Source: Bacteriovoracia bacterium (GTDB taxonomy: Bacteria > Bdellovibrionota > Bacteriovoracia > Bacteriovoracales > Bacteriovoracaceae). From it: a stretch of 64,000 nucleotides of DNA. A program made the position numbers and the translations under genes. The stretch is taken from positions 124,001-188,000 of the forward strand of contig JAUIIL010000002.1 in assembly GCA_030431635.1 (NCBI GenBank), given 5' to 3'. Under the pieces are notes generated by a model, which was not told the DNA's origin, did no database searches, and saw only the letters and a program-made list of their open reading frames with translations. Of this stretch, positions 1 to 64,000 are shown one piece after another (position 1 is the first letter of the stretch; each line of letters starts with the position of its first letter).

Positions 1-359
1 CTCTCATTGAGAAAACAAGCTTGAAATTTGACGAAAAGGATTTGCTCGATGGGTGTTAGAGTTTTTACACACTCTGTAGTAAATGTCCCATCAACTTGAA
101 CTTTAACAAGAGCAAATTCTCCGAACTGCCCTTTATGCCTTTTACCGATTTCCATTTTAATGTTGAGGTTTGTATGTGAGAGTTTTTCATCATCACTTTC
201 CTCTGAATTTTTCTCATTAAGCTCAATAAGGAGCTCTTTGACCCAATCATTATTTTTCTCGCTAAGCTCAAAACGATCAAACCCACTAGCAGGCAGAAAA
301 GAGAGTTTTACTTGAGCTGGGATAAGGTTTTCTAACTGGTTATAAATACGTTTAGTCAT
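1..359 (-). CDS. YceD/DUF177-like protein (3' end cut off by window edge)
   Basis: Reading leftward from the ATG at 359-357, the frame stays open to the window edge, giving about 119 residues. The N-terminus reads MTKRIYNQLENLIPAQ. An acidic stretch (EKNSEESDDEK) follows, then a beta-rich segment with G-x-F-x-x-E-C near the cut end. That arrangement resembles the YceD/DUF177 family, small proteins usually encoded just upstream of ribosomal protein L32 (rpmF). If this is right, rpmF should lie just left of the window. There is no clear Shine-Dalgarno sequence. The family call rests on overall pattern only, because the diagnostic second half is missing. Confidence 0.5.
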   Translation of the reverse strand, partial: MTKRIYNQLENLIPAQVKLSFLPASGFDRFELSEKNNDWVKELLIELNEKNSEESDDEKLSHTNLNIKMEIGKRHKGQFGEFALVKVQVDGTFTTECVKTLTPIEQILFVKFQACFLNE

Positions 360-406
360 GATGAAAGAACATTATAAGATGAGTACTTTTTTGGCAATAA
401 AAGAGT

Positions 407-435
407 TTGGAGCAATGAAAAAATAAAGATAATAT
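407..435 (+). promoter_or_regulatory. candidate sigma-70 promoter of aroK (possibly leaderless)
   Basis: TTGGAG (407-412), 17 bases, then TAATAT (430-435). The -10 box ends only 8 bases before the aroK ATG at 444, and no Shine-Dalgarno is visible. If the promoter is real, transcription would begin at or next to the start codon. Confidence 0.35.
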
Positions 436-443
436 AAGCTATC

Positions 444-965
444 ATGGATAGTATCTTCATTGCAGGCTTACCGGGCTCTGGAAAATCTACTTTTCTAAAG
501 AAGCTTTTTAAGTTGAAAAGTTTCTCGAGGTTTACTCTTGTAGATCTTGATTTATATCTTCAGGAAAATGTTCTAGGACACGATATTGCTTCTTACATAG
601 AGAAAGAGGGATGGGAGAGTTTCAGAGGACATGAACAAAAAGTTATCCAAGAGCTAAGTGAGAATTCAGATATCATTATCTCTTTAGGAGGCGGAAGCTT
701 AACACAGGAAATGCTTCAGCAAGATTTCAATATTTTTTGGATCAGTAGCTCTGTAAACGAATGTTGGGAAAGAATCAAAAACGATAAAAAAAGACCTTTG
801 GTTTCTCTTGGAGAGAAAAAGGTGAAAGAGATTCTCGAAGAAAGGATTCAGTTGTCTCGTGGTCTTAAAACATTAAATTTTCCATTAAAACTGCAAGAGC
901 TTTGTTCGATGATGGAAATTCAACTAGTTAAAGATGACCCTGAACAAATAATAAAGCTTAATTAA
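444..965 (+). CDS. aroK: shikimate kinase
   Basis: Phosphorylates shikimate at the 3-OH with ATP, step five of the cytoplasmic pathway to chorismate and aromatic amino acids. The 173 residues match the usual 160-180. Walker A is GLPGSGKST (residues 8-16). D34 and D36 in LVDLDLYL fit the Mg/shikimate aspartates. The FRGHE segment and the SLGGGSL glycine loop bind shikimate, and KRPLV lies in the lid region. The ATG at 444 is the only start that keeps the beta strand before the P-loop. It stands alone between a divergent YceD-like gene and an unrelated receiver-like gene. The closely related gluconate kinases are less likely because of the DxD and GGG motifs. Confidence 0.9.
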   Translation: MDSIFIAGLPGSGKSTFLKKLFKLKSFSRFTLVDLDLYLQENVLGHDIASYIEKEGWESFRGHEQKVIQELSENSDIIISLGGGSLTQEMLQQDFNIFWISSSVNECWERIKNDKKRPLVSLGEKKVKEILEERIQLSRGLKTLNFPLKLQELCSMMEIQLVKDDPEQIIKLN

Positions 966-984
966 GGATGTTTCTTCACTTTTC

Positions 985-1013
985 TTGTCAAAATTGCTGT
1001 GGCAGGCAATAAT
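985..1013 (+). promoter_or_regulatory. candidate sigma-70 promoter
   Basis: TTGTCA (985-990), a 17-base spacer, then AATAAT (1008-1013), about 65 bases upstream of the ATG at 1079. Spacing is ideal and each box has one or two deviations from consensus. It would drive the receiver-like gene and possibly alr behind it. Confidence 0.4.
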
Positions 1014-1078
1014 GAGTAGATGGGCGTAGGGGCAGGTAACTGACTATTTTGCTAGGCGCGTTTTCATAGGATGAAACC

Positions 1079-2515
1079 ATGGACTCAAGAAAAGAAAAGA
1101 AAAAAGAACTGACAGTGGCCATTGTCCTTAAGGACATTAAGAAAGCTCAAGAAATTTCAATTATTCTTAGAGAGTATTCTATCTTTGGACATTTTTATCA
1201 AAGCTTGGATCAGTTTTGGGTTGATATAAAAAGTGAAGTCCCAGATCTTGCGATTGTCGATCTTCAAATGATGAGTCATGGTGAAGTCAGACTTAAAAAC
1301 CATCCCCTTGTTATTGAGGAAAAAGTACCACTTGCTTTTTATTATAATGAAAGCTCTGCTGTTTTACTTAATTCAACTTACGGTTTATTTAATTTTGGGC
1401 ATATCAAAGAAGAGTTTAATTTAAGAGGGCAGATTGAACAAATTTTAAAACGTAGAGAGGAGTTTGTTCGTCTTAGAGAAGATAAGGAAATCTTAGAAGA
1501 AAGAGTGTCCCGTCTGAGAAGAAGAAACGCTAAAGTTATTTCTGAAATTTTTGACATTAAAAATGTAACATCTCAGCAACAACTTGCTTTAAAAATAGGA
1601 CAGGAAGTTGATAAAAACCTTCAAAAATTTAATTTTCTTGAAAGCTTAGGGATTGTTTTTCAAGCTTGGCAGGATGTAAATAAGTTCTCAATTTATGAAC
1701 TTAATATTCGTAAAGAAAGACTCATTTCTCAACCACTACTTAAATCTAAATATATAACTCTACCATCTCTTTACCTAGGAAAGAAAATCGAGCAAGGCAT
1801 TGAAGGTTTTGTCTCAGATATGGCCACTCAGGTCAGTCGGGATATTATGGGTAAGGGAATTAAAACGATTAAAATTAAAGGAGAAGGGCAAAAAGTAAAA
1901 ATGCTTTTAATGCTTGAAGTGAACGAAGATAGATTTGAGGGATTTTCTTGGTCGCTATTTGAAATGATTTTAAGTGGTATATATTCTCGAACGATGATTG
2001 GAGTGCAAGAAAATATCGAGTTAAAAGATGAAATTAATTCATGGGATTTTTTCTCAACACTAGATCAAATGTCAAAAGATGGCTCTCAAGAACAATTTCG
2101 CTTGGCCCATATCTCTTTTGATTCTCTTAACAACATTGTTAAGACAAGACCTAAAAATAGATTTTTTTGGAGAGCCTTTTATAAAGAATTTACTTTTGAA
2201 TTAAATAAGATTGTCGCAGGCAATGGCTTTTTCTCTTTCTTTGGAACGAGATCTTTGATGCTCGCGATACCACAAGAAAATGCTCAAGAAAGTTACGGTG
2301 AGATTAGAAGAATGATAGCAGCTTTTCCTTTCTATCGTTTTTTTGAAGATGGAGCTTTAGTCGTTTCAAAAGAAGTGGCGCCATCAATTCGAACAGTTAC
2401 AGCAAGTTCAGCTAATATGCTTCGACATATTGATAAAGAATATGATGAACTTGAGTCAGCTATTGAGGTTTCAAGTCAAAGAGCTGCAAGAATTATGTCT
2501 CAAACTGAAGTGTAG
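1079..2515 (+). CDS. receiver-like protein with coiled coil and possible degenerate GGDEF-type domain
   Basis: A 478-residue protein of unknown function. Residues about 12-125 look like a response-regulator receiver: an opening beta strand (TVAIVLKD) and an aspartate after a hydrophobic strand (LAIVDLQ) where the phospho-acceptor would be. The usual acidic pair near the first strand is poorly kept. A charged helix (about 125-165, rich in REDKEILEE-type repeats) follows. The last 150 residues have the strand/helix rhythm of a nucleotide-cyclase fold but no GGDEF motif. The stop lies 5 bases before alr, so the two may be cotranscribed. Signalling is the likely area; partner and output cannot be told. 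Confidence 0.5.
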   Translation: MDSRKEKKKELTVAIVLKDIKKAQEISIILREYSIFGHFYQSLDQFWVDIKSEVPDLAIVDLQMMSHGEVRLKNHPLVIEEKVPLAFYYNESSAVLLNSTYGLFNFGHIKEEFNLRGQIEQILKRREEFVRLREDKEILEERVSRLRRRNAKVISEIFDIKNVTSQQQLALKIGQEVDKNLQKFNFLESLGIVFQAWQDVNKFSIYELNIRKERLISQPLLKSKYITLPSLYLGKKIEQGIEGFVSDMATQVSRDIMGKGIKTIKIKGEGQKVKMLLMLEVNEDRFEGFSWSLFEMILSGIYSRTMIGVQENIELKDEINSWDFFSTLDQMSKDGSQEQFRLAHISFDSLNNIVKTRPKNRFFWRAFYKEFTFELNKIVAGNGFFSFFGTRSLMLAIPQENAQESYGEIRRMIAAFPFYRFFEDGALVVSKEVAPSIRTVTASSANMLRHIDKEYDELESAIEVSSQRAARIMSQTEV

Positions 2516-2520
2516 AAAAT

Positions 2521-3624
2521 ATGAGGCGTGAAAGCTCTCTAGAAATTCACCTACCCAAATTAAAAAAAAACTTTGAGCTTATTAAGCAAAGAACAAATGC
2601 TGAGATCATTTTTATGGTTAAGGCCAATGCTTACGGGCATGGTTTAAAAGAAATCGTAGAATATACACTTAATCAAAATCTTTGCTCAGACTTTGGTTGT
2701 GCAACAATAGATGAGGCTTTGTTTTTAAAGAAAAATATTAAAATCCCTTTTAAAGCTTGGGTTTTTTCAGATTCTCAATTGCATAATTCTGAGTTAGCTC
2801 AAAAATACTCGGAGAGTATCTTACCTGTTATTCACAATATCCAGGATTTAAAGTATTGGTTGAATCTTAGTGATGTTCCTCTTGTTCTTAAATTAAATAC
2901 CGGAATGAATAGATTGGGTTTTAGAGAAGATGAGATAGATGAAGTCATTCAAATGTTAAAGCAAAAGAAGATAGAGAAGATCTACCACTTGATGTCTCAT
3001 TTTAGTACCTCTTACTTACCGCTTAAAAAAGGAAATAGAGCCTATCAGCAGAAGGAATCATTTGATAGAAGCTTAAAAAAAATAAAAGACAATGGTTTTG
3101 AAATTCAAGGAACATCATTTGCTAATTCAGGAGCAATTGAGCAAGATTTCGCTCTTGAATACTCTCATATTAGGCCTGGCCTCATGCTGTATGGGCCAAC
3201 TAGTCTTCCTATCGAACAAAGTACTTGGAAAGGGGAGATTATTTCACATCTAAAAACAAAGATCATTGAACTTTTCGAAGTCAAAAAAGGAACACCAATT
3301 GGATATGGAGGCCATGTCTGTCATCAGGATGGTGTCGTTGCGATTATTCCTTTGGGTTATGGTGATGGTCTTCTTACAAGTTACAGTGGGGTCAAGTTTA
3401 AAAGCCACAACTTTGAAGCCTTGTTTTTGGGAAGAATCAATATGGATCTGGCTCAAATTTATTTTCCTATCCAAAGTAAAGGGAGAATAAATTTGGGGAG
3501 CGAAGTCATAGTATGGTCAAGTAAGCAAGAAGAGATGGCCAGTCTTTGCTCTCAAATGAAAACGATTCCCTATCAACTCTTTTGCGCCCTTACTCAAAGG
3601 TTACCAAGAAAATATCTCTCATAG
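2521..3624 (+). CDS. alr: alanine racemase
   Basis: PLP-dependent racemisation of L- to D-alanine, which feeds peptidoglycan synthesis. The PLP-binding lysine is K34 in MVKANAYGHG. LKLNTGMNRLGF, the RPGLMLYG strand and the catalytic tyrosine region (IGYGGH, near residue 262) are all in the expected order, and RINMDLAQI matches the conserved M-D of the C-terminal beta domain. The length of 367 residues is normal for the family. The ATG at 2521 directly follows the preceding stop, suggesting cotranscription with the receiver-like gene. The Mla genes follow after 49 bases. Confidence 0.95.
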   Translation: MRRESSLEIHLPKLKKNFELIKQRTNAEIIFMVKANAYGHGLKEIVEYTLNQNLCSDFGCATIDEALFLKKNIKIPFKAWVFSDSQLHNSELAQKYSESILPVIHNIQDLKYWLNLSDVPLVLKLNTGMNRLGFREDEIDEVIQMLKQKKIEKIYHLMSHFSTSYLPLKKGNRAYQQKESFDRSLKKIKDNGFEIQGTSFANSGAIEQDFALEYSHIRPGLMLYGPTSLPIEQSTWKGEIISHLKTKIIELFEVKKGTPIGYGGHVCHQDGVVAIIPLGYGDGLLTSYSGVKFKSHNFEALFLGRINMDLAQIYFPIQSKGRINLGSEVIVWSSKQEEMASLCSQMKTIPYQLFCALTQRLPRKYLS

Positions 3625-3673
3625 CAGAAGAGGTTTTTTAAACTTTCAAAAGGCCTGTAATTGAATTAAGATA

Positions 3674-4492
3674 ATGACAATGAGTGACAAAACAAGAACG
3701 CTTAAGAGCGTTACTGAAAAAAACTTGGGTATCCTAGGACACAACGTTCTCAACACAATTAATGGGCTTGGTAAGTTCACTAATTATTTAACGAGCGTTT
3801 GTTATTGGGCCTTCAAGCCTCCTTACAGGTGGCACTTGTTTACTCAGCAGATGTATTTCATTGCAAATAAAAGTCTTTTTATTATTTGTTTGGTTTCTGT
3901 TTTTTCCGGAGCTGTTTTTGCTTACCAAACTTATTTGGGTTTTCAAGGTTTGGGTTTTGACTCCTTCATTGGCCCAGTTGTTGCGATTTCTTTAGCTAAG
4001 GAACTAGCTCCCGTTCTTTCAGGCCTTGTTATTGCTGGTAGGTGTGGAGCTGCCATGGCCGCTAATATTGGAACAATGAAAGTCACTGAGCAAGTTGATG
4101 CTCTTGAAGTCATGGGGATTAATTCTCATCAGTATTTGGCAGTACCTCGAATTGCAGCGGCCATTATCAGTATGCCAATTCTTTCAAGTATATTTCTTTT
4201 AGTTGGAAATGTGGGCTCTTGGTTAATTGGAGTTAAAGTTTTGAGAATTGATGAAATGACTTATCTTCAAAAAATTCCTGAATTTATGGGAATGGATGAT
4301 ATTTTTGAAGGACTTATTAAGGCCACTGTTTTTGGTTTCTTGATTGCTGTTATTGGAACTTTCCACGGTTTTGAAGTGAAGGGGGGAGCCGAAGGAGTTG
4401 GTCGAGGAACAAACTTGGCCGTTGTATGGGGAATGGTTATCGTTTTAATTGTTGATTTCTTTTTAACCAGCTTCTTGGCGGTGATTTTATGA
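3674..4492 (+). CDS. mlaE: Mla phospholipid-transport permease
   Basis: Inner-membrane permease of the MCE-type lipid ABC transporter that moves phospholipids between inner and outer membranes. The 272 residues have five or six hydrophobic segments. The conserved core ELAPVLSGLVIAGRCGAA and the MKVTEQVDALEVMG cytoplasmic loop are hallmarks of MlaE. Two ATGs (3674 and 3680) are possible starts; neither has a strong Shine-Dalgarno. The stop overlaps mlaF by four bases (ATGA), so translation is probably coupled. The order mlaE-mlaF-mlaD is the usual one. MlaB and MlaC homologues are not beside it, unlike in enterobacteria. Confidence 0.92.
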   Translation: MTMSDKTRTLKSVTEKNLGILGHNVLNTINGLGKFTNYLTSVCYWAFKPPYRWHLFTQQMYFIANKSLFIICLVSVFSGAVFAYQTYLGFQGLGFDSFIGPVVAISLAKELAPVLSGLVIAGRCGAAMAANIGTMKVTEQVDALEVMGINSHQYLAVPRIAAAIISMPILSSIFLLVGNVGSWLIGVKVLRIDEMTYLQKIPEFMGMDDIFEGLIKATVFGFLIAVIGTFHGFEVKGGAEGVGRGTNLAVVWGMVIVLIVDFFLTSFLAVIL

Positions 4493-5238
4493 GTCATGAT
4501 GAATTTGCGATGGAGTTCATTGATATGACAAAAACCTTTGGGGAGCATACTGTTCTTAATCACCTTAATTTTAAAATTCATCGAGGGAAAATTACGACAA
4601 TCTTAGGCTTCTCTGGAGCCGGAAAATCAACTCTTCTTAAGCATATTTTGGGTCTGCTTTTCCCAACTCATGGTAAAGCCATAGTTTTAGGAGAAGATCT
4701 TTCTCATTTGAGAGAGTTAGAATTAAGGGAATTTAGGAAAAAATTTGGAATGCTTTTTCAGTATGCAGCTCTTTTTGATTCCATGACGACTTTTGAAAAT
4801 ATTGCTTTTCCCTTACGAGAGTTCACAAAAATGAGTGAAGCAGAAATCAAACAAAAAGTAGAAGACCTCATGGAGTCTGTTGGTTTAGCTGAACATGCTA
4901 CTTACAGATTGCCATCAGAATTATCTGGCGGTATGCGCAAAAGAGTTGGTCTTGCAAGGGCCCTTGCTCTAGAGCCAGAAATTATGCTCTACGATGAACC
5001 AACAACGGGCCTCGATCCCATTACAACAAAAATGGTTAACGACCTTATTAAATCGACTTCAGAGAGAAATAAGGCAAAAAAAATGACATCAGTTATCATT
5101 TCTCATGATATTGACGCAACGCTTAAGATCTCAGATTACGTTGCCTTTCTTGAAAAAGGTCAGGTTGTTGAGCACTTGCCTACAGAAGAGTTTAGAAAAT
5201 CTCAAAACCCTATTATTCGGAGATTTCTTGAGTTATAA
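4489..5238 (+). CDS. mlaF: Mla transporter ATPase
   Basis: ATP-binding subunit that powers the MlaE permease from the cytoplasmic face. In order: Walker A GFSGAGKST near residue 40, Q-loop in MLFQYAALFDSM, ABC signature LSGGMRKRVGLARA near 145, Walker B with catalytic Glu in IMLYDEPTTGLD, and the switch histidine in IISHDI. SGGMRKR and FDSMT are typical of the MlaF/Ttg2A subfamily. The 249 residues are normal. It overlaps mlaE by four bases and is followed 57 bases later by mlaD. Confidence 0.95.
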   Translation: MSHDEFAMEFIDMTKTFGEHTVLNHLNFKIHRGKITTILGFSGAGKSTLLKHILGLLFPTHGKAIVLGEDLSHLRELELREFRKKFGMLFQYAALFDSMTTFENIAFPLREFTKMSEAEIKQKVEDLMESVGLAEHATYRLPSELSGGMRKRVGLARALALEPEIMLYDEPTTGLDPITTKMVNDLIKSTSERNKAKKMTSVIISHDIDATLKISDYVAFLEKGQVVEHLPTEEFRKSQNPIIRRFLEL

Positions 5239-5295
5239 GCTTAAATAGGATTTAATAATCAGATAAATTGGTGAATTTTAAAGGGACGTTTTTAC

Positions 5296-6672
5296 TTGAA
5301 TGAAATAAAGGTCGGATTAATTACATTAGCGGCCATCGCCAGTACCATTTTTATTTCTTTGAAAGTGACTTCCAATCAGTCAGGATTCGGGAATTATTAT
5401 AAGTATAAAACAGTCGTCAACGATGCTTCTGGAATTTTTAGTAAAACTCCTATTAAAGTAGCAGGGATTAACGCGGGTTCAATTGTTTCAATAGAACTTA
5501 CTGGAACACAGGCCCTCATTACTTTTGAAGTAATTGAGGATGTCATTATTACTGACCAGTCAATTCTTAGAATAAAAACAGTTGGATTTTTAGGGGATAA
5601 GTACCTTGATATTTACGTAGGTAAAGATGGAGGGGAGAGACTTCCTGAACTCTCAATGATTCCTTCTACGGCCGGTGGGGGAATTGAGGATGTGGCCAAA
5701 GATTTTAGTGAAGTCTTGGTTGATGTAAAAGCCGTGGTTAAAAATATTAAAGAGAGTCTTATAGATGATGACAAAAAAAGTGTCGTTAAAAAAATCATGC
5801 AAAATATCAAGCAGATAACTGAAGATATTAAAGCTGTTTCAGGAACCTTAAAGTCCAATAATGATAATATTGATAGAATCATAAAAAATATTAATAGAGT
5901 TTCTGAGCAATTGGCCTACGAAACAGATCGTATGGAAGAAGATTCTTCAATGAGCCATCTTGCTCCAATGATGAAGGATGCGAGAAAAACAGTTGCTGAT
6001 TTAAAAGAAATTGTAGCTGATGTTAAAGCTGGAAAAGGAACTGTCGGAAAGCTCCTGAGAGATGATGAGGTTGTTGATCAGGTATCTGAGACTCTGTCTG
6101 GTGTTAATAGGCTTGTAAATAGAATTAATAATGTCGAAGCTGAGTTGGCCCTCTATTCAGGAGTTAACTCTGATGATGGCTCTCATACTCAATTTGATGT
6201 CGATATTTACCCTGGACCTGAGAGATTTTTTAGGCTTGGTGTTGTTATTAATAGTTTTGGGCCTCAGGTTGAAGAGGATAAAACTTCAACCGTGACAACC
6301 GATGGGGTTACAACTGTTACAGAATCAGAAGAAGTTGATAACAACGCTATTAAATTTAACTTACAAATTGCTCGTAAAATTCAAAGATGGGGATTTCGTG
6401 CCGGTTTATTTGAGACAACTGGTGGGATTGGTGTCGATTATGAAATACCACATTTAGGCATGAAGTACTCCTCTGAGGTTTTTGATTTTAGAGATGAAGG
6501 AAATCCAAGAGTTAGACTTATTTCTGAGTTTAGGTTATGGGGGGTCTTTTACACCCAAATTAGAGGGGAAGACCTTATTTCTGAGACTGATGATCAAAGT
6601 GTGACAGTGACGGCAGGGTTGAAGTTTACTGATCAAGATCTTGCGGCACTTATTGGGTTAATTTCTAATTAA
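5296..6672 (+). CDS. mlaD: MCE-domain lipid-binding protein (MlaD-like) with long C-terminal extension
   Basis: Substrate-binding partner of MlaEF, anchored in the inner membrane and facing the periplasm. A single N-terminal transmembrane helix (about 5-24) precedes one MCE domain (about 36-115; VNDASGIFSKTPIKVAGINAG then GFLGDKYLDIYVG). Long amphipathic helices follow (about 130-290). The last 150 residues are beta-rich with alternating aromatic strands (RKIQRWGFRAGLFETTG, LISEFRLWGVFYTQ) that look like outer-membrane strands. At 458 residues it is over twice the length of E. coli MlaD. TTG at 5296 is the best start: AAGGGA lies about ten bases upstream, and the nearby ATG at 5300 is in another frame. 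Confidence 0.85.
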   Translation: MNEIKVGLITLAAIASTIFISLKVTSNQSGFGNYYKYKTVVNDASGIFSKTPIKVAGINAGSIVSIELTGTQALITFEVIEDVIITDQSILRIKTVGFLGDKYLDIYVGKDGGERLPELSMIPSTAGGGIEDVAKDFSEVLVDVKAVVKNIKESLIDDDKKSVVKKIMQNIKQITEDIKAVSGTLKSNNDNIDRIIKNINRVSEQLAYETDRMEEDSSMSHLAPMMKDARKTVADLKEIVADVKAGKGTVGKLLRDDEVVDQVSETLSGVNRLVNRINNVEAELALYSGVNSDDGSHTQFDVDIYPGPERFFRLGVVINSFGPQVEEDKTSTVTTDGVTTVTESEEVDNNAIKFNLQIARKIQRWGFRAGLFETTGGIGVDYEIPHLGMKYSSEVFDFRDEGNPRVRLISEFRLWGVFYTQIRGEDLISETDDQSVTVTAGLKFTDQDLAALIGLISN

Positions 6673-6719
6673 GTAGGGGCTTTTCTTGCTCTTCAAAGTA
6701 AAATTGAATATTGTTAAGT

Positions 6720-7415
6720 ATGGAAAAAAATTGGTTAATTAGAACCAAAAACAATCATATACTAGGACCAGTTTCAAAAAAGAAAGTTTTAGAACTTTAT
6801 CATAACGGTTCTTTAAAACCTGAGGATGAAATATCTTCTGGAAATGGGTATTGGTTTTTTATTAAAGAGCAAGAACTTATTGATAAGTATTTGATAGGGG
6901 AAACAGTTCAGGGATTTAATCCAGTTTCTGAAGCTCATAACACCTTAGGTGAAATGATTGAGGAAGCTGAACTTCCTCCTGAAAATGAGATTGAAAATAC
7001 TCAAGTCATAGACTTAAATCAAATGAGCGAATTAAGTGCTGAGAATTCAGAAGAAAAAAAAAACTTAGAAAGTGAAGTTGCTGAAACACCTGAGCTTCCT
7101 GAAGAGGTCTATAAACTTCAAGAAGAATCTGAAGAGAGAAGTGAAGAGCTTCTTGTTAATGAAATAGAAGAGAATGAAGAAGAATTTTTTATCGATCAAA
7201 GTGACTTAGAAATCATAGAGCTAGAAAAAAAACGAGACTTAAGCGATTATTTTCTTTTTTTTCTTTCATTTATTTTTTTAGCAGCAGCTATATATGCTTT
7301 TTATCATAGGCAAAATATTTTAAAACTTTTTATAGGCTCTATGGCCCATGCTCAAACAAATATATCGACAAACTCCTTAGTAAAAAAAAAAGAATTTTTT
7401 CCTTTGAAGAAATAA
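6720..7415 (+). CDS. GYF_2-domain membrane protein (probably only the first part of a longer protein)
   Basis: Residues about 3-55 (NWLIRTKNNHILGPVSKKK, then LYHNGSLKPEDEI and GYWFFI) fit the bacterial GYF_2 domain, a small peptide-binding module. A very acidic, Glu-rich linker follows (about 75-170), then one transmembrane helix (SDYFLFFLSFIFLAAAIYAF). The stop at 7413-7415 comes just after a run of ten A (7382-7391). Coding clearly continues in the -1 frame beyond it, so this is probably the N-terminal half of one protein with the next entry. ATG at 6720 is preferred to an in-frame TTG at 6711. Neither has a Shine-Dalgarno. Confidence 0.7.
   Translation: MEKNWLIRTKNNHILGPVSKKKVLELYHNGSLKPEDEISSGNGYWFFIKEQELIDKYLIGETVQGFNPVSEAHNTLGEMIEEAELPPENEIENTQVIDLNQMSELSAENSEEKKNLESEVAETPELPEEVYKLQEESEERSEELLVNEIEENEEEFFIDQSDLEIIELEKKRDLSDYFLFFLSFIFLAAAIYAFYHRQNILKLFIGSMAHAQTNISTNSLVKKKEFFPLKK
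7382..7391 (+). other. A10 run at a likely frameshift or slippage point
   Basis: Ten consecutive A read as GTA AAA AAA AAA GAA in the GYF frame. A -1 shift here, or one extra A in the transcript, joins the GYF frame to the downstream frame. That frame is open from 7310 and has no ATG, GTG or TTG until 7571. It may be programmed slippage, a real one-base deletion or a sequencing error. Confidence 0.6.
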
Positions 7416-7570
7416 AAAAAGAAAACACTAGTATTAAACTCGAATTTTCCTTTGATGGTCTTTTCCTTAAAGGTACAATCAACGAGTTCCCTGAGACTTG
7501 CAGAGGAGCTAATCAGTTTTTTTTCCGTATTGCCTTATTTTTTTCAACATTTGAACTTAATGAAAAACAA

Positions 7571-8551
7571 ATGAAGTTTTTAGAAAATTGCTACCGAGTG
7601 CTTGATAGCAAAATACTAGTCCCTAGACCTCTTGATAAATTTAAGGTCCCTATTCTCTTTAAAGGAAAAGCAGCGATTGATTCTAAGAAGCAAAAAACAA
7701 AACTCTCTGATCACTTTCTGAACGAAGCTCTCTTTCATCTTGAGGATAAAAATGATATTGAAAAATTAGATCTTATTTATCCTGTCGTTTCTCAATTAGA
7801 AAATGATCATGGCCTGCTCTCTTTGCTTCTTCGTTCTTTTTTATTTCAACAGTTAGGTAATCAAGGAAAAGTCACAGAGTTAATGGATAAAATTTATCAA
7901 ATTTCTCCATTGCTTTCTTTTAAAAACTCAACTTTTAAACAAGAAAACTATAAAAATGTTTTATCTAAGATTGAATTGATGACTCAGTATTTGGAAAGGC
8001 TTTCTCTTGGAGAGAGGCGTTCACAAATGTTAAAAGTTATTCTAAAAAGAGAGTTAAGAACTGAAGCTTTTGAAGTGGATTTTTCTCTCCAAGAATTAAG
8101 AGAGGTTGTAAAATCTCCCATCTTAGGATTGAGATACCCTACAGTTTGGTTTCCTTATTTGTATAAGAGAGATAGTTTTAATCAAGCGATTGATTATTTT
8201 GAAAAAACATTAGAGTTAAATGAAGTTCAAAAAAAGATAGATAGTATTACTTGGTTAACACAAATCCATCTTCCAAGAGAGAGTTCTATTCGAGAAAAGT
8301 TCTTAAACAAAATTATTCAAATGCAAAGCAGTGTGGAGTCTGAAGATAAAATACTTTTTTTTCTTTTAGCAGAAAATGAAACAATTAAAAATAACTTATC
8401 GACTCAAAATAAATTTAAACCTCTTTTTAACGAAAAGAGAGAGTTTTTTAGAGAACTTTTAAAAAATGGCGACTATCTTTACTACAGCTTTTATCAATTA
8501 TTAAAGTTGGGAGACGAGCAAGAAGAATATTTTTTTCAAGTGGCTCAATAA
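7571..8551 (+). CDS. helical protein of unknown function, likely C-terminal part of the GYF protein
   Basis: The first ATG is at 7571, but the same frame upstream (about 7392-7570) reads like protein: FSFEEIKKENTSIKLEFSF, then DGLFLKGTINEFPETCRGAN. The real product therefore very likely begins in the GYF gene and enters this frame at the A10 run. From the ATG it is 326 residues, mostly alpha-helical, with leucine-rich helices resembling TPR-like repeats but no recognisable motif. If joined, this part would lie across the membrane from the GYF domain. The stop abuts the ATG of the methyltransferase gene. Function unknown. Confidence 0.6.
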   Translation: MKFLENCYRVLDSKILVPRPLDKFKVPILFKGKAAIDSKKQKTKLSDHFLNEALFHLEDKNDIEKLDLIYPVVSQLENDHGLLSLLLRSFLFQQLGNQGKVTELMDKIYQISPLLSFKNSTFKQENYKNVLSKIELMTQYLERLSLGERRSQMLKVILKRELRTEAFEVDFSLQELREVVKSPILGLRYPTVWFPYLYKRDSFNQAIDYFEKTLELNEVQKKIDSITWLTQIHLPRESSIREKFLNKIIQMQSSVESEDKILFFLLAENETIKNNLSTQNKFKPLFNEKREFFRELLKNGDYLYYSFYQLLKLGDEQEEYFFQVAQ

Positions 8552-9115
8552 ATGAAAGACTACGTCCAGCCTGAGTTTTATCATTTTAATGAAGATTCTT
8601 TGAATTTAGTATCTATTGTAAATCATTTTATTGGGAATAAAAAAATTTCAACTTGCCTCGACCTAGGAGCTGGATGTGGAGTCATTGGTTGTGAATTATC
8701 AAAATGTTTATCGATAGAAGAGTTAACATTTCTTGAAATTCAAGACGAATTTCTTTCTTCTTTGAAAATAAATATTAAACAACAGCTAAGTTCGAAGGGA
8801 CATATAATTCAATGTTCATTCAAAGAGTTTAAAAATAAAACGTTTGATCTGATTGTTTCTAACCCTCCTTTTTATCAAAAGAACAAATCAAGAATCTCTC
8901 CAGATAAAAGAAGGGCCATTTGTCGTAGTTTTATTGTTGATTCATTTGATGATTGGTTCGCGACAGTGGTTGGGTGCATGACAAAAAATTCTGAAGCTTT
9001 TTTTGTCGTAGATGTAGGACTTGAGAAAGAACTCTCTTTACTTGTAGGAAAACAATATAATTTAGAGCTTATACAAAAGAAAAAAAATAGTTTATTTTTT
9101 CATCTATTTTTTTGA
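8552..9115 (+). CDS. SAM-dependent N6-adenine methyltransferase, TrmN6/YfiC-like
   Basis: A class I methyltransferase. The SAM-binding glycine motif is CLDLGAGCGVIGCEL (about residues 33-47), an acidic end of strand 2 is in FLEIQDEF, and the catalytic N-P-P-F motif is in IVSNPPFYQ (about 105-113). SNPPF followed by a charged loop and RRAICR resembles the tRNA1(Val) A37 N6-methyltransferase family rather than PrmC, which normally has NPPY and an N-terminal helical domain absent here. At 187 residues it is short for TrmN6 (about 245). The ATG follows the previous stop directly, and the 3' end overlaps the convergent DciA-like gene by 16 bases. Confidence 0.65.
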   Translation: MKDYVQPEFYHFNEDSLNLVSIVNHFIGNKKISTCLDLGAGCGVIGCELSKCLSIEELTFLEIQDEFLSSLKINIKQQLSSKGHIIQCSFKEFKNKTFDLIVSNPPFYQKNKSRISPDKRRAICRSFIVDSFDDWFATVVGCMTKNSEAFFVVDVGLEKELSLLVGKQYNLELIQKKKNSLFFHLFF

Positions 9116-9609
9116 ATAAACAAAGAAATCATCAATTCTTTTATTTCGGGATCTTCAATATGACTAAATTCTTGAGAGGCCCTTTGATGAAGTTCTCTAA
9201 ATTTAGGATTGAATTTGTGCTCTTCAGTCTTTCTTTGTTCTTTGTGTTCTTTTAAATTATGTTCGACTAAGTCAATATTTTCAAAAAAATGGGAAGAGTG
9301 CTTAAAGTTTAATCTCTCAATATGTTTCTTTAAGTTTGGGTAAATAGAGAATATTTTCTTCTTTATGTCTTCACTAAGAAAACTAAGTTCTTGAGAATAA
9401 GTAGGATGTTTAGTCATTATAGTGAGAGATCCGTTTTGAATTTTCAAAGGATAGGTGTGTTTGCTTAGGCCAGGGCCTATAATGTCTTCCCAGGATTGAA
9501 TAAGCATAAGAAAGTCAAAAGAGTCCTGATATTTGAAGCTCTTAAACGAATAAGACTTAGAACTTTGTGACTTTTTATGACTTAGTATGTCAGCAAGGGT
9601 TTTAAACAT
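9100..9609 (-). CDS. DUF721 / DciA-like protein (possible replicative-helicase loader)
   Basis: The 169-residue protein has the DUF721 core at about residues 36-100: a tryptophan helix (LIQSWEDIIGPGLSKHTYP), then a strand (LKIQNGSLTIMTKHPTYSQEL). This is the DciA family, which in many bacteria replaces DnaC in bringing DnaB helicase to DNA; here that role is inferred from family only. The N-terminal 30 residues are Ser/Lys-rich and the C-terminal 60 are charged and probably disordered. Transcribed alone leftward, 3' end overlapping the methyltransferase gene, with lptE diverging on the other side. Confidence 0.7.
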   Translation of the reverse strand: MFKTLADILSHKKSQSSKSYSFKSFKYQDSFDFLMLIQSWEDIIGPGLSKHTYPLKIQNGSLTIMTKHPTYSQELSFLSEDIKKKIFSIYPNLKKHIERLNFKHSSHFFENIDLVEHNLKEHKEQRKTEEHKFNPKFRELHQRASQEFSHIEDPEIKELMISLFIQKNR

Positions 9610-9697
9610 GGAGGAAGTATACTCGCACTAAGGCCAATGAGAAGTATTTAATGCAATAACTATTGAGAGATAGGTAAAATCGAGCTAGTAATAAGGA

Positions 9698-10348
9698 ATG
9701 AAGCGGATTTATTTGGTGTCGTTGTTATTTATTTTTAATTGCGCGGGGTATAAACTTAAAGAAAAGCGCAATCCCTTTGCTCAATATGGGATTAGAAAAA
9801 TCGTCATTCCATCTTTTTATAACTATAGCCCAATTGGGCATGCCTCAACTGCTTTTACCAGAGAAATCATTATTTTTTTACGCAGTTTTGACGGCTTAGA
9901 AATAGTGGATAGTGTTTCAGACAGTGATGGAGTTCTTATTGGCATTGTTAGTTCGCAAGATAAATACAAGGCCACCATTACCAATGGAGACCAAAGGGTT
10001 GCCACTGATGTTGCGCCAGCTGCAGTAAGTGAAAAACGAAGAGGTGAGTTCTATATTCCGGCCAGTACGAATGTTGAATTGAAGGTACGCTTTATCCTGC
10101 TTAAGAATCCTTCTGATGAGTTAATCAATCTGATGCAAAAAGATATTTCTAAAAATATTGTTTATTCAGACAACGTTATTTTTAATGAAGAAATGACTGT
10201 TTCAAAATCTTTTAATAGAGAGATTTTTGATGGAGAAAGTAAAAGCGTAAACGCAAGCCAAAACCGCAAAGCTTTGCAAAGAACTGTTGAGGAATTGGCC
10301 TTAATGGCAAAAAATAACTTTAGTGAATTAATTCTTTATGTATTCTAA
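9698..10348 (+). CDS. lptE: LptE-like outer-membrane lipoprotein
   Basis: In other bacteria LptE plugs the LptD channel that inserts lipopolysaccharide into the outer membrane. Signal peptide MKRIYLVSLLFIFNC ends in a lipobox-like cysteine (C15; Asn at -1 is unusual). The mature protein starts GYKL, a common LptE opening. Then come an alternating strand (IRKIVIPSFYNYSP) and the helix STAFTREIIIFLRS, as in the LptE fold. The gene overlaps holA by 11 bases; lptE-holA is a widely conserved pairing, which supports both calls. AAGGA immediately precedes the ATG, unusually close for a ribosome site. Confidence 0.8.
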   Translation: MKRIYLVSLLFIFNCAGYKLKEKRNPFAQYGIRKIVIPSFYNYSPIGHASTAFTREIIIFLRSFDGLEIVDSVSDSDGVLIGIVSSQDKYKATITNGDQRVATDVAPAAVSEKRRGEFYIPASTNVELKVRFILLKNPSDELINLMQKDISKNIVYSDNVIFNEEMTVSKSFNREIFDGESKSVNASQNRKALQRTVEELALMAKNNFSELILYVF

Positions 10349-11303
10349 GTGGAAAATTTGGGATTTTTTTAGTGCAAAAAAATTTAGCCTCTCTCTAGAG
10401 AATAAAGGGGTTCATGTTTTTAAAATTTTTGAACCGGTCGTCACTAAATATATTCGAGAGGGAGTCTCTCCTGAAATAAAGAATGAACAGTTTAGAGTTC
10501 AAGTTGCTCAAGAACTAACCAGGGGAGAGCTTGAAAATCTATTTTGTGGATTAAGTCTTTTTGGCAATAGCGAATCTTTGATTGTTCTTGGAAGTGAAAA
10601 ACTATCCAGTGATGTTCAAGATTTTATTTTAGAGAACCCAAGTGTTTTTCAAGACGGTTTTCTTGTTCTCATTTTTGAAGAAACAAGTTCTTTCTTTAAA
10701 AAACTTTCTCAAATGGATGAATTTTTTGTCAATGAGATGGAAGCCCCATTTTTTTGGGAATACAATAAACTGCTTGATTATCTAAGTGAGAGAAAAAAAA
10801 TAACTCTATCTTATGATGCAAAAAACTATTTAACAGAGACAATTATCCCGAGTGCTCTTGAGTATGAACTTGCATTGGATAGTTTAATCATTAATTTTAG
10901 TCGAATTCAAAACTTTGAACTTCAGCATGTTCAAGCGGTGTTGAAAAAAACAAGAGTTGACCAATTTCAACTGGCAACACTTTTGGGTGAAAAGAAAAAG
11001 AAAGAGCTCTATCATGAGCTTTTATCAAACGAACAAAGCTTTGACGAATTTAGACAACTTTTCTCTTTTTTTCAAGGCCATCTCGTAAAATTAAGAGATC
11101 CCTCATACACTCAAAAAAAGAAAAGAATTTCAAAGTATGATAAAGAAATCCTAAGTTTATCTTCAAAGTGGTCTCCAGAACAAATAAAAGAAATGATAAT
11201 TCTCTTTGGCAACTGGGAAATTCTCTCTAAGAAAAAGGACGAACATCTCACTCAATTAATCAGACAGGAGTATTATAAGGAGTGTTTTCCTTTATCGGTT
11301 TAA
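10338..11303 (+). CDS. holA: DNA polymerase III delta subunit
   Basis: Delta is the clamp-loader subunit that opens the beta sliding clamp. The 321-residue protein matches the family in length. Its N-terminal third has the expected alternation: a helix ending RVQVAQELTRGELENLF, a strand SLFGNSESLIVLG and strand FLVLIFEE. The rest is the helical collar region. The family is poorly conserved, so the call leans on its position after lptE, which it overlaps by 11 bases, as in many bacteria. The stop overlaps the convergent NYN gene by four bases. Confidence 0.75.
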   Translation: MYSKWKIWDFFSAKKFSLSLENKGVHVFKIFEPVVTKYIREGVSPEIKNEQFRVQVAQELTRGELENLFCGLSLFGNSESLIVLGSEKLSSDVQDFILENPSVFQDGFLVLIFEETSSFFKKLSQMDEFFVNEMEAPFFWEYNKLLDYLSERKKITLSYDAKNYLTETIIPSALEYELALDSLIINFSRIQNFELQHVQAVLKKTRVDQFQLATLLGEKKKKELYHELLSNEQSFDEFRQLFSFFQGHLVKLRDPSYTQKKKRISKYDKEILSLSSKWSPEQIKEMIILFGNWEILSKKKDEHLTQLIRQEYYKECFPLSV

Positions 11304-11821
11304 TTATTTTTCGTTCTTGTTGCTGATACTTTTTTCTTAAAATTCTTATTTTTACTTTCAAACGAAAAACAATCAACTTTTTCAATACTGTGATAATAAT
11401 CTGCTTCATCAAGCAAAATAGCAGCAGTGGTTTCTTTTACCGAGCAAATTTCAACACGAACTCCCTCTGATTTTAAATGAATAACAAGCTCTACATAATC
11501 AGAGTCTCCAGAAAGAATGATAATCGTATCTATTTTGCTGGCCAGTTGAGTTGCTTTAATTGAAAGAGGAATATCTGCGGATTTATGGCAAGGTCTGACT
11601 GAGCCATGATAGTCTTTATGAAGTCTTTCTGCGAGTTTACTTGAAATATTTTTCCCTTCTCTAAAATAAATGAGACGGTTAAGAGAACGGTTGCCTAAAA
11701 TCTTAGGAATAAGATTATCAAAATTAAGCATAAGTTGTTTGTCACCATGAACTTGATGCAAACTTTTTTCGATATTGTTTCCATCAATAAGTATAGCAAC
11801 TGATTGATTAATATTAACCAT
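11300..11821 (-). CDS. NYN-domain protein (LabA/DUF88-like, PIN-fold ribonuclease family)
   Basis: A PIN-like fold related to eukaryotic Limkain/Zc3h12a nucleases. The acidic metal site is visible as ILIDGNNIEKS (about residues 10-20), then IIILSGDSDYVELV (about 98-111), with a further aspartate in ADYYHSIEK. The helix-strand segment GVRVEICSV closes the fold. The basic C-terminal tail may bind RNA. The 173 residues are usual. It lies 11 bases downstream of ung on the same strand and is probably cotranscribed. The RNA target is unknown. Confidence 0.75.
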   Translation of the reverse strand: MVNINQSVAILIDGNNIEKSLHQVHGDKQLMLNFDNLIPKILGNRSLNRLIYFREGKNISSKLAERLHKDYHGSVRPCHKSADIPLSIKATQLASKIDTIIILSGDSDYVELVIHLKSEGVRVEICSVKETTAAILLDEADYYHSIEKVDCFSFESKNKNFKKKVSATRTKNN

Positions 11822-11832
11822 AATAGATCCTT

Positions 11833-12513
11833 TTAGTTATTTGGGATTTGCCATTCTACAGGAGGCAAACCCAATGATTTGAGATAGTGATTTGTTTTTG
11901 AAAAAGGTTTTGAGCCAAAAAAACGGTGAGCCGAAAAGGGAGAGGGGTGAGCACTCTCTATCACACAATGTTTTTTTCTATCTACGATTGTCGCTTTTTT
12001 TTGAGCATCACGACCCCATAAAATAAAAACTAAGTTTTTTTTATCGTTATTGAGTTTTTCAATGACTTTATCAGTAAATTGCTCCCATCCTTTTCCTCTA
12101 TGAGAGCCTGCTTTAGAGTGCTCAACCGTTAAAACGTTATTGAGCATTAATACACCCTGTTCGGCCCAAGACTGGAGAAAACCATGGGGAGCTGGATGAA
12201 TTCCTAGGTCAGATTGAAGTTCCTTATAAATATTTTGAAGAGAAGGAGGAACTCTGACGCCCTTTTTTACAGAGAAAGATAGACCATGAGCTTGACCGGC
12301 CCCATGGTAAGGATCTTGCCCAATGATGATGGCCTTGACTTTCTCAAAAGGAGTGGAGTTAAAAGCATTAAAAATTTCATTCCCATGGGGGTAAATTTTT
12401 TTTCCTTTCTCTAGCTCCGCTTTAAGAAAAAGTTTCAATTCCTTCATATAGGTTTTTTCAAATTCATCTGCTAAAACTTTTTTCCAGCTTTTTTCAATTT
12501 TTATATCGCTCAT
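11833..12513 (-). CDS. ung: uracil-DNA glycosylase
   Basis: Removes uracil from DNA as the first step of base-excision repair. Family 1 motifs are complete: the water-activating loop IIGQDPYHGAGQAHGLSFSV (catalytic Asp in GQDPYH), the Pro-rich loop RVPPSLQNIYKEL, the uracil-stacking strand LMLNNVLTVE, and the minor-groove loop with catalytic His in HPSPFSAHRFFG. The 226 residues are normal. ATG at 12513 is the start. It leads a two-gene transcript with the NYN gene. Confidence 0.96.
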   Translation of the reverse strand: MSDIKIEKSWKKVLADEFEKTYMKELKLFLKAELEKGKKIYPHGNEIFNAFNSTPFEKVKAIIIGQDPYHGAGQAHGLSFSVKKGVRVPPSLQNIYKELQSDLGIHPAPHGFLQSWAEQGVLMLNNVLTVEHSKAGSHRGKGWEQFTDKVIEKLNNDKKNLVFILWGRDAQKKATIVDRKKHCVIESAHPSPFSAHRFFGSKPFSKTNHYLKSLGLPPVEWQIPNN

Positions 12514-12665
12514 AAGAGACTAAATAACATTTTTGCAGCACTTTCTCCAATTAAGAGCAATATTCTCTTATCAATCTTATTGGAAAGATTAAAAAAAGGT
12601 TAAACTGATGCAATGCAGTTTTACCTGAGCTTGTCGCTCAGATACTGTTGGGCAAGGGAGTCATT

Positions 12666-13253
12666 ATGAAGTTTTTATTGGTCTTTTTTCTTTCTTTATC
12701 CGTTTACTCTTCTTGCCATCAACTAGGTTATTTCCTTAATCCAGCGTTGGGGTTCGGACAAGGAGCTGTTTATAGCTTGGACACTTATTCAAAGCAAAAA
12801 AGCTTGAAAGAAAGTGAGGATAATGAAGAATATTTTGATTATCACCAAATTCAACGAGTACCTGGTCTTCCTGGGATGTATATTGTGAGCAAAATCTTTG
12901 AAAACCATAGTCCTTTTACCTACAAAGGAAGTGACTATGTCTACTTGAAAGTAAAGATGAGAGAATCAGGTAAGATTATTGAGAAAGAGTTCGTCAAAGC
13001 AAAACGTTATTTTCATTTGTACCTCGCTTTTCATGATTATGGAAACGATGAGTGTGGGATTTCTCTTCAGCCAATTAATTCATTTGGACTCAGAAAGCCA
13101 TACCCTTTTCTAAGCTCTGAATCTCTTATTAATAAAAATAATTCTTTTATTGGAAGCATTTATACTTTTGAAAAAGATGAGTATCACTATTTTAGCCTAG
13201 AATCAGTTGGTATTGTTTCTGAATCCAAAGAGTGGGAAGAAGAAGCTAAATAG
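12666..13253 (+). CDS. secreted protein of unknown function
   Basis: The 195-residue product begins MKFLLVFFLSLSVYSSC, a signal peptide with a possible lipobox-like cysteine (YSSC). The ATG at 12666 is chosen over an in-frame TTG at 12648 because AAGGGAG lies five bases upstream and the signal peptide starts there. The mature part has several tyrosine-rich beta strands (FDYHQIQRV, YVYLKVKMRE) and one more cysteine pair candidate (NDECGIS). No known domain was recognised. Its 3' end overlaps the convergent HemY-like gene by eight bases. Confidence 0.6.
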   Translation: MKFLLVFFLSLSVYSSCHQLGYFLNPALGFGQGAVYSLDTYSKQKSLKESEDNEEYFDYHQIQRVPGLPGMYIVSKIFENHSPFTYKGSDYVYLKVKMRESGKIIEKEFVKAKRYFHLYLAFHDYGNDECGISLQPINSFGLRKPYPFLSSESLINKNNSFIGSIYTFEKDEYHYFSLESVGIVSESKEWEEEAK

Positions 13254-14406
13254 AACTTGCGCTTAATATAATCTCGCGCAAACTTAGAGAACCTGTATAG
13301 TTACTAAAAAGAGCAACTCTCGCGGGCAATTGTCTCTGAATTTCCTCTATTAATTGAATCCTCTTTTGGTTGTAGATAGGAATCGCCCTTTCCCAACAAG
13401 TCGTGATGGAGTTTTCTATTTTTAGATTAGGGTATATCTTTCTTAACTCTTCTTTAAAACTTTCATTTTTAGCAATAACAGTATAACTAAAATAAGGCTT
13501 TTCGTTTTTTCGTTTGAAAATTTCCTTATTGTTAACAAGTCCTAAAATATTCAGTCGATTGGAAGGAGAAAAAAGAACTCCAAAAGCGTTTTCAAGTGGT
13601 TCTAGTTTTTCAGTAGTAAACAAAGTTGTAGAAAATACTTTTTTATACTCAATTTTTTTTAAATCAGAGATTTGAGTTAGTTCTGAAGCATGAAAAGCGT
13701 CGGTACAAATAATGCTATTATCAACGAGGCTTTCATTACAGTTGAGCTTTATGTCTTGAGAGAGCTCTTGAAAAAGAGCGTCGACAAAATCTTGCATTCC
13801 TCCTTTAAAACTAATAGAGGTAGCTTTTCCTAGTTTTTTGACAGATTTTTTTTTCTCTTTTAGCCAGGATTTGAAATAAGAGAGATAATTTTTGTTCATA
13901 TCTCCTTTGAAAAAGACACTGGGGTGTATTTCTTTAGAGTCACTTGCATAAATCCCATAAAGGCCTGTGCTGACAAGTTCATAAGCAATAGTCTCTCCTG
14001 TCAAAGGTAGAAGAAACTCGTAAAGGCTAGAAGCTTGAGAGGGAACTCTTCGCCAGGAATTTAAAAAGATTCTTAAAAGTTGAGATTTAGAAATAGGCTG
14101 CTCTTTTGTTTGTCCCTGATGATAAATAAGTCGCTTGAGCTTTTTCGTGGCCATTATGGGAGACAAACCAAGTTCGTGGCAGAGATCTAAAATAGGGGTA
14201 TTGGCATAAATGGCATTGGCTGCTTTTTCAACTAATCCGTAGGGAGTTGTTAGGGTTTCAATTTTTCCTCCAACTCTTTCTGATTTTTCTAAAATTTGAA
14301 TTTGATGGCCTTTCTTTTTAAGGTAATAGGCAATAATAAGGCCGGAAATACCGGCCCCATAAATTGTAATTTTTTTGTTTAAGTCGATACTACCAATGAG
14401 ACTCAT
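13246..14406 (-). CDS. FAD-dependent oxidoreductase, protoporphyrinogen oxidase HemY-like
   Basis: A flavin amine-oxidase-fold protein. The dinucleotide-binding motif is ITIYGAGISGLIIAYYL (about residues 13-29), then the adenine-ribose acidic strand ILEKSERVGGK, the usual HemY/amine-oxidase R-x-G-G-K motif. The middle part with a conserved GLYGIYASDSKEIHP resembles HemY's GVYAGDP region. At 386 residues it is shorter than typical HemY (about 450) and the C-terminal FAD motif is not obvious, so another amine-oxidase substrate is possible. It is the last gene of a leftward cluster (membrane protein, bolA, grx), overlapping grx by four bases, which points to heme or iron-sulfur biology. Confidence 0.65.
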   Translation of the reverse strand: MSLIGSIDLNKKITIYGAGISGLIIAYYLKKKGHQIQILEKSERVGGKIETLTTPYGLVEKAANAIYANTPILDLCHELGLSPIMATKKLKRLIYHQGQTKEQPISKSQLLRIFLNSWRRVPSQASSLYEFLLPLTGETIAYELVSTGLYGIYASDSKEIHPSVFFKGDMNKNYLSYFKSWLKEKKKSVKKLGKATSISFKGGMQDFVDALFQELSQDIKLNCNESLVDNSIICTDAFHASELTQISDLKKIEYKKVFSTTLFTTEKLEPLENAFGVLFSPSNRLNILGLVNNKEIFKRKNEKPYFSYTVIAKNESFKEELRKIYPNLKIENSITTCWERAIPIYNQKRIQLIEEIQRQLPARVALFSNYTGSLSLREIILSASSI

Positions 14407-14771
14407 GCGAGTAGTTCTTTGAGCTCTCCAGACTCATACATTTCTGTGATAATATCATTTCCACCGACTAATTTACCTTGAAAATAAAGTTGAGGGTAAG
14501 TTGGCCAATTGGAATACTCCTTGAGTGCTTGTCTTAATTCCATATCTTGAAGAATATCATAAGTTTTAAATTGAGCTTCAAGTTGTCCTAAGATCCCAAC
14601 CGCGTTCGCTGAGAACCCACATTGAGGAAAATCAGGATTTCCTTTCATAAAAAGTACTAAACGACTACTTTGAAGAATTTCTTCGATTCTTTTAACAACG
14701 TCAGAGTTAAGTCCTTCATTTTTAAGTTCTTGCCCACCATTTTGACCAAGGATTTGAAAAGGGTTATTCAT
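14403..14771 (-). CDS. grxD: monothiol glutaredoxin, Grx4 type
   Basis: A CGFS-type monothiol glutaredoxin that, with BolA proteins, carries or delivers [2Fe-2S] clusters. The motif is in FPQCGFSANAV (about residues 50-60), preceded by LFMKGNPDFP. The cis-proline WPTYPQLYFQG and the glutathione-binding VGGNDI segment follow, as in E. coli GrxD. An N-terminal extension of about 25 residues is unusual. The gene overlaps bolA by eight bases and the HemY-like gene by four. The Grx4-BolA adjacency is a well-known functional pairing. Confidence 0.92.
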   Translation of the reverse strand: MNNPFQILGQNGGQELKNEGLNSDVVKRIEEILQSSRLVLFMKGNPDFPQCGFSANAVGILGQLEAQFKTYDILQDMELRQALKEYSNWPTYPQLYFQGKLVGGNDIITEMYESGELKELLA

Positions 14772-15027
14772 TTGAAACTCCTCTAGATTGATTATATTTT
14801 TCTAAGGTCATTGTTTTTATTTTTACAGCATGAATTTTTTCTCGAAGAGATTCTTTTAAAATATCCATTATCAACTGGTGTTGTTCTATGAGCATTTTTC
14901 CTTTAAAAACATCACTGGCCACTAAAATTCCGAGATGGTCTTGAGTTCCGGTCATATCAAAAACTTCAACAATCGCGTCGTTAATTTGTGTTCCAATGAG
15001 ATCTTTTACTTCTTCCAGATTATTCAT
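14764..15027 (-). CDS. bolA: BolA-family protein (IbaG/YrbA-like)
   Basis: An 87-residue BolA-fold protein. The central segment HLGILVASDVFKGKMLIEQHQ contains the conserved V-S-x-x-F-x-G-x-x-x-x-x-x-H-q pattern, and the helix MDILKESLREKIHAV plus strand VKIKTMT complete the fold. BolA proteins bind [2Fe-2S] clusters together with CGFS glutaredoxins, and the next gene in the same direction is exactly such a glutaredoxin, overlapping by eight bases. The conserved cluster-ligand histidine is kept in the I-x-Q-H-Q segment. Regulation of shape genes, as in E. coli BolA, cannot be assumed. Confidence 0.88.
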   Translation of the reverse strand: MNNLEEVKDLIGTQINDAIVEVFDMTGTQDHLGILVASDVFKGKMLIEQHQLIMDILKESLREKIHAVKIKTMTLEKYNQSRGVSNE

Positions 15028-15032
15028 GGCAG

Positions 15033-15416
15033 TTAACTTACAGCAAAAAAGCTTGTTATGAAAGTCAGTGTTCTAAAAATGAGAGTCGTTATTCCTATTT
15101 TTTTATGAAAAGAGCGTTTGGAGTTATCGTTTTTTGACAACTTGCGTCCGGTTGACATTTGAATAAAATAAAAAATAACTGTGAGGACAGCAATAGAAAC
15201 ATGGACGTTAAGCATCATAGCATTCTGCATCGCTCTACTGGCTTTAACAATAGCACTTCTATTGAGTTCTATTTGCAAAATAAGAAGTATGTCCCAGCCA
15301 ATAACTGCCCACATAATTTTCATATGCTTTTGTTTGTCACGACGCAAATAAACACCAAGACACATGAGGGCAAGAATAATTCCCGATTGAATTTGAAAAA
15401 TAACAGCAGAAGACAT
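15033..15416 (-). CDS. four-helix membrane protein, possibly DUF420-like
   Basis: A 127-residue integral membrane protein with four hydrophobic helices: VIFQIQSGIILALMCLGVYL, IMWAVIGWDILLILQI, LNVHVSIAVLTVIFYFI and IGITTLIFRTLTFITSF. Histidines sit near helix ends (LNVHVS, SFHKKIG), as in DUF420-type proteins tied to heme-copper oxidase assembly, but similarity is too loose to be sure. It ends five bases before bolA and leads the leftward bolA-grx-hemY-like cluster, so a role in heme or iron-sulfur handling is a reasonable guess only. Confidence 0.5.
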   Translation of the reverse strand: MSSAVIFQIQSGIILALMCLGVYLRRDKQKHMKIMWAVIGWDILLILQIELNRSAIVKASRAMQNAMMLNVHVSIAVLTVIFYFIQMSTGRKLSKNDNSKRSFHKKIGITTLIFRTLTFITSFFAVS

Positions 15417-15498
15417 ACATTCCTTTTGGTGGATTATGTCTGGATTCTACACAATCTTTTTAGTTTTCACCACTAAAGCTTTATAAAATGAGGGGAAA

Positions 15499-18357
15499 TT
15501 GGCGTTAGGAAAATGGGCCTTAATTGATATTGAAACAACTGGAATTGATGAAGGATACGATGAAATCATCGATGTGGGTTTCTTAAGTTTTAATGGGACG
15601 AAGCTAGAAAAAAAATTCTCAAGTCTGGTGCGCACTGATATTCCCCTAAGCCAGTTTATTCAAAAATTAACAGGTATTTCCCAATCACAAGTAAGACAAG
15701 CTCCTCTCTGGGACAATGTGAAAGTCGATGTATTAGAGCTTGATGAGTATAGACTACTGGCCCATAATGCTGCTTTTGAGCAGAAGTTTTTAAATCCATC
15801 GTTCGAAGAGCACTTAGGAAAAACTCCTCAATATGATGATTCTCTATTTTATCTGGCTTTGCTCAATCCTGGAAGAAGTCAGTTAAATTTAGACTCTTTC
15901 ATTAGAGAGTGGGGACTAAGGGAAGCCGAGGTTCACAGAGGATACGAAGACTCATTAGATCTATTGAAAGTATTAATTTTAGAAACATATAAAGCGCATC
16001 AAAATTCACGTTTTAAAGAAAAATTTCTCAATGAACTTTCAAGGTTTGATGGAGAAGGTTTTTGGTTTAAAGATTTTTTTCAACTGACTTCTAGTGAGTT
16101 ATATGAAATTGCAGAACAAGTCGATCTTGCTCTAGATGAAGTTTTTGAATCGATTCAAATTAAACAAGAAGATATTGAAGAAGAGAGTATTGAACTTGAA
16201 ATAAGCTTCAACGGAGCATCCATTGAAAACTTTTTTAAGAACGAAGCTATTATTCAAAAAGTTCTTCCTTATTATAAATATAGAGATTCTCAGGTAGCAC
16301 TTGCCAAAAGAGTAGGTCAGTCATTTGGAAATAAAGTTCACTCTCTTATTCAAGCCCCGACAGGAACGGGAAAAACCCTCGGCTATTTGCTTCCTGTATC
16401 AGTATTCTCCTTAGAGACACAAGAGAAGGTTCTTATTTCAACAGGAACGAAAACGCTACAAAACCAAGCAGAAACAAAAGATGTTCCACTGTTGAAAAAA
16501 CTTTTAGGAAAGAAAGCTCAAGAGCTAAGAATTACGAAGCTTATTGGTTCTCAAAATCATTTTTGTGAACTTCTGTTTAGGCAAAAAAATGAAAATGGAG
16601 AGCTTTTATCTTATGGTAGATTTGAAGAGATTTTTACACAGTCTTACTTTGAAATGCTTTTTTTCAAAAACCAAGAAGCTCTTATCAATAGTGAGCGTTT
16701 AACTCGTGAGCAGATACCTTTTTCAATGAAAAAAATGAATCAATCCTTTAAAGAACTTGAAGAAGATATTGCGGTTGATTTTCGTTCTTGCTCTGGACAT
16801 AAGTGTCCTTTCAATAAAACATGTTCTTATATACAAGGTTTAAGAGAGGCCAAAGATTCAAATATCATTCTAGGGAATCATTCACTCCTGCTCAATTGGC
16901 CGAATTCTTTTGAACGTCCTCAATACATTATTATTGATGAAGCCCACAAATTAGAAAATGAGGCCACAAATTCTTTTACAAAAGAAGCAAGCTCGCTCTC
17001 TTTAGAGAATTTAGCGAAATCATTAGCTCAATCAAATTCTATAGGTTCTCTTTTTTATCTTCTTGCCAAAGAAATGGACGAGAAAGCAACTCCTATTATT
17101 GAATCTCTTAGAAATCAGTTTAGTGATAGTTCAAAACTTCTGCTTGACCACTTAAAACCACTAGAGACTCTTATTGAAAGTTATTTCAAGAAATCTCCTC
17201 GCTATACATCTCTTTATTGGAATGAGCTTCCCATGATTAATAAAGAAGAAGCTCGTGATAACTCAACTGTCTCTATTATCAACCATCTTGAGAGTCTCCT
17301 TTTTATCATAGAAGGAGTTTATAAAGAATTAACACCTCATGCAGTTAGGTTAGATTTGAATAGTTTTAAAGAAGAAATGGATGTATCAGCTTGGTCTAAG
17401 TTTGAATCTTTCTATGCTTCTTTAGAAGATATTCTTGTTGCAATAAAATCGTGCTTAAATTTTGAAGATGGATTTTGTCAAAGCTTGAGTTTTCATGAAA
17501 CAGAAGGATATCTTCTTAAGTCATCACCAATTGACGTAGGAAAAGAAATTTTCACTCATGTTATCAATGAATCTACAAGCGTTGTTATGACTTCAGCAAC
17601 TCTCGCTGATGAAAAAGGATTATCTGGAACACTTGGAGCAGAGTGGATGACGGGGCATTTGTATATTGATAAAGAAAAGCGTTTTCAAACAGGACTTTAT
17701 CTACCTCCTGTTTATGATTACAAAAATAACGCGAAAGTCTTTCTCGTAAGTGATACTGTTCCAATGCATAAACCTGAATTTGTTCCTAGTGTTTTAGATA
17801 AAGTTATCCCTTTTATCAAAAGTTTAGGAGGAAGAACCCTTGCTCTTTTTTCTTCTAAGGTTCGTTTTGAAATGGCCCGTGAAATTCTTTTGAAAGAGTT
17901 TGAAGGAAAGATTCCCTTGTTTATTCAAGGGATGGGGAAAAACTTAGTAGAGGAATTTAAGGAATCTGAAAATGGAATTTTACTTGGTATGGAATCTTTT
18001 GGAGAAGGAATAGATGTTCAAGGTCATAAGCTTCAATTTATTTTAATTGATAAAATTCCTGATTTGAGAATGGACTATGTGATTCAAAAAAGAAGAGAGT
18101 TTTTTGAAAAGTCTTTTGGTGATGAATTTAACCAGTACTTCCTTGCTTACAGAGGAAGACTATTACAACAGAAATTAGGGCGCCTACTAAGGACTGAGAG
18201 CGATAAAGGTGTAGCGATCATTGTTGACTCTAGAACAAACAAATGGAAAGCGAGAACAAAGCAGACCTTTAAAAATTTATTAAGTCCCTATGAACTTCAA
18301 GATACTAGCTTTGAACAAGCAATTGAAGCTTCTGAGAAGTTTCTAGGCCGTTCCTAA
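15499..18357 (+). CDS. dinG: DinG-family helicase fused to a DnaQ-like 3'-5' exonuclease
   Basis: The N-terminal 180 residues are a DEDD exonuclease: Exo I DIETTG (10-15), Exo II HNAAFEQKF, Exo III HRGYEDSLDLL. A superfamily 2 XPD/DinG-like helicase follows: Walker A APTGTGKT (about 285-292), a cysteine cluster CSGHKCPFNKTC (near 430) that resembles part of the Fe-S site, DEAH box IDEAHK (near 480), MTSATL, ESFGEGIDVQG and QKLGRLLRT. The fusion is common in Firmicutes DinG and some other phyla. At 952 residues it is the largest protein here. TTG at 15499 is the start, with GAGGGGA four bases upstream. Expected role: 5'-3' unwinding at damaged DNA or R-loops, plus strand trimming. Confidence 0.9.
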   Translation: MALGKWALIDIETTGIDEGYDEIIDVGFLSFNGTKLEKKFSSLVRTDIPLSQFIQKLTGISQSQVRQAPLWDNVKVDVLELDEYRLLAHNAAFEQKFLNPSFEEHLGKTPQYDDSLFYLALLNPGRSQLNLDSFIREWGLREAEVHRGYEDSLDLLKVLILETYKAHQNSRFKEKFLNELSRFDGEGFWFKDFFQLTSSELYEIAEQVDLALDEVFESIQIKQEDIEEESIELEISFNGASIENFFKNEAIIQKVLPYYKYRDSQVALAKRVGQSFGNKVHSLIQAPTGTGKTLGYLLPVSVFSLETQEKVLISTGTKTLQNQAETKDVPLLKKLLGKKAQELRITKLIGSQNHFCELLFRQKNENGELLSYGRFEEIFTQSYFEMLFFKNQEALINSERLTREQIPFSMKKMNQSFKELEEDIAVDFRSCSGHKCPFNKTCSYIQGLREAKDSNIILGNHSLLLNWPNSFERPQYIIIDEAHKLENEATNSFTKEASSLSLENLAKSLAQSNSIGSLFYLLAKEMDEKATPIIESLRNQFSDSSKLLLDHLKPLETLIESYFKKSPRYTSLYWNELPMINKEEARDNSTVSIINHLESLLFIIEGVYKELTPHAVRLDLNSFKEEMDVSAWSKFESFYASLEDILVAIKSCLNFEDGFCQSLSFHETEGYLLKSSPIDVGKEIFTHVINESTSVVMTSATLADEKGLSGTLGAEWMTGHLYIDKEKRFQTGLYLPPVYDYKNNAKVFLVSDTVPMHKPEFVPSVLDKVIPFIKSLGGRTLALFSSKVRFEMAREILLKEFEGKIPLFIQGMGKNLVEEFKESENGILLGMESFGEGIDVQGHKLQFILIDKIPDLRMDYVIQKRREFFEKSFGDEFNQYFLAYRGRLLQQKLGRLLRTESDKGVAIIVDSRTNKWKARTKQTFKNLLSPYELQDTSFEQAIEASEKFLGRS

Positions 18358-18364
18358 AAAGTCG

Positions 18365-18398
18365 TAACTGCGATCATCAAAAAGAATAATCGCAGTTA
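18365..18398 (+). terminator. hairpin between convergent genes, probable bidirectional terminator
   Basis: A perfect 10-bp stem: TAACTGCGAT (18365-18374) pairs with ATCGCAGTTA (18389-18398) around a 14-base loop. Read leftward it is followed by CGACTTTTT. Read rightward a T-rich stretch lies about 15 bases later. It sits between the dinG stop and the end of the convergent secreted-protein gene. Confidence 0.5.
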
Positions 18399-18408
18399 TA
18401 TTGGTTAA

Positions 18409-18894
18409 TTATTTTTTCAAACTACAAACAAACGACACTCTATTATGAGAGCTTTTGACAAAACTAAATGAATTCTCTGTGATAGTTGCCATTGCTTCTA
18501 CAAGTAGCTTTTTAGAATCATAAGAACTTGCATCAAAAGAGAAAATAAGAACATTATAAATTTTGTCTAAATCAGTCACAGGGTTACCATTTTCATCCAA
18601 GATAGGAGGTGCTTCAAGAAAATAGAGCGTCTTTCCTGAAAAATCAGTCTTGGCTTTAAACTCTTTATTTTCTTCACTGTCTCTTTCAAATGTATAGGAC
18701 TCAAAACTTTGACCATCTGTAAGAAAGTAAGAGACTGACTCAGTTGTTAAATCAACTTCTTCTTCTCCTAAAATAATAGACATAGGTGAATCGTCTTGCC
18801 ATGTCTGAAGACTGCATCTAATGATCTCATTAAAAGCTGCAAAAGATTTTGTGTTAAAATTAAAAATGATTAAAAAAGCAAAAATGTATCTCAT
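18409..18894 (-). CDS. secreted protein of unknown function
   Basis: Start placed at the ATG at 18894-18892 because GGGAGG lies five bases upstream and the translation begins with a signal peptide (MRYIFAFLIIFNFNTKSFAA). A longer in-frame start would add 28 unlikely residues. The mature 140-residue part has two cysteines, one near the start (RCSLQTWQDD) and one near the end (VSFVCSLKK), that could form a disulfide. It is beta-rich with no known motif. It lies downstream of another unknown on the same strand, possibly the same transcript. Confidence 0.55.
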   Translation of the reverse strand: MRYIFAFLIIFNFNTKSFAAFNEIIRCSLQTWQDDSPMSIILGEEEVDLTTESVSYFLTDGQSFESYTFERDSEENKEFKAKTDFSGKTLYFLEAPPILDENGNPVTDLDKIYNVLIFSFDASSYDSKKLLVEAMATITENSFSFVKSSHNRVSFVCSLKK

Positions 18895-18986
18895 ACATAC
18901 CTCCCGATACCAGTGTTTTGAGAAACTAGCACTTTTAAAACAGAAAAGTATAGAGTCCAGGCAATAAAGTGTGGACACATTTCTTT

Positions 18987-19730
18987 TTAAAATAAACCTT
19001 TTGTGTTCTCGCTAGGGTCAGTGATTTTTTTGAGATAATTTACTTGAATAGTAACTCCATCGGGAGAGATGAGTTTGTAAGGGATAGAATAATGATCACT
19101 CAGGTAACAAATAGTGGGTTGTTCTTGAGACTTCGCCGTGCTGTCATTTTGAAAAAGATGAATCATTGTGCAGGAGAGTTTTTGATCGTTTAATAGCAAA
19201 CTATTACCTTCCATGGATTTATATTCAAGATAAACAAACTCATCAATTGGTTCGCTTTCAAACTCCCAGTAGTTATTCGATGCTATCATCTGGTATTGGT
19301 TGCGGCTTAAAGTGTTTCCTTTCTTTTGAATCGTGTAGAGTGCTGAGGTGCAAAAAGCAGGTGTTGCTATATGATATTTTCCTGCAGCTGTGCGTTGGGT
19401 CGTTTGAATTTTTCCTTCGCTTTCAAAGCTATAGGTAAGAACTTGATCTTTATGGTTAGCTTCGTATAATTCTTTTACGTGGTTTTCACCTAAGAACTTC
19501 TCAACCTTGGCCCGTACTGGAAAGAAGTTGTGAGTCAGCTCATAAAGGCATTTAATTTTGAGAAATTCACCCGTAGAAACACTTGTGAGAATCTCTGAAT
19601 CGAAAATATAAGTTTTATTCATCAAATCAGATCTGAGGCTAAAAATCTCTTGAGAATACTCTTGCTCGTTTTGTAGGTAGGAGTAGCTCCCCTCAAAGAG
19701 TACCTTATTTTTTTTCTCAACGGCTGGCAT
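18987..19730 (-). CDS. protein of unknown function, beta-rich
   Basis: A 247-residue protein starting MPAVEKKNKVLFEGSYSYL. There is no signal peptide or transmembrane helix, although cysteines (KCLYEL, FCTSAL, SCTMIH, ICYLSD) suggest an envelope or secreted location. Strands with alternating aromatic residues recall lipocalin-like or DUF3108-like barrels, but no motif supports that. An upstream start with a signal peptide was sought and not found in frame. It is divergent from the nqr operon, whose promoter region it shares. Confidence 0.5.
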   Translation of the reverse strand: MPAVEKKNKVLFEGSYSYLQNEQEYSQEIFSLRSDLMNKTYIFDSEILTSVSTGEFLKIKCLYELTHNFFPVRAKVEKFLGENHVKELYEANHKDQVLTYSFESEGKIQTTQRTAAGKYHIATPAFCTSALYTIQKKGNTLSRNQYQMIASNNYWEFESEPIDEFVYLEYKSMEGNSLLLNDQKLSCTMIHLFQNDSTAKSQEQPTICYLSDHYSIPYKLISPDGVTIQVNYLKKITDPSENTKGLF

Positions 19731-19766
19731 AATTTTGAACTTCCCTTTTTTAACACTTCTTCTTCA

Positions 19767-19796
19767 TTGTCATTATAACCTGTGATATGGTATTTT
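19767..19796 (+). promoter_or_regulatory. weak candidate promoter for the nqr operon
   Basis: TTGTCA (19767-19772), an 18-base spacer, then TATTTT (19791-19796), about 66 bases before the nqrA ATG. The -10 box is poor, so this is tentative. AAAGGATG with AAAGG closer to the ATG at 19863 serves as the ribosome site. Confidence 0.25.
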
Positions 19797-19862
19797 CACA
19801 CATAAGAAAATTCAGAATTACTCGTTTTTTTTAGACTCTTAAAATGAAAGGATGTAAAGGCC

Positions 19863-21203
19863 ATGATTCGGATTTGTAAAGGTTTAGACTTGCCCATGAC
19901 AGGTGTTCCCAAGCAAGAAATAGGAACAGTTGTGAAGTCCAAGAGTGTTGCAGTTATTGGAGAAGATTTTGTTGGAATGAAACCTTCTATGAAAGTTCAA
20001 GTTGGTGATAAAGTTAAAATTGGCCAGCCTCTTTTTTATGACAAAAAAAATGAACAAGTTATTCATACCTCTCCTGCCTGTGGAACTGTTAAGGAAATCA
20101 ATAGAGGAGACAGAAGGGCTTTCCAGTCTGTTGTTATCGAAATTGAAGGTAATGATAAAGTCAACTTTTCTCATTTCAAACAAAAAAAAGTTTCAGAGTT
20201 ATCGAGGCAAGAAGTTATTGACCTTCTTATTGAGTCAGGAGAATGGACAGCTTTAAGAACAAGACCTTATAGTAAAACTCCAGCCCCAACTGAGAAGCCC
20301 CATTCCTTGTTTATTAATGCAATGGATACAAACCCTTTGTGTGCAAGTGCTTCTCTTATTTGCAAAGAGTATGAAAGTGCTTTTCTTGATGGTGTCGCAG
20401 TACTTGCAAAGTTAACAGAAGGTAAAACTTTTGTTTGTTCTGATAAAAGTTTTGGACTTAAGGTTTCTGGACAAAACATTGTTCATGAAGTTTTCTCAGG
20501 GCCACATCCAGCTGGGAATAGTGGAACTCATATTCATTTTCTCGATCCTGTAAGTGATAAAAAAACGGTATGGACAATAGGTTATCAAGACGTAATTGCT
20601 ATTGGTTCTTTGTTCCAGACAGGAACTCTCTTTACAGAGAGAGTTGTCTCTTTAGCAGGACCAGTTGTGAAGAACCCTAGACTTTTAAAGGTTCATAGAG
20701 GAGCTTGTCTTTGTGAATTAACTGAAGGTGAACTTGAAGAAGGAGAGAATAGAGTTATTTCTGGTTCTGTTTTATCTGGTCGAAAATCAAGCGGAGCTTT
20801 CTGTTACTTAGGGCGTTTTCATAACCAGGTAACAGCATTAAAAGAAGGACGTGAAAGAGAATTTTTTGGTTGGCAAAAACCAGGTCTCGATAAATTCTCA
20901 GTAAAAAGTGTTTTTCTCTCCAAACTTATTCCTTCAAAAAAGTTTGCTTTCACGACAAATAAAAATGGTAGTCTCCGCTCAATTGTTCCTATTGGTGCTT
21001 TTGAAAAAGTGATGCCACTTGATATACAACCAACATTTTTATTACGTTCGCTCATGTCTGGTAACACTGAAAAAGCAAAAGCTCTGGGGTGTTTAGAGCT
21101 AGATGAAGAAGATTTATCTTTATGTACGTTTGTTGACCCTTGTAAAAACAACTATGCTCCAGTTTTAAGAGAAAACTTAATAAAAATAGAGAAGGAAGGA
21201 TAA
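19863..21203 (+). CDS. nqrA: Na+-translocating NADH:quinone reductase subunit A
   Basis: Peripheral cytoplasmic subunit of the six-subunit sodium pump that oxidises NADH, reduces quinone and exports Na+. The family opening is clear: [14 protein letters not shown], then the lipoyl/barrel-sandwich segment with [19 protein letters not shown] and [31 protein letters not shown] is a strongly conserved NqrA stretch, and [20 protein letters not shown] closes the protein. 446 residues is normal. It is first of nqrABCDEF; the stop overlaps the nqrB ATG by one base (TAATG). Confidence 0.97.
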
Positions 21204-22399
21204 TGAAATTTCTAGAGAAATTTTTAGACTCACAGAAGTCTTTGTTTGAAAAAGGAGGGAAGCTTGAAAAGTTTTATCCTCTTTACGAAGCAGCTGATAC
21301 TTTCATCTTTACTCCTGCTGATGTAACGGAAAAAGATGCCCACGTAAGAGATGCTAATGATCTAAAACGAACAATGATAATTGTTGCAGTTGCTCTTTTT
21401 CCAGCCGTTTTTATGGCTTGTTATAATACTGGATACCAAGCCAACCTTATTTTAGGTGGACAGGTTCCAGAAGGTTGGAGAGCAAGCGTGATGACAATAC
21501 TTGGGCTTGGTTTTGATGCTCAGAGTTTTTTCTCCAACTTTATCTACGGTCTTCTTTTCTTTTTACCTGTCTATATTGTTACTATGACTGTAGGAGGTTT
21601 GTGGGAAGCTCTTTTTGCTTCTGTGAGAGGACATGAAATCAATGAAGGTTTTGTTGTTTCTGGACTACTTTTTCCTTTAACACTGCCTCCAACGATCCCG
21701 CTTTGGCAGGTTGCTGTTGGGATAACTTTTGGAGTTGTCATTGGAAAAGAGATCTTTGGTGGAACAGGGAAGAACGTTTTTAACCCAGCTCTTATGAGTA
21801 GGGCTTTTCTCTTTTTTGCTTATCCTGGACAAATCTCTGGAAACGCTGTTTGGACTGCCGTTGATGGACATACAGGGGCAACGGCTCTAGGAAGTGCCGC
21901 AGTTGGTGGTCTTTCTGCATTTGATTTTTCTTGGATGGATGCTTTTCTTGGATTTATTCCTGGTTCTATGGGAGAAACATCAACTCTCGCTTGTCTCATA
22001 GGTGCTTTCATTTTGATTTTAACTGGAATTGGCTCTTGGAGAATTATGTTGGCCATGCTGCTTGGGATGGTTGGAACAGCTCTATTATTTAATTCCATCG
22101 GTAGTACTACGAATCCAATGTTTGCAGTTACTCCAGCTTGGCATTTAGTTATTGGAAGCTTTGCCTTTGCTTGCGTTTTTATGGCAACAGATCCAGTGAG
22201 TGCCGCAATGACAAACACAGGAAGATTTCTTTATGGATTTTTTATTGGGGTTATTGGGGTTCTCATTAGAGTTGTAAACCCTGCTTATCCAGAAGGGTGG
22301 ATGCTAGCGATTCTTTTTATGAATGCATTTGCTCCGTTAATCGATTATTTTGTTATTAAAGCAAATATAAAAAGAAGAGAGGCCCGTAATGTCATCTGA
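21203..22399 (+). CDS. nqrB: Na+-translocating NADH:quinone reductase subunit B
   Basis: Integral membrane subunit that carries covalently bound FMN and riboflavin and forms part of the Na+ path. It has about ten hydrophobic segments in 398 residues. The stretch [11 protein letters not shown] contains the flavin-attachment threonine motif (S/T-G-A-T), modified by the ApbE flavin transferase encoded downstream. [18 protein letters not shown] and [18 protein letters not shown] are conserved in NqrB/RnfD. It overlaps nqrC by 11 bases. Confidence 0.97.
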
Positions 22400-23168
22400 A
22401 ACGCCTACTAAAACAGTAACAGTTGCCTTAATCCTTTGTGTTGTATTCTCTTTTCTTGTGTCGACGACTGCTGTTGTTCTGAAAGATAAGATTTCCTATA
22501 ACCAAGAAATTGATTTGAAAAAAAATATTCTCCTAGCTGCTGGGCTTATCGAAAAGGGCAGCGTTTCTGCTAAGCAGGTAGAGGAAGCTTTCAAAAAAGT
22601 TGAGCCTATCGTTGTTGACCTTGAAAGTGGAGAGAAAACTTCTTTATCACCTGAAGACGTGAATATTAAAACTGATGTTAAGTTTTCAGATAAGAGTACA
22701 GCAATAGAACCAAGTAATGACGTTGCTGGACTTGGAAGAAGACCTAAGAATGCGACTGTTTACCTTGTTAAAGAAGAAGGGGCACTTCAAGGTGTTATTC
22801 TTCCTATTGTTTCCAAAGGTCTCTGGTCGACAATGTACGGCTTTTTGGCCCTTGCTCCTGATACGAAAACGGTTAAAGGATTTGGTTATTATGAGCAAGG
22901 TGAAACTCCTGGTCTTGGAGGAGAAGTTGATAATCCTTCTTGGAAAAATCAGTGGGTTGGTAAAGAGATTTTTAATACTGAGTGGGAGCCAGTCTTTAAA
23001 TTAAAAAAAGGCTCAGTGAGTAGTTCTGATGAAGGAAAGGAACATATGGTAGATGGCCTTTCAGGAGCGACCATTACAAGTGAAGGAGTTACAACTTCTA
23101 TTCAGTATTGGTTGAGTCAAAATGGCTTTGGTCCCTTCTTAACTAAGATAAGAAATGGAGAATATTAA
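22389..23168 (+). CDS. nqrC: Na+-translocating NADH:quinone reductase subunit C
   Basis: Membrane-anchored periplasmic subunit carrying the second covalent FMN. One N-terminal transmembrane helix ([20 protein letters not shown]) is followed by the FMN_bind domain. The flavinylation site is [12 protein letters not shown] near residue 223, where the threonine is linked to FMN by Apb[16 protein letters not shown] and [14 protein letters not shown] are family motifs. 259 residues is typical. The TAATG overlap with nqrD indicates coupled translation. Confidence 0.97.
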
Positions 23169-23785
23169 TGAAAGTGAAAGAATTACTTTTTAATCCCATT
23201 ATTAAGAATAACCCGATTGCGCTTCAGATTTTAGGAATTTGTTCGGCTCTTGCTGTTACTGTTCAATTAAAAAATGTTTTTATTATGTGTGGAGCCGTAA
23301 CTCTTGTTACAGCGTTTTCTTCTTTTTCAGTCAGTTTGATTCGTAACTATATTCCAAACAGCATCCGTATTATTGTTCAAATGACTGTTATTGCTTCCAT
23401 GGTTATTATCGCTGACCAATTTATGAAGGCCTATCTTTTTGAATCTGAAAAAGCGATGGCCGTTTACGTTGGGCTTATTATTACAAACTGTATCGTTATG
23501 GGGAGAACAGAAGGTTTTGCGATGAAAAACGGTCCTATTGCAAGTTTTCTTGATGGGATTGGAAATGGTCTTGGTTACTCTTTTGTTTTGCTGATTGTTG
23601 GATTCTTTAGAGAGCTTCTTGGTTCAGGAACAATTCTTGGAATAGAAGTTTTTACTCTAACTAAAAATGGTGGTTGGTACCCAGCAAACGGACTCATGCT
23701 TCTGCCTCCAAGTGCTTTTTTTATTATTGGTTTTATTATTTGGGTGATTAGAACTTACGATAAGTCCCAGCTCGAAGAGCATTAA
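23168..23785 (+). CDS. nqrD: Na+-translocating NADH:quinone reductase subunit D
   Basis: Integral membrane subunit with six helices that pairs with NqrE to hold an intramembrane iron centre. Typical segments are [17 protein letters not shown] (where the family has the cysteine near the cluster), [20 protein letters not shown] with its conserved cysteine, [21 protein letters not shown] and [15 protein letters not shown]. 205 residues is normal. NqrE begins 15 bases downstream. Confidence 0.96.
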
Positions 23786-23800
23786 GAGAAGGAAGTAAGA

Positions 23801-24409
23801 ATGGAACATTATTTAAGTATTATTGTTAAAGCGGTTTTTATTGAAAACTTGGCCCTTTCTTTTTTTCTAGGGATGTGTACTTTTTTAGCTGTTTCTAAAA
23901 AAGTGGATACAGCTTTAGGATTAGGAATTGCTGTGGTCATTGTTCAGGTTATTACCATTCCAGCTAATAACCTTATTTATACTTACCTATTGAAACCAGG
24001 TGCTTTAACTTGGGCAGGTTATCCAACTGCAGACCTCTCATTCTTAGGTCTTATCTCTTATATTGGAGTTATCGCAGCGATGGTGCAGATTTTAGAAATG
24101 ATTTTAGATAAATTCTTTCCAAGTTTATACAATGCTCTCGGAATTTTTCTTCCGCTGATCACTGTAAACTGTGCCATTCTTGGTGGTTCTCTTTTTATGA
24201 TTGAAAAGGACTATAACTTTGGAGAGTCAGTCGCTTATGGCGTTGGCTCTGGTTTAGGCTGGGCACTGGCCATTGCGGCTCTCGCGGGAATTAGGGAAAA
24301 GCTTGATTACTCAGATGTCCCTGAAGGACTAAGAGGTCTTGGAATGACATTTATGACTGTCGGATTAATGGCCATTGTTTTTATGGCTTTTGCCGGTATT
24401 AAACTATAA
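23801..24409 (+). CDS. nqrE: Na+-translocating NADH:quinone reductase subunit E
   Basis: Six-helix membrane partner of NqrD. It starts [41 protein letters not shown] carries the first conserved cysteine and [17 protein letters not shown] the second, together with NqrD completing the iron site. [20 protein letters not shown] and [15 protein letters not shown] finish the family pattern. 202 residues is typical. GAAGGAAG precedes the ATG. nqrF follows after 13 bases. Confidence 0.96.
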
Positions 24410-24422
24410 GGACGAGTAAATT

Positions 24423-25649
24423 ATGGGTGAAATTGTTCTTGGTATTGTGATGTTTACAGGGGTCATTATTTTTTTAGTGGCCCTTATTCTGGTAGCACGT
24501 TCTAGGTTAGTGGCCACTGGTCCTATAAAGCTTAATATTAATGATGAAAAAGATGTTGAAATTTCAGCTGGGGGTAAGCTTTTAACTGCACTTGCTGCTG
24601 AAAAACTTTTTGTTTCTTCTGCCTGTGGTGGTGGGGGGACTTGTGGACAATGCAAGGTCAAAGTTTTCGAAGGTGGTGGAGAAATTCTTGCCACTGAAAA
24701 ATCTCATATTACTAATAGAGAAGCAAAAGAAGGTGTTAGGCTTTCATGTCAGGTCACATGTAAAAGTGATATGAAAATTGAAGTTCCTGAAGAAGTTTTT
24801 GGAGTAAAAAAGTGGAAGTGTACTGTCCGTTCTAATGATTCAGTCGCAACTTTTATTAAAGAACTTGTTCTTGAACTTCCTCCAGGTGAAGAAGTTCCTT
24901 TTAGAGCAGGTGGGTTTATTCAAATAGAGAGACCACCTGGACTTACGATTCATTATAAAGATTTTGATATTGAAGAACAGTACAGAGGTGACTGGGATAC
25001 TTTTAATCTTTGGCAATATGTTTCCAAGGTAGATGATTTAACTGTAAGAGCTTACTCAATGGCAAACTATCCAGAGGAGAAAGGCATTATTATGCTTAAC
25101 GTGCGTATTGCTTCTCCTCCTCCAAGAGGACCTGCTGGAATTCCTCCAGGTAAAATGTCATCGTATATTTATAGTCTCCAGCCAGGTGATGAAGTCACTA
25201 TCTCTGGCCCTTACGGGGAGTTCTTTGCGCGAGATACAAAAAAAGAGATGATCTTTGTTGGTGGGGGAGCAGGTATGGCCCCAATGAGATCTCATATTTT
25301 TGATCAGTTTAGAAGGATTAAAACTGATAGAAAAGTTACTTTTTGGTATGGAGCTCGCTCAAAAAGAGAAATGTTTTATGTCGAAGATTTCGATATGATT
25401 CAAAGAGAGAACGAGAATTTTACTTGGTATTGTGCTTTATCTGATGCTCTCCCTGAAGATAATTGGGATGGGTATAAAGGCTTTATTCACCAAGTTCTTT
25501 ACGATGAATATCTCAAAAACCATCCAAATCCAGAAGATTGTGAATATTACCTTTGTGGTCCACCTATCATGAACAAGTGTGTAATTGATATGCTTCTCTC
25601 TCTTGGTGTTGAAAGAGAAGACATTATGCTTGATGATTTCGGTGGTTAA
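24423..25649 (+). CDS. nqrF: Na+-translocating NADH:quinone reductase subunit F
   Basis: The electron input subunit that oxidises NADH. In order: an N-terminal transmembrane helix (about 3-24), a plant-type [2Fe-2S] ferredoxin domain with cysteines in [14 protein letters not shown] and LSCQ, an FAD domain with RAYSMANYP, and an NADH domain with [13 protein letters not shown] and [11 protein letters not shown]. It ends in the usual DDFGG-type tail. 408 residues is typical. Its end overlaps the start of apbE by 17 bases. Confidence 0.97.
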
Positions 25650-26661
25650 TCAAAAGCTCTATTTATTTCTTTTTATTCTTAGCGGCCTGATTTTTTCAGG
25701 CTGCACTTTTAATAAAGAGTCTTCTGTCGAGCAAATTAATGGAAGAACAATGGGAACAACCTATTCGGTTAAGTTGGCCCATAATCTTTCTCAAGAACAA
25801 AAAGAACAGCTTAAAATTCAAATAGATTCCCTCTTAGAAGAAATTAATCAAAAAATGTCGACCTATATCAAAGACTCAGAACTAAGTTTACTTAATGAAG
25901 CTAAGGAGGGATGGCATTCAGTCTCTCCTGAAACGTTTTCAGTCATAAAAGAAGCTTTCGAAATTTCTCAAAAAACCTCCGGTGCTTACGATATTACAGT
26001 TGGGCCATTGGTTAATCTTTGGGGGTTTGGGCCGAAGGGAGAAAAAAAAATTCCTGGTCTAGAAGAGATTAATAGGACTAAACAATATATTGGTATTGAA
26101 AACATTGAACTTGATAGTCAGAACTCTCAGATTTTGAAAAAAAAATCTCAGGTTTTTATCGATCTCTCCTCTATTGCCAAAGGTTATGGAGTAGATAGAG
26201 TTTCAAAATTTTTACTTGATATAGGCTTGATAAATCATTTGGTTGAAATTGGGGGAGAAATTGTTGTTCATGGAAAAAAGTATGATAACTATTGGAGAGT
26301 TGGAATAGAAAAACCAACTTCGGGGGCAGCGCAAACTCTCAAGTCCCTGAGTTTAGTCGGAAAAAAAGCGATGGCCACCTCAGGTAGTTATCGTAATTTT
26401 TTCGAGTCCAAGGGGCAAAAATACTCTCACACGATTGATCCAAGGACTTTCAAACCTGTCTCTCACCGTCTAATTTCTGTCTCTGTTATTGCTGAAAGTT
26501 GTCAAACAGCTGATGCTTGGGCCACTGCTTTGATGGTTTTAGGGCCCGAAGAAGGAACCCAAATTGCACAGAAGGAGAAATTAGCAGCACACTTTATTTT
26601 TAGTACGGATAAGGGTATACAAACAAGTGAAACGGAAGAATTTAGGAAGCTGTTGAAATAA
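25633..26661 (+). CDS. apbE: FAD:protein FMN transferase (ApbE), lipoprotein
   Basis: Attaches FMN to threonines of NqrB and NqrC from FAD. Start placed at ATG 25633 ([18 protein letters not shown]), which gives a signal peptide ending in the lipobox FSGC; a longer in-frame start gives no signal. ApbE motifs: [11 protein letters not shown] near the start, [63 protein letters not shown], and [12 protein letters not shown] with the metal-binding Asp. Translation is coupled to nqrF at one end and nqrM at the other (TAATG). Confidence 0.95.
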
Positions 26662-26900
26662 TGAACTTAGAACTTTTTCTTATGACTTTAATTATTGTAC
26701 TTGTTCTTATTGCTGGAATGGCCATTGGGGTTATTTTTAGTAATAAAAGTCTTAAAGGATCTTGTGGGGGAATTGGAGCTCTTTTTGGAGACCCTGAAAA
26801 ACCTTGTATGTTTTGCGGTAAGAAAGATGAGTGCCCGAATGAAAAGAAAGAAAAATGTAATGGTGAAAACTTTGTTCCTGTAGATGAAGAAAGAGCATAA
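26661..26900 (+). CDS. nqrM: NqrM, assembly factor of the NQR complex
   Basis: A 79-residue DUF539 protein needed in Vibrio for building the iron centre between NqrD and NqrE. One N-terminal transmembrane helix (LFLMTLIIVLVLIAGMAIGVIF) is followed by the signature LKGSCGGIGALFG, then the cysteines of PCMFCGKKDECPNEKK. The conserved cysteines are probably used in iron delivery. It overlaps apbE by one base and the AlkB-like gene by 17 bases, so the eight NQR genes form one unit. Confidence 0.94.
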   Translation: MNLELFLMTLIIVLVLIAGMAIGVIFSNKSLKGSCGGIGALFGDPEKPCMFCGKKDECPNEKKEKCNGENFVPVDEERA

Positions 26901-27456
26901 CCTTCTTCCTTGTGATGGGGAAGTTTTTTACTACCCTTCGTTTTTTTCCCCTTTGAATATCGATTCCTTTGCTCAAAAAATAAAATGGGAAAGACCTCCC
27001 ATTAAACTTTTTGGAAAAGAGCACCTCACTCCTCGATTAGTTTGTTGGATGGCTGAACAAAAAATTTCATATAAATACTCAGGGATTGAACTTCCCATTC
27101 ATCAATGGAATGAAGATGTTCTTGTACTAAAGGAAAAGATAGAAACAAATTTTTTAGCTTCTTTTAATGGAGTTCTTCTTAATTATTATCAGCACGGAAA
27201 ACACTATATGGGAATGCACTCAGATAATGAAAAGAGTTTGGGAGATAGACCTCTCATTGCCTCAGTGAGTTTTGGAGAGAGTCGAGTCTTTGTGTTTAAA
27301 CACAAAAAACTAGACTTAAAATACGAAATAACTTTGGAGGATTCTTCTTTACTGATAATGAGAGGAGAGACGCAAAACTTTTGGAATCATGGCCTAAAAA
27401 AAGAAAAGAAAAAAACTTTACCAAGGCTTAACATGACTTTCAGGAAGGTTTTATGA
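26884..27456 (+). CDS. alkB: AlkB-like 2-oxoglutarate/Fe(II) dioxygenase
   Basis: Probable oxidative demethylase of alkylated DNA or RNA bases. Motifs: LLNYYQHGKHYMGMHSDNE with the iron-binding H-x-D, the sheet IASVSFGESRVFVFKHK, SLLIMRGETQNFWNHGL with the distal iron histidine, and PRLNMTFR with the 2-oxoglutarate arginine. At 190 residues it resembles the compact ALKBH2-like bacterial group more than E. coli AlkB. It is the last gene of the nqr transcript, overlapping nqrM by 17 bases. No functional link to NQR is evident. Confidence 0.88.
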   Translation: MKKEHNLLPCDGEVFYYPSFFSPLNIDSFAQKIKWERPPIKLFGKEHLTPRLVCWMAEQKISYKYSGIELPIHQWNEDVLVLKEKIETNFLASFNGVLLNYYQHGKHYMGMHSDNEKSLGDRPLIASVSFGESRVFVFKHKKLDLKYEITLEDSSLLIMRGETQNFWNHGLKKEKKKTLPRLNMTFRKVL

Positions 27457-27457
27457 A

Positions 27458-27486
27458 CACACCCGAAAAACGGGTGTGCTTTTTTA
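27458..27486 (+). terminator. Rho-independent terminator of the nqr operon
   Basis: CACACCCG (27458-27465), loop AAAAA, CGGGTGTG (27471-27478), then C and six T. The GC-rich 8-bp stem begins immediately after the AlkB-like gene's stop codon. Confidence 0.92.
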
Positions 27487-27609
27487 TCTCTGTCAATAAA
27501 TATAAAATTAGACTAACATCTTCTTGCATTCATATTGTAAACGTTGCCTTTTTTTATACGAACCTTTTAAAATTTTAATACTTAAAATGAATTTGGGGGA
27601 GAGGTTACT

Positions 27610-28035
27610 ATGGCGCGTTTGAACGCACACCTCGGCAAGAGGCAACTTAAAGCTCTACAGGAAAAATTAGAAGAAGATTCTTCAAGAATTAAAGAGAACT
27701 TTCTCTTGAAAAAAAGAGAGTATTCTGAATCACGGGTCGAACATAAAGATGATGTTGATGCGGCCAATGACACAATTCTTATTACAACAAATATGAGATT
27801 TACTAATAGAGAAGCAAACTATCTCAAAAAAATTATTAAGGCCTTGGCCAAATTTGAAACAGATGAGTATGGTGTTTGTGAAGACTGTGGCGATCAGATC
27901 TCTTTTGAGAGATTAATGGCCAGACCAACAAGTGAGATGTGTATTGTCTGTAAAGAAGAAGCAGAAATGGAAGAAAAGCATAGTATTCACCATAAGCAAT
28001 CTTCTTCAATGGGAAGGACGCTTAGTTTACGCTAG
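27610..28035 (+). CDS. DksA/TraR-family zinc-finger protein (first of two)
   Basis: A 141-residue protein with a coiled-coil N-terminal part (RQLKALQEKLEEDSSRIKENF) and a C4 zinc finger YGVCEDCGDQISFERLMARP followed by MCIVCKEEAE. DksA/TraR proteins enter the RNA polymerase secondary channel and, with ppGpp, change promoter output. The DxxDA tip motif of true DksA may be the DDVDAAND stretch (about 38-45). GGGGGAGAGG lies just upstream of the ATG. A second paralogue is at 49617. The M48 gene overlaps its 3' end. Confidence 0.85.
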   Translation: MARLNAHLGKRQLKALQEKLEEDSSRIKENFLLKKREYSESRVEHKDDVDAANDTILITTNMRFTNREANYLKKIIKALAKFETDEYGVCEDCGDQISFERLMARPTSEMCIVCKEEAEMEEKHSIHHKQSSSMGRTLSLR

Positions 28036-28828
28036 TAGACTTTTATTCTTTTTCATTTTTCTTTTCTCTTGCTCCAGTGATCCTTTTTCGCGCAGAAAGC
28101 AATTGAAACTTATTCCTGAGAGTACATTAAGAGCGGAAGCAGAAGTCTCTTATCAAGAAACCCTTAAAAAAAGCCAAGTAGATAGGTTCTCCTCGGATGC
28201 TCAGGCCGTTAAAAGAGTAGGAAAGAGGATCCAGACAGCTGTTGAAAGTTACTTTGGGCAATCTCGAGCAGGAAAAGAATTCTTAAAAGATTACAAATGG
28301 GAATTTAATCTTATTAAAGATGCTCAAGTTAATGCTTGGGCCATGCCCGGTGGAAAAGTCGCTTTCTATACGGGGATTATGAAAATATGCCAAGATGATG
28401 AGGGGATAGCTGTCGTTATGGGCCATGAAATAGCTCATGCTCTTATGGGGCATGGTAATGAAAGGGCCACCTCACTTCTCATTCAAAATTTTGGATTGAT
28501 GGCCTTGGATGAGCTGTATCTCAAACAAAAAGTAGAAGGTCGAAAAAGAAATCTTATTATCGCAGGACTTATGGGGGGAACGACATTGGGAATTCAGCTT
28601 CCCTTCAGTCGGTTTCAAGAAACCGAAGCCGATGAAATAGGATTAATACTTATGGCCTATGCTGGCTATAATCCCGAAGCAGCTCCCAAGTTTTGGGAGA
28701 GGATGAAAAAAGCATCGGGAAGCTCTACTCCTGAGTTTCTTTCAACCCATCCTTCAAGTGAAAAAAGAATTCAAAACCTCACAAGTAAACTTCCTGAAGC
28801 TCTTAGAGTTTATAAAAAAAATCTTTGA
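27932..28828 (+). CDS. M48-family metallopeptidase, probable lipoprotein (start uncertain)
   Basis: Zinc peptidase of the LoiP/BepA type, expected at the outer membrane. The active site is MGHEIAHALMGHG (HExxH), with the third ligand Glu in FQETEADEIGLILMAYAGY and STHPSSEKRI near the end. A lipobox-like FLFSC follows a hydrophobic stretch (ASRLLFFFIFLFSC). The only ordinary in-frame starts are GTG at 27932 and TTG at 27944, deep inside the DksA-like gene (104- or 92-base overlap), giving an odd 40-residue basic N-region before the hydrophobic core. No ATG, GTG or TTG lies nearer the lipobox. The peptidase call is firm; the start is not. Confidence 0.85.
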   Translation: MRCVLSVKKKQKWKKSIVFTISNLLQWEGRLVYASRLLFFFIFLFSCSSDPFSRRKQLKLIPESTLRAEAEVSYQETLKKSQVDRFSSDAQAVKRVGKRIQTAVESYFGQSRAGKEFLKDYKWEFNLIKDAQVNAWAMPGGKVAFYTGIMKICQDDEGIAVVMGHEIAHALMGHGNERATSLLIQNFGLMALDELYLKQKVEGRKRNLIIAGLMGGTTLGIQLPFSRFQETEADEIGLILMAYAGYNPEAAPKFWERMKKASGSSTPEFLSTHPSSEKRIQNLTSKLPEALRVYKKNL

Positions 28829-28836
28829 GTTTGAGT

Positions 28837-29973
28837 CTATTTTTCTTTATTAGTGGGTATTAGAGCTGAGAAAAAATCCATAATAAAATTTATATCCCAT
28901 CCTATAATGAAATTGGGATCAGATGAGCTTAAATAAATAAACAAAGCTTGAGTTGCAACTAAAGAAATAACCAAAGATTTATCTTTTAAGACTTGTTTTG
29001 GGTTATAGTGATTCTTTAGCAACGTTTTCAAATCATAGCCATGGATAGACTGCATTTCACTAATAAACTCTTCTTTACTTAAATGGGCCTTTTCTAGAGA
29101 GGCAATTGCTATTTCAAACAAATCGTCAGACATTTTCTGAGGGCTTACTTTCATCACTGCATTAATCATCTCATCGTTAATGAGCCCTTTTCTTTGCTCT
29201 TCTGATATTTGTTTCATTTGTGATAGCTGAAGTAATTTTTCTCTATACTTCTCTCTGTGGGCTTCTTTTAGTTTTTGAATAAGCTTTTCTCTCGTGTCTT
29301 TTGGAATTCTTTGTGCTAATTCCCATTGTGCTCCTATCGAAGGTTTTTCTCTTAAATACTTCAAATAGGGTTTCAAAGGAGTTGGGATTATTATTGTAGA
29401 ATCAATTTTTGAAAGTAATCCTAGTAGAATGGCTGAGAGTTTTCTGCGTTGATAGTCGTCTGCATGTCCGGCTTCATGGATTAGTCCTGAAAAAATTTTT
29501 TCAACAGTTAGTTCTTCTTCACTAAAAGGGTGTCGAATTTGATTTTTTATGGGGTCGTAAGAAACAGTTTCTAGGACTTCATTTTTTGATTTTTGAAGAA
29601 GAGAACGAGAAATATTATTACTGTACTCACTTTTTGAAAGCTTTTCCTGTGATTTGATGAGTTTTTGAACTTCTGAATTTTCTTTGAAAAAGTTATTGAG
29701 AATTTTCTGAAGCGATTTTTGAGAGTTTAAAGAAGCAGATTGAAGTCTTCCTTCTAGCAATAACTTGGTAAATAATTTTATCTTATCTTCGTTTTGGTAA
29801 AAATCTTCAGAAGAGGAGATTTCTTGTAGTGCTCTTTCATAATCCTCTCCCAGTCTCCACTCTCTCCCGTCATCAATAAATGAGTGATGAATACTTCTTC
29901 TGATCTTTAAACATGCTAAGGGAGAAGATTCCACAACTTGGACGAATAAGTAAACAAACAATAAAATTCTCAC
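28837..29973 (-). CDS. secreted protein with HEAGH zinc-site motif, putative metallopeptidase
   Basis: The 378-residue protein begins with a signal peptide (MRILLFVYLFVQVVESSPLAC). The central LIHEAGHADDYQRRK (around residues 165-179) is an HExxH motif with a charged continuation, as in zincin-type peptidases. The third ligand cannot be placed with certainty. Most of the rest is charged helix (REKLIQKLKEAHREKYREK). A hydrophobic stretch near the C-terminus (VISLVATQALFIYLS) may be an anchor. It runs convergent with the M48 gene, eight bases away. Substrate unknown. Confidence 0.6.
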   Translation of the reverse strand: MRILLFVYLFVQVVESSPLACLKIRRSIHHSFIDDGREWRLGEDYERALQEISSSEDFYQNEDKIKLFTKLLLEGRLQSASLNSQKSLQKILNNFFKENSEVQKLIKSQEKLSKSEYSNNISRSLLQKSKNEVLETVSYDPIKNQIRHPFSEEELTVEKIFSGLIHEAGHADDYQRRKLSAILLGLLSKIDSTIIIPTPLKPYLKYLREKPSIGAQWELAQRIPKDTREKLIQKLKEAHREKYREKLLQLSQMKQISEEQRKGLINDEMINAVMKVSPQKMSDDLFEIAIASLEKAHLSKEEFISEMQSIHGYDLKTLLKNHYNPKQVLKDKSLVISLVATQALFIYLSSSDPNFIIGWDINFIMDFFSALIPTNKEK

Positions 29974-30138
29974 AATGAGTAATCGGAATTTTTAATCAAG
30001 AATATGAGGTATTGTAAATAAATTACGTTGATTAAGCCGCTGAAATTACTCAGGTTCTTTAAACGTCTATATCTTATCCAACGGTAGCAAATAGCACCGC
30101 TCAACTAGTTAATTTCAGAATAGTAAACGCGAGAAATT

Positions 30139-30156
30139 TTGGCATTTAACCTGCTT
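30139..30156 (+). promoter_or_regulatory. candidate sigma-54 promoter of the PilZ gene
   Basis: TTGGCATTTAACCTGCTT has the -24 GG (30141-30142) and -12 GC (30153-30154) separated by exactly ten bases. It deviates from the TTGC element by one base. The predicted start near 30166 suits the ribosome site at 30184. A near-identical frame (TTGGCA-N6-CTGCTT) occurs at 49458. Confidence 0.45.
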
Positions 30157-30197
30157 CATTATCATTTTGAGAGGGGAGATTATCAGGAGGATAATGA

Positions 30198-30869
30198 GTG
30201 AAGCAATTAAGTAATAAAATTGATTTTAGAAAAATCTATCAGCCCTTGGAGGTTTTGAATCTCCTCCATGGAATAAGAGGAGTAAATCGAAAGATAAGTC
30301 TTTGGCAAAATCTAGATAAAAAAAAGATTTGGGGGGAGGTCAGTCTAGTTAAAATAAACAAATATCAAAACGAAATTGATTTTATTAGTAAAAAAGGTCA
30401 TCTTAACTTTAACTCGACAAAAGAAATTTATTTTTACCATCCCAATAAATTTCTTATTTTTAAAAGTCAGATTGTTCTTAATTCAAACTTTAAACTCACA
30501 ATCAGATTTCCAGAGATGGCCATCTCCTCAGAAGAGCGCCAAGAAGAAAGGGTAAAGCTTAAGTATTATAAAAAAATGGGACTTTCTTTTTCACAAGTGA
30601 TGTCTCATAAAAAAAGAGAGCTTCAGTTTAGAAAACCACTTATTGATATTTCTTCACTAGGTCTCTCTTTTCAAACGAGTGTACGAGAAAGAGAATTTTT
30701 CAAAAAAGGAGATCGTATTTCGATGCGTTTTTATAAAGAGGGTGCTGTTGGAGGTCACATTCATTATATCAATGAGAGAATAGATAATTATATGGGTAAC
30801 AAGAGCTTTAAAATTGGAGTTCTTTTTGAAAGGCCTCAAAAGATAGAGGATTTAGTGGATTTTGTTTAA
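30198..30869 (+). CDS. PilZ-domain protein, predicted c-di-GMP receptor
   Basis: The C-terminal half carries the two PilZ motifs: an arginine motif (EERQEERVKL, about residues 112-121) and DISSLGLSF (D-x-S-x-x-G). The N-terminal half is a YcgR-N-like beta domain without clear motif. The GTG at 30198 is the start: CAGGAGG ends seven bases upstream and the frame opens MKQLSNK. An ATG at 30194 in another frame stops after six codons. PilZ proteins bind cyclic di-GMP and change motility or secretion; in predatory bacteria they affect gliding and prey entry. A sigma-54-like promoter lies upstream. Confidence 0.8.
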   Translation: MKQLSNKIDFRKIYQPLEVLNLLHGIRGVNRKISLWQNLDKKKIWGEVSLVKINKYQNEIDFISKKGHLNFNSTKEIYFYHPNKFLIFKSQIVLNSNFKLTIRFPEMAISSEERQEERVKLKYYKKMGLSFSQVMSHKKRELQFRKPLIDISSLGLSFQTSVREREFFKKGDRISMRFYKEGAVGGHIHYINERIDNYMGNKSFKIGVLFERPQKIEDLVDFV

Positions 30870-30928
30870 CTTAGATTGAACTTAAGTAGCTAATATCGCA
30901 TCTATTATCTGACAATCAGATAGAATTC

Positions 30929-30967
30929 CTAACGAAAATCTAACAAACATTAGTGCTTGGATATGAT
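30929..30967 (+). promoter_or_regulatory. candidate Pho-box-like direct repeat and -10 box
   Basis: CTAACGA (30929-30935), AAAT, CTAACAA (30940-30946): a 7-base repeat with 11-base period, the layout of PhoB boxes but with a different sequence. A good -10, TATGAT, follows at 30962-30967. The downstream gene is a Na+/phosphate symporter, which makes phosphate control plausible. Confidence 0.3.
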
Positions 30968-31011
30968 ACATAGAGTCTAGAATAGATAAGCTATTTTTTG
31001 AGGAGACTCTC

Positions 31012-32151
31012 ATGAATACACAAGTAAAGACTGAAACCAAAAGCGAAACAACCGACCTATTAATAAGAATTACTAGCGTTATAGCACTTCTTTTTATTTT
31101 TCTAGTTGGAGTGAATACACTTTCTTCGAGTTTTAAACTTTTAGGAGGAGGTTTTGCCAAAGGCCTTCTGAATATATCAGCTAACCCTTTTGTCTCTCTT
31201 ATGACTGGAATGTTTGCAACTGTTTTGTTTCAAAGCTCTTCAGTCACAACTTCTATTATAGTTGGACTTGTTTCTTCAAGTGCTTTAAGTTTTGAAGGGG
31301 CCATTCCTATGATCATGGGAGCAAACCTCGGAACTTCAGTCACCAATACTTTTGTTTCTCTTGGCTATATTAGAAGCCATTCAAATTTTAAAAGAGCTTT
31401 TGCGGCAGCCACTATTCATGATTTTTTTAATATTTTATCTGTCTTTATTCTTTTACCTTTAGAACTTACAACAGGAGTACTATCAAAATCAGCTCTTTAT
31501 TTGGCCAATACTTTTTATGGTGCTTCAGCGAGTATGAAATATTCAAGTCCTCTAAAAAGTGCGATAAAACCTCTTACTAATGCTATTAAGCATTTCTCTA
31601 CTAAGTTTCTTGGGTTTGAAGATACTTGGGCCGGAATTGTGATGGTTGTTATTTCCGCTGTGATTATAATGAGTGCCTTAAGTTTTATCGTAAAAATAAT
31701 GAACGTCATTGTTGAAAATCATAAAGGGGAGATTATTGAAAAGCTTTTAGCAAAGAACGCCTACCTTACAATTCTTTTTGGAACACTTCTGACTATTGCT
31801 GTTCAATCAAGCTCGATAACAACGTCACTATTAGTACCAATGGCCGGTTCTGGAGTTCTTACCCTTGAAACAATTTTTCCAATAACTGTTGGAGCGAACA
31901 TAGGAACAACAACAACAGCTCTATTAGCTTCTCTTACAGGTAATGTAATGGGGCTTGCGATTGCTCTTGTGCATTTTCTTTTCAACGTAGGTGGAACTCT
32001 TATTTGGTTTGTTCCAGAGAAATTAAGAGTAATTCCTCTATGGTGCGCTCGAAAATTGGGAGAAGCAGTTGAGAGAAACCGCCTGGTAGGGCCTGGGTAT
32101 ATTGCTGCTGTCTTTTTTATATTTCCAATACTTATGATCTATTTCATCTAA
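31012..32151 (+). CDS. Na+/phosphate symporter (NptA/SLC34-like)
   Basis: Sodium-driven phosphate importer of the inner membrane. Two inverted Na_Pi_cotrans repeats are seen: ATVLFQSSSVTTSIIVGLV with GANLGTSVTNT in the first half, and IAVQSSSITTSLLVP with GANIGTTTTALLASLTG in the second. The QSSS motifs form the substrate site. It has about eight to ten hydrophobic helices in 379 residues. It lacks the PhoU-like C-terminal domain found in many bacterial versions, so it is closer to NptA. GAGGAG lies upstream of the ATG. It fits a marine, Na+-using cell, as does NQR. Confidence 0.9.
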   Translation: MNTQVKTETKSETTDLLIRITSVIALLFIFLVGVNTLSSSFKLLGGGFAKGLLNISANPFVSLMTGMFATVLFQSSSVTTSIIVGLVSSSALSFEGAIPMIMGANLGTSVTNTFVSLGYIRSHSNFKRAFAAATIHDFFNILSVFILLPLELTTGVLSKSALYLANTFYGASASMKYSSPLKSAIKPLTNAIKHFSTKFLGFEDTWAGIVMVVISAVIIMSALSFIVKIMNVIVENHKGEIIEKLLAKNAYLTILFGTLLTIAVQSSSITTSLLVPMAGSGVLTLETIFPITVGANIGTTTTALLASLTGNVMGLAIALVHFLFNVGGTLIWFVPEKLRVIPLWCARKLGEAVERNRLVGPGYIAAVFFIFPILMIYFI

Positions 32152-32231
32152 AATTAAATAGCTTTAAGCAAAAAAGTGAATTGGTTTATCGCTTTTTTTT
32201 GTGGTAGCTAAGCCTAAAAGGGGTTTTAGAT

Positions 32232-32834
32232 ATGTTAAAGTTTTTTCTTATTTTTCTCTCTATCAAGACATTCGCATTTGATAGATGTTCATCTGAATTA
32301 AAGAGCAATTATAAAGCTATAATTTCTTTCTTAGGAAAAAAGGATGCTATCAAATTAAGCTCAAAAGAATTACTTGAAAAAGAGAAAGAAGAAAAAATAG
32401 AAGAGCTACTAAAGGTGAGAAAAGTTTCTAGAGAGTCTTTGGAAGAAGCTTTGGAATATGCTGTTGATTTTCTCAGTCTAGGAAATATTGCGACTATTTA
32501 TAATATAGATGCTCTTGTTATGGCCTATGAAAGTTCTCCAGAAGTATTTGAGTTCATTAAAAAGAATAAAAAAAATGAACAAAGATATGTTTATTTACAA
32601 CTCTTCACTGCTCTTAACATTATTGAAGTCCTCCAAGTTTTAGAAAGAGAAGAGGAAGTCGATATTTTAAAAAATTACCTAGAATCCTTAATGAAAGAAG
32701 TTCAAAAGAAGAACTCGAAAGCTCATGAGATGGCCCGTCAGATTCAAGCTCTTAGAGAATATATTAGCCTGACAGGGAAGTTTTCATCTAAGAAAAGTTC
32801 TGTAGAGTTTTGTGAAGCAGTTTTTCGTCTGTAG
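32232..32834 (+). CDS. secreted helical protein of unknown function
   Basis: The 200-residue product begins with a signal peptide (MLKFFLIFLSIKTFAF). The mature part is almost entirely charged alpha-helix (LLEKEKEEKIEELLKVRK). Two cysteines, near the start (DRCSSE) and near the end (EFCEAV), could be joined. No domain was recognised. It ends seven bases from the convergent HD-protein gene and follows the phosphate symporter by 80 bases without a visible terminator. Confidence 0.55.
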   Translation: MLKFFLIFLSIKTFAFDRCSSELKSNYKAIISFLGKKDAIKLSSKELLEKEKEEKIEELLKVRKVSRESLEEALEYAVDFLSLGNIATIYNIDALVMAYESSPEVFEFIKKNKKNEQRYVYLQLFTALNIIEVLQVLEREEEVDILKNYLESLMKEVQKKNSKAHEMARQIQALREYISLTGKFSSKKSSVEFCEAVFRL

Positions 32835-32840
32835 CTAAGT

Positions 32841-34151
32841 TTAGTCTTTTTCAATCTCAATACTAGTGAGTACATCAATAATTTGATGAAATTGTTTTGA
32901 TTTATACTTTTTCTTAAGAATCTCAAAAATAATATTATATTTAAAAAGTGGTTTTGTTTTGTTGTGTAAGAGAAACTGTTCAACAAAAGCTTCAGAAATA
33001 ATAAAAACTCTCGCCAGTGGAATAATATTGGTATCAGGTTGAGCAGGGAAGCCTCGACCAAACTTGGCCCCATGGTGCTGCATAAGAATTGAGTCGAGAT
33101 CAACTGGCATTTGATTCCACTGCTTAATCTTTGTCGCAACCATATAAGCGTGGCTTTCAACAACCTCTCTATCTTTATCATTAAAAACAGCGGTTTCTAA
33201 AAATTGTGTTTCTGATATAAATTCAGGGTGCTTAATATAAAGAGGTGTTAGGTAAATATCATGCAGAATGTTTGCGATCCCCATTTTATGAATCTGTTCA
33301 TCGTTTCCCCAACTCATATTTTCTAAAATATGTTTCGTCGTATATTGCAAAAGAACACTATGTACATAAAGGTAATTTGTTTGGTTTTTAATAAGCAGCT
33401 TAAAGAGTTTCAGGAAGGGTTTTTCTTTTCTTATAATACTGTTAATAACTTTGATAGCTTTTGAAGCAACATCTAACACTTCTTGAGCTTGAGCTTCATC
33501 TTTAGTGAGTTGATGGGCCAAATTCTCAACAACATTTTCACTAATTTTTAAAGCTTCTTTTGAACTCATAAGTTCAATATACTTTTCCATGTAATTAATT
33601 GTTAAATAGTTTATTAACTTGAGTCTTTCTTTTGACTCGATAAAAAAGTGTTTATCTTTTATTTGTTCTTTGCTTACAGAAATATACTCATCCCCTTTTT
33701 TCGAATAAATTTCACAAGGAGGATTATCTAATAAGGGAAGTAATCGATTGGGTAGTTGATAGTGAGAGTTAAGTGGTTTGTTTGCCATCATTTGGGCCGT
33801 GATCCCAAAGGTCTTTGCACCTATTCTAAGAATAGATTTTAAATCAAAAATATTTTGAATAATATGAGCATCTGCAATATGAAGCTCTTCAGAGTCGTTT
33901 TCACGATTGTCGACAACTACGATGGACGTATTAGGGGCCTTGGAGGCTTCTATCAGTTTACTGGTTGATTTTTCCCCTAGCTTATAAAAAAAGATGATGA
34001 AGTCGAAGAGACCCTTGGATATCTTGAGTTCTTTTTCTGCATTATCAAACGAATTGATAATTTTCGCACCAGAGTCTATATAAACTTGTAAATTGACTTG
34101 GTATAGAAGAGCAATATCTAAGTTGTCACAAATGATAAGTGTCTTATTCAT
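32841..34151 (-). CDS. receiver-like and degenerate HD-GYP-type signalling protein
   Basis: The N-terminal about 115 residues look like a receiver fold (TLIICDNLDIALLYQVNLQV, then FDFIIFFYKLG) in which the phospho-acceptor position is not an aspartate, so it may be a pseudo-receiver. The C-terminal half is an HD phosphohydrolase: VHSVLLQYTTKHIL, ANILHDIYLTPL (HD), ESHAYMVATKI and MQHHGAKFGRGFPAQ, where HD-GYP proteins have HHE-x-x-D-G-x-G-Y-P. Metal-ligand histidines are kept but GYP reads GFP and the HHE glutamate is missing. Cyclic di-GMP breakdown or binding is possible, not shown. Transcribed alone. Confidence 0.65.
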   Translation of the reverse strand: MNKTLIICDNLDIALLYQVNLQVYIDSGAKIINSFDNAEKELKISKGLFDFIIFFYKLGEKSTSKLIEASKAPNTSIVVVDNRENDSEELHIADAHIIQNIFDLKSILRIGAKTFGITAQMMANKPLNSHYQLPNRLLPLLDNPPCEIYSKKGDEYISVSKEQIKDKHFFIESKERLKLINYLTINYMEKYIELMSSKEALKISENVVENLAHQLTKDEAQAQEVLDVASKAIKVINSIIRKEKPFLKLFKLLIKNQTNYLYVHSVLLQYTTKHILENMSWGNDEQIHKMGIANILHDIYLTPLYIKHPEFISETQFLETAVFNDKDREVVESHAYMVATKIKQWNQMPVDLDSILMQHHGAKFGRGFPAQPDTNIIPLARVFIISEAFVEQFLLHNKTKPLFKYNIIFEILKKKYKSKQFHQIIDVLTSIEIEKD

Positions 34152-34301
34152 TAGAGACTATTTTAGCGTGTTGGGGCGGTAAGCTCAAAACTAAATAACG
34201 CGTATTAAAAAATATTTTATGACGCATTGGGGGAAAATACAGTAATTCAGTTAGACAATCTTGGAATAAAAAATAATAATTTTAATAGGTTGAGTGTTTT
34301 G

Positions 34302-34389
34302 TGGTGCCCAGGACGAGACTTGAACTCGTACAGCTTTAAAGGCCGCAGGATTTTAAATCCTGTGTGTCTACCAATTCCACCACCCGGGC
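34302..34389 (-). tRNA. tRNA-Leu(UAA)
   Basis: Read leftward from 34389: acceptor GCCCGGG pairs with CCTGGGC (one G-U pair), followed by discriminator A and an encoded CCA (34304-34302). The D arm contains GGTAGACAC, the anticodon stem CAGGA/TCCTG encloses loop TTTAAAA with anticodon TAA (34355-34353), and a long variable arm, typical of leucine, precedes the T arm GTTCAAGTC. Total length is 88 nt including CCA. Confidence 0.95.
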
Positions 34390-34410
34390 ACTAAAATGAA
34401 ATTACTCACG

Positions 34411-34440
34411 ATAATGAACTAAGAGGCAAGGAACTGTCAA
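34411..34440 (-). promoter_or_regulatory. promoter of tRNA-Leu
   Basis: On the minus strand TTGACA (34440-34435), 18 bases, then CATTAT (34416-34411). The start of transcription would fall about 15 bases before the mature tRNA 5' end at 34389. The same bases precede the lipoprotein gene on the plus strand. Confidence 0.5.
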
Positions 34441-34472
34441 TTAAAACGATTTTATGTAAAAGAGTACTCCAA

Positions 34473-35879
34473 GTGATTTTGCTAAGCAGTATAGTTTCCT
34501 GCTCTTGGTTGTCATTTGTTTCTGATGAAAATTACAACGATGTTGTTGCGGGAAAAGAGAAAAGTAATATTGAGAGTGAATGGTACAATAGTTTTCCTGA
34601 AGCTTTTAAGGCCTATGGCGTTTCTGGGGGAATTGAAACTCATCTCTTCTTTGATCCCGATCCTGAGATTAATTTAAGTGATTCTAGTGTTAATTTTATT
34701 GCAACTACTCATGCTGGTAGTGATGTAGATACACAATTAGATACACTATCAGGAAAGCTTTATGGAAGGAGACGCTATTGTTCTCATCCTGATATTTATA
34801 AGAATTATCTTGGAAGTTTGGTTCGCCCTAATTATACCGCAGGGGTTGTTCCTAGGCTCCTCGATCAAATTGGCATGCCTCAGCAGATTATTGTTTTTGG
34901 AAACCAAGAATATTACAAAGAAAGAGAGTTTATCGCGCAAGATAAGGTGAGGGTTGTTGGTGGTCTCATTGAGAAAGTTTGTGAGAGAGGAATTTGTGAA
35001 AAACCTACAGAATGGCTAAGTCATCTAATTTTAGTTGCAGTTGATTCAAGAGATGGTCGTTATAAAAAGGTTTTTACTTTGGAAGAGCTGAAGAAAAAAG
35101 TAGATTGGAAATACACATCAGCTTTCTTAGTTAACAGTAAAGGAATGAATAGTCTTTCAGATAAGTTATCTCCTGCTTATCAATTAAATGGAGAAGTCCG
35201 AGCAGACCAGTCTCTTCTTTTCGTTCGTTCTCATGGGCATTTTTTTAACGAGCAAGAGCTTGTAAAAATAAAACACAGTTGTCATAAGCTCTATGATTTT
35301 GTTTGGGAAAATTTAGGCAAAGTAGGAATGTCTAAAAAATTTAGAGAAAACCTAAGGCTCTTCGGTCAAAAATTTCTCAATCGCTATCATACTTGTGTTG
35401 ATTTTGTTCGGTATTCAAATATTAATGATGATCTCGAACGTCACTGGTTTATGGTTTATTTTACAGCTTTTACTAAAATATATAAGCTTGGATACTATTA
35501 TAACTGTAGTTCAAAAAGTTGGTCTATTAACCCTGTCGACTCTCGAAATAAAAGAATTTATGATATGAGTAAAGAATTTAAAAACTGTAGTATTAGAAAA
35601 TTAGATGACGGGTTTGGACGTATTAATCAAGTGATTTCTGAGATGCAAAAATTTGGTAAAGAATTTGTTCGATATGTTTCCTATGATGATTTGGCTTTTG
35701 GGTCTCATGAAAAACTCCACTCTTTTGTTAGTGTTGATGGAAAAGATATTAATTGTGCAGAACACGAAAGAGACAAATACAATATTAATTTCAAAATTTT
35801 CCCTAACGATATTAGATGGAGAGACCTTGCACAGTCTTTAGATTCAAAGTTAAAGAACAAAAAGAATGCAAAAAAATAG
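34473..35879 (+). CDS. lipoprotein of unknown function, first gene of the Nuo-like operon (start uncertain)
   Basis: No known domain was recognised in these 468 residues. The only ordinary start, GTG at 34473, gives MILLSSIVSCSW, a lipobox (IVSC) but without the basic N-region a signal peptide needs. Reading the same frame upstream gives CKRVLQVILLSSIVSC, a much better signal, whose only possible starts are CTG at 34434 (AAGAGG seven bases upstream) or ATT at 34440. The mature protein has many Tyr, His and Lys and scattered cysteines (RYCSHPD, KVCERGICEK, KHSCHKLYD, YHTCVDF, YYNCSS, KNCSIRK), suggesting an oxidised periplasmic fold. It overlaps the NuoB-like gene by 14 bases, so it probably works with that module. 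Confidence 0.6.
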   Translation: MILLSSIVSCSWLSFVSDENYNDVVAGKEKSNIESEWYNSFPEAFKAYGVSGGIETHLFFDPDPEINLSDSSVNFIATTHAGSDVDTQLDTLSGKLYGRRRYCSHPDIYKNYLGSLVRPNYTAGVVPRLLDQIGMPQQIIVFGNQEYYKEREFIAQDKVRVVGGLIEKVCERGICEKPTEWLSHLILVAVDSRDGRYKKVFTLEELKKKVDWKYTSAFLVNSKGMNSLSDKLSPAYQLNGEVRADQSLLFVRSHGHFFNEQELVKIKHSCHKLYDFVWENLGKVGMSKKFRENLRLFGQKFLNRYHTCVDFVRYSNINDDLERHWFMVYFTAFTKIYKLGYYYNCSSKSWSINPVDSRNKRIYDMSKEFKNCSIRKLDDGFGRINQVISEMQKFGKEFVRYVSYDDLAFGSHEKLHSFVSVDGKDINCAEHERDKYNINFKIFPNDIRWRDLAQSLDSKLKNKKNAKK

Positions 35880-36300
35880 ATCCGAGACAAAATCCACTCT
35901 TTTTTGGCATGAAGAAATAACACCTTTTATTTTTGGGTCAAGTTTTTCAGTCGAAGAGGTTAAAAGCGTATTTGGCCATCGTTTCGATTTTTCAATAAGA
36001 GGAATTGAAATATTACAGAGTCCTTGCGAGGTCTGTAACGTACTTGTAATCTGTGGCCAAATAACACACAAACTTCTTCCTTATTTACTTGATATAGAAA
36101 AAAGAATGCATCAAAAGAAATGGGTTATGTGGATAGAATGTCAAAAAGACGAAAAGAAGAAGAAAAGTTATTACTCAGGAATACCTAATCTTGAAAAATA
36201 TATATCTATTGATGTTTTTGTTCCAGGTAATACACCATCATCAGAAGAAATAATGGATGGTTTTTTACAAGTTCAGGATATTATAAAAAATGGAAAATAG
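35866..36300 (+). CDS. NuoB-like protein lacking most N2 cluster ligands
   Basis: 144 residues aligning over most of their length with NuoB/20-kDa subunits of complex I: IEILQSPCEVCNVLVICGQ matches the NuoB strand VxxASPRQADVLIVAG, ITHKLLPYLLDIEKRM and KKWVMWIECQ match TxKMAPxLxxxYxQM and xKWVIxMGxC, and SIDVFVPGNTPSSEEIMDGFLQ matches VDVYVPGCPP-type ends. N2 in true NuoB uses a CC pair, the MGxC cysteine and the PGCPP cysteine. Here the pair is F27-S28 (FGSSFSVEE), the last is N122 (PGNTP) and only C92 remains. A new C54-x-x-C57 pair is present. It therefore probably cannot hold N2. It overlaps its neighbours by 14 and 11 bases. Confidence 0.8.
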   Translation: MQKNRSETKSTLFWHEEITPFIFGSSFSVEEVKSVFGHRFDFSIRGIEILQSPCEVCNVLVICGQITHKLLPYLLDIEKRMHQKKWVMWIECQKDEKKKKSYYSGIPNLEKYISIDVFVPGNTPSSEEIMDGFLQVQDIIKNGK

Positions 36301-37933
36301 ACTTCGGAATTTTTTAAAAGATCATTTTTCTTTTTTTAGTTTTTCAGTAAATCCAGAATCCTTTGTTATTGATATTGAAAAAGCAGAGTTTTATTCTTTA
36401 TGTAAATCTCTTTTCGACGAATTAGGGTTTATTCTATTACTTGATATTTGTGGTGTTGATAATTTGAATAAAAAGAATAGAAATAATAATAAAAGATTTG
36501 AAATTATTTATCACTTTCTTAACCTTGAAGAGTATCAAAGACTTCGCGTTCGAATACATATAGATGAAGAGGATTGGATTCCTTCTCTTTTCAAGATCTG
36601 GCCGAATTCAAATTGGCATGAAAGAGAAATCGTCGATCTCTTAGGTTTAAAATTTACAAACTCAAGTTATAAAAATTTAATGCAAGCTCCTAGTGACTCA
36701 AGAAATCCATTACGAAAAGACTTTAATCCGAAAGAAAAAAAGCAACAAGATCTTATTGAAATCTACGATCAATACGGTAAAAGAAAGCTCGATCGCTCTT
36801 ATGATACTGTATTATGGATTGAAAATAATCCTATGATTTCAGGTAATGCAAGATTGAGCTTCTCGCTTCACAAAGGAAGGATCAAAAACAGTGATATTGA
36901 AATTGGATATTATCACAGGGGAATAGAAAAAGAGTTTGAGAATTACTCTTTTGAGCAAGGAATAATTTTAACAGACGAATTGAATCCTTTCTCTAGTTTG
37001 ATTAGTAACTTTGTTTGGACTAGAACTCTTGAGGAGTATTTAAAAATAGAAATTACTAATAGAGCTAAATGTATTCGAATGATTTTAATCGAACTCTCAA
37101 GGGTGAGCGAACATTTAAATAATTTAGGGCAAATGACCTCAGCAATGGACGCTGTTGGTTTTCATAAAATATGTATTGAAAATAATGAGAAAATTTTAGA
37201 GTTACTCGAAATGGTGACAGGAAGTCGATACAAACACTCATTTTCAAGAATTGGGGGACTTGCTGATGACATTCCCCACGGATGGATTTCAAAATGTATG
37301 GAAACCGTTCAACTCATTAAATCTAACATGACAAAATATAGTAAAGTTCTGATTCAATCTCCTTCTTGGTTGAAAAAAACAAGAGTAGGGGAGTTGAGTG
37401 CTTACAAGGCCCTTCTATTTGGTTTTACAGGTCCCAACTTAAGAGCTTCAGGAGTTAACTATGATATAAGAAAATCATCTCCTTATTATTTTTATGACAA
37501 GGTGGACTTCAACGTTGTTGTTGGAACAACGGGAGATTGTTATGATCGTTTTCTTGTTCGATTAGAAGAAATTCAACAATCAATCAAAATTATTTCTCAA
37601 GTCCTTGATAATATACCTCCTGGAGAAGTACGTGTTTTCTCGACTCAGGCCAAAAGCCGAAATCTTTTTGATGTCCAAGATTTTTGTAAAGCTCTAGAAA
37701 ATCCAAGGCTATTTCCTTTGGGAGAATACTATTGTGCCACAGAGGCTCCGGGGGGGGAGTTAGGCTTTTATTTTATCGCTGATGATTCAGAAAATCCTTA
37801 TAGAGTAAAAATTAGACCTCCTGGTTTTAGTTTTTTGCAAAGTTATTCAGAGCTAGTGAATGGAAGAACATTAGAAGAAGCTAAAATTATTCTTGCTTCT
37901 TTAAATATTGTGATAAGTGAAATCGATAGGTGA
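36290..37933 (+). CDS. NuoCD-like fusion with altered quinone-site residues
   Basis: 547 residues. Residues about 1-150 are NuoC-like (NSNWHEREIVDLLGLKF, then NPLRKDF). About 175-547 are NuoD-like: IGYYHRGIEKEFE, NRAKCIRMILIELSRVSEHL, RIGGLADDIPHGW, FTGPNLRASGVNYDIRK, GDCYDRFLVRLEE, EAPGGELGFY, and an end LASLNIVISEIDR. The H-P-x-x-H-G loop that lines the quinone pocket reads N180-P-M-I-S-G, losing both histidines. The D-R-x-D-Y segment with the quinone tyrosine reads TDELNP (228-233). NiFe-hydrogenase CxxC motifs are also absent. It is probably structural or regulatory rather than a quinone reductase. Four bases separate it from the next gene. Confidence 0.85.
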   Translation: MENRLRNFLKDHFSFFSFSVNPESFVIDIEKAEFYSLCKSLFDELGFILLLDICGVDNLNKKNRNNNKRFEIIYHFLNLEEYQRLRVRIHIDEEDWIPSLFKIWPNSNWHEREIVDLLGLKFTNSSYKNLMQAPSDSRNPLRKDFNPKEKKQQDLIEIYDQYGKRKLDRSYDTVLWIENNPMISGNARLSFSLHKGRIKNSDIEIGYYHRGIEKEFENYSFEQGIILTDELNPFSSLISNFVWTRTLEEYLKIEITNRAKCIRMILIELSRVSEHLNNLGQMTSAMDAVGFHKICIENNEKILELLEMVTGSRYKHSFSRIGGLADDIPHGWISKCMETVQLIKSNMTKYSKVLIQSPSWLKKTRVGELSAYKALLFGFTGPNLRASGVNYDIRKSSPYYFYDKVDFNVVVGTTGDCYDRFLVRLEEIQQSIKIISQVLDNIPPGEVRVFSTQAKSRNLFDVQDFCKALENPRLFPLGEYYCATEAPGGELGFYFIADDSENPYRVKIRPPGFSFLQSYSELVNGRTLEEAKIILASLNIVISEIDR

Positions 37934-37936
37934 AAA

Positions 37937-38248
37937 ATGATATTAGATAGGCGTCTTTATAGAGGAATTAATTTTATAAAAGAAACGAAGAGAAAGACAG
38001 CTTATTTGTTTTCTCTAATAACACGGAAATACCTCTCTAAAGAACTTCCTATTGCGATTAATTATCCGGTAGAGAAACTAAGCTATTCTTCTAGAAATAA
38101 ACATTCTAAAAACGCTCTTAAGTGTCCTCGTTGTGAAAAAGTTGCGACAAAAGTTGAACTTGTTATTGAAGGAGATACTTTAGATAAAGTTTTTTTAGGA
38201 GAGTGTCTAGAATGTTATCATTACTGGCCATTAGATTCAGAAAAATAA
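37937..38248 (+). CDS. small four-cysteine protein, possibly a remodelled NuoI
   Basis: 103 residues, last gene of the Nuo-like operon. The N-terminal half (YRGINFIKETKRKTAYLFSL, then INYPVEKLSYSSRNKH) recalls NuoI, which opens with an amphipathic helix followed by a YPE-K-x-R-x-R-G-x-H segment. The C-terminal half has two knuckles, C63-P-R-C66 and C90-L-E-C93, like a zinc ribbon, instead of the eight cysteines of a 2[4Fe-4S] ferredoxin. Whether it descends from NuoI or is an unrelated zinc ribbon cannot be settled by eye. Its end overlaps the convergent aat gene by 28 bases. Confidence 0.6.
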   Translation: MILDRRLYRGINFIKETKRKTAYLFSLITRKYLSKELPIAINYPVEKLSYSSRNKHSKNALKCPRCEKVATKVELVIEGDTLDKVFLGECLECYHYWPLDSEK

Positions 38249-38898
38249 TAGTGCCTAGATTTGTTTAAATGAGCTTTTTTTATTTCTTTGACAAAAACAT
38301 TTCTTGGTATTTCAACCCCTCCTAAAGACTGGATAACAGGTGTTACCATTTGAGTATCAAGTAGCTTTATTCCTTTCGGTTTTATTTTTTCAATGAGATT
38401 TAGTAAACATACTTTTGAAGCGTTTGTTTCTTTGTGAAACATAGATTCTCCTGAAAAAATTTCTCCGATGCAAACTCCATAAACTCCTCCCACGAGTTTG
38501 TTATTTGAATAGGCCTCAACACTATATGCGAGTTTATGATGAAATAAATTAATATACGCTTGCTTGAGCTCGCTTGTTATCCAGGTTGACTCTTGATTTT
38601 TTCGAGGAACTTTTGAACATTCGTTAATGACTTCTTCAAAACGGGTATTATACCTTATTTCATAGGGACATTTGCTCATGAATTTTTTAAGTGAGCGTGG
38701 AATATGAAGATTATCTAATGGAATAACTCCTCTTGGATCAGGGCTAAACCATGTAAGAGGAAATTCTTCCTTAATGGGCCATGGAAAGATCCCTTCACTG
38801 TAAGCAAGGACAAGTGATTCTATTTCTAAGTCCCCACCTATGGCCAACAATCCTGACTCATCAGCTTGAGAGAGTGGTGGAAATTCAATAATTGCCAT
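38221..38898 (-). CDS. aat: leucyl/phenylalanyl-tRNA--protein transferase
   Basis: Adds Leu or Phe from tRNA to proteins with N-terminal Lys or Arg, marking them for ClpS/ClpAP (N-degron pathway). Family motifs: FPPLSQADESGLLAIGGDLE, AYSEGIFPW, LTWFSPDPRGVIPLD, ESTWITSELKQAY, SVEAYSNNKLVGGVYGVCIG, FSGESMFHK and KLLDTQMVTPVIQSLGG. ATG at 38898 is chosen because the conserved FPPL starts right after it. An alternative ATG at 38925 adds nine residues. It overlaps the upstream ureohydrolase by 14 bases. Confidence 0.94.
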   Translation of the reverse strand: MAIIEFPPLSQADESGLLAIGGDLEIESLVLAYSEGIFPWPIKEEFPLTWFSPDPRGVIPLDNLHIPRSLKKFMSKCPYEIRYNTRFEEVINECSKVPRKNQESTWITSELKQAYINLFHHKLAYSVEAYSNNKLVGGVYGVCIGEIFSGESMFHKETNASKVCLLNLIEKIKPKGIKLLDTQMVTPVIQSLGGVEIPRNVFVKEIKKAHLNKSRHYYFSESNGQ

Positions 38899-39985
38899 GA
38901 AAAGTTTCCGTAAAAAAATGAACAAAACTAGTTGCTATTTGCAGCGTTGATTCTGGTTCAATTGTGTAAGGATTTTCTTGAGTTTTAAGAAACGGGGCCA
39001 CTTCGACAATATCAGCTCCTGTTATCAAAAAATCGTTTCTAAGTTCATTTAAAATGGACGAGACCATATGAGGTTGTAGCCCATTTGGTTCAGGTGTACC
39101 TGTACAGCTTACATACTCACTATCAATACAGTCTATGTCTAAACTAACGTATAATTCTTGAACTTTCTTTTTCTTTAAATCGCTTCTAATATGATGAAGT
39201 GTACTCTCAATTCCTTCTTGAATAATTTCTTGGGCCCAAAATTGTTTAACTCCTAAATGGTTCTCCCAATATTTTTTATCTTTTCCGCTTGAGCGAATTC
39301 CTATTTGATAAACATCTGAAGGGTGGGCCAGGTTTTTTAAAATATGATAAGTCCAAGAGCCAAAACAAAGGTCGATTCCTAAACGCTGACTTAACAAGTC
39401 AGTATGAGCATCAAAGTGAATAACTGCAGTTCTTACTTTTTCTCTTTTTTTTCTTTTTATCCATTCATTACAAAGAGGATAGCTTATAGAGTGATCTCCT
39501 CCCAAGGTTAAAAGAGGTGTCTGAGGAAATGACTGGTAAAATTGTCTGCAAAAAACCTCTGCAATACTCAGAGGTGAGACTGGCAGTGAGCAAACTTTTT
39601 GATATAAAGCTTTTTGACAACTAGAAATTGTTTGCGTGTTAAGATACTTATCATGGAGTAAGTGAGGAATAACTCTCACATCTCCTAAATCAAAGAGATG
39701 GTCAACGCTGTATTGATACATTTCTTGTCTTAAAAAGAGTGGTCCCCAATTGCTTCCTCTTAAGATTCCTGCACCACAATCAGAAGGGATGGCAATAAGA
39801 GCTGGAACAGGGTTTTGAAAATAATGTTCAATACTTTGCTGCCATACTTCTGATACGATTTCAGGAACGCTACTTCCATAAAGTTTGGAGAAGATAGCAT
39901 TCTTTCTTTCAGCAGCAGTATTGACAGTGTAAACACCACTTCCAGCTGGACACAAATAATTTAACATTTGTTCTTTAAAATTCAT
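38885..39985 (-). CDS. arginase/agmatinase-family ureohydrolase (substrate unclear)
   Basis: A binuclear manganese hydrolase. All metal motifs are kept: GGDHSISYP, HFDAHTDL and SLDIDCIDSEY, with the family's C-terminal ADIVEVAPFL. The first about 90 residues (PAGSGVYTVNTAAERKN and SDCGAGILRGSNWGP) are longer than in agmatinases such as the one at 43739, and the substrate loop differs (DLLSQRLGIDLCFG). Arginase, agmatinase, guanidinobutyrase or formiminoglutamase activity are all possible. It sits between a 2-hydroxyacid dehydrogenase gene (adjacent, no gap) and aat. Confidence 0.82.
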   Translation of the reverse strand: MNFKEQMLNYLCPAGSGVYTVNTAAERKNAIFSKLYGSSVPEIVSEVWQQSIEHYFQNPVPALIAIPSDCGAGILRGSNWGPLFLRQEMYQYSVDHLFDLGDVRVIPHLLHDKYLNTQTISSCQKALYQKVCSLPVSPLSIAEVFCRQFYQSFPQTPLLTLGGDHSISYPLCNEWIKRKKREKVRTAVIHFDAHTDLLSQRLGIDLCFGSWTYHILKNLAHPSDVYQIGIRSSGKDKKYWENHLGVKQFWAQEIIQEGIESTLHHIRSDLKKKKVQELYVSLDIDCIDSEYVSCTGTPEPNGLQPHMVSSILNELRNDFLITGADIVEVAPFLKTQENPYTIEPESTLQIATSFVHFFTETFHGNY

Positions 39986-40921
39986 TTACACTAGTACGTC
40001 ATTTTCTAGACGATTTTGTAAGAGGCTATCTTGGTATATTTTAGCGAAATTATGATGACTTAAAAAGTCTTTGAGTATTTGTTTCTCAAAATCAAGAATT
40101 TTTTTTTCAAGTGTTTGAGAGCATCCCGCAATATGAGATGTTTTGCATATGTTTTTTAATGAAACAATTTTATCGTTCAGACTAAAAGGTTCTTTTTCAA
40201 AAACATCAAGGTAAGCATAAGCATGAGGGTTATTTTTCAGGAAGTGAATAAGATCTTCTTCATGGATAAGTTTTCCTCGAGCTCCATTAATGATGAGAGC
40301 ATCTGAATTTAATTTTTTCAAAAAAGTAGAGTCTACCATATGAAGATTCTCTTTATTAAGACCGCAGCAAAGAATAAGCACATCAATATGATTAGATAAT
40401 GAACTTTCCTTAAGAGTTTTAGAAAAAGGATCGTAAACACTAACCTGACACCCTAGAGCCGTTAAAGTTTTAAAAACTGTTTGTCCAATGTGTCCAAAAC
40501 CTACGAGCTGGATATTAAGTTCATTAAGAAGTTTTCTGTTCCAAGTTCTCGATTGTTGCCATTGAGCTTGATCTTGGATCAGGCAGTAATGTTGAAAAAG
40601 GCATGCAAGAGAGTACTCGCTAACTGCTTGGGCCCTAATTAAATTTCCATTAATAATTGGCATCGGAGCATTTTTTACAAATTCAAAACTAAAGTTATCA
40701 TACCCAGAGTTGGAGTGGATAATGAGTTTGCAATCTTTCAAGGTTTTCTGTGGTATATTTTGAATCTGTGTATTTGAATTTGTAATGAGAATATTATTTG
40801 TTTCTGGCCAATCTGAACTCCATTGAAGTTCTTCAAACTCACTGATCATTGCCTTCTCTTCTGCTTTGAACTCTTCAGACATATAAGCAGAATACATTGT
40901 TCTATAGATCTTTAATTTCAT
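39986..40921 (-). CDS. D-isomer-specific 2-hydroxyacid dehydrogenase family protein
   Basis: NAD-dependent oxidoreductase. The nucleotide motif is IQLVGFGHIGQTVFKTL (around residues 140-156) with the adenosine acidic position in VSVYDPF. The catalytic arginine strand reads ALIINGARGKLIHEEDL, the Glu is in AYLDVFEKEPF and the catalytic His is in TSHIAGCS. N-terminal substrate-domain strands are shorter than in SerA or PdxB. Its product is not predicted. The stop immediately precedes the start of the ureohydrolase gene, so they are probably cotranscribed with aat. Confidence 0.8.
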   Translation of the reverse strand: MKLKIYRTMYSAYMSEEFKAEEKAMISEFEELQWSSDWPETNNILITNSNTQIQNIPQKTLKDCKLIIHSNSGYDNFSFEFVKNAPMPIINGNLIRAQAVSEYSLACLFQHYCLIQDQAQWQQSRTWNRKLLNELNIQLVGFGHIGQTVFKTLTALGCQVSVYDPFSKTLKESSLSNHIDVLILCCGLNKENLHMVDSTFLKKLNSDALIINGARGKLIHEEDLIHFLKNNPHAYAYLDVFEKEPFSLNDKIVSLKNICKTSHIAGCSQTLEKKILDFEKQILKDFLSHHNFAKIYQDSLLQNRLENDVLV

Positions 40922-40955
40922 CTGTTAACACTAGCATATCCCGGCAAGTTAATCA

Positions 40956-40984
40956 TTGACATGGCGCCCTGTTTAATGTAGTTT
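40956..40984 (+). promoter_or_regulatory. sigma-70 promoter of map
   Basis: Perfect TTGACA (40956-40961), a 17-base spacer and TAGTTT (40979-40984), 25 bases before the map ATG. The -10 is imperfect but the -35 and spacing are ideal. Confidence 0.5.
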
Positions 40985-41009
40985 CAGCTCTTTAATATCA
41001 AAAGGTTTT

Positions 41010-41762
41010 ATGATCTCAATTAAGTCAAAACGTGAAATAGAATTAATGAAAGAGTCCTGCCGTTTAGCAGCAAATACTCTCAAGCATATTGAAGATAAAC
41101 TTGAAATTGGCATGAGCACTGAAGATGTCAATAAACTGTGCCATGACTATATCATTGATCATAAAGCGATTCCTTCTTGTTTAAATTATCATGGATTTCC
41201 AAAATCTGTTTGTACTTCGCTTAATGAAGTTATTTGTCATGGAATTCCTTCTGAAAAGGATAAATTAAAAGACGGGGACATCTTAAATGTCGATGTAACA
41301 ACTTATTTTAATGGGTTTCATGGAGACACCAATAGAACTTTTCTCATTGGAAACGTTTCTCCCGAAATAAAAAAATTAGTCGATGTTACCTACGAGTGTT
41401 TATTAGCAGGAATTTCAGTGGTTAAACCGGGTGCTCGTTTGGGAGATATTGGTGCTATTATCCAAGAAATGGCCGAGGGACATGGTTATAGCGTTGTTCG
41501 AGAGTATTGTGGCCATGGAATTGGACGTGAGTTTCATGAAGATCCTCAGGTTCTTCATTATGGTAAAAAAGGAACGGGGATTGAGCTTAAAAAAGGAATG
41601 ACTTTTACAATTGAACCTATGATCAATTTGGGAAGCCGTCATTGTTTATTGCTAGAAGATGACTGGACGGTTGTGACGAATGATGGGAAAGTTTCCGCTC
41701 AATTTGAACATACCATTTTGGTTACAGACGATGGCGCAGAGATTATGACCGTTGCTGATTAA
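41010..41762 (+). CDS. map: methionine aminopeptidase, type I
   Basis: Removes the initiator methionine from new proteins. Metal ligands are in order: D in LNVDVTTYF, D in GFHGDTNRTF, H in GHGIGREFHEDPQ, E in FTIEPMIN and E in QFEHTILV. The substrate-side histidine lies in CLNYHGFPKSVC. The 250 residues are typical of type Ia enzymes. The ATG at 41010 follows a good promoter. The 3' end overlaps the convergent secreted-protein gene by four bases. Confidence 0.96.
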   Translation: MISIKSKREIELMKESCRLAANTLKHIEDKLEIGMSTEDVNKLCHDYIIDHKAIPSCLNYHGFPKSVCTSLNEVICHGIPSEKDKLKDGDILNVDVTTYFNGFHGDTNRTFLIGNVSPEIKKLVDVTYECLLAGISVVKPGARLGDIGAIIQEMAEGHGYSVVREYCGHGIGREFHEDPQVLHYGKKGTGIELKKGMTFTIEPMINLGSRHCLLLEDDWTVVTNDGKVSAQFEHTILVTDDGAEIMTVAD

Positions 41763-42400
41763 GAGTTACTACTTTTTTCTTTTTTTAGATTTTCTTTTTT
41801 GTCTTTCTTTTTTTGGTTAATCATTTCTTGGGTACAATCGGAAACAAGTCTATCTATATCTTTGATAGCTCCCATTATTTTGACCGCCATATTATCTTGA
41901 GTCAGAATTTGCTTAGGGGGAATATCCATCTGAAGGTATTTGAGCTGTTCATAATACTTGGTTAGTCCTACTACTCTTTTTTCTAAGCAATCAACAGTTG
42001 GACAACTTTCTTGAACATGGGAAATAAAATCATGCAAAAGATTTGGGATCTGTTTCATGAACTCGTTAACAAGTCCTTTTTGAGTATACACAACCCTTGG
42101 ATCCTCTGATTCTGGAATAATAAAGGCTTTCTCTTGATAATTAATAATATGCTCTAGAAGGACAATTGAGGGATAAATTGTATTCCTTGAGCAAACTGCA
42201 TTTTGAGTCGTTTTTTGAAATTTAACATTTCCTAGGTTTAAAAGCTTACTCATTAAGGTTTTATTGAGCTTATAAGTAGCAGCGTATTTGTAACCACTTT
42301 TATGATAGCGACTCTCTTCTTCAGCAAGGCAATGCAAGACTGGTTTTGCTAACGCAATCGTTTGGAGCAAGAGAAGCATAAAAGCAAAATAAATCTTCAT
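41759..42400 (-). CDS. secreted protein of unknown function
   Basis: 213 residues with a signal peptide (MKIYFAFMLLLLQTIALAKP). The mature part contains about five cysteines (LHCLAEE, AVCSRN, ESCPTVDCLEK, SDCTQE), which suggests disulfides in the periplasm or outside. It is helical in the second half with a Lys-rich, Glu-rich tail (NQKKKDKKENLKKEK) that may be disordered. No known domain was recognised. It is divergent from tatC and convergent with map. Confidence 0.55.
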   Translation of the reverse strand: MKIYFAFMLLLLQTIALAKPVLHCLAEEESRYHKSGYKYAATYKLNKTLMSKLLNLGNVKFQKTTQNAVCSRNTIYPSIVLLEHIINYQEKAFIIPESEDPRVVYTQKGLVNEFMKQIPNLLHDFISHVQESCPTVDCLEKRVVGLTKYYEQLKYLQMDIPPKQILTQDNMAVKIMGAIKDIDRLVSDCTQEMINQKKKDKKENLKKEKSSNS

Positions 42401-42498
42401 GTATTCTCTATCGGTATATTGTATTTAATGGCCTTAAAGAGAATTCACAGGAGGAAAAACTGGCCAATTTTACTAAATTTTGAGAGAAAAACTCAGCT

Positions 42499-43254
42499 AT
42501 GAAAGAAATGTCCCTAATTGAACATTTAGAAGAGTTGCGCACTCGCATGATTGCTATTTTTGCTATTTTAGCTGTTGGTTTTGCTATTTGCTATGGATTA
42601 GGTGAGTCCATTGCTTTGTTTCTTATGGCCCCCTTAAAAGAGGCCCTAGGAGATCAGGGAAAGATTGTTTATTTGGGTTTATTAGATAAGGTCCTGGCCC
42701 AGTTTCAAATTGCTTTTTGGTGCTCGATACTTCTCACATCCCCATTATGGTTTAGACAAGTATGGTTATTTGTTAAACCAGCTCTTCACGACAAGGAGAG
42801 AAAAGTTATCCTTCCCTTTATTCTCGCCGGATTTATTTTGTTTTGGCTTGGAGTGAGTTTTGGCTACTTTATTGTCTTTCCTTATACCTTTGAAACAATA
42901 ATGAACTTTGGAGTTCAAGATATTCAAGCGACTTTAAGTTATAGGGATTATCTTATTCTTTCGAGTAAAGTTCTTGTTTTTTTGGGAATCATCTTTCAGT
43001 TACCAAACATTATGATCATTTTAGGGTTTATGAATTTGGTGACAAAATACTCTCTTAAAAGCATACGGCGCTATATTTATGTGATTTTTGCTATTGTTTC
43101 CGCACTTCTGACTCCACCTGATGTTGTTACGATGATGGCCTTGTGGGTTCCTCTCGTACTTCTCTATGAAATAGGTATTGTCGCCGTTGCTTTAATTGTT
43201 CATCCTTATTTATATCGAAAATACAAAGGCAGCGAAGAGGTTATTGCTGAATAG
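42499..43254 (+). CDS. tatC: twin-arginine translocase subunit TatC
   Basis: Core membrane subunit of the Tat system that recognises twin-arginine signal peptides and exports folded proteins. Opening MSLIEHLEELRTRMI is the family's conserved cytoplasmic motif with its Glu pair. PLWFRQVWLFVKPALHDKERK and the F-x-x-G loop PFILAGFILFWLGVSFGYFIVFP match, and YRDYLILSSKVLVFLGIIFQLPN and AIVSALLTPPDVVTMMALWVPL complete it. Six helices, 251 residues. TatA and TatB are not in the window. Confidence 0.95.
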   Translation: MKEMSLIEHLEELRTRMIAIFAILAVGFAICYGLGESIALFLMAPLKEALGDQGKIVYLGLLDKVLAQFQIAFWCSILLTSPLWFRQVWLFVKPALHDKERKVILPFILAGFILFWLGVSFGYFIVFPYTFETIMNFGVQDIQATLSYRDYLILSSKVLVFLGIIFQLPNIMIILGFMNLVTKYSLKSIRRYIYVIFAIVSALLTPPDVVTMMALWVPLVLLYEIGIVAVALIVHPYLYRKYKGSEEVIAE

Positions 43255-43522
43255 ATTGGGCGTCATCTTCAAGAATAGAAGTTCTACTCACTTTTACCTC
43301 AGTTTCAAGTTCCGAGATAAGTTCATCAGGAATTGAAATGGCCCTATACTTTTTCCCATTAGTTGTTCTGATCCAGAAACCATCTATGACCGTTGTTCGT
43401 GTCATAATTTTAATAGGCTTTACACTGACAATGTGATTCAAATTCATAAGAATTGGAGTCTCATCATTCATGAGTGGTTCGTTTTGCTTAGGATCGATAA
43501 TGACAAATTTTTTAAAAACCAT
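43241..43522 (-). CDS. small protein of unknown function
   Basis: 93 residues from ATG 43522 (MVFKKFVIID). An in-frame TTG at 43540 would add six; neither start has a clear Shine-Dalgarno. It contains a short beta core (MNLNHIVSVKPIKIMTRT, then WIRTTNGKKYRAISIPDEL) faintly like FlbD-type small beta proteins, but this is not strong enough to name. Its 3' end overlaps tatC by 14 bases on the opposite strand. Confidence 0.45.
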   Translation of the reverse strand: MVFKKFVIIDPKQNEPLMNDETPILMNLNHIVSVKPIKIMTRTTVIDGFWIRTTNGKKYRAISIPDELISELETEVKVSRTSILEDDAQSIQQ

Positions 43523-43598
43523 GGAAGCACTATAACTCAAGTAAGGATCGGATTATAGTGCTTTAGTAATATTTACACAGAGCGGCGTTTCTGTGATT

Positions 43599-43754
43599 TC
43601 AAGAGGTTAAGTTGTCAGTTGGTTCTAATTGATAGGGGCAATGTTTACAGCCACTATGGCAGCACTTTCCTTGTTGCAAGAGATAGGTTTCCGTAAAGAC
43701 CATAAACCCTTCTTCGTTGATATAAAAATCCTCAGGGCCTAGTTCTTCATGCAT
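43599..43754 (-). CDS. DUF5522-like small cysteine-rich protein
   Basis: A 51-residue protein translated leftward from ATG 43754. GFMVFTETYLLQQGKCCHSG and GCKHCPY form the pattern C-C-x-S-G-C-x-H-C-P-Y, which is the DUF5522 signature, a tiny conserved protein found in many bacteria. The four cysteines and histidine suggest a metal site. It overlaps the end of the agmatinase gene by 16 bases and is probably the last gene of speE-speB. Function unknown. Confidence 0.75.
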   Translation of the reverse strand: MHEELGPEDFYINEEGFMVFTETYLLQQGKCCHSGCKHCPYQLEPTDNLTS

Positions 43755-44590
43755 AAGAGAATCTCTCTTACAACCTTTGCTGCAAAGACGTTAGAGTTTC
43801 CGCTCACATCTAACATAGGAGAAAGTTCAACCACGTCTGCACCTACCAGGTTCTTTTGAGCAAGAAGTTTTAATAAAGAAATGAAGTTATGAAAATTCTC
43901 TCCTCCTGCTTCAGGGGTTCCTGTTCCAGGAAGGAAAGAAGGATCGAAAAAATCTAAATCTAAAGTGAGATAGATGGGGCCAGTTACTTTATTTATTTTC
44001 TCCTTTAGTTCCTCAAAAGAAGTAGCCAGAGTATTGTTCTCTTTCATCCAGTTAAACTCTGCTTTCAGACCAGAGCGAATACCGTATTGGATGAGAGTCT
44101 GCTCTTCTCTCATTTCTTCAACAATTCTTCTAATGACACAAGCATGAGAGTAAGGTTCATCAAGGTACTGTTCTCTTAAGTCCGTGTGAGCATCAAGATG
44201 AAGGATTGTTAAATTTTTATAGTGATCTAGATAGAGCTTGGCCGGACAATAACTAATAGAGTGCTCTCCTCCTAGAGTAAGAATTTTTTGCTTATTTAAA
44301 TCGAGGTTTTTTGTGAGAGAGAAGAAACTCTCTCGCAAAAGATCATGTCTTGAAGCTTGGAAAGGAATATTTCCTAAGTCAAAAAAAGGACTTTCTTCCA
44401 AATCTTTATCAAGGTAAGGGGAGTAGGATTCTAGTCCATAAGAAGCTTCTCTTAAAGCATCTGGTCCAAAGCGAGCGCCGGGGCGAAATGAGGTTGTTCC
44501 ATCAAAAGGAATGCCTAATAAATAGATTCCTTTTTCTTGAAATTCCTCTGCTTCATTAAGGGCAAAAAAAGGTTTCACTGGTTCAAACAT
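43739..44590 (-). CDS. speB: agmatinase
   Basis: Hydrolyses agmatine to putrescine and urea, feeding the spermidine synthase encoded just upstream. The binuclear Mn motifs are intact: LGGEHSISY, LHLDAHTDLRE, LDLDFFDPSF, and the family end GADVVELSPMLD. GIPFDGTTSFRPGARFGPDALREAS is the agmatinase N-terminal hallmark. The 283 residues match. Its ATG overlaps the speE stop by one base. With speE, the gene order supports agmatine-to-spermidine flux, although arginine decarboxylase is not in the window. Confidence 0.92.
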   Translation of the reverse strand: MFEPVKPFFALNEAEEFQEKGIYLLGIPFDGTTSFRPGARFGPDALREASYGLESYSPYLDKDLEESPFFDLGNIPFQASRHDLLRESFFSLTKNLDLNKQKILTLGGEHSISYCPAKLYLDHYKNLTILHLDAHTDLREQYLDEPYSHACVIRRIVEEMREEQTLIQYGIRSGLKAEFNWMKENNTLATSFEELKEKINKVTGPIYLTLDLDFFDPSFLPGTGTPEAGGENFHNFISLLKLLAQKNLVGADVVELSPMLDVSGNSNVFAAKVVREILLCMKN

Positions 44591-45441
44591 TAAAGTTCTC
44601 CTATTCTTCTTTTATGAAGGTTAGAAAGAGCAAAAGCCCCTTTGTGCCAATCCATATTATACCATTTTAAACTTTTTTGAAGCTCTGTCATTTGAGATAT
44701 TTTTTCAGAGACAAATGAAGTTGGAGAGTATTTTTTAGAACTAAATCCAAAACTCCAATAAACACCCGGGTAAATAAGCATAGGGGCGCTGTAGGAGCGA
44801 ACAAATGGGAAAGCTTTTCTTAGATTTTGATAAATAGCACCCATATCGTACTCATCAAAAAAAGGAGTTTCTGTTTGATTGATCATTATTCCATCTTCTT
44901 TAAGGGCATTATTGACTTGAGCATAAAAGGACTCAGTAAAAAGTCCTGCCGCAAAATCTTCAGGATCAGTTGAGTCAACAACAATAATGTCATATTTATT
45001 CTTGCATTTTTTAATAAACTCAATTCCATCTTCAGCAAAAACATTCACTCTCGGATCATCAAGACCTGATGTGCATTCAGGGAAATATTTTTTAGAGACC
45101 TCTATGACTCTTTTGTCTATTTCAACAAGGTCAATTTTCTTAATATCAGAATGTCTGGTGTATTCTCTTACAACCCCTCCGTCTCCTCCGCCAATAATGA
45201 GAACGTTTTCAACTTTTGGATGAACCATATAAGGAACATGGGCCGTTACTTCGTGATAGATAAATTCATCGATATTAGAGACCATTGTTTTTCCATCAAG
45301 AGTGAGAAGTTTTCCATATGAATAAGTGTCAAAGACTTCTATTTTTTGGTACTGGCTTTGTTCTTCATGAAGCTTGGATTTTATTTCTGAACCTTGAACA
45401 TGTCGTTTGTGAAAACTTTTTTCTTGAAACCAAGTTTGCAT
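44590..45441 (-). CDS. speE: spermidine synthase
   Basis: Transfers an aminopropyl group from decarboxylated S-adenosylmethionine to putrescine. Core motifs: VLIIGGGDGGVVREYTRH (SAM site), KIDLVEIDKRVIEVSKKYFP, DPRVNVFAEDGIEF, and YDIIVVDSTDPEDFAAGLF with the catalytic Asp. The opening strand TWFQEKSFHKRHVQGSEIKS and the GKLLTLDGKTMVSNIDEFIY region complete it. 283 residues is typical. GGGAG lies upstream of the ATG at 45441. It leads the speE-speB-DUF5522 set. Confidence 0.95.
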   Translation of the reverse strand: MQTWFQEKSFHKRHVQGSEIKSKLHEEQSQYQKIEVFDTYSYGKLLTLDGKTMVSNIDEFIYHEVTAHVPYMVHPKVENVLIIGGGDGGVVREYTRHSDIKKIDLVEIDKRVIEVSKKYFPECTSGLDDPRVNVFAEDGIEFIKKCKNKYDIIVVDSTDPEDFAAGLFTESFYAQVNNALKEDGIMINQTETPFFDEYDMGAIYQNLRKAFPFVRSYSAPMLIYPGVYWSFGFSSKKYSPTSFVSEKISQMTELQKSLKWYNMDWHKGAFALSNLHKRRIGEL

Positions 45442-45527
45442 ATTCTTTTTCTCCCTTTAATGCTGCCTCGCAAGTCTAGCGGATTATGCTCTTTTTTTAA
45501 AGAATTCTATGCTATAAATAGGGGGAT

Positions 45528-45977
45528 ATGTATGCAAAGATTCTTCTCTTTTCACTTTCAGGCTGGCTGATTTCAACTATTCTGGTTGATTTTGTTGTTG
45601 TTCCGACTTTGTTCTCCCAAATTGATGATATAATGCATGCTGGCACAATAGGAGTCATCCTCTTTACGAAGATGAATGTTCTTGAAATGGTTTTTAGTGC
45701 TCTTATTCTTTTTAGTACAATTCAAATGAGAAGAGAAAAACAGGCAAAGATTCTCTTGTTTGGGGCATCGTGCCTGGCTTTTATCGCCCTACTTTACTAC
45801 TTTCATTTAACACCAAGAATAACAGGTTTAACGAACCTTTTATTGGTTTCGCCAAGTGAGGAAGTCGCAAGAGAGCATCAGTTTTATCATGATTTATATG
45901 TAAAACTTGATTCTTTAAAACTTATTATTCTTGGAATTTTAGGAACAATGTTCTTTATCAAAAAGGAAAAAATATGA
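45528..45977 (+). CDS. four-helix membrane protein, DUF4149-like
   Basis: 149 residues with four transmembrane helices: LLFSLSGWLISTILVDFVVV, VILFTKMNVLEMVFSALILF, ILLFGASCLAFIALLYYFHL and LKLIILGILGTMFFI. The pattern of helix, short loop PTLFSQI, and a late H-x-x-Y-x-x-L-Y segment resembles DUF4149 proteins, which are of unknown function. The ATG at 45528 lies very close to GGGGGA, so the start could be slightly later. The stop overlaps hldD by four bases (ATGA). Confidence 0.65.
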   Translation: MYAKILLFSLSGWLISTILVDFVVVPTLFSQIDDIMHAGTIGVILFTKMNVLEMVFSALILFSTIQMRREKQAKILLFGASCLAFIALLYYFHLTPRITGLTNLLLVSPSEEVAREHQFYHDLYVKLDSLKLIILGILGTMFFIKKEKI

Positions 45978-46954
45978 TTGTTGTAACCGGTGGAGCGGGA
46001 TTTATTGGGAGCGCTATTGTAAAGAAACTCAATGATCAGGGAATCGATAATATTATTATAGTCGATAGGTTCCGTAGTGGTGATAAATGGAAAAATATAC
46101 GCTCGCTTAAATTTGAATCTTTCATTCATGCTGATGAGTTATTTGAAACAAGTATTTTGAAACATGCGAGTGCTATTTACCATATGGGAGCTTGTTCAAG
46201 TACATTAGAGACGAATATGGATTATTTATTTAAAAATAATTTTGAGTACTCTCAAACAATATTTGAACATTCTGCTATTTATAATATTCCTCTGGTTTAC
46301 GCTTCTTCCGCTGCTACTTATGGAGATGGGGAGTTAGGGTATAATGATGATGAGTCCCTTATTTCTCAATTGAAACCCCTTAACCCTTATGGTTATTCTA
46401 AACAACTTTTTGATGAGTGGGCTTTAGCTAAAGAAAGAAAACCCAGTAAGTGGTTTGGTGTTAAGTTTTTTAATGTCTATGGGCCTAATGAGTACCATAA
46501 AGGAACCATGAGTTCAGTTATTTACCACACTTATAATCAAATCCAAGAAACAGGTAAGATGAAGCTTTTTAAATCTTATAAACCAGAGTTTAAAGACGGA
46601 GAGCAAAAGCGTGACTTTGTTTATGTCAAAGATGTTGTTGATGTTATGATTAATTTAATTGAAAACGCTGATGAAGAAAAAAGTGGAATCTATAATTTAG
46701 GAACTGGTCAAGCTAGGACGTTTTATGATTTGGCAGCTGGAACTTTTAGAGCTCTTGACTTAGAGCCTAATATTGAATTTATTGAAATGCCAGATCACCT
46801 AAAGAAGCAATATCAGTATTATACTCAAGCCGAAATGGGAAAGCTTGCAGAAGTTTTACCTGAGTTTAAGTTTCGCTCTCTAGAAGAGGGGATAAAAGAT
46901 TACGTTCAAAATCATTTACATACATCAGATCCTTATCTAAGTGTGGGGAGATAA
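45974..46954 (+). CDS. hldD: ADP-L-glycero-D-manno-heptose 6-epimerase
   Basis: Converts ADP-D-glycero- to ADP-L-glycero-D-manno-heptose for the inner core of lipopolysaccharide. NADP-binding VTGGAGFIGSAIVKKL opens it. The family-specific strand IIIVDRFRSGDKW, HMGACSSTLETNMDYLF, YASSAATYGDG, the catalytic Y-x-x-x-K in NPYGYSKQLFDEW, and NVYGPNEYHKGTMSSV, RDFVYVKDVVDVM and IYNLGTG follow. 326 residues is typical. It sits in a three-gene run with the DUF4149-like and FliG-like genes, with overlaps of four and one bases. Confidence 0.95.
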   Translation: MIVVTGGAGFIGSAIVKKLNDQGIDNIIIVDRFRSGDKWKNIRSLKFESFIHADELFETSILKHASAIYHMGACSSTLETNMDYLFKNNFEYSQTIFEHSAIYNIPLVYASSAATYGDGELGYNDDESLISQLKPLNPYGYSKQLFDEWALAKERKPSKWFGVKFFNVYGPNEYHKGTMSSVIYHTYNQIQETGKMKLFKSYKPEFKDGEQKRDFVYVKDVVDVMINLIENADEEKSGIYNLGTGQARTFYDLAAGTFRALDLEPNIEFIEMPDHLKKQYQYYTQAEMGKLAEVLPEFKFRSLEEGIKDYVQNHLHTSDPYLSVGR

Positions 46955-47382
46955 TGCCAAAAATTAATGGTTTTGATGAGGCCCTTAAACTTCTTCAACT
47001 CCTTGGCCCCTCAGAGCAAGAAAAACTTCTCTCTCAAATGGCCTTAAAGGAACCAAAGCTTGTTGAAAAGCTAAAAAAATCGATTGTGAGTTTTGAGGAC
47101 TTGCAATATTTAACACCTGAGATGATGAGAGTTCTCTTGCAAGGGGTGACAACAGATGAGCTTGGTCTTGCTTTAAAAGTTGCAAGTTCTGAACTGGTCA
47201 CTCATATTTGCTCTTTTGTTTCAAAAAACAATGAAAGAGATATTCGAAGTGTTTTAGAAGGCTCCCCCCAGGCAGTATCAAAAGTCAGAGAAGCTCAAGA
47301 AAAAATAATGACTTTTGTAAGAGAGAAAATAAATACCGGTGAAATCGTCATTGATAAATCTGGAAGTGAAACTCTTGTTTAA
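46954..47382 (+). CDS. FliG C-terminal-domain-like protein without the other FliG domains
   Basis: 142 residues. SIVSFEDLQYLTPEMMRVLL, then TTDELGLALKVAS and ends with VREAQEKIMTFVREKINTGEIVI match the middle/C-terminal part of flagellar switch protein FliG (FEDL-x-x-L, LALALKGAS, a late VxxAQxKI helix, GEIVI tail). The N-terminal ring-binding domain of FliG (about 200 residues) is missing. Whether it acts at the flagellar motor, at another rotary system or elsewhere is unknown. It follows hldD by a one-base overlap, not a flagellar cluster. Confidence 0.7.
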   Translation: MPKINGFDEALKLLQLLGPSEQEKLLSQMALKEPKLVEKLKKSIVSFEDLQYLTPEMMRVLLQGVTTDELGLALKVASSELVTHICSFVSKNNERDIRSVLEGSPQAVSKVREAQEKIMTFVREKINTGEIVIDKSGSETLV

Positions 47383-47387
47383 GGGCT

Positions 47388-47702
47388 TTAGTGTCCACCA
47401 AAATATTCAATAATTTTGAGCTCTCCATTTTTCTCTCTTTTAAGTTGATAAGTGTGAGAGCTTTTTTTCCCTGCTTTAACTGGATTAATATAATAGATAT
47501 CAGGTTGATTAAGTGATGGCGTTACTTCTATATCCTGCTTGAAGTCAGACACTATTTTTTCTTTGACCAGAGAATTAGATGTAGCTTCTTCTATATTAGT
47601 TTGAGAGAGTTTTGACCAAAACAGTTGGATCTGCTTTTTCTCTTCTTCTACTCGACCAGCATAGCTATTTAATATAATAAGACAGAAAATAAGTATTTTC
47701 AT
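47388..47702 (-). CDS. small secreted protein of unknown function
   Basis: 104 residues with a signal peptide (MKILIFCLIILNSYAG). The mature part is about 85 residues, helix then three strands (TPSLNQPDIYYINP, HTYQLKRE and LKIIEYFGG). No known domain was recognised. The ATG overlaps the stop of the amidase by four bases, so the two are very probably made together. Confidence 0.5.
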   Translation of the reverse strand: MKILIFCLIILNSYAGRVEEEKKQIQLFWSKLSQTNIEEATSNSLVKEKIVSDFKQDIEVTPSLNQPDIYYINPVKAGKKSSHTYQLKREKNGELKIIEYFGGH

Positions 47703-49318
47703 TCACTCCCTCCATTTGCTAAACAATTGGGGTAAATCCATTTTTCATTAACGCTAAAGTCGCATCCATAGAGCTTTGCTTGAGACGCAATTTCCCTGAG
47801 TGGATCCATCATGAGGTTGCCGGGACAACTTGTTCCACCGACTTCATTAAATTTTGCAACTTCTTTATTATACTTTTCAAAACACTGTTTTGTTTTATTA
47901 AAGATGTGTCCAGCTTTATATTTCCATTTATATTGCCGGTGTCCGCCAATGGTTTTTATATTAGGGTAGAGTTTTTGAAGGTTACAAGCGAGCTTGGCCG
48001 CTTGAAGGATAACGTTATTATTAGGTTTTTTCCTTCCAGAATAATCACCAACAAGAGCAACTCCAATTGATGTTGCATTAGCTGAGATGCCCTCTTCTTC
48101 ATAAAGTTCATCTTTTTTTATAACAGTTCTTCTACTTTTAAAAGCTTGATAATTTCCACATTCAAGGCCTTCAGTGGGTAGACTATCTTTCACATGTTTA
48201 TACTCATCTTCATTTTTAAGACTTGATTCAGCTCCCGCATGGGCCCCTTTCATCCAGTCTGGGCGTCCTTGGTAGATGCTGGCTTCAGAGGTTCCAGCAA
48301 TAAGGTAATGATAGCCAATCATATAATACTTATCTTTTGTAACATGTTTATCATTTATGGATTCTATTGTTGCTTTTGAGTCTGTGAAAGTGTGGTGAAA
48401 AATGAGAGTCGTAAGTATATTTGTATCTCTCTTACAATAATAGGAACTAGAATCTTTTAATTCTCGAGTCATGAGATTTCTTTTATTTTTTTGTGAATCA
48501 ATTTGAGGCCAGAGGGATGTTTCAATTTTAATAGGTGGAACAATTTTTTTCTGTTGAATGAGATTTTTGAATTCTTCACTATTGAGAAGAATAGAAAGAT
48601 CTCCTGTATCAAAACTCATTAAGTCCTTTTGAGTATAGTTCTCACTACATTTTAATTGGTATTTATTGACAAGAAAGGATTGAGAGTTTTCAGGACAGCG
48701 ATCGTGATAATAAGAAATGTTTTGAGCAAGAATATCATTTACATCACTTTCTAATTTTTTTGATAAAAACTGGAAATTTGATGACAAATCCTTCTTAGGA
48801 AGAGAGTAGTCTCTTTTCATTCTTTGTACATGTTCTTCATTTTGGAGAAGAAAAAGATCCCATTGGTTTAGCTTGAGTGAACGCTCTATTTTTTTTCCTA
48901 ATTCAGGCACAGAAGAGGTTATAGTCATTACATTTTGGTAGAGTTCATGCATTGAAACCATTGGTCTTGAAAGATGAACTTTCTGTTCGAGGTAAGATTC
49001 CTCCACTGGCCCAGTTGCTTGAAAATAATTTGTTTGCTCTCCCAAAAAGGAATATTGAGAATAAAGCTTCTGCTCTAATAAATTTAATGATTGTTTCTCA
49101 GAGATAGAAAATAAATGTTGAAACTTTTTTATCTCTTCAAGATAAAGAGCAAGTTTGACAATAGAATATTGCTTAAATTCATCTTGATTCACTTTTAAGG
49201 ATTGTAAGTGAATCCAGGCAACATAGTTGGAGCAATACTCATCGTGAGTTTCATAAACATCAGCAAAGCTGAGATTAAATAATAAAAAAAAGACAAACCA
49301 AAACTTACACATAATCAA
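47699..49318 (-). CDS. secreted peptidoglycan amidase (Amidase_2/PGRP-like)
   Basis: A 539-residue protein with a signal peptide (MCKFWFVFFLLFNLSFAD). The C-terminal half is an N-acetylmuramoyl-L-alanine amidase of the T7-lysozyme/PGRP fold: zinc ligands in IFHHTFTD, IGGHRQYKW and TSCPGNLM, with YHYLIAGTSEASIYQGRPDW and IGVALVGDY between. The N-terminal about 280 residues are helical and of unknown role. Cysteines in the mature part suggest disulfides. Such an enzyme could act on the cell's own wall or, in a predator, on prey wall; the sequence does not tell which. A small secreted gene follows with a four-base overlap. Confidence 0.85.
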   Translation of the reverse strand: MIMCKFWFVFFLLFNLSFADVYETHDEYCSNYVAWIHLQSLKVNQDEFKQYSIVKLALYLEEIKKFQHLFSISEKQSLNLLEQKLYSQYSFLGEQTNYFQATGPVEESYLEQKVHLSRPMVSMHELYQNVMTITSSVPELGKKIERSLKLNQWDLFLLQNEEHVQRMKRDYSLPKKDLSSNFQFLSKKLESDVNDILAQNISYYHDRCPENSQSFLVNKYQLKCSENYTQKDLMSFDTGDLSILLNSEEFKNLIQQKKIVPPIKIETSLWPQIDSQKNKRNLMTRELKDSSSYYCKRDTNILTTLIFHHTFTDSKATIESINDKHVTKDKYYMIGYHYLIAGTSEASIYQGRPDWMKGAHAGAESSLKNEDEYKHVKDSLPTEGLECGNYQAFKSRRTVIKKDELYEEEGISANATSIGVALVGDYSGRKKPNNNVILQAAKLACNLQKLYPNIKTIGGHRQYKWKYKAGHIFNKTKQCFEKYNKEVAKFNEVGGTSCPGNLMMDPLREIASQAKLYGCDFSVNEKWIYPNCLANGGSE

Positions 49319-49457
49319 ACACTTGTCGGTAAATATGAATCAAAGTTTTAAAACTAGGGCCTTTTGGTCGGGGTCATTTTTGTCCTTGGGTCAAAGTGAT
49401 ACTTTTCTCCAAACCGAGTAGTTGAGTGTAACTGTTTAAAATCATAGGTTTTTTATT

Positions 49458-49475
49458 TTGGCACGGATCCTGCTT
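49458..49475 (+). promoter_or_regulatory. candidate sigma-54 promoter of the second DksA-like gene
   Basis: TTGGCACGGATCCTGCTT matches YTGGCACGRNNNTTGCW with one mismatch (C for the first T of TTGC). The GG (49460-49461) and GC (49472-49473) are ten bases apart. The gene's ATG is at 49617, giving a leader of about 130 bases. Confidence 0.55.
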
Positions 49476-49616
49476 ATGGAAAGAACAACTGGCAAGAATC
49501 ATCAAGGACTGATGAGGATTGTGACAAGGATGTTGCTAGCTTGCCGGAGGTGACCAAGGATAAGGTCAAAGAAAAAAGAATGACTCGTCTGAATTAAGGA
49601 AGACAAGGAGGGCATC

Positions 49617-50066
49617 ATGCAAGGAGTAGATGTGGAAAAGATTAAAAATTATTTTAATGGTGTTCTGGAGGATTTTGAAAAAATTAAATCTTTAGAAGAA
49701 AAATCATCCATTGAATTTAAGGGAGATGATGTAGACATTTATAATGAAGAGAAACAAAGAGATTTATCTATAAAACTCAAAAAGAGAAATCTTTTTTTCA
49801 TCAAAAAAGTTAAGGAGGCCCTAGGAAGGATTGAAGAAGGAACTTTCGGTGAATGCTTAGATTGCGGAGACGAGATTGGCTCCCAAAGATTATTAGCAAG
49901 ACCGACAGCTTCTTTATGTATTAGTTGTAAAGAAGAACAAGAAAGTATAGAAGGGCAGACAGTAAAAAGAGTCACACACCCTTCTCTACGAAAAGAGAGA
50001 TCAGTTATTAACGTCAAGCAATTAAAATATAAAACACAAAACTATCAAAAAGTGGCCAACGGATAA
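49617..50066 (+). CDS. DksA/TraR-family zinc-finger protein (second of two)
   Basis: 149 residues. A C4 finger FGECLDCGDEIGSQRLLARP then LCISCKEEQE follows a charged coiled coil (KIKNYFNGVLEDFEKIKSL). It shares the finger layout and the spacing with the 27610 paralogue but has no DxxDA motif. RNA polymerase secondary-channel binding is inferred from the family. AGGAGGGC lies eight bases upstream of the ATG. A sigma-54-like promoter and a 130-base leader precede it, and a hairpin terminator follows. No other gene shares the transcript. Confidence 0.85.
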   Translation: MQGVDVEKIKNYFNGVLEDFEKIKSLEEKSSIEFKGDDVDIYNEEKQRDLSIKLKKRNLFFIKKVKEALGRIEEGTFGECLDCGDEIGSQRLLARPTASLCISCKEEQESIEGQTVKRVTHPSLRKERSVINVKQLKYKTQNYQKVANG

Positions 50067-50089
50067 AATGAGAGAGGATTTATATATAG

Positions 50090-50118
50090 AAAAAAGCCCC
50101 TTATCTAGGGGCTTTTTT
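50090..50118 (+). terminator. bidirectional Rho-independent terminator
   Basis: AAAAAAGCCCC (50090-50100), loop TTATCTA, GGGGCTTTTTT (50108-50118). Both arms carry A/T tracts outside a 5-bp GC core, so it serves the DksA-like gene rightward and htpG leftward. Confidence 0.9.
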
Positions 50119-50121
50119 ATT

Positions 50122-52062
50122 TCACAAAGCAAATTGACTTAGTTCCTGAATAAGCTCTTGGCTTCTTAAAACAAAGTCTGCTTTTTGCTTTTCATCAAGT
50201 CCTTCAGAGGAAATGGTGGCCAAATCCAGAGTATGGTGACAAATTTTTTCAACTAAGGGTTTCTTTTCTTCACTTCCCCATAATTTAAGAGCATTTTGAA
50301 TAAGAGGACTTTCAGGGTTAACCACCAATGTTCTTTTTAGTGGCATTGAAAAAGCACTTTGCCCCATTTGTTGAGTCATTTGTTGAAAACGCTTCATTTG
50401 ATGGTCTTGTTTCACATAGGCCGCAGTATTTGAATTTTTCATCCCTTTCACTTCGACTTGTAAAAGCCCATCATCGCCTTGGTTTTCATCGTCTTTCTTT
50501 TCTTTAATGCCAAAGACACTATTGAAAATGGCCTTAATTTCATCAGCTTTTTCATTAGTTTCAGAACTGAGTAGATTTTCAAACTCAGCATCAATAGGAG
50601 TGAATTTAATATTATCCTCTCCTAATTTTTTGAACTCCACATGTTGCATAAAGTGAGGATCAATATGGTTTTCTGTTTCTAAGACTTGGATTCCTTCTTT
50701 CTTTAGTTGCTCTCTTAATGAGCTATCAGAATTATCTTTTTCAAAATAAATATATTTATCTTTGAGTTTTTCTTTAAAGTTAGCAGGGATCTGTTCTTGG
50801 TATTCAGAGAAGGTGACATATTTTTTGTCTGAATTTTTAAAGAGAACCTTATCTCTCATAAGTTCATCAAACTTATTATCTGATAAACAGCCATATTTCA
50901 CAAAAAGAGCGATGTCTTCCCAAACTTCTTCATATTTTTTTCGATCACTTTTAAAAAGTTTCTTCAGACTCTCAGCAACTTTCTTAATAATATAATTAGA
51001 AATTTTTTGAATATTTGGATCTCCCTGAAGAGCTGAACGAGAAACGTTTAGAGGAATGTCGCTTGAATCGATAGCTCCTTTCAGTAGTCCTAAAAATTCT
51101 GGAATAATATTTTTCACATTATCACTTACAAAGACTTGTTTAGAATATAAGCGAATGGAGTTTTCATTCACGGGCTTCATAGGGTTGAGCTTAGGAAAGT
51201 AGAGAATCCCTTGAAGAGTAAAAGGGTGATCAACATTTAAGTGAAGCCAAAATAATGGTTCTTGATCCATAGGAAAAAGTTTACGATAGAAGTTTTTATA
51301 CTTCTCATCAGAAATAGAAGAAGGGTCTTGTTTCCAAAGAGGGTTAGTGTCATTAATAATGTCATGAGGAAGAGGTTTTTTATCCTCTTCTTTTTGCGCT
51401 TTCGCGTTTTCTTCTTCGATTCTTTGGATTTCTTTTTCGTCAATAAGCTCTATTGGATAGGGCATGAAATCACAATACTGTGCTATCACTTGACGAGTTT
51501 TATAAGATTGCAGGAAGTCTTTATTTTCTTCGTTGATAAAAAGTCTGATTGTTGTACCAACTTCTGATTTATTTGAGGAGGAAAACTCATAATCAGTATC
51601 TCCATGACAAATCCATTTAGCAGCTTTGGCCCCAGCTTGATGAGAGAGAGACTCCACTTCAACTTTATCGGCCACCATAAAAGAAGAGTAAAAGCCAAGA
51701 CCAAATTTTCCAATAATATCATCTCTTTTGGCCTCTTCACCGGCTTCTTTCATTTTTTCAACAAACTCTTCAGCTCCAGAGAATGCGAGATTGGCGATAT
51801 ACTTTTCAATCTCTTCCTCACTCATTCCAATCCCATTGTCTCTAATTTCGATTGTCTTATTATCAGCATCTAAGAAAACTTTGATTTCACCTGATGGTGC
51901 ATCAAGGTTTTGAGTTCGAGCAAGTGTGGCCCTTTTTGTAATGGCATCAGAGGCGTTAGAAATGAGCTCTCTTAAAAAAATGTCATGCTCGGAGTAGAGC
52001 CATTTTTTTATAATAGGGAAGATGTCAGTTGTTTGGACTTTAATTGTACCTTTCTTGCTCAT
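50122..52062 (-). CDS. htpG: molecular chaperone HtpG (Hsp90)
   Basis: ATP-dependent Hsp90 chaperone of 646 residues. The GHKL nucleotide site is visible: FLRELISNASDAITKRATLA, IRDNGIGMSEEEIEKYIANL, IGKFGLGFYSSFMVADKV and GTTIRLFI. The middle domain has LYSKQVFVSDN and SDIPLNVSRSALQGD, and the C-terminal dimer domain has VNPESPLIQNALKL. AAGGAG precedes the ATG. Upstream lies a close match to an E. coli-type heat-shock promoter. The hairpin at 50090-50118 ends the transcript. Confidence 0.97.
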   Translation of the reverse strand: MSKKGTIKVQTTDIFPIIKKWLYSEHDIFLRELISNASDAITKRATLARTQNLDAPSGEIKVFLDADNKTIEIRDNGIGMSEEEIEKYIANLAFSGAEEFVEKMKEAGEEAKRDDIIGKFGLGFYSSFMVADKVEVESLSHQAGAKAAKWICHGDTDYEFSSSNKSEVGTTIRLFINEENKDFLQSYKTRQVIAQYCDFMPYPIELIDEKEIQRIEEENAKAQKEEDKKPLPHDIINDTNPLWKQDPSSISDEKYKNFYRKLFPMDQEPLFWLHLNVDHPFTLQGILYFPKLNPMKPVNENSIRLYSKQVFVSDNVKNIIPEFLGLLKGAIDSSDIPLNVSRSALQGDPNIQKISNYIIKKVAESLKKLFKSDRKKYEEVWEDIALFVKYGCLSDNKFDELMRDKVLFKNSDKKYVTFSEYQEQIPANFKEKLKDKYIYFEKDNSDSSLREQLKKEGIQVLETENHIDPHFMQHVEFKKLGEDNIKFTPIDAEFENLLSSETNEKADEIKAIFNSVFGIKEKKDDENQGDDGLLQVEVKGMKNSNTAAYVKQDHQMKRFQQMTQQMGQSAFSMPLKRTLVVNPESPLIQNALKLWGSEEKKPLVEKICHHTLDLATISSEGLDEKQKADFVLRSQELIQELSQFAL

Positions 52063-52101
52063 TTGCTTTTCTCCTTAACTAAAAAATAAACTCATGATTT
52101 A

Positions 52102-52129
52102 ATATGGGGATAAATATATGAGAGTCAAG
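52102..52129 (-). promoter_or_regulatory. candidate sigma-32 (heat-shock) promoter of htpG
   Basis: On the minus strand CTTGAC (52129-52124), 14 bases, then CCCCATAT (52109-52102). This is the CTTGA-N14-CCCCAT layout of E. coli RpoH promoters such as dnaK. It lies 40 bases before the htpG ATG. A TTGACT/TATTAA pair in the same sequence could also serve sigma-70. Confidence 0.6.
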
Positions 52130-52148
52130 GGTTGCACTCCTTAATTAA

Positions 52149-52679
52149 ATGCTTTTTACTATTGATATGGAAAAGACAAGAATAACCGTTTTGACTACGG
52201 GCGGCACGATAGAAAAGACTTATGATGAAGTGGAAGGCTCAATTGGTAATAAAGAGAGCGTTATCAAAGAATCTATCCTTTCTAAAATAAGGCTTCCCCA
52301 CACAAACGTAGATGTGAAATACATCATGAATAAAGATTCGCTTGAAATGGATGATCAAGACAGAGAAATAATTCTGCAGGCAATTCGTCGTTTTGCTTCT
52401 TATGGAAATCCTCTCATTATTATCCACGGCACTGATACCATGTCTCTAAGTGCTAAGTATTGCTTTGAGAAAAATCCAAAGATAGAGGTTCCGGTTATTT
52501 TTACTGGGGCCATGAAACCTTTGGGTTTTAGTGATTCAGATGCTTTTCAAAATACAATCGAAGCTCTTGCTGTCGCTAAAGTTTTACCCGCGGGATATTA
52601 CATCAGTTTTCATAATCAAGTTTTTGAAGTTCCCAACGTTGAAAAAGATAAACAGTTGAGAACTTTTGTCAAAACCTAG
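52149..52679 (+). CDS. single-domain asparaginase-like protein (N-terminal domain only)
   Basis: 176 residues matching the N-terminal alpha/beta domain of L-asparaginase: VLTTGGTIEKTY with the nucleophile threonine, IIHGTDTMSLSAKY with the second active-site Thr-Asp, and FTGAMKPLGFSDSDAFQN with the conserved lysine. The C-terminal domain that normally supplies the dimer partner's residues is absent, and no coding for it follows. Two ATGs (52149 and 52167) are possible starts; the second begins right before the core. Similar short proteins exist in other genomes, so this may be a proper small family rather than a fragment. Activity unproven. Confidence 0.75.
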   Translation: MLFTIDMEKTRITVLTTGGTIEKTYDEVEGSIGNKESVIKESILSKIRLPHTNVDVKYIMNKDSLEMDDQDREIILQAIRRFASYGNPLIIIHGTDTMSLSAKYCFEKNPKIEVPVIFTGAMKPLGFSDSDAFQNTIEALAVAKVLPAGYYISFHNQVFEVPNVEKDKQLRTFVKT

Positions 52680-52723
52680 TTATTTCAAAACTTTATCTTT
52701 AAATATTTCCAAACTTCCTTCTT

Positions 52724-52750
52724 TAAGGTTCTGTAAGTTTATGACGATAA
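52724..52750 (+). promoter_or_regulatory. candidate sigma-28 (FliA-type) promoter of the cysteine-rich lipoprotein
   Basis: TAAGGTTC (52724-52731), 11 bases, then GACGATAA (52743-52750). The FliA consensus is TAAAGTTT-N11-GCCGATAA, so spacing is exact and 13 of 16 positions agree. The ATG is at 52784, with GGAGGGT between. Confidence 0.45.
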
Positions 52751-52783
52751 GTCATTGATAGACCAAATGGAGGGTCTTAATTC

Positions 52784-54664
52784 ATGTTTTCACGGATGTT
52801 GATAAATATTCTCTTTTTCTCCCTTTTAGGATGTATTGCGCCTTCAACGACGACCCGTGAACTCAACTCAAGTTCTAATAGCTCCCAAAAAAAGTGTAAT
52901 GATGGCATTGTAGAATGTTCTATTCCCGGAGGCGGTGGAATAGGAAGTGATGGCGGAGAACCTGTTGCTAAAATCGAGTTAAGACATCTAATCGATCCCT
53001 TTACAGGAACATATCAAAGAAAACTCACCATTCCCAAGAACTATAGGGGGGAGTTTTATCTCTCAGGACTTAATTTTCAAAGTTTAAGAGAGAAGCATAT
53101 CTATGTTCGCTTTAAGTTCGGAATGGCCAGAGAGCAAATTACTTTTGAGGCCACGTTAGGTAGAGGCCAAGGGATTACCCCAGCGACAAATATAGATGTC
53201 CTTATTCTTGACTTAAGTAGACCAAGTGTTGAAGGAAAGCGTTTTGATGATCTAAGACTTCTCTACGATCTTTATGACTACAATGAGTATGGCTCAACTG
53301 ATTCTCCAACAAATAACAATCTTGATATTAATCTTTTTTGTCGAGGTCTTTATTTAGAAGATGATCCTACCTTTCAAAATGGAAGCGGAAGCTGCTCAGC
53401 GAGTACCAGTGAGTGCCGTTATGCTTATGCAAAAGTTCTTGATAAGGGGCTTATGAAAGATGATGGTTCAGGTGACTATTATCCAATTGTAAATCTTCTC
53501 CAAAATATTGACTTTAGTGGACGCGGATATGTCGCTGATAGCTCTGATAAATCTTTAAGAAAGTGTCTCCCCGATCGTTATCCAGATAATCTTGGTATAG
53601 CAAGTTCAACATGTGGAGGAGGGAGTACCAATCTTTGTCTTCCTATTTATGATGGTGCTGGAAGCACGACCTATTATAACTTCACAACAACTGGTATTGC
53701 AGGTGTTCAAAGTATTAATGGGGTTAATTATTATTTTGATGGAGCCTTCCGTTCTCTTAATAAAGGGTTATGGCAAATTAGTGGTGACGCTATTTTTGGT
53801 GAGTATGGCATTTTTGATGGGCCAGTCGGAAGCGTTGATCTTGGGTATGGGAGCAAATTATTTCCAATAGCAACCAAACTAGATTTAAACGCAAACGTTG
53901 AACATCTTTCTTCATCTACTCACTCAACAGGTTCTCGCTCAATAGCTTCTTCCCCAACGAGTGGAGAAACTGATTGGATGGATGGTTGTAATGCAAGAGT
54001 ATCAACACTTAATAAAGATACAAATGAGCATATTGGTTCTTGTAACGTCTCTGCTGAAATTCAAATTCTTGAAAAAGATTTATCAACTGGTGAGTATAAA
54101 ATTATTGCAGGTCAATTAGAAGGTGGTAAAGACGTCAAGCTTCAAATTACAAGAGATAGTGAAACTAATACTGAAGGTAATGAGGTACTTTACTCAGCGT
54201 TAAATAGTTGTGAAAACTCAAACGCTTGTGGCTCGAATGAGTGCTGTTTTAATAACAGATGTTGGTCAGATGAACTTGTCTCTATTTGTCCTGAGACCGC
54301 ACCTTCAACAGGAAACCTTGCGATTGGAGCAACATGCGCGACTGACTTTGAGTGCTCATCACTTTGTTGTGGTTCTGGTTCAGGACGTTGTGAAGTTCAC
54401 AATAACTCTTTAGAGCCAGCTGTTTTATGTTCTAAACCTCCTGGGCAATCTTGTATTGCTAAAGAGTGGTGCATGAAACAAACAGTGAGAGAGTGCTATA
54501 TTGTGAAAACTGGTACAACGACCTGTGAAGTACGTTGCTACAACGTCGAGAAGTTTGGAGATTGTGTAAATGGAGTTTGTGCTCCTCCTAGTACTCCTTC
54601 TATGCCAATTTTTAATCCAGCAGATCCAAATGCATGTGATGTGGCCATCGATCCTCCCTATTAA
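52784..54664 (+). CDS. large cysteine-rich lipoprotein of unknown function
   Basis: 626 residues. The signal peptide MFSRMLINILFFSLLGC ends in a lipobox (LLGC). A Gly-rich linker (SIPGGGGIGSDGG) leads to a long beta-rich part with many Tyr and Gly. The C-terminal 150 residues hold a run of cysteines in spaced pairs (CENSNACGSNECCFNNRCW, FECSSLCCGSGSGRCEV, WCMKQTVRECYI) like small disulfide-knotted surface modules of eukaryotes or phage-like adhesins. It is probably exported to the outer-membrane surface. No known domain was recognised. A FliA-like promoter stands upstream, and it is transcribed alone. Confidence 0.65.
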   Translation: MFSRMLINILFFSLLGCIAPSTTTRELNSSSNSSQKKCNDGIVECSIPGGGGIGSDGGEPVAKIELRHLIDPFTGTYQRKLTIPKNYRGEFYLSGLNFQSLREKHIYVRFKFGMAREQITFEATLGRGQGITPATNIDVLILDLSRPSVEGKRFDDLRLLYDLYDYNEYGSTDSPTNNNLDINLFCRGLYLEDDPTFQNGSGSCSASTSECRYAYAKVLDKGLMKDDGSGDYYPIVNLLQNIDFSGRGYVADSSDKSLRKCLPDRYPDNLGIASSTCGGGSTNLCLPIYDGAGSTTYYNFTTTGIAGVQSINGVNYYFDGAFRSLNKGLWQISGDAIFGEYGIFDGPVGSVDLGYGSKLFPIATKLDLNANVEHLSSSTHSTGSRSIASSPTSGETDWMDGCNARVSTLNKDTNEHIGSCNVSAEIQILEKDLSTGEYKIIAGQLEGGKDVKLQITRDSETNTEGNEVLYSALNSCENSNACGSNECCFNNRCWSDELVSICPETAPSTGNLAIGATCATDFECSSLCCGSGSGRCEVHNNSLEPAVLCSKPPGQSCIAKEWCMKQTVRECYIVKTGTTTCEVRCYNVEKFGDCVNGVCAPPSTPSMPIFNPADPNACDVAIDPPY

Positions 54665-54720
54665 GAGTTTTCTTTGTTAGCCTCTACGTGTCATCGATCT
54701 ATTTAAGGCATAATGCCAGA

Positions 54721-55137
54721 ATGAAAGATTTTCCACACCTTGATCACATTGCCATTGCAGTGAATTCATTAGAAGAAAAGAAGCAAATTTATGAAGATTT
54801 GGGCTTTAATGTTTCTGAGCACATTGAAGAAGTCCCTTCGCAAATGGTGAAGACTTGTTTTGCTAATATTGAGGGAAGAGCAAGGATAGAACTTCTTGAG
54901 CCCACTAGCGATGAAAGTTCAATCGCCAAATTTATAAAGTCCAAGGGAGAGGGAATACATCACTTGTGTTTTAGAGTTGATGATATTGAGGCCAAGCAAA
55001 AAGAATTAGCTGAAAAAGGTTATAAATTTATTTATCCAGGGCCAACTCAAGGGGCAGATAACTGCTTAGTTAATTTTATTCACCCTAAAAGTGCAGGGGG
55101 AGTTCTTATTGAAATTTCCCAAAAAGTGAAAAAATGA
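54721..55137 (+). CDS. mce: methylmalonyl-CoA epimerase
   Basis: A glyoxalase-fold (VOC) enzyme that interconverts (R)- and (S)-methylmalonyl-CoA in propionate and branched-chain metabolism. Metal ligands: H in LDHIAIAVNSL, a Gln/Glu region in RIELLEPT, H in GIHHLCFRVDDI and E in GGVLIEISQK. LEEKKQIYEDLGF is typical. ATG at 54721 is chosen; the upstream GTG at 54688 adds 11 unlikely residues. 138 residues is usual. Methylmalonyl-CoA mutase is not in the window. The stop overlaps the rhomboid gene by four bases. Confidence 0.88.
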   Translation: MKDFPHLDHIAIAVNSLEEKKQIYEDLGFNVSEHIEEVPSQMVKTCFANIEGRARIELLEPTSDESSIAKFIKSKGEGIHHLCFRVDDIEAKQKELAEKGYKFIYPGPTQGADNCLVNFIHPKSAGGVLIEISQKVKK

Positions 55138-55850
55138 ATTCAGGAATGTATACGCCTCCTTTAACATCAATTAATAAGAAAATTTTGATTCTCTTGGGAA
55201 GTTTTTTTCTTGTTGATTCTATTTTAAAGCTCTCTTTTCAATTCTCTCTTGCCACTTATCTATCTTTAAGCGCTGAGAGTTTTTTCTCTGGTCATATCTA
55301 CACTCTCATAACTTACCCTCTTATTCAGAAGAGTTTTCTTAATGCTTTATTTAATGGACTTGTTTTTTGGTTCATTGGAGGAGATCTCGAACTAAGATGG
55401 GGGAAGAAAATTTACTCCCAGTTTCTTCTTTTCTCACTTATTGGCCCAGGTCTTTTTTATGTCCTCGTCAGTTTTCTCTTTTTCCAGAACTCAATCATGT
55501 ACTCTTTTCCCTTAATTGGAGTCAGTGGTTTAACTTACTCTCTTTTAATGGCCTATGGATTAATTTTTAGCGAAAGGCTACTCACTTTTATGTTTCTCTT
55601 TCCGATGAAGGCCAAGTATTTTTGCATGCTTTTGGGAGGAATTGAGCTTTATATGGCCATTTTCTCTCCCTATTCAAAATCCTCCTGGGCCCATCTAGCG
55701 GCGATGCTTTGTGGTTTTTTCTATCTGAAATTTTTATCCTATCGTTCAGGATTGAAGGATAAACCCGCCCAGAAGAGAAAGAAAAAACAAAAATTTACCC
55801 TTATTAAGGGAGATAAGGCCTCAAAAGATGATCCTAGATACTGGCAGTAA
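55134..55850 (+). CDS. rhomboid-family intramembrane serine protease
   Basis: 238 residues with six hydrophobic helices. The catalytic serine is S131 in PLIGVSGLTYSLLMAYG (G-x-S-G) and the histidine is H187 in SSWAHLAAMLCGFFYL. SGHIYTLITYPLIQKSFLNA and LVFWFIGGDLELRWGKK match the family's loop-1 and E-x-x-x-G pattern. The C-terminal tail is Lys-rich (KPAQKRKKKQKF) and cytoplasmic. Substrates are unknown. It overlaps the epimerase gene by four bases, a link with no obvious meaning. Confidence 0.85.
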   Translation: MNSGMYTPPLTSINKKILILLGSFFLVDSILKLSFQFSLATYLSLSAESFFSGHIYTLITYPLIQKSFLNALFNGLVFWFIGGDLELRWGKKIYSQFLLFSLIGPGLFYVLVSFLFFQNSIMYSFPLIGVSGLTYSLLMAYGLIFSERLLTFMFLFPMKAKYFCMLLGGIELYMAIFSPYSKSSWAHLAAMLCGFFYLKFLSYRSGLKDKPAQKRKKKQKFTLIKGDKASKDDPRYWQ

Positions 55851-55913
55851 TCTTTATAATATTGAAATCTTAAAATAAACCTGCTATTAATTGAGCTCTT
55901 AAGGAGAATATCA

Positions 55914-56081
55914 ATGAGATTAAATCAAGCACTTGAAGAAAAGAAACTAGATGTACGTTTAAGAGATAGGCTTGTCGCTGATGGTAAGGTATCTCATGGT
56001 GATGTTCAAAACTATCTTCAGAATTTACCTGATGATGGTGAAAATGTGGCCAACGAAGACAGAGCAAGAGAATCTAACTAA
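55914..56081 (+). CDS. small conserved-looking protein of unknown function
   Basis: 55 residues: MRLNQALEEKKLDVRLRDRL, then ADGKVSHGDVQNYLQNLPDD. AAGGAG lies six bases before the ATG, ideal for translation. The N-terminal arginine-rich helix and central turn give a compact helical hairpin; the last 15 residues are acidic. No domain was recognised. It lies in the gap between the rhomboid gene and the convergent FliL gene. Confidence 0.65.
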   Translation: MRLNQALEEKKLDVRLRDRLVADGKVSHGDVQNYLQNLPDDGENVANEDRARESN

Positions 56082-56090
56082 CTCTTTTAT

Positions 56091-56561
56091 TTACTGAATC
56101 ACAAATCTTGAAAAGAAGATCTTCTTAATAAGAGGGTCTTTAGTTGTTGAATTAATATAGGTTTTAATTCTATTTTCAAGAATAATTTTCCCTGAAACAG
56201 AGTTGATTTCATCAGGATCCATATCCCCAGCGATATTAATCACAGCATCAGCAATGATAGGCTCTTTCTGTGTGACAAGGCTTGCTTGTGAAGCGTGAAA
56301 AGGCAGAATGTTAAGTTGGATATCAAGGTATCTAAGTCTTGATGAGCGTGAATGCAGATTAATCGTGATCTTTTTTAAGGTAACGGACTCTATTTGTGAT
56401 TTTTGCTTACTCTCATCAAGCATTGATTCTAGTTCAGCTTGTTCATCTATTTGAGGTCTTTTGATTAATTTAAATGAATAATAACTTAATCCGGTTGTTA
56501 GGAGTGTAAAAACAAGACAAACAAGTATTAAAATTTTGTCTAAAGCTGCATTTCCAGTCAA
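56091..56561 (-). CDS. fliL: flagellar basal-body-associated protein FliL-like
   Basis: 156 residues. One N-terminal transmembrane helix (KILILVCLVFTLLTTGLSYY) leads to a periplasmic domain with the strand LRYLDIQLNI, ENRIKTYINSTTKDPL and a final FFSRFVIQ, the usual FliL end. FliL rings the flagellar stator and helps torque. The conserved I-x-x-x-L-x-x-x-x-x-x-x-L pattern of the domain is kept. It is not beside other flagellar genes in the window; the FliG-like gene is about 9 kb away. Its ATG is separated from the alanine dehydrogenase stop by 48 bases. Confidence 0.75.
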   Translation of the reverse strand: MTGNAALDKILILVCLVFTLLTTGLSYYSFKLIKRPQIDEQAELESMLDESKQKSQIESVTLKKITINLHSRSSRLRYLDIQLNILPFHASQASLVTQKEPIIADAVINIAGDMDPDEINSVSGKIILENRIKTYINSTTKDPLIKKIFFSRFVIQ

Positions 56562-56609
56562 AAGAGATTCCTCTTGGTTTGTGGGTTCAAGAGTATTTTA
56601 TCATGAAAG

Positions 56610-57728
56610 TTAGGAAATCTTCAAAGGTGTTAGTTTAGTATATTCTAGGTCATGATCCTTAGCAATTTGCTCATATACTAACTTTCCTTGGTAAGTATTA
56701 ACCCCTTTAAGTAAACGAGAATCGTGAGTGATGGCCTCTTCAAGTCCAAGATTCGCAATTTTTCTGGCATATACAATGGTATTACTGGTCAGGGCGTAAG
56801 TGGAAGTTCTGGCAACGGCCCCTGGCATATTAGCGACACAATAGTGAATAACACCATCAACGTCAAAAGTTGGGTTTTCATGCGTTGTAGGACGACATGT
56901 TTCTATACAACCGCCTTGATCAACAGCTATATCAACAACAACCGAACCTTTTTCCATTCTTGATATCATTTGACGAGTAACTAGTTTTGGTGCTTTGGCC
57001 CCGGCAACGAGTACAGCCCCAATAACGAGATCGGAATTGATCACTGATTCTTCGATATTAACTGGATTAGAATAAAGAGTTGTGATGCGGTTTTCAAAAA
57101 GATCATCGAGTTCTGCTAGTCTTTTATGAGAAAGATCGATGGCCCGAACATCGGCGCCAAGTCCCATTGCCATTTTGATAGCATTCGTTCCGGCCACTCC
57201 GCAACCAATAACTGTTACTTTTGCCCTATGAACACCTGGTACTCCCCCAAGAAGAATTCCTTTCCCTCCTTTATCGAGTTGAAGGTAACTCGCTCCAACT
57301 TGAGTGGCCATTCTTCCAGCTACTTCAGACATAGGAGTGAGAAGAGGAAGCGAACCATCCTCATTTTGAATTGTTTCATAGGCCACAGACGTACACCCTG
57401 ATTTCATTAACCCCATAGTAAGTTCTTTGTCGGCAGCGAGGTGAAGATAAGTGTAGAGAATATGATTTTTGTTAAGAAGCTTTATCTCAAGAGGCTGAGG
57501 CTCTTTCACCTTTATAATCATTTGTCCTTTTGCGTAGGCTTCTTCAATATCCTTCACTATGGTTGCACCAGCTTGGATATATTCTTCATCTGCAATACCT
57601 ATTCCCATTCCAGCATTTTTTTCTATGAAAACTTCATGTCCATCTCTGGTTAGTTGTGTAACCCCTGCAGGTACAAGGCCCACTCTATTTTCATTGTTTT
57701 TAATCTCTTTAGGTACGGCAATTTTCAT
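56610..57728 (-). CDS. ald: alanine dehydrogenase
   Basis: NAD-dependent interconversion of alanine with pyruvate and ammonia. MKIAVPKEIKNNENRVGLVPAG opens it, with the catalytic Lys in MIIKVKEPQPLE and His in ILYTYLHLAADKEL. GSLPLLTPMSEVAGRMATQVGA, the NAD motif KVTVIGCGVAGTNAIKMA, VVDIAVDQGGCIETCRPTTH and HYCVANMPGAVARTSTYALT are all present. 372 residues is typical. The gene is transcribed alone leftward and is followed by fliL. Confidence 0.96.
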   Translation of the reverse strand: MKIAVPKEIKNNENRVGLVPAGVTQLTRDGHEVFIEKNAGMGIGIADEEYIQAGATIVKDIEEAYAKGQMIIKVKEPQPLEIKLLNKNHILYTYLHLAADKELTMGLMKSGCTSVAYETIQNEDGSLPLLTPMSEVAGRMATQVGASYLQLDKGGKGILLGGVPGVHRAKVTVIGCGVAGTNAIKMAMGLGADVRAIDLSHKRLAELDDLFENRITTLYSNPVNIEESVINSDLVIGAVLVAGAKAPKLVTRQMISRMEKGSVVVDIAVDQGGCIETCRPTTHENPTFDVDGVIHYCVANMPGAVARTSTYALTSNTIVYARKIANLGLEEAITHDSRLLKGVNTYQGKLVYEQIAKDHDLEYTKLTPLKIS

Positions 57729-57804
57729 AACAACTCACTTGTAGATATCTGACTGTAAACTAACACTTGAGATTTTATTTGTCCGTGAAAAAAAGTACAG
57801 GGCG

Positions 57805-58626
57805 CTATGCGTAAAAAAGATGTTCGCCATCAAAGAGAGGCCTAACCTTAAAGTTTTCTGAAGCGAGTTTGCTTTCAAGCTCTTCATGAAAAAAATCATG
57901 AGAAAAGTGAATAAGACCGGTTAGCTTCGCATTTACATACTTAGCGTATTCAAGGCTTTTTTCTAGGTGAAGGTGTGTTTGATGAGGAGAAACTCTTAGG
58001 CAATCAATAATAAAAAGATCGAGTTGCTTTTTTCTTAGGTGATCGAGTGTCTCGGAAGGAACACTCGCGACATCTGTAAAATAGGTCATTTTGCTATGAG
58101 TTATACCCATCGTTTTAAAATACCCATGAGGAAGTAGGGTAAACTCGAAGTCATCACCAACAAGGGGGTGTTCACCAGGTATTTCGAACAAATCTAATAA
58201 AGGAATTCCTCCTCCTAAAACAGGTCTTTCAGAAGAAAAAAGTTTTTCTCTCATAAAAATATAAGGAAATTTCTCTCTTAGCTCTTGTGCTGCAATATGA
58301 TGAGTAAAGACAGGGATATTTTTTTTATTTTTAAAGCATAGGGCCCTGAGATCATCTATTCCATGGACATGATCGGCATGAGTGTGAGTGATAAAGACAG
58401 CATCAAGCTCATGGAGTTTTTCTCTTAGAAACTGAGCTCTCAAATCCGGTCCAGCATCAATGAGAAACTTATGACCTTTTGATGTTGTTAAATAAGCGCT
58501 TGTTCTTAACCTCTTGTCTTTTGGGTCACTTGAGTGACATACGGGGCAGTCGCATCCAATGATAGGTATTCCTGTACTTGTTCCTGAACCCAAAATTTGA
58601 ATTTGATTACGGGTGTTTGACGACAT
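57805..58626 (-). CDS. MBL-fold phosphodiesterase, PhnP-like
   Basis: 273 residues. ILGSGTSTGIPIIGCDCPVC with its cysteine-rich opening is the PhnP/YycJ-like pattern. The zinc motif HTHADHVHGIDDLRAL (H-x-H-x-D-H) and the second-sphere HFSHDF near the end are complete. GPDLRAQFLRE fits the substrate helix. PhnP cleaves cyclic ribose phosphates; related enzymes act on other phosphodiesters, so substrate is open. Transcribed leftward, divergent from the M16 pair, sharing a short promoter region with it. Confidence 0.85.
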   Translation of the reverse strand: MSSNTRNQIQILGSGTSTGIPIIGCDCPVCHSSDPKDKRLRTSAYLTTSKGHKFLIDAGPDLRAQFLREKLHELDAVFITHTHADHVHGIDDLRALCFKNKKNIPVFTHHIAAQELREKFPYIFMREKLFSSERPVLGGGIPLLDLFEIPGEHPLVGDDFEFTLLPHGYFKTMGITHSKMTYFTDVASVPSETLDHLRKKQLDLFIIDCLRVSPHQTHLHLEKSLEYAKYVNAKLTGLIHFSHDFFHEELESKLASENFKVRPLFDGEHLFYA

Positions 58627-58654
58627 AAAATGAGAATACTTTTATTGAAAGGTT

Positions 58655-60061
58655 ATGAAAATGAAAATAGCTGTAAATGTTGGAATTCTTCTTTTTTTTC
58701 TCTCATGTAGTCAAATAGGATCTGATTCAAAAGATCCTGAAAGCGGTTTAAATTATATTTATCAAAACAAAGCTGGGTTTGAAAAAATTCATCTTAATAT
58801 TCAAGAAAAGGAACTCGATAACGGATTAAAGATAGTTGTTGTTCCTAAAAAAGATCTCCCTATTTTAAGTTTTTATACATTGGTCAAGGTTGGTTCTAAA
58901 GATGAACCTGAAAAGAAAACGGGAATGGCCCATTTTCTTGAGCATTTAATGTTTAAGGGAACAAAAAATAATCCCGACGGAATGTTTGATCAAAAAGTGG
59001 AGTCTTTTGGAGGAAGTTCAAATGCTTTCACATCACAAGACTCTACTGTTTATTATATTTGGGGACCATCTGATAAGTTAGAGGAAATAATGTCTCTTGA
59101 GTCAGATAGGATCAACGGTCTTTCTTTTACAAAAGAAGCTTTTGAGAATGAGAAAAATGTTGTTATTGAAGAGCATAAGATGCGATTAGAAAATTCTCCT
59201 TATGGAAAACTCTACTATCATCTTTTTTCTGAAATTTTTAAAAAGACTAGTTATCAACATAGTGTTTTAGGAAAAAAAGAAGATATTATCTCTTTAAAGC
59301 ATCAAGATGTTTTAGAATTTTATCACTCTTTTTATCAATCAGATAATATTCGGCTTTTTATTGTTGGAGATGTTGAGCCTGAGAGAGTTTTTAAGTTGGC
59401 CCAACGTTACTATTCTCACTTACCCTCAACAAAAGACAAAGAGAAAGAAAAAGAACAAAAAGAGAAGTTGGTCAAGGTCCCTAATAGAAGTATTGATCTT
59501 TATGGCAACTCCAGGACCCCTCTGTTTGCTTTGGGTTTTTCTGGAGTGCCTAGGGGAGATAATGACTCCTATCTTCTTGAGTTAATGGCCATTATGTTAA
59601 CAGAGGGAAAAAGCTCATACTTACAAAGTGAGTTTGTAGAAAATGAAAGGCCTCTTTTCTCTCAACTATTTGCCCAAAACGTTTCTTTAGAAAAAAGTGG
59701 AGCCTTTTTTTTAATGGGGAAACTTTACACAAAAGTAGGGATAAAGTGGAGTGAAAAAAGGTTAAGGCGAAAATTAAAAAATTCTTGTAAAGAAATGATT
59801 AATGAAAGATCTCTACAAAAGGCCAAAAATCATTATCTTATTAATCTGATGAAACAACTTTCTCAAAATTCAGAACTCACTGAATATGTTATTGATAATT
59901 ATTTAATTAATGAAAATCCAGGAATATATAAAAATGAAATTCAAACAATTGTGAACGCGGATAAAAATCAAGTCATTCAAGTTTGTCAAAAATATCTAAA
60001 TTCAAGAGAGGGGTTGTATTTATCTTTATGGAACAAAAACCCGAAATGGAGAGTTAGGTGA
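58655..60061 (+). CDS. M16-family zinc peptidase (catalytic partner), lipoprotein
   Basis: 468 residues with a signal ending in lipobox FLSC (C18). The inverted zinc motif is H93-F-L-E-H97 in GMAHFLEHLMFKGT, and the third ligand Glu lies in NVVIEEHKMR. GGSSNAFTSQDSTVYY and YGKLYYHLFSEIFKKT are pitrilysin-family features. The C-terminal domain is present but short. It overlaps the next M16 gene by four bases (GTGA), and the pair looks like the heterodimeric M16B type in which one chain holds the zinc and the other the substrate-side residues. Confidence 0.9.
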   Translation: MKMKIAVNVGILLFFLSCSQIGSDSKDPESGLNYIYQNKAGFEKIHLNIQEKELDNGLKIVVVPKKDLPILSFYTLVKVGSKDEPEKKTGMAHFLEHLMFKGTKNNPDGMFDQKVESFGGSSNAFTSQDSTVYYIWGPSDKLEEIMSLESDRINGLSFTKEAFENEKNVVIEEHKMRLENSPYGKLYYHLFSEIFKKTSYQHSVLGKKEDIISLKHQDVLEFYHSFYQSDNIRLFIVGDVEPERVFKLAQRYYSHLPSTKDKEKEKEQKEKLVKVPNRSIDLYGNSRTPLFALGFSGVPRGDNDSYLLELMAIMLTEGKSSYLQSEFVENERPLFSQLFAQNVSLEKSGAFFLMGKLYTKVGIKWSEKRLRRKLKNSCKEMINERSLQKAKNHYLINLMKQLSQNSELTEYVIDNYLINENPGIYKNEIQTIVNADKNQVIQVCQKYLNSREGLYLSLWNKNPKWRVR

Positions 60062-61410
60062 TTAAGTTATTCTTACCTTTATTTTTTCTTTTTAGTGTGA
60101 AGGCCCAAGTTTTAAATAATTATCAAGTACTAGATTGGAACGGTATCGAAGTCCATTGGCTTGAAGATGACAAGTTTCCTTTATACCAAGTTGTTATCTA
60201 TTTTTCGAAGGGCTCTTCTTCAGACAATCCACAAACATATGGTGAAACAAAAGCTTCTTTAGAATTAATGAATACGGGAACAAATAGCTATACGAAAGGA
60301 CAGATTTTAAGCTCATTAGAATTTTACGGTACACAAACGCAATCTTTTGTCACTCATGAGTATTCAACATATAGCTATAGTGGTCTTGTTAAAGATATCG
60401 TTCCAACAACCAAAATGATTTGCCATCTTTTCAATAATGCTGCTTACCCTAAAGAACAGGTTGTTTTTTATCGGAAAAAACAAAAAGAGTACCTTTCTAA
60501 CCTAGTGAATAATCATGCTGAATTGGCCGATCTTGCTTTAAGAAAAATCAGCCTACAAAAGACCCCCTTTGCAGCGAGTTCCGAAGGAGAGATCAAAACA
60601 ATAGGGAGGATAAATTCAGAAAATTTAAAAAATAAACTAGATGAATTATCTCAAAGAACAAAAAAAATAATCTACATTCGTGGACCTGGAGAAAGCTTGA
60701 ATATTAAGAAAGCATTCGCCAATGATTGTGAATGGAGTGGAACTGAAAATAATACAGAGAAAAAAGTAAAAAAAGGTGAGAATAACCCCGGACTCTTTTT
60801 TGTTGTGATACCTAAGTCAACTCAAACACAAATAAGAGTTGGCTCATACCTTGAACCTATTTTTAAAGAGAGAGATGAGCTCTCATTACTTGTTGCAAGT
60901 TATTATTTGGGAGGTGGTTTTACCTCTCGTCTTATTGATGAGCTAAGAACTAAACAAGGATACATTTATTCACTTGATGCAATGAGTGTTATGCAAAGAG
61001 ATTATGGAAGATCTTTCATAAGAACCTCGACGTCTCATCAGAATGTTCAAAATGTAATTGATTCTATGAAAAAAACGATAAAAGAAGCAACAGATCCTTC
61101 CACGGTATTAAAGAAACTGGAGCAAACCAAGAAATTTATGAACGGGCATTATTACTTAGCTTTAGATGATAAAGATGAGTTATTGCAAAAAATTATTTTA
61201 CTGGAGCACAAAGGTCACTCGATAGAAAATTTTAAAAAACTCCCAGCGCAGTTGAGACTAATAGAGGCAAAAGCTGTGGCCCAAGGAGTTCAAAAAAGTT
61301 TTAACTGGGAAGAGCAAACAGTAGTGATATTGGGACCAATTGATCAGTATCAAAAGTTAAAAAAAGTTTTTAAGAAACTAGAAAAGATTGATTATAAAGA
61401 ATTACTTTAA
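60058..61410 (+). CDS. M16-family protein without zinc motif (regulatory partner)
   Basis: 450 residues starting at GTG 60058 with a signal peptide (MIKLFLPLFFLFSVKAQ). Where HxxEH should be, the sequence reads GETKASLELMNTGT, so it cannot bind the catalytic zinc. The C-terminal half keeps the substrate-binding Arg/Tyr region: YYLGGGFTSRLIDELRTKQG followed by YIYSLDAMS. This is the usual inactive subunit of M16B heterodimers. It overlaps the catalytic gene upstream by four bases and the convergent bactofilin gene by four bases. Confidence 0.85.
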   Translation: MIKLFLPLFFLFSVKAQVLNNYQVLDWNGIEVHWLEDDKFPLYQVVIYFSKGSSSDNPQTYGETKASLELMNTGTNSYTKGQILSSLEFYGTQTQSFVTHEYSTYSYSGLVKDIVPTTKMICHLFNNAAYPKEQVVFYRKKQKEYLSNLVNNHAELADLALRKISLQKTPFAASSEGEIKTIGRINSENLKNKLDELSQRTKKIIYIRGPGESLNIKKAFANDCEWSGTENNTEKKVKKGENNPGLFFVVIPKSTQTQIRVGSYLEPIFKERDELSLLVASYYLGGGFTSRLIDELRTKQGYIYSLDAMSVMQRDYGRSFIRTSTSHQNVQNVIDSMKKTIKEATDPSTVLKKLEQTKKFMNGHYYLALDDKDELLQKIILLEHKGHSIENFKKLPAQLRLIEAKAVAQGVQKSFNWEEQTVVILGPIDQYQKLKKVFKKLEKIDYKELL

Positions 61411-61751
61411 TCTTGAGTGTGAGCTTCCATTTCAAGATGAGCACCAGGATAAATACATAAGTCTTGTGCTTTTATTTGCCCGCTTACTTCTGCTGATGAA
61501 CGTATGGTGAGTTTTCCTTGGGCTTCCAGTTTTCCATTGAATTTACCGAAAATTTCGACATCGAAAGCTTTAAGTTCTCCATTGATTGATCCGCTTCTCT
61601 CAATTGTTGTCTTGCCTTCTTCGAGAACACAGACATCACCTTCTATTGATGAAGCAATTGTCACATCTCCCTTTAGAACGAGGCTTCCTTTGATAAAAGA
61701 ACTATCTCCTAAAACGTTAAACTTTAAATTTCTAAACTCGCTAAAATCCAT
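61407..61751 (-). CDS. bactofilin
   Basis: 114 residues forming a right-handed beta helix of a polymerising cytoskeletal protein: SFIKGSLVLKGDVTIASSIEG, CVLEEGKTTIERSGSINGEL and VEIFGKFNGKLEAQGKLTIR carry the regular G-x-x repeats of bactofilins. Bactofilins recruit murein enzymes for cell shape. It lies six bases after a membrane coiled-coil gene and near an L,D-transpeptidase-fold gene, a typical cell-wall neighbourhood. Confidence 0.88.
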   Translation of the reverse strand: MDFSEFRNLKFNVLGDSSFIKGSLVLKGDVTIASSIEGDVCVLEEGKTTIERSGSINGELKAFDVEIFGKFNGKLEAQGKLTIRSSAEVSGQIKAQDLCIYPGAHLEMEAHTQD

Positions 61752-61757
61752 ATTAAA

Positions 61758-62564
61758 TCAATTTGCTGAAAAAGGTCCGTGATACTCTTCAATGAGGAGA
61801 TCACCTTCTCTTGTAAAAACAATTATTTTATAAAAAATTTGTCTGTCTTGTTCTGGTAAGTCAAAAATAGCTTCAGTTGGTCTAAAACGAGAGACTGTAA
61901 AACTCTCTCCAAGGTGGTAATCAATAGTAAAGTTATTTTCTGTAAGCTCTATGTGAGGATAAAATTTAACAGAATTTGATGAAAATTGAGTGACGAAAAT
62001 ATATCCACGAAGTTTGGCCATTGTATCTCCATTGGCCAAGTTAAACTTAAGAACTGCTTTATCTGATTCAACTTTAAAATGAACTCTTTGAATTTGAGCG
62101 ATATTTTGAGAAATAAGACTCTTGGCCAGTTGAGGTCTCTTGAAATAATCAAGTAGATCCTCAGGTTTTGGAAGAGTTGATGTTTGTGCTTTTTGGCCAT
62201 TTAACTCTTGCTCATTTTTAACAGAGGTTACGACTTCAGGGGCTTTAGGGGGTTGATTTTCAACCTGGACTACTTTTAAAGCTGCATTTTTTTCAATCAG
62301 CGCCATCTTTTCTTTCTTAAGGTAAATAACTTCGTTTTCAAGCTCTTTAAGTTGTTGTTGTATTTGCTTGGACACACCTTGCTTGGATTGCAACTTTTTA
62401 ATATAAGGAGCAACTAGAATAGCTCCTGTAATAGATAAAATAACAAAGATCCCTAGGATAAAAAGAATAAATTTTAATATTTTTTTATTAACCCTAAAAT
62501 AACGAGGTGGGGTTGGTGAATCGTAAACAATTAATGTCAGTTCATTTCTAGAATCTTGAATCAT
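61758..62564 (-). CDS. membrane-anchored coiled-coil protein, cell-wall neighbour of bactofilin
   Basis: 268 residues. A short cytoplasmic part with SPTPPRYFRVNKKI precedes one transmembrane helix (FILFILGIFVILSITGAILV), then a coiled coil (LKELENEVIYLKKEKMALIE) and a beta-rich C-terminal domain. The cytoplasmic P-x-R-Y-x-R-V segment and layout resemble the N-terminal part of bactofilin-associated M23 endopeptidases, but no M23 domain (HxH, HxxxD) follows. It may tether bactofilin to the envelope without enzyme activity. It ends six bases before the bactofilin gene. Confidence 0.6.
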   Translation of the reverse strand: MIQDSRNELTLIVYDSPTPPRYFRVNKKILKFILFILGIFVILSITGAILVAPYIKKLQSKQGVSKQIQQQLKELENEVIYLKKEKMALIEKNAALKVVQVENQPPKAPEVVTSVKNEQELNGQKAQTSTLPKPEDLLDYFKRPQLAKSLISQNIAQIQRVHFKVESDKAVLKFNLANGDTMAKLRGYIFVTQFSSNSVKFYPHIELTENNFTIDYHLGESFTVSRFRPTEAIFDLPEQDRQIFYKIIVFTREGDLLIEEYHGPFSAN

Positions 62565-62587
62565 TCCAGAATTATAGCTTTTTTTTT

Positions 62588-63568
62588 TTAATTCTTAAAG
62601 AATCTCATTGAAGGAACAAAGGCAATATTTCTTTTTTCTTTATCTAGTTTTGACCACTGTTCTGCTACAATTTTCCATTCGTAATCGCTATTTTTTTGGA
62701 GATAAAGCGTTTTCTTACCCAAATCGTCTATCGTCTCAGATTTATAGTCTTGCTGCATTTGAACGACTGCGTAATTTTGATGGACGAGTATTGATAGGTG
62801 TTGAAACTTAATAGAGGGGGTTCCTGGTAATGAAAAGATGGCTTTCTTATAACGTTTATACTCTTCATACTTCCCTTTTCTAGGGTTATAAAAACGTGAG
62901 GAGTCATAAAAAGAGATATATTTCTCAAAATTTTTCTCTTCCCAAGCTTTTTGCCACTCTTTAACGAGCCCAACTAAATCAGTTCTTAGTTCATTCCAAG
63001 AATCGTTGTTAAGATAGTTTAAATTTTCGACAATTACCATGGACGTATTTTTAAGATCGATATACTGAGAAATATCTTTGAGATCCTCATCAACAACCAC
63101 AACACATCCTTTTGAATCAAGGCCTTTGTTTATTCTAGAGTTGTCATTTGTTGAGTGAAGCCAAATCCCGCCACCAGTTTTGCCAAGACTACGATCGATA
63201 AAATTAGGATAATTACTAGTAAAAGCACCAGCTCCGTAAATCTCTCCCTGTTTTTGTCCATACTTTTTGATAAGTTCAGTGTCGGGTATAAAATCAGTAA
63301 GGTTATAAATACCTTCAGGTGTTTTTTTATCCCCTTCAACATACTTATTTCCTGAAAATTTTCCTGTGGCTATTTTGTATTTTTTTAAAAGTTTTGGAGT
63401 TGAATTACTATTTTCGTAAAGATAGAGGGTATGAGTGGATTTCTCAGCGATAACAACATGGTGAGAGAATTTGTTATCTAAAAGAACGATATTAGAAGGA
63501 AGAAAGTCTTGGGCCACGGCCCCTAAACTAATAATAGTTGACAAGAATAGTAGTTTGTACGCATTCAT
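62588..63568 (-). CDS. L,D-transpeptidase-fold (YkuD) protein with NTF2-like tail, Csd6-like
   Basis: 326 residues from ATG 63568, with GGAG six bases upstream and a signal peptide (MNAYKLLFLSTIISLGAVA). Residues about 35-190 are a YkuD catalytic domain: GGGIWLHSTND and GLDSKGCVVV give the His and Cys of the active site. About 200-326 are an NTF2-like domain (SFYDSSRFYNPRKGKYEEYK). This combination is that of Helicobacter Csd6 and Campylobacter Pgp2, which trim peptidoglycan peptides (L,D-carboxypeptidase) and set helical shape. Its neighbours (bactofilin, coiled-coil gene) suggest a shape-related role. Confidence 0.85.
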   Translation of the reverse strand: MNAYKLLFLSTIISLGAVAQDFLPSNIVLLDNKFSHHVVIAEKSTHTLYLYENSNSTPKLLKKYKIATGKFSGNKYVEGDKKTPEGIYNLTDFIPDTELIKKYGQKQGEIYGAGAFTSNYPNFIDRSLGKTGGGIWLHSTNDNSRINKGLDSKGCVVVVDEDLKDISQYIDLKNTSMVIVENLNYLNNDSWNELRTDLVGLVKEWQKAWEEKNFEKYISFYDSSRFYNPRKGKYEEYKRYKKAIFSLPGTPSIKFQHLSILVHQNYAVVQMQQDYKSETIDDLGKKTLYLQKNSDYEWKIVAEQWSKLDKEKRNIAFVPSMRFFKN

Positions 63569-63718
63569 AGTGACTCCAAGCCTTAACAATTCTTAATAAA
63601 GTTTAATACTAACTGCATAGCAAAACAAGATACTGGAACTTTTTAAATGGGCAATAAAAGGCTTTCATTGCAGTAGGTTATCTATCTGATATCATATAAG
63701 ACATATGGGAGAGGGAAA

Positions 63719-64000
63719 ATGAGAGTCCTGATACTTGATTCGGATTCAGAAAGAACAAAACACCTAAGTTCGAGAATGCCTGTTGGGGTGGATGTTATTG
63801 TTTATGCTGAGCAAGAGGCTTTCTTTAAAGATCTTGAAGAAAATGAAAGTGAGAGTGTCGTTATTCTTGATATGGACGCCCTAGGGAATAATTTATCAAA
63901 AGTTAATGAAAGACTTCTTATAAACTTTGCCGAGGCCAAAAGATTTTTTGTCACAGAAAAGTTAGGGCCAAATGATTTAAGGGAGCATCAGCAATCACCA
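63719..64000 (+). CDS. receiver-domain protein (3' end cut off by window edge)
   Basis: The ATG at 63719 follows GGGAGAGGG. The 94 visible residues are a receiver-like fold: opening strand MRVLILDSDSERT with two aspartates, as in the acidic pocket, and SVVILDMDALG with the possible phospho-acceptor. The spacing between the two is a little short. Whatever output domain follows lies right of the window. Confidence 0.65.
   Translation, partial: MRVLILDSDSERTKHLSSRMPVGVDVIVYAEQEAFFKDLEENESESVVILDMDALGNNLSKVNERLLINFAEAKRFFVTEKLGPNDLREHQQSP

Follow-up and report, generated by a model that had tools for sequence, protein, structure and literature searches.

The window, i.e., the whole stretch of 64,000 nucleotides from a Bacteriovoracia bacterium that was analyzed, contains three genes of an Mla lipid transporter, mlaE (3674-4492), mlaF (4489-5238) and mlaD (5296-6672), all on the forward strand. 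Their assignment is supported by the NCBIfam model TIGR00056, above its cut-off for mlaE, by further MlaF-like and MlaD-like matches and by Pfam MlaD (E 3.4e-12). The gene described here follows directly and in the same orientation, which meets the criterion of an MlaFED order (mlaE-mlaF-mlaD) immediately upstream, and it is followed by a methyltransferase (MTS) gene (8552-9115, forward strand) whose ATG abuts the preceding stop codon without gap. Across the 123 loci that were compared, an MlaD-like match was found in 114 and an MlaF-like match in 107. An Rfam search of the window returned only a tRNA. On the minus strand, an A11 run (62579-62589) is separated by one codon from the open end of an ORF of 278 codons and is probably upstream of the true start of that ORF.

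The gene starts with an ATG at 6720 (or a TTG at 6711), and its frame 0 (6720-7415, forward strand) encodes a GYF-like domain, an acidic linker, one transmembrane (TM) segment, an AHAQ motif and the terminal residues KKKEFFPLKK. The TM segment, YFLFFLSFIFLAAAIYAFY (7248-7304), is predicted from hydropathy only, and AHAQ (7344-7355) is a signal-peptidase-like AxA/Q motif. The TAA stop codon which terminates this short product (7413-7415) lies 21 nt past a run of exactly ten A (7382-7391), read in frame 0 as GTA AAA AAA AAA GAA. A second A10 run, "site 1", is located in the linker (7054-7063), 328 nt upstream of the slip run, and is in frame in this gene. Open between 7310 and 8551, the -1 frame ends with a TAA at 8549-8551 and has its earliest ATG, GTG or TTG at 7571. 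An earlier note on this DNA had claimed this lack of an early start codon in an open -1 frame and the end of the GYF frame at 7415 after the A10 run, and direct inspection of the sequence bore out both. Past the run, the -1 frame (7392-8551) encodes a C-terminal domain of ~386 residues, recognized by translation, alignment and AlphaFold2. If the mRNA carries one additional A at the A10 run, or the ribosome slips by -1 there, translation continues into the sequence KKKRIFSFEE and both frames are joined in a protein of ~610 residues (~224 + 386).

The N-terminal domain (6720-6935), with the pattern WLIRT...ILGP...DEI.SGNGYWF, was delineated by alignment A1 and Pfam. In 17 aligned orthologues, this region has 12 invariant columns, and 13 of the 17 members matched Pfam GYF_2 (PF14237) at E <= 0.1, the best at 4.7e-5. 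Against the same model, the domain of the window reached only E 0.022-0.063, under the gathering score, and is hence named GYF-like. In one other genome (G036), a second short GYF-like gene was observed (L191, 3431-3770), which ends in a long lysine stretch.

A search with the -1 protein retrieved relatives in 19 of 59 genomes, the source genome included, and the enlarged regions of these genomes revealed, in most cases, an identical break at an A run. With the N-terminal profile (A1), the gene was retrieved in 121 of 129 Bacteriovoracaceae genomes, giving 80 named loci, mainly from metagenome assemblies of Bacteriovoracaceae and Halobacteriovorax. The 123 loci were analyzed by N- and C-terminal profile searches and by the shortest open-frame path joining both matches. 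All A runs of at least six in the overlap were listed, so the absence of runs below nine was not built into the search. Five two-gene loci (L101, L134, L146, L148, L151) were excluded from the slip-site counts after inspection and, since L099 and L131 are the same locus on one contig, the 73 rows of the resulting table represent 72 distinct loci. Because these loci share descent, p-values derived from locus counts overstate their independence, and most of the genomes are metagenome assemblies.

In these 72 distinct loci, from ~27 genera, the final shift is -1 and occurs at a pure A run, of nine (12 rows), ten (51), eleven (6), twelve (3) or fourteen (1) nucleotides and never below nine, with the runs in codon phases 0, 1 and 2 in 37, 11 and 25 rows, respectively. 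Two criteria for programmed transcriptional realignment of the tssM/dnaX type are fulfilled: alignments A1 and A2 and the profile matches support the conservation of coding sequence before and after the run, in two different frames, and an A/T run of at least ~9 marks the frame transition in every -1 locus (A9-A14). A -1 shift at A9 also occurs in the gene of genome G020, which is split over two contigs (L030 and L089) and stands outside these counts. Five species have +1 shifts at A9-A12 (L046, L062, L071, L093 and L107), and at the C-terminal join the shift is -1 in all but two loci. In L062, L071, L093 and L107, the linker run itself is the +1 shift site.

The frame is continuous in 15 species, 11 of which retain an A9 or A10 run in the corresponding position, 42-59 residues past the TM start. 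These single ORFs, which the earlier note had suggested looking for among orthologues, together with the -1 break at A9-A14 in many other species, support its proposal that the two frames encode one protein of ~610 residues. The pattern that would have refuted it, two genes with their own starts, was encountered in only five species. These have no A9+ run at the junction, and in all five the start of the second gene product resembles a signal peptide, with an xAQ- or xSQ-type motif at its end (e.g., MIKPILFCLLLLSTTIQAQ and MKAILFYFILINFSFAQ). Beyond what the note had claimed, the break is conserved family-wide and the run is kept even in continuous-frame species. In the genus g15 clade and a few other genomes, the protein ends shortly past the TM segment without an adjacent C-terminal domain, and this domain was not found elsewhere in the short-form genomes tested, except for one weak partial match (G019). 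In outgroup families of the same phylum, a short GYF-linker-TM protein is encoded directly after mlaF.

The position of the run relative to the TM segment varies in a few lineages. In genus g32 (L099/L131, L130, L135, L147), the -1 run is found 96-109 residues past the TM start, apparently inside the C-terminal domain and past its first cysteine, so that the slip site has moved. In L038, L063, L102 and L103, the -1 run precedes the TM segment, and the short product would therefore be without a membrane anchor.

The C-terminal domain contains two cysteine residues which are invariant in an alignment of 46 sequences (A2), encoded in the window by TGC codons at 7499-7501 and 7589-7591. In the larger set, the first is present in 73 of 73 rows and the second in 68 of 73. 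Such paired cysteines suggest a disulfide and hence an exported domain, an inference in keeping with the signal peptides seen in species with two genes. The AlphaFold2 model (pLDDT 88, pTM 0.86) starts with a small beta sheet, and a helical repeat follows. No convincing match to the domain was obtained in Pfam, NCBIfam or PDB sequences, and a Foldseek search of the PDB returned none at E <= 0.001, with only weak TPR-like hits. The C-terminal part is probably an exported, cysteine-containing helical-repeat domain. In outgroup loci L187 (3017-4688), L176, L177 and L186, a GYF-like N-terminus is fused to C-terminal repeats of TPR-like appearance, and L187 gives a weak match to the C-terminal profile (E 9e-4).

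Independent initiation of the C-terminal ORF was considered for the window and rejected, as the product would lose the first cysteine and any signal peptide. The first start codon of the -1 frame, at 7571, falls between the two cysteine codons; being past the invariant one at 7499, its use would therefore remove conserved sequence. Family-wide, this argument is weaker: ATG, GTG and TTG are all absent before the first cysteine in 43 of 73 rows, and ATG alone in 63 of 73.

Collectively, we regard the frame change as almost certainly conserved and functional, and consider it very probable that both a short membrane protein and a longer one, extended by an exported domain, come from one gene, the ratio of the two products being inferred. 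RNA polymerase slippage is favored as the main mechanism, with fair though far from full confidence; the slippage event itself is deduced from sequence comparison, in the absence of RNA or protein data. Several lines of evidence support this choice. The length threshold of nine holds in every codon phase. A ribosome slipping on A_AAA_AAA or A_AAA_AAG could use seven or eight A, yet none of the 72 -1 loci has only A7-A8 or only A_AAA_AAG. The +1 shifts of five species are impossible by a single -1 ribosomal slip, the run is retained in 11 of the 15 continuous-frame species, and no downstream RNA structure was detected (mean z -0.26 across loci). Also counted in favor are the conserved cysteines and confident fold of the -1 product, the tssM1 precedent described below and the close frame-0 stops: the distance from the run to the stop has a median of 6 nt across loci, vs ~22 nt expected from that frame in other parts of the C-terminal coding region, and none of 5000 simulations matched it. 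Long A runs are moreover absent from 151 kb of mlaD region (no A9+), a further point for this reading, and reach 0.14 per kb in the C-terminal kilobase. A linker run of A9-A12 before the TM segment is present in 31 of the 72 frame-differing loci (0.81 per kb) and in 12 of the 15 in-frame species.

The proposed scheme is as follows. Faithful A10 transcripts would yield a short inner-membrane protein with, by inferred topology, a cytoplasmic GYF-like domain, the acidic linker and the TM segment, ending soon after KKK. On the run, RNA polymerase would slip and leave a fraction of transcripts with one additional A (or two fewer). Slipped transcripts would be translated through the -1 frame into the long form, adding the 386-residue helical-repeat domain with its two conserved cysteines, presumed to be exported. 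An AxAQ-like motif, present within 26 residues before the run in 59 of 73 -1 rows, may allow signal peptidase to release the domain; this inference rests on the motif itself and on the two-gene relatives, which have signal peptides. Since the short form resembles the whole outgroup protein, slippage probably sets how much of the Mla-associated GYF membrane protein is made relative to a version extended into the periplasm.

An alternative that is possible, if rather unlikely, is programmed -1 ribosomal frameshifting on A_AAA_AAA, with the long form translated from unedited mRNA. This heptamer occurs in 0-frame register inside every run of at least nine A and satisfies X_XXY_YYZ. The near-constant -1 direction at the C-terminal join supports the alternative and counts against RNA polymerase slippage, as does the near confinement of A9 runs to phase 0 (Fisher p 0.003, uncorrected for phylogeny), which transcription should ignore. 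The same holds for a modest excess of SD-like motifs upstream of the run (13 of 73 rows vs ~5 in control windows). RNA polymerase slippage is also weakened by the +1 cases deriving from metagenome assemblies. Ribosomal frameshifting is, in turn, difficult to reconcile with the missing A7-A8 and A_AAA_AAG sites and downstream structure, with the +1 cases and with the runs retained in continuous frames, and ribosome sliding in vitro is weak at A9-A10 (PMC4363877). It could possibly be aided by nascent-chain tension as the TM segment enters the translocon: by hydropathy scan, the run starts 43-56 residues past the predicted TM start in 63 loci, near the ~45 residues at which pulling on a TM helix begins in E. 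coli (PMC7886326), and nascent-chain pulling stimulates -1 frameshifting in an alphavirus (PMC8682741). This spacing is also explained simply by protein architecture. We view as improbable the strict version, a force-gated frameshift in which the TM segment, 43-56 residues behind, engages the Sec translocon as the run is decoded and pulling triggers the -1 slip; if true, only properly inserted chains would gain the exported C-terminal domain. RNA polymerase and ribosomal slippage can act together.

Phase variation, in which DNA polymerase slippage on the run would toggle the long form between cells, fits an envelope gene with a homopolymer run. A tree built on mlaF, mlaD, the methyltransferase and the N-terminal domain shows the -1 state throughout the family, with in-frame species scattered among it, and the frame state requires 11 Fitch changes, near the mean of 14.0 with shuffled labels. 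We nevertheless give this explanation very little credit, as a single "off" frame is shared by 72 of ~89 loci, the alternative one being found in just two, and the frame-0 stops are unusually close. In addition, A10 is shared by the sister species L043 (-1) and L047 (in frame), whose frame difference is due to two bases before the run, a switch outside the run which is also counted for RNA polymerase slippage. Hardly credible at all are gene decay and an error of sequencing or assembly. An A10 run is a hard homopolymer, and undercalling one A would, by inference, yield exactly the -1 pattern. However, ~27 genera from different projects share the break, including an isolate draft (L072) and a two-contig genome (L024, G002), and the -1 frame is conserved over deep divergence. 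Other A9-A11 runs are in frame, including site 1 of the same gene. Wherever long ORFs have another A9+ run within the surveyed ~464 kb of the contig and 20 additional regions, it is in frame or at an ordinary gene end, and the assembly therefore calls such runs correctly. Sequencing error was rejected on the basis of these in-frame runs and of the family-wide recurrence. Within the 3.32-Mb genome, only 13 A/T runs of at least ten were counted, two of them inside this 1.8-kb gene (P ~3e-5 under random placement). Two other sites, L196 and C2:427413, were examined as further frame changes at A9+ runs and rejected, as they look like ordinary adjacent genes. At L196, an A10 run (~2076) precedes the end of a 120-codon ORF by nine codons, with a 495-codon ORF in the -1 frame immediately after; these are probably two normal genes, though L196 stands as a second candidate.

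Slippage of RNA polymerase, the favored mechanism, has a close precedent in tssM1 of Citrobacter rodentium, where mRNA copies of an A11 run contain extra As and neither product is dispensable (PMC4256274). As in tssM1 and a tssM of Yersinia pseudotuberculosis, the run is located in a gene for an inner-membrane protein with a stop codon soon after, and an extra A restores the frame into a C-terminal domain, giving two length variants (PMC4256274). The proteins are unrelated, and what is inferred here was demonstrated there by mass spectrometry and Western blots (PMC4256274); the arrangement of the GYF gene, in contrast, is conserved across a whole family. The dnaX genes, with A9 in Thermus thermophilus (PMC1088944) or A10 in a two-ORF version (PMC3711429), also have two products sharing an N-terminus and exist in continuous-frame and two-frame versions; dnaX is an unrelated gene, however, and Thermus slippage gives the shorter product (PMC1088944). 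The magnesium chelatase cluster of Antonov et al. likewise shifts -1, at A7-A11, and has fused homologues; its shift efficiency rises with run length in an E. coli reporter, but its runs go down to A7 and the protein is unrelated (PMC3711429). A single conserved direction was regarded by the same authors as a sign of ribosomal frameshifting (PMC3711429). Applied to the GYF gene, this criterion gives a dominant -1, next to +1 shifts in five species and a continuous frame in 15. The outgroup GYF proteins share the GYF-like domain, linker, single TM segment and neighborhood, but end just past the TM segment, with neither the C-terminal domain nor an A run there. No earlier report of this gene was found in the open-access literature.

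To our knowledge, few cases of functional slippage are known in bacterial cell genes, i.e., outside transposons, and this gene would be a new case, and a broad one, of bacterial programmed frameshifting. Gene callers are apt to annotate its protein as two hypothetical genes or as a pseudogene. With one slip site kept family-wide, and with continuous-frame, two-gene, +1 and C-terminal-domain-less variants, the family offers a ready-made experiment on the retention of slippage. A role with the Mla transporter is inferred from the neighborhood alone, and on that basis the GYF protein, with a domain unmatched in Pfam and NCBIfam, is a probable partner at the Mla lipid-transport locus of predatory-type bacteria.
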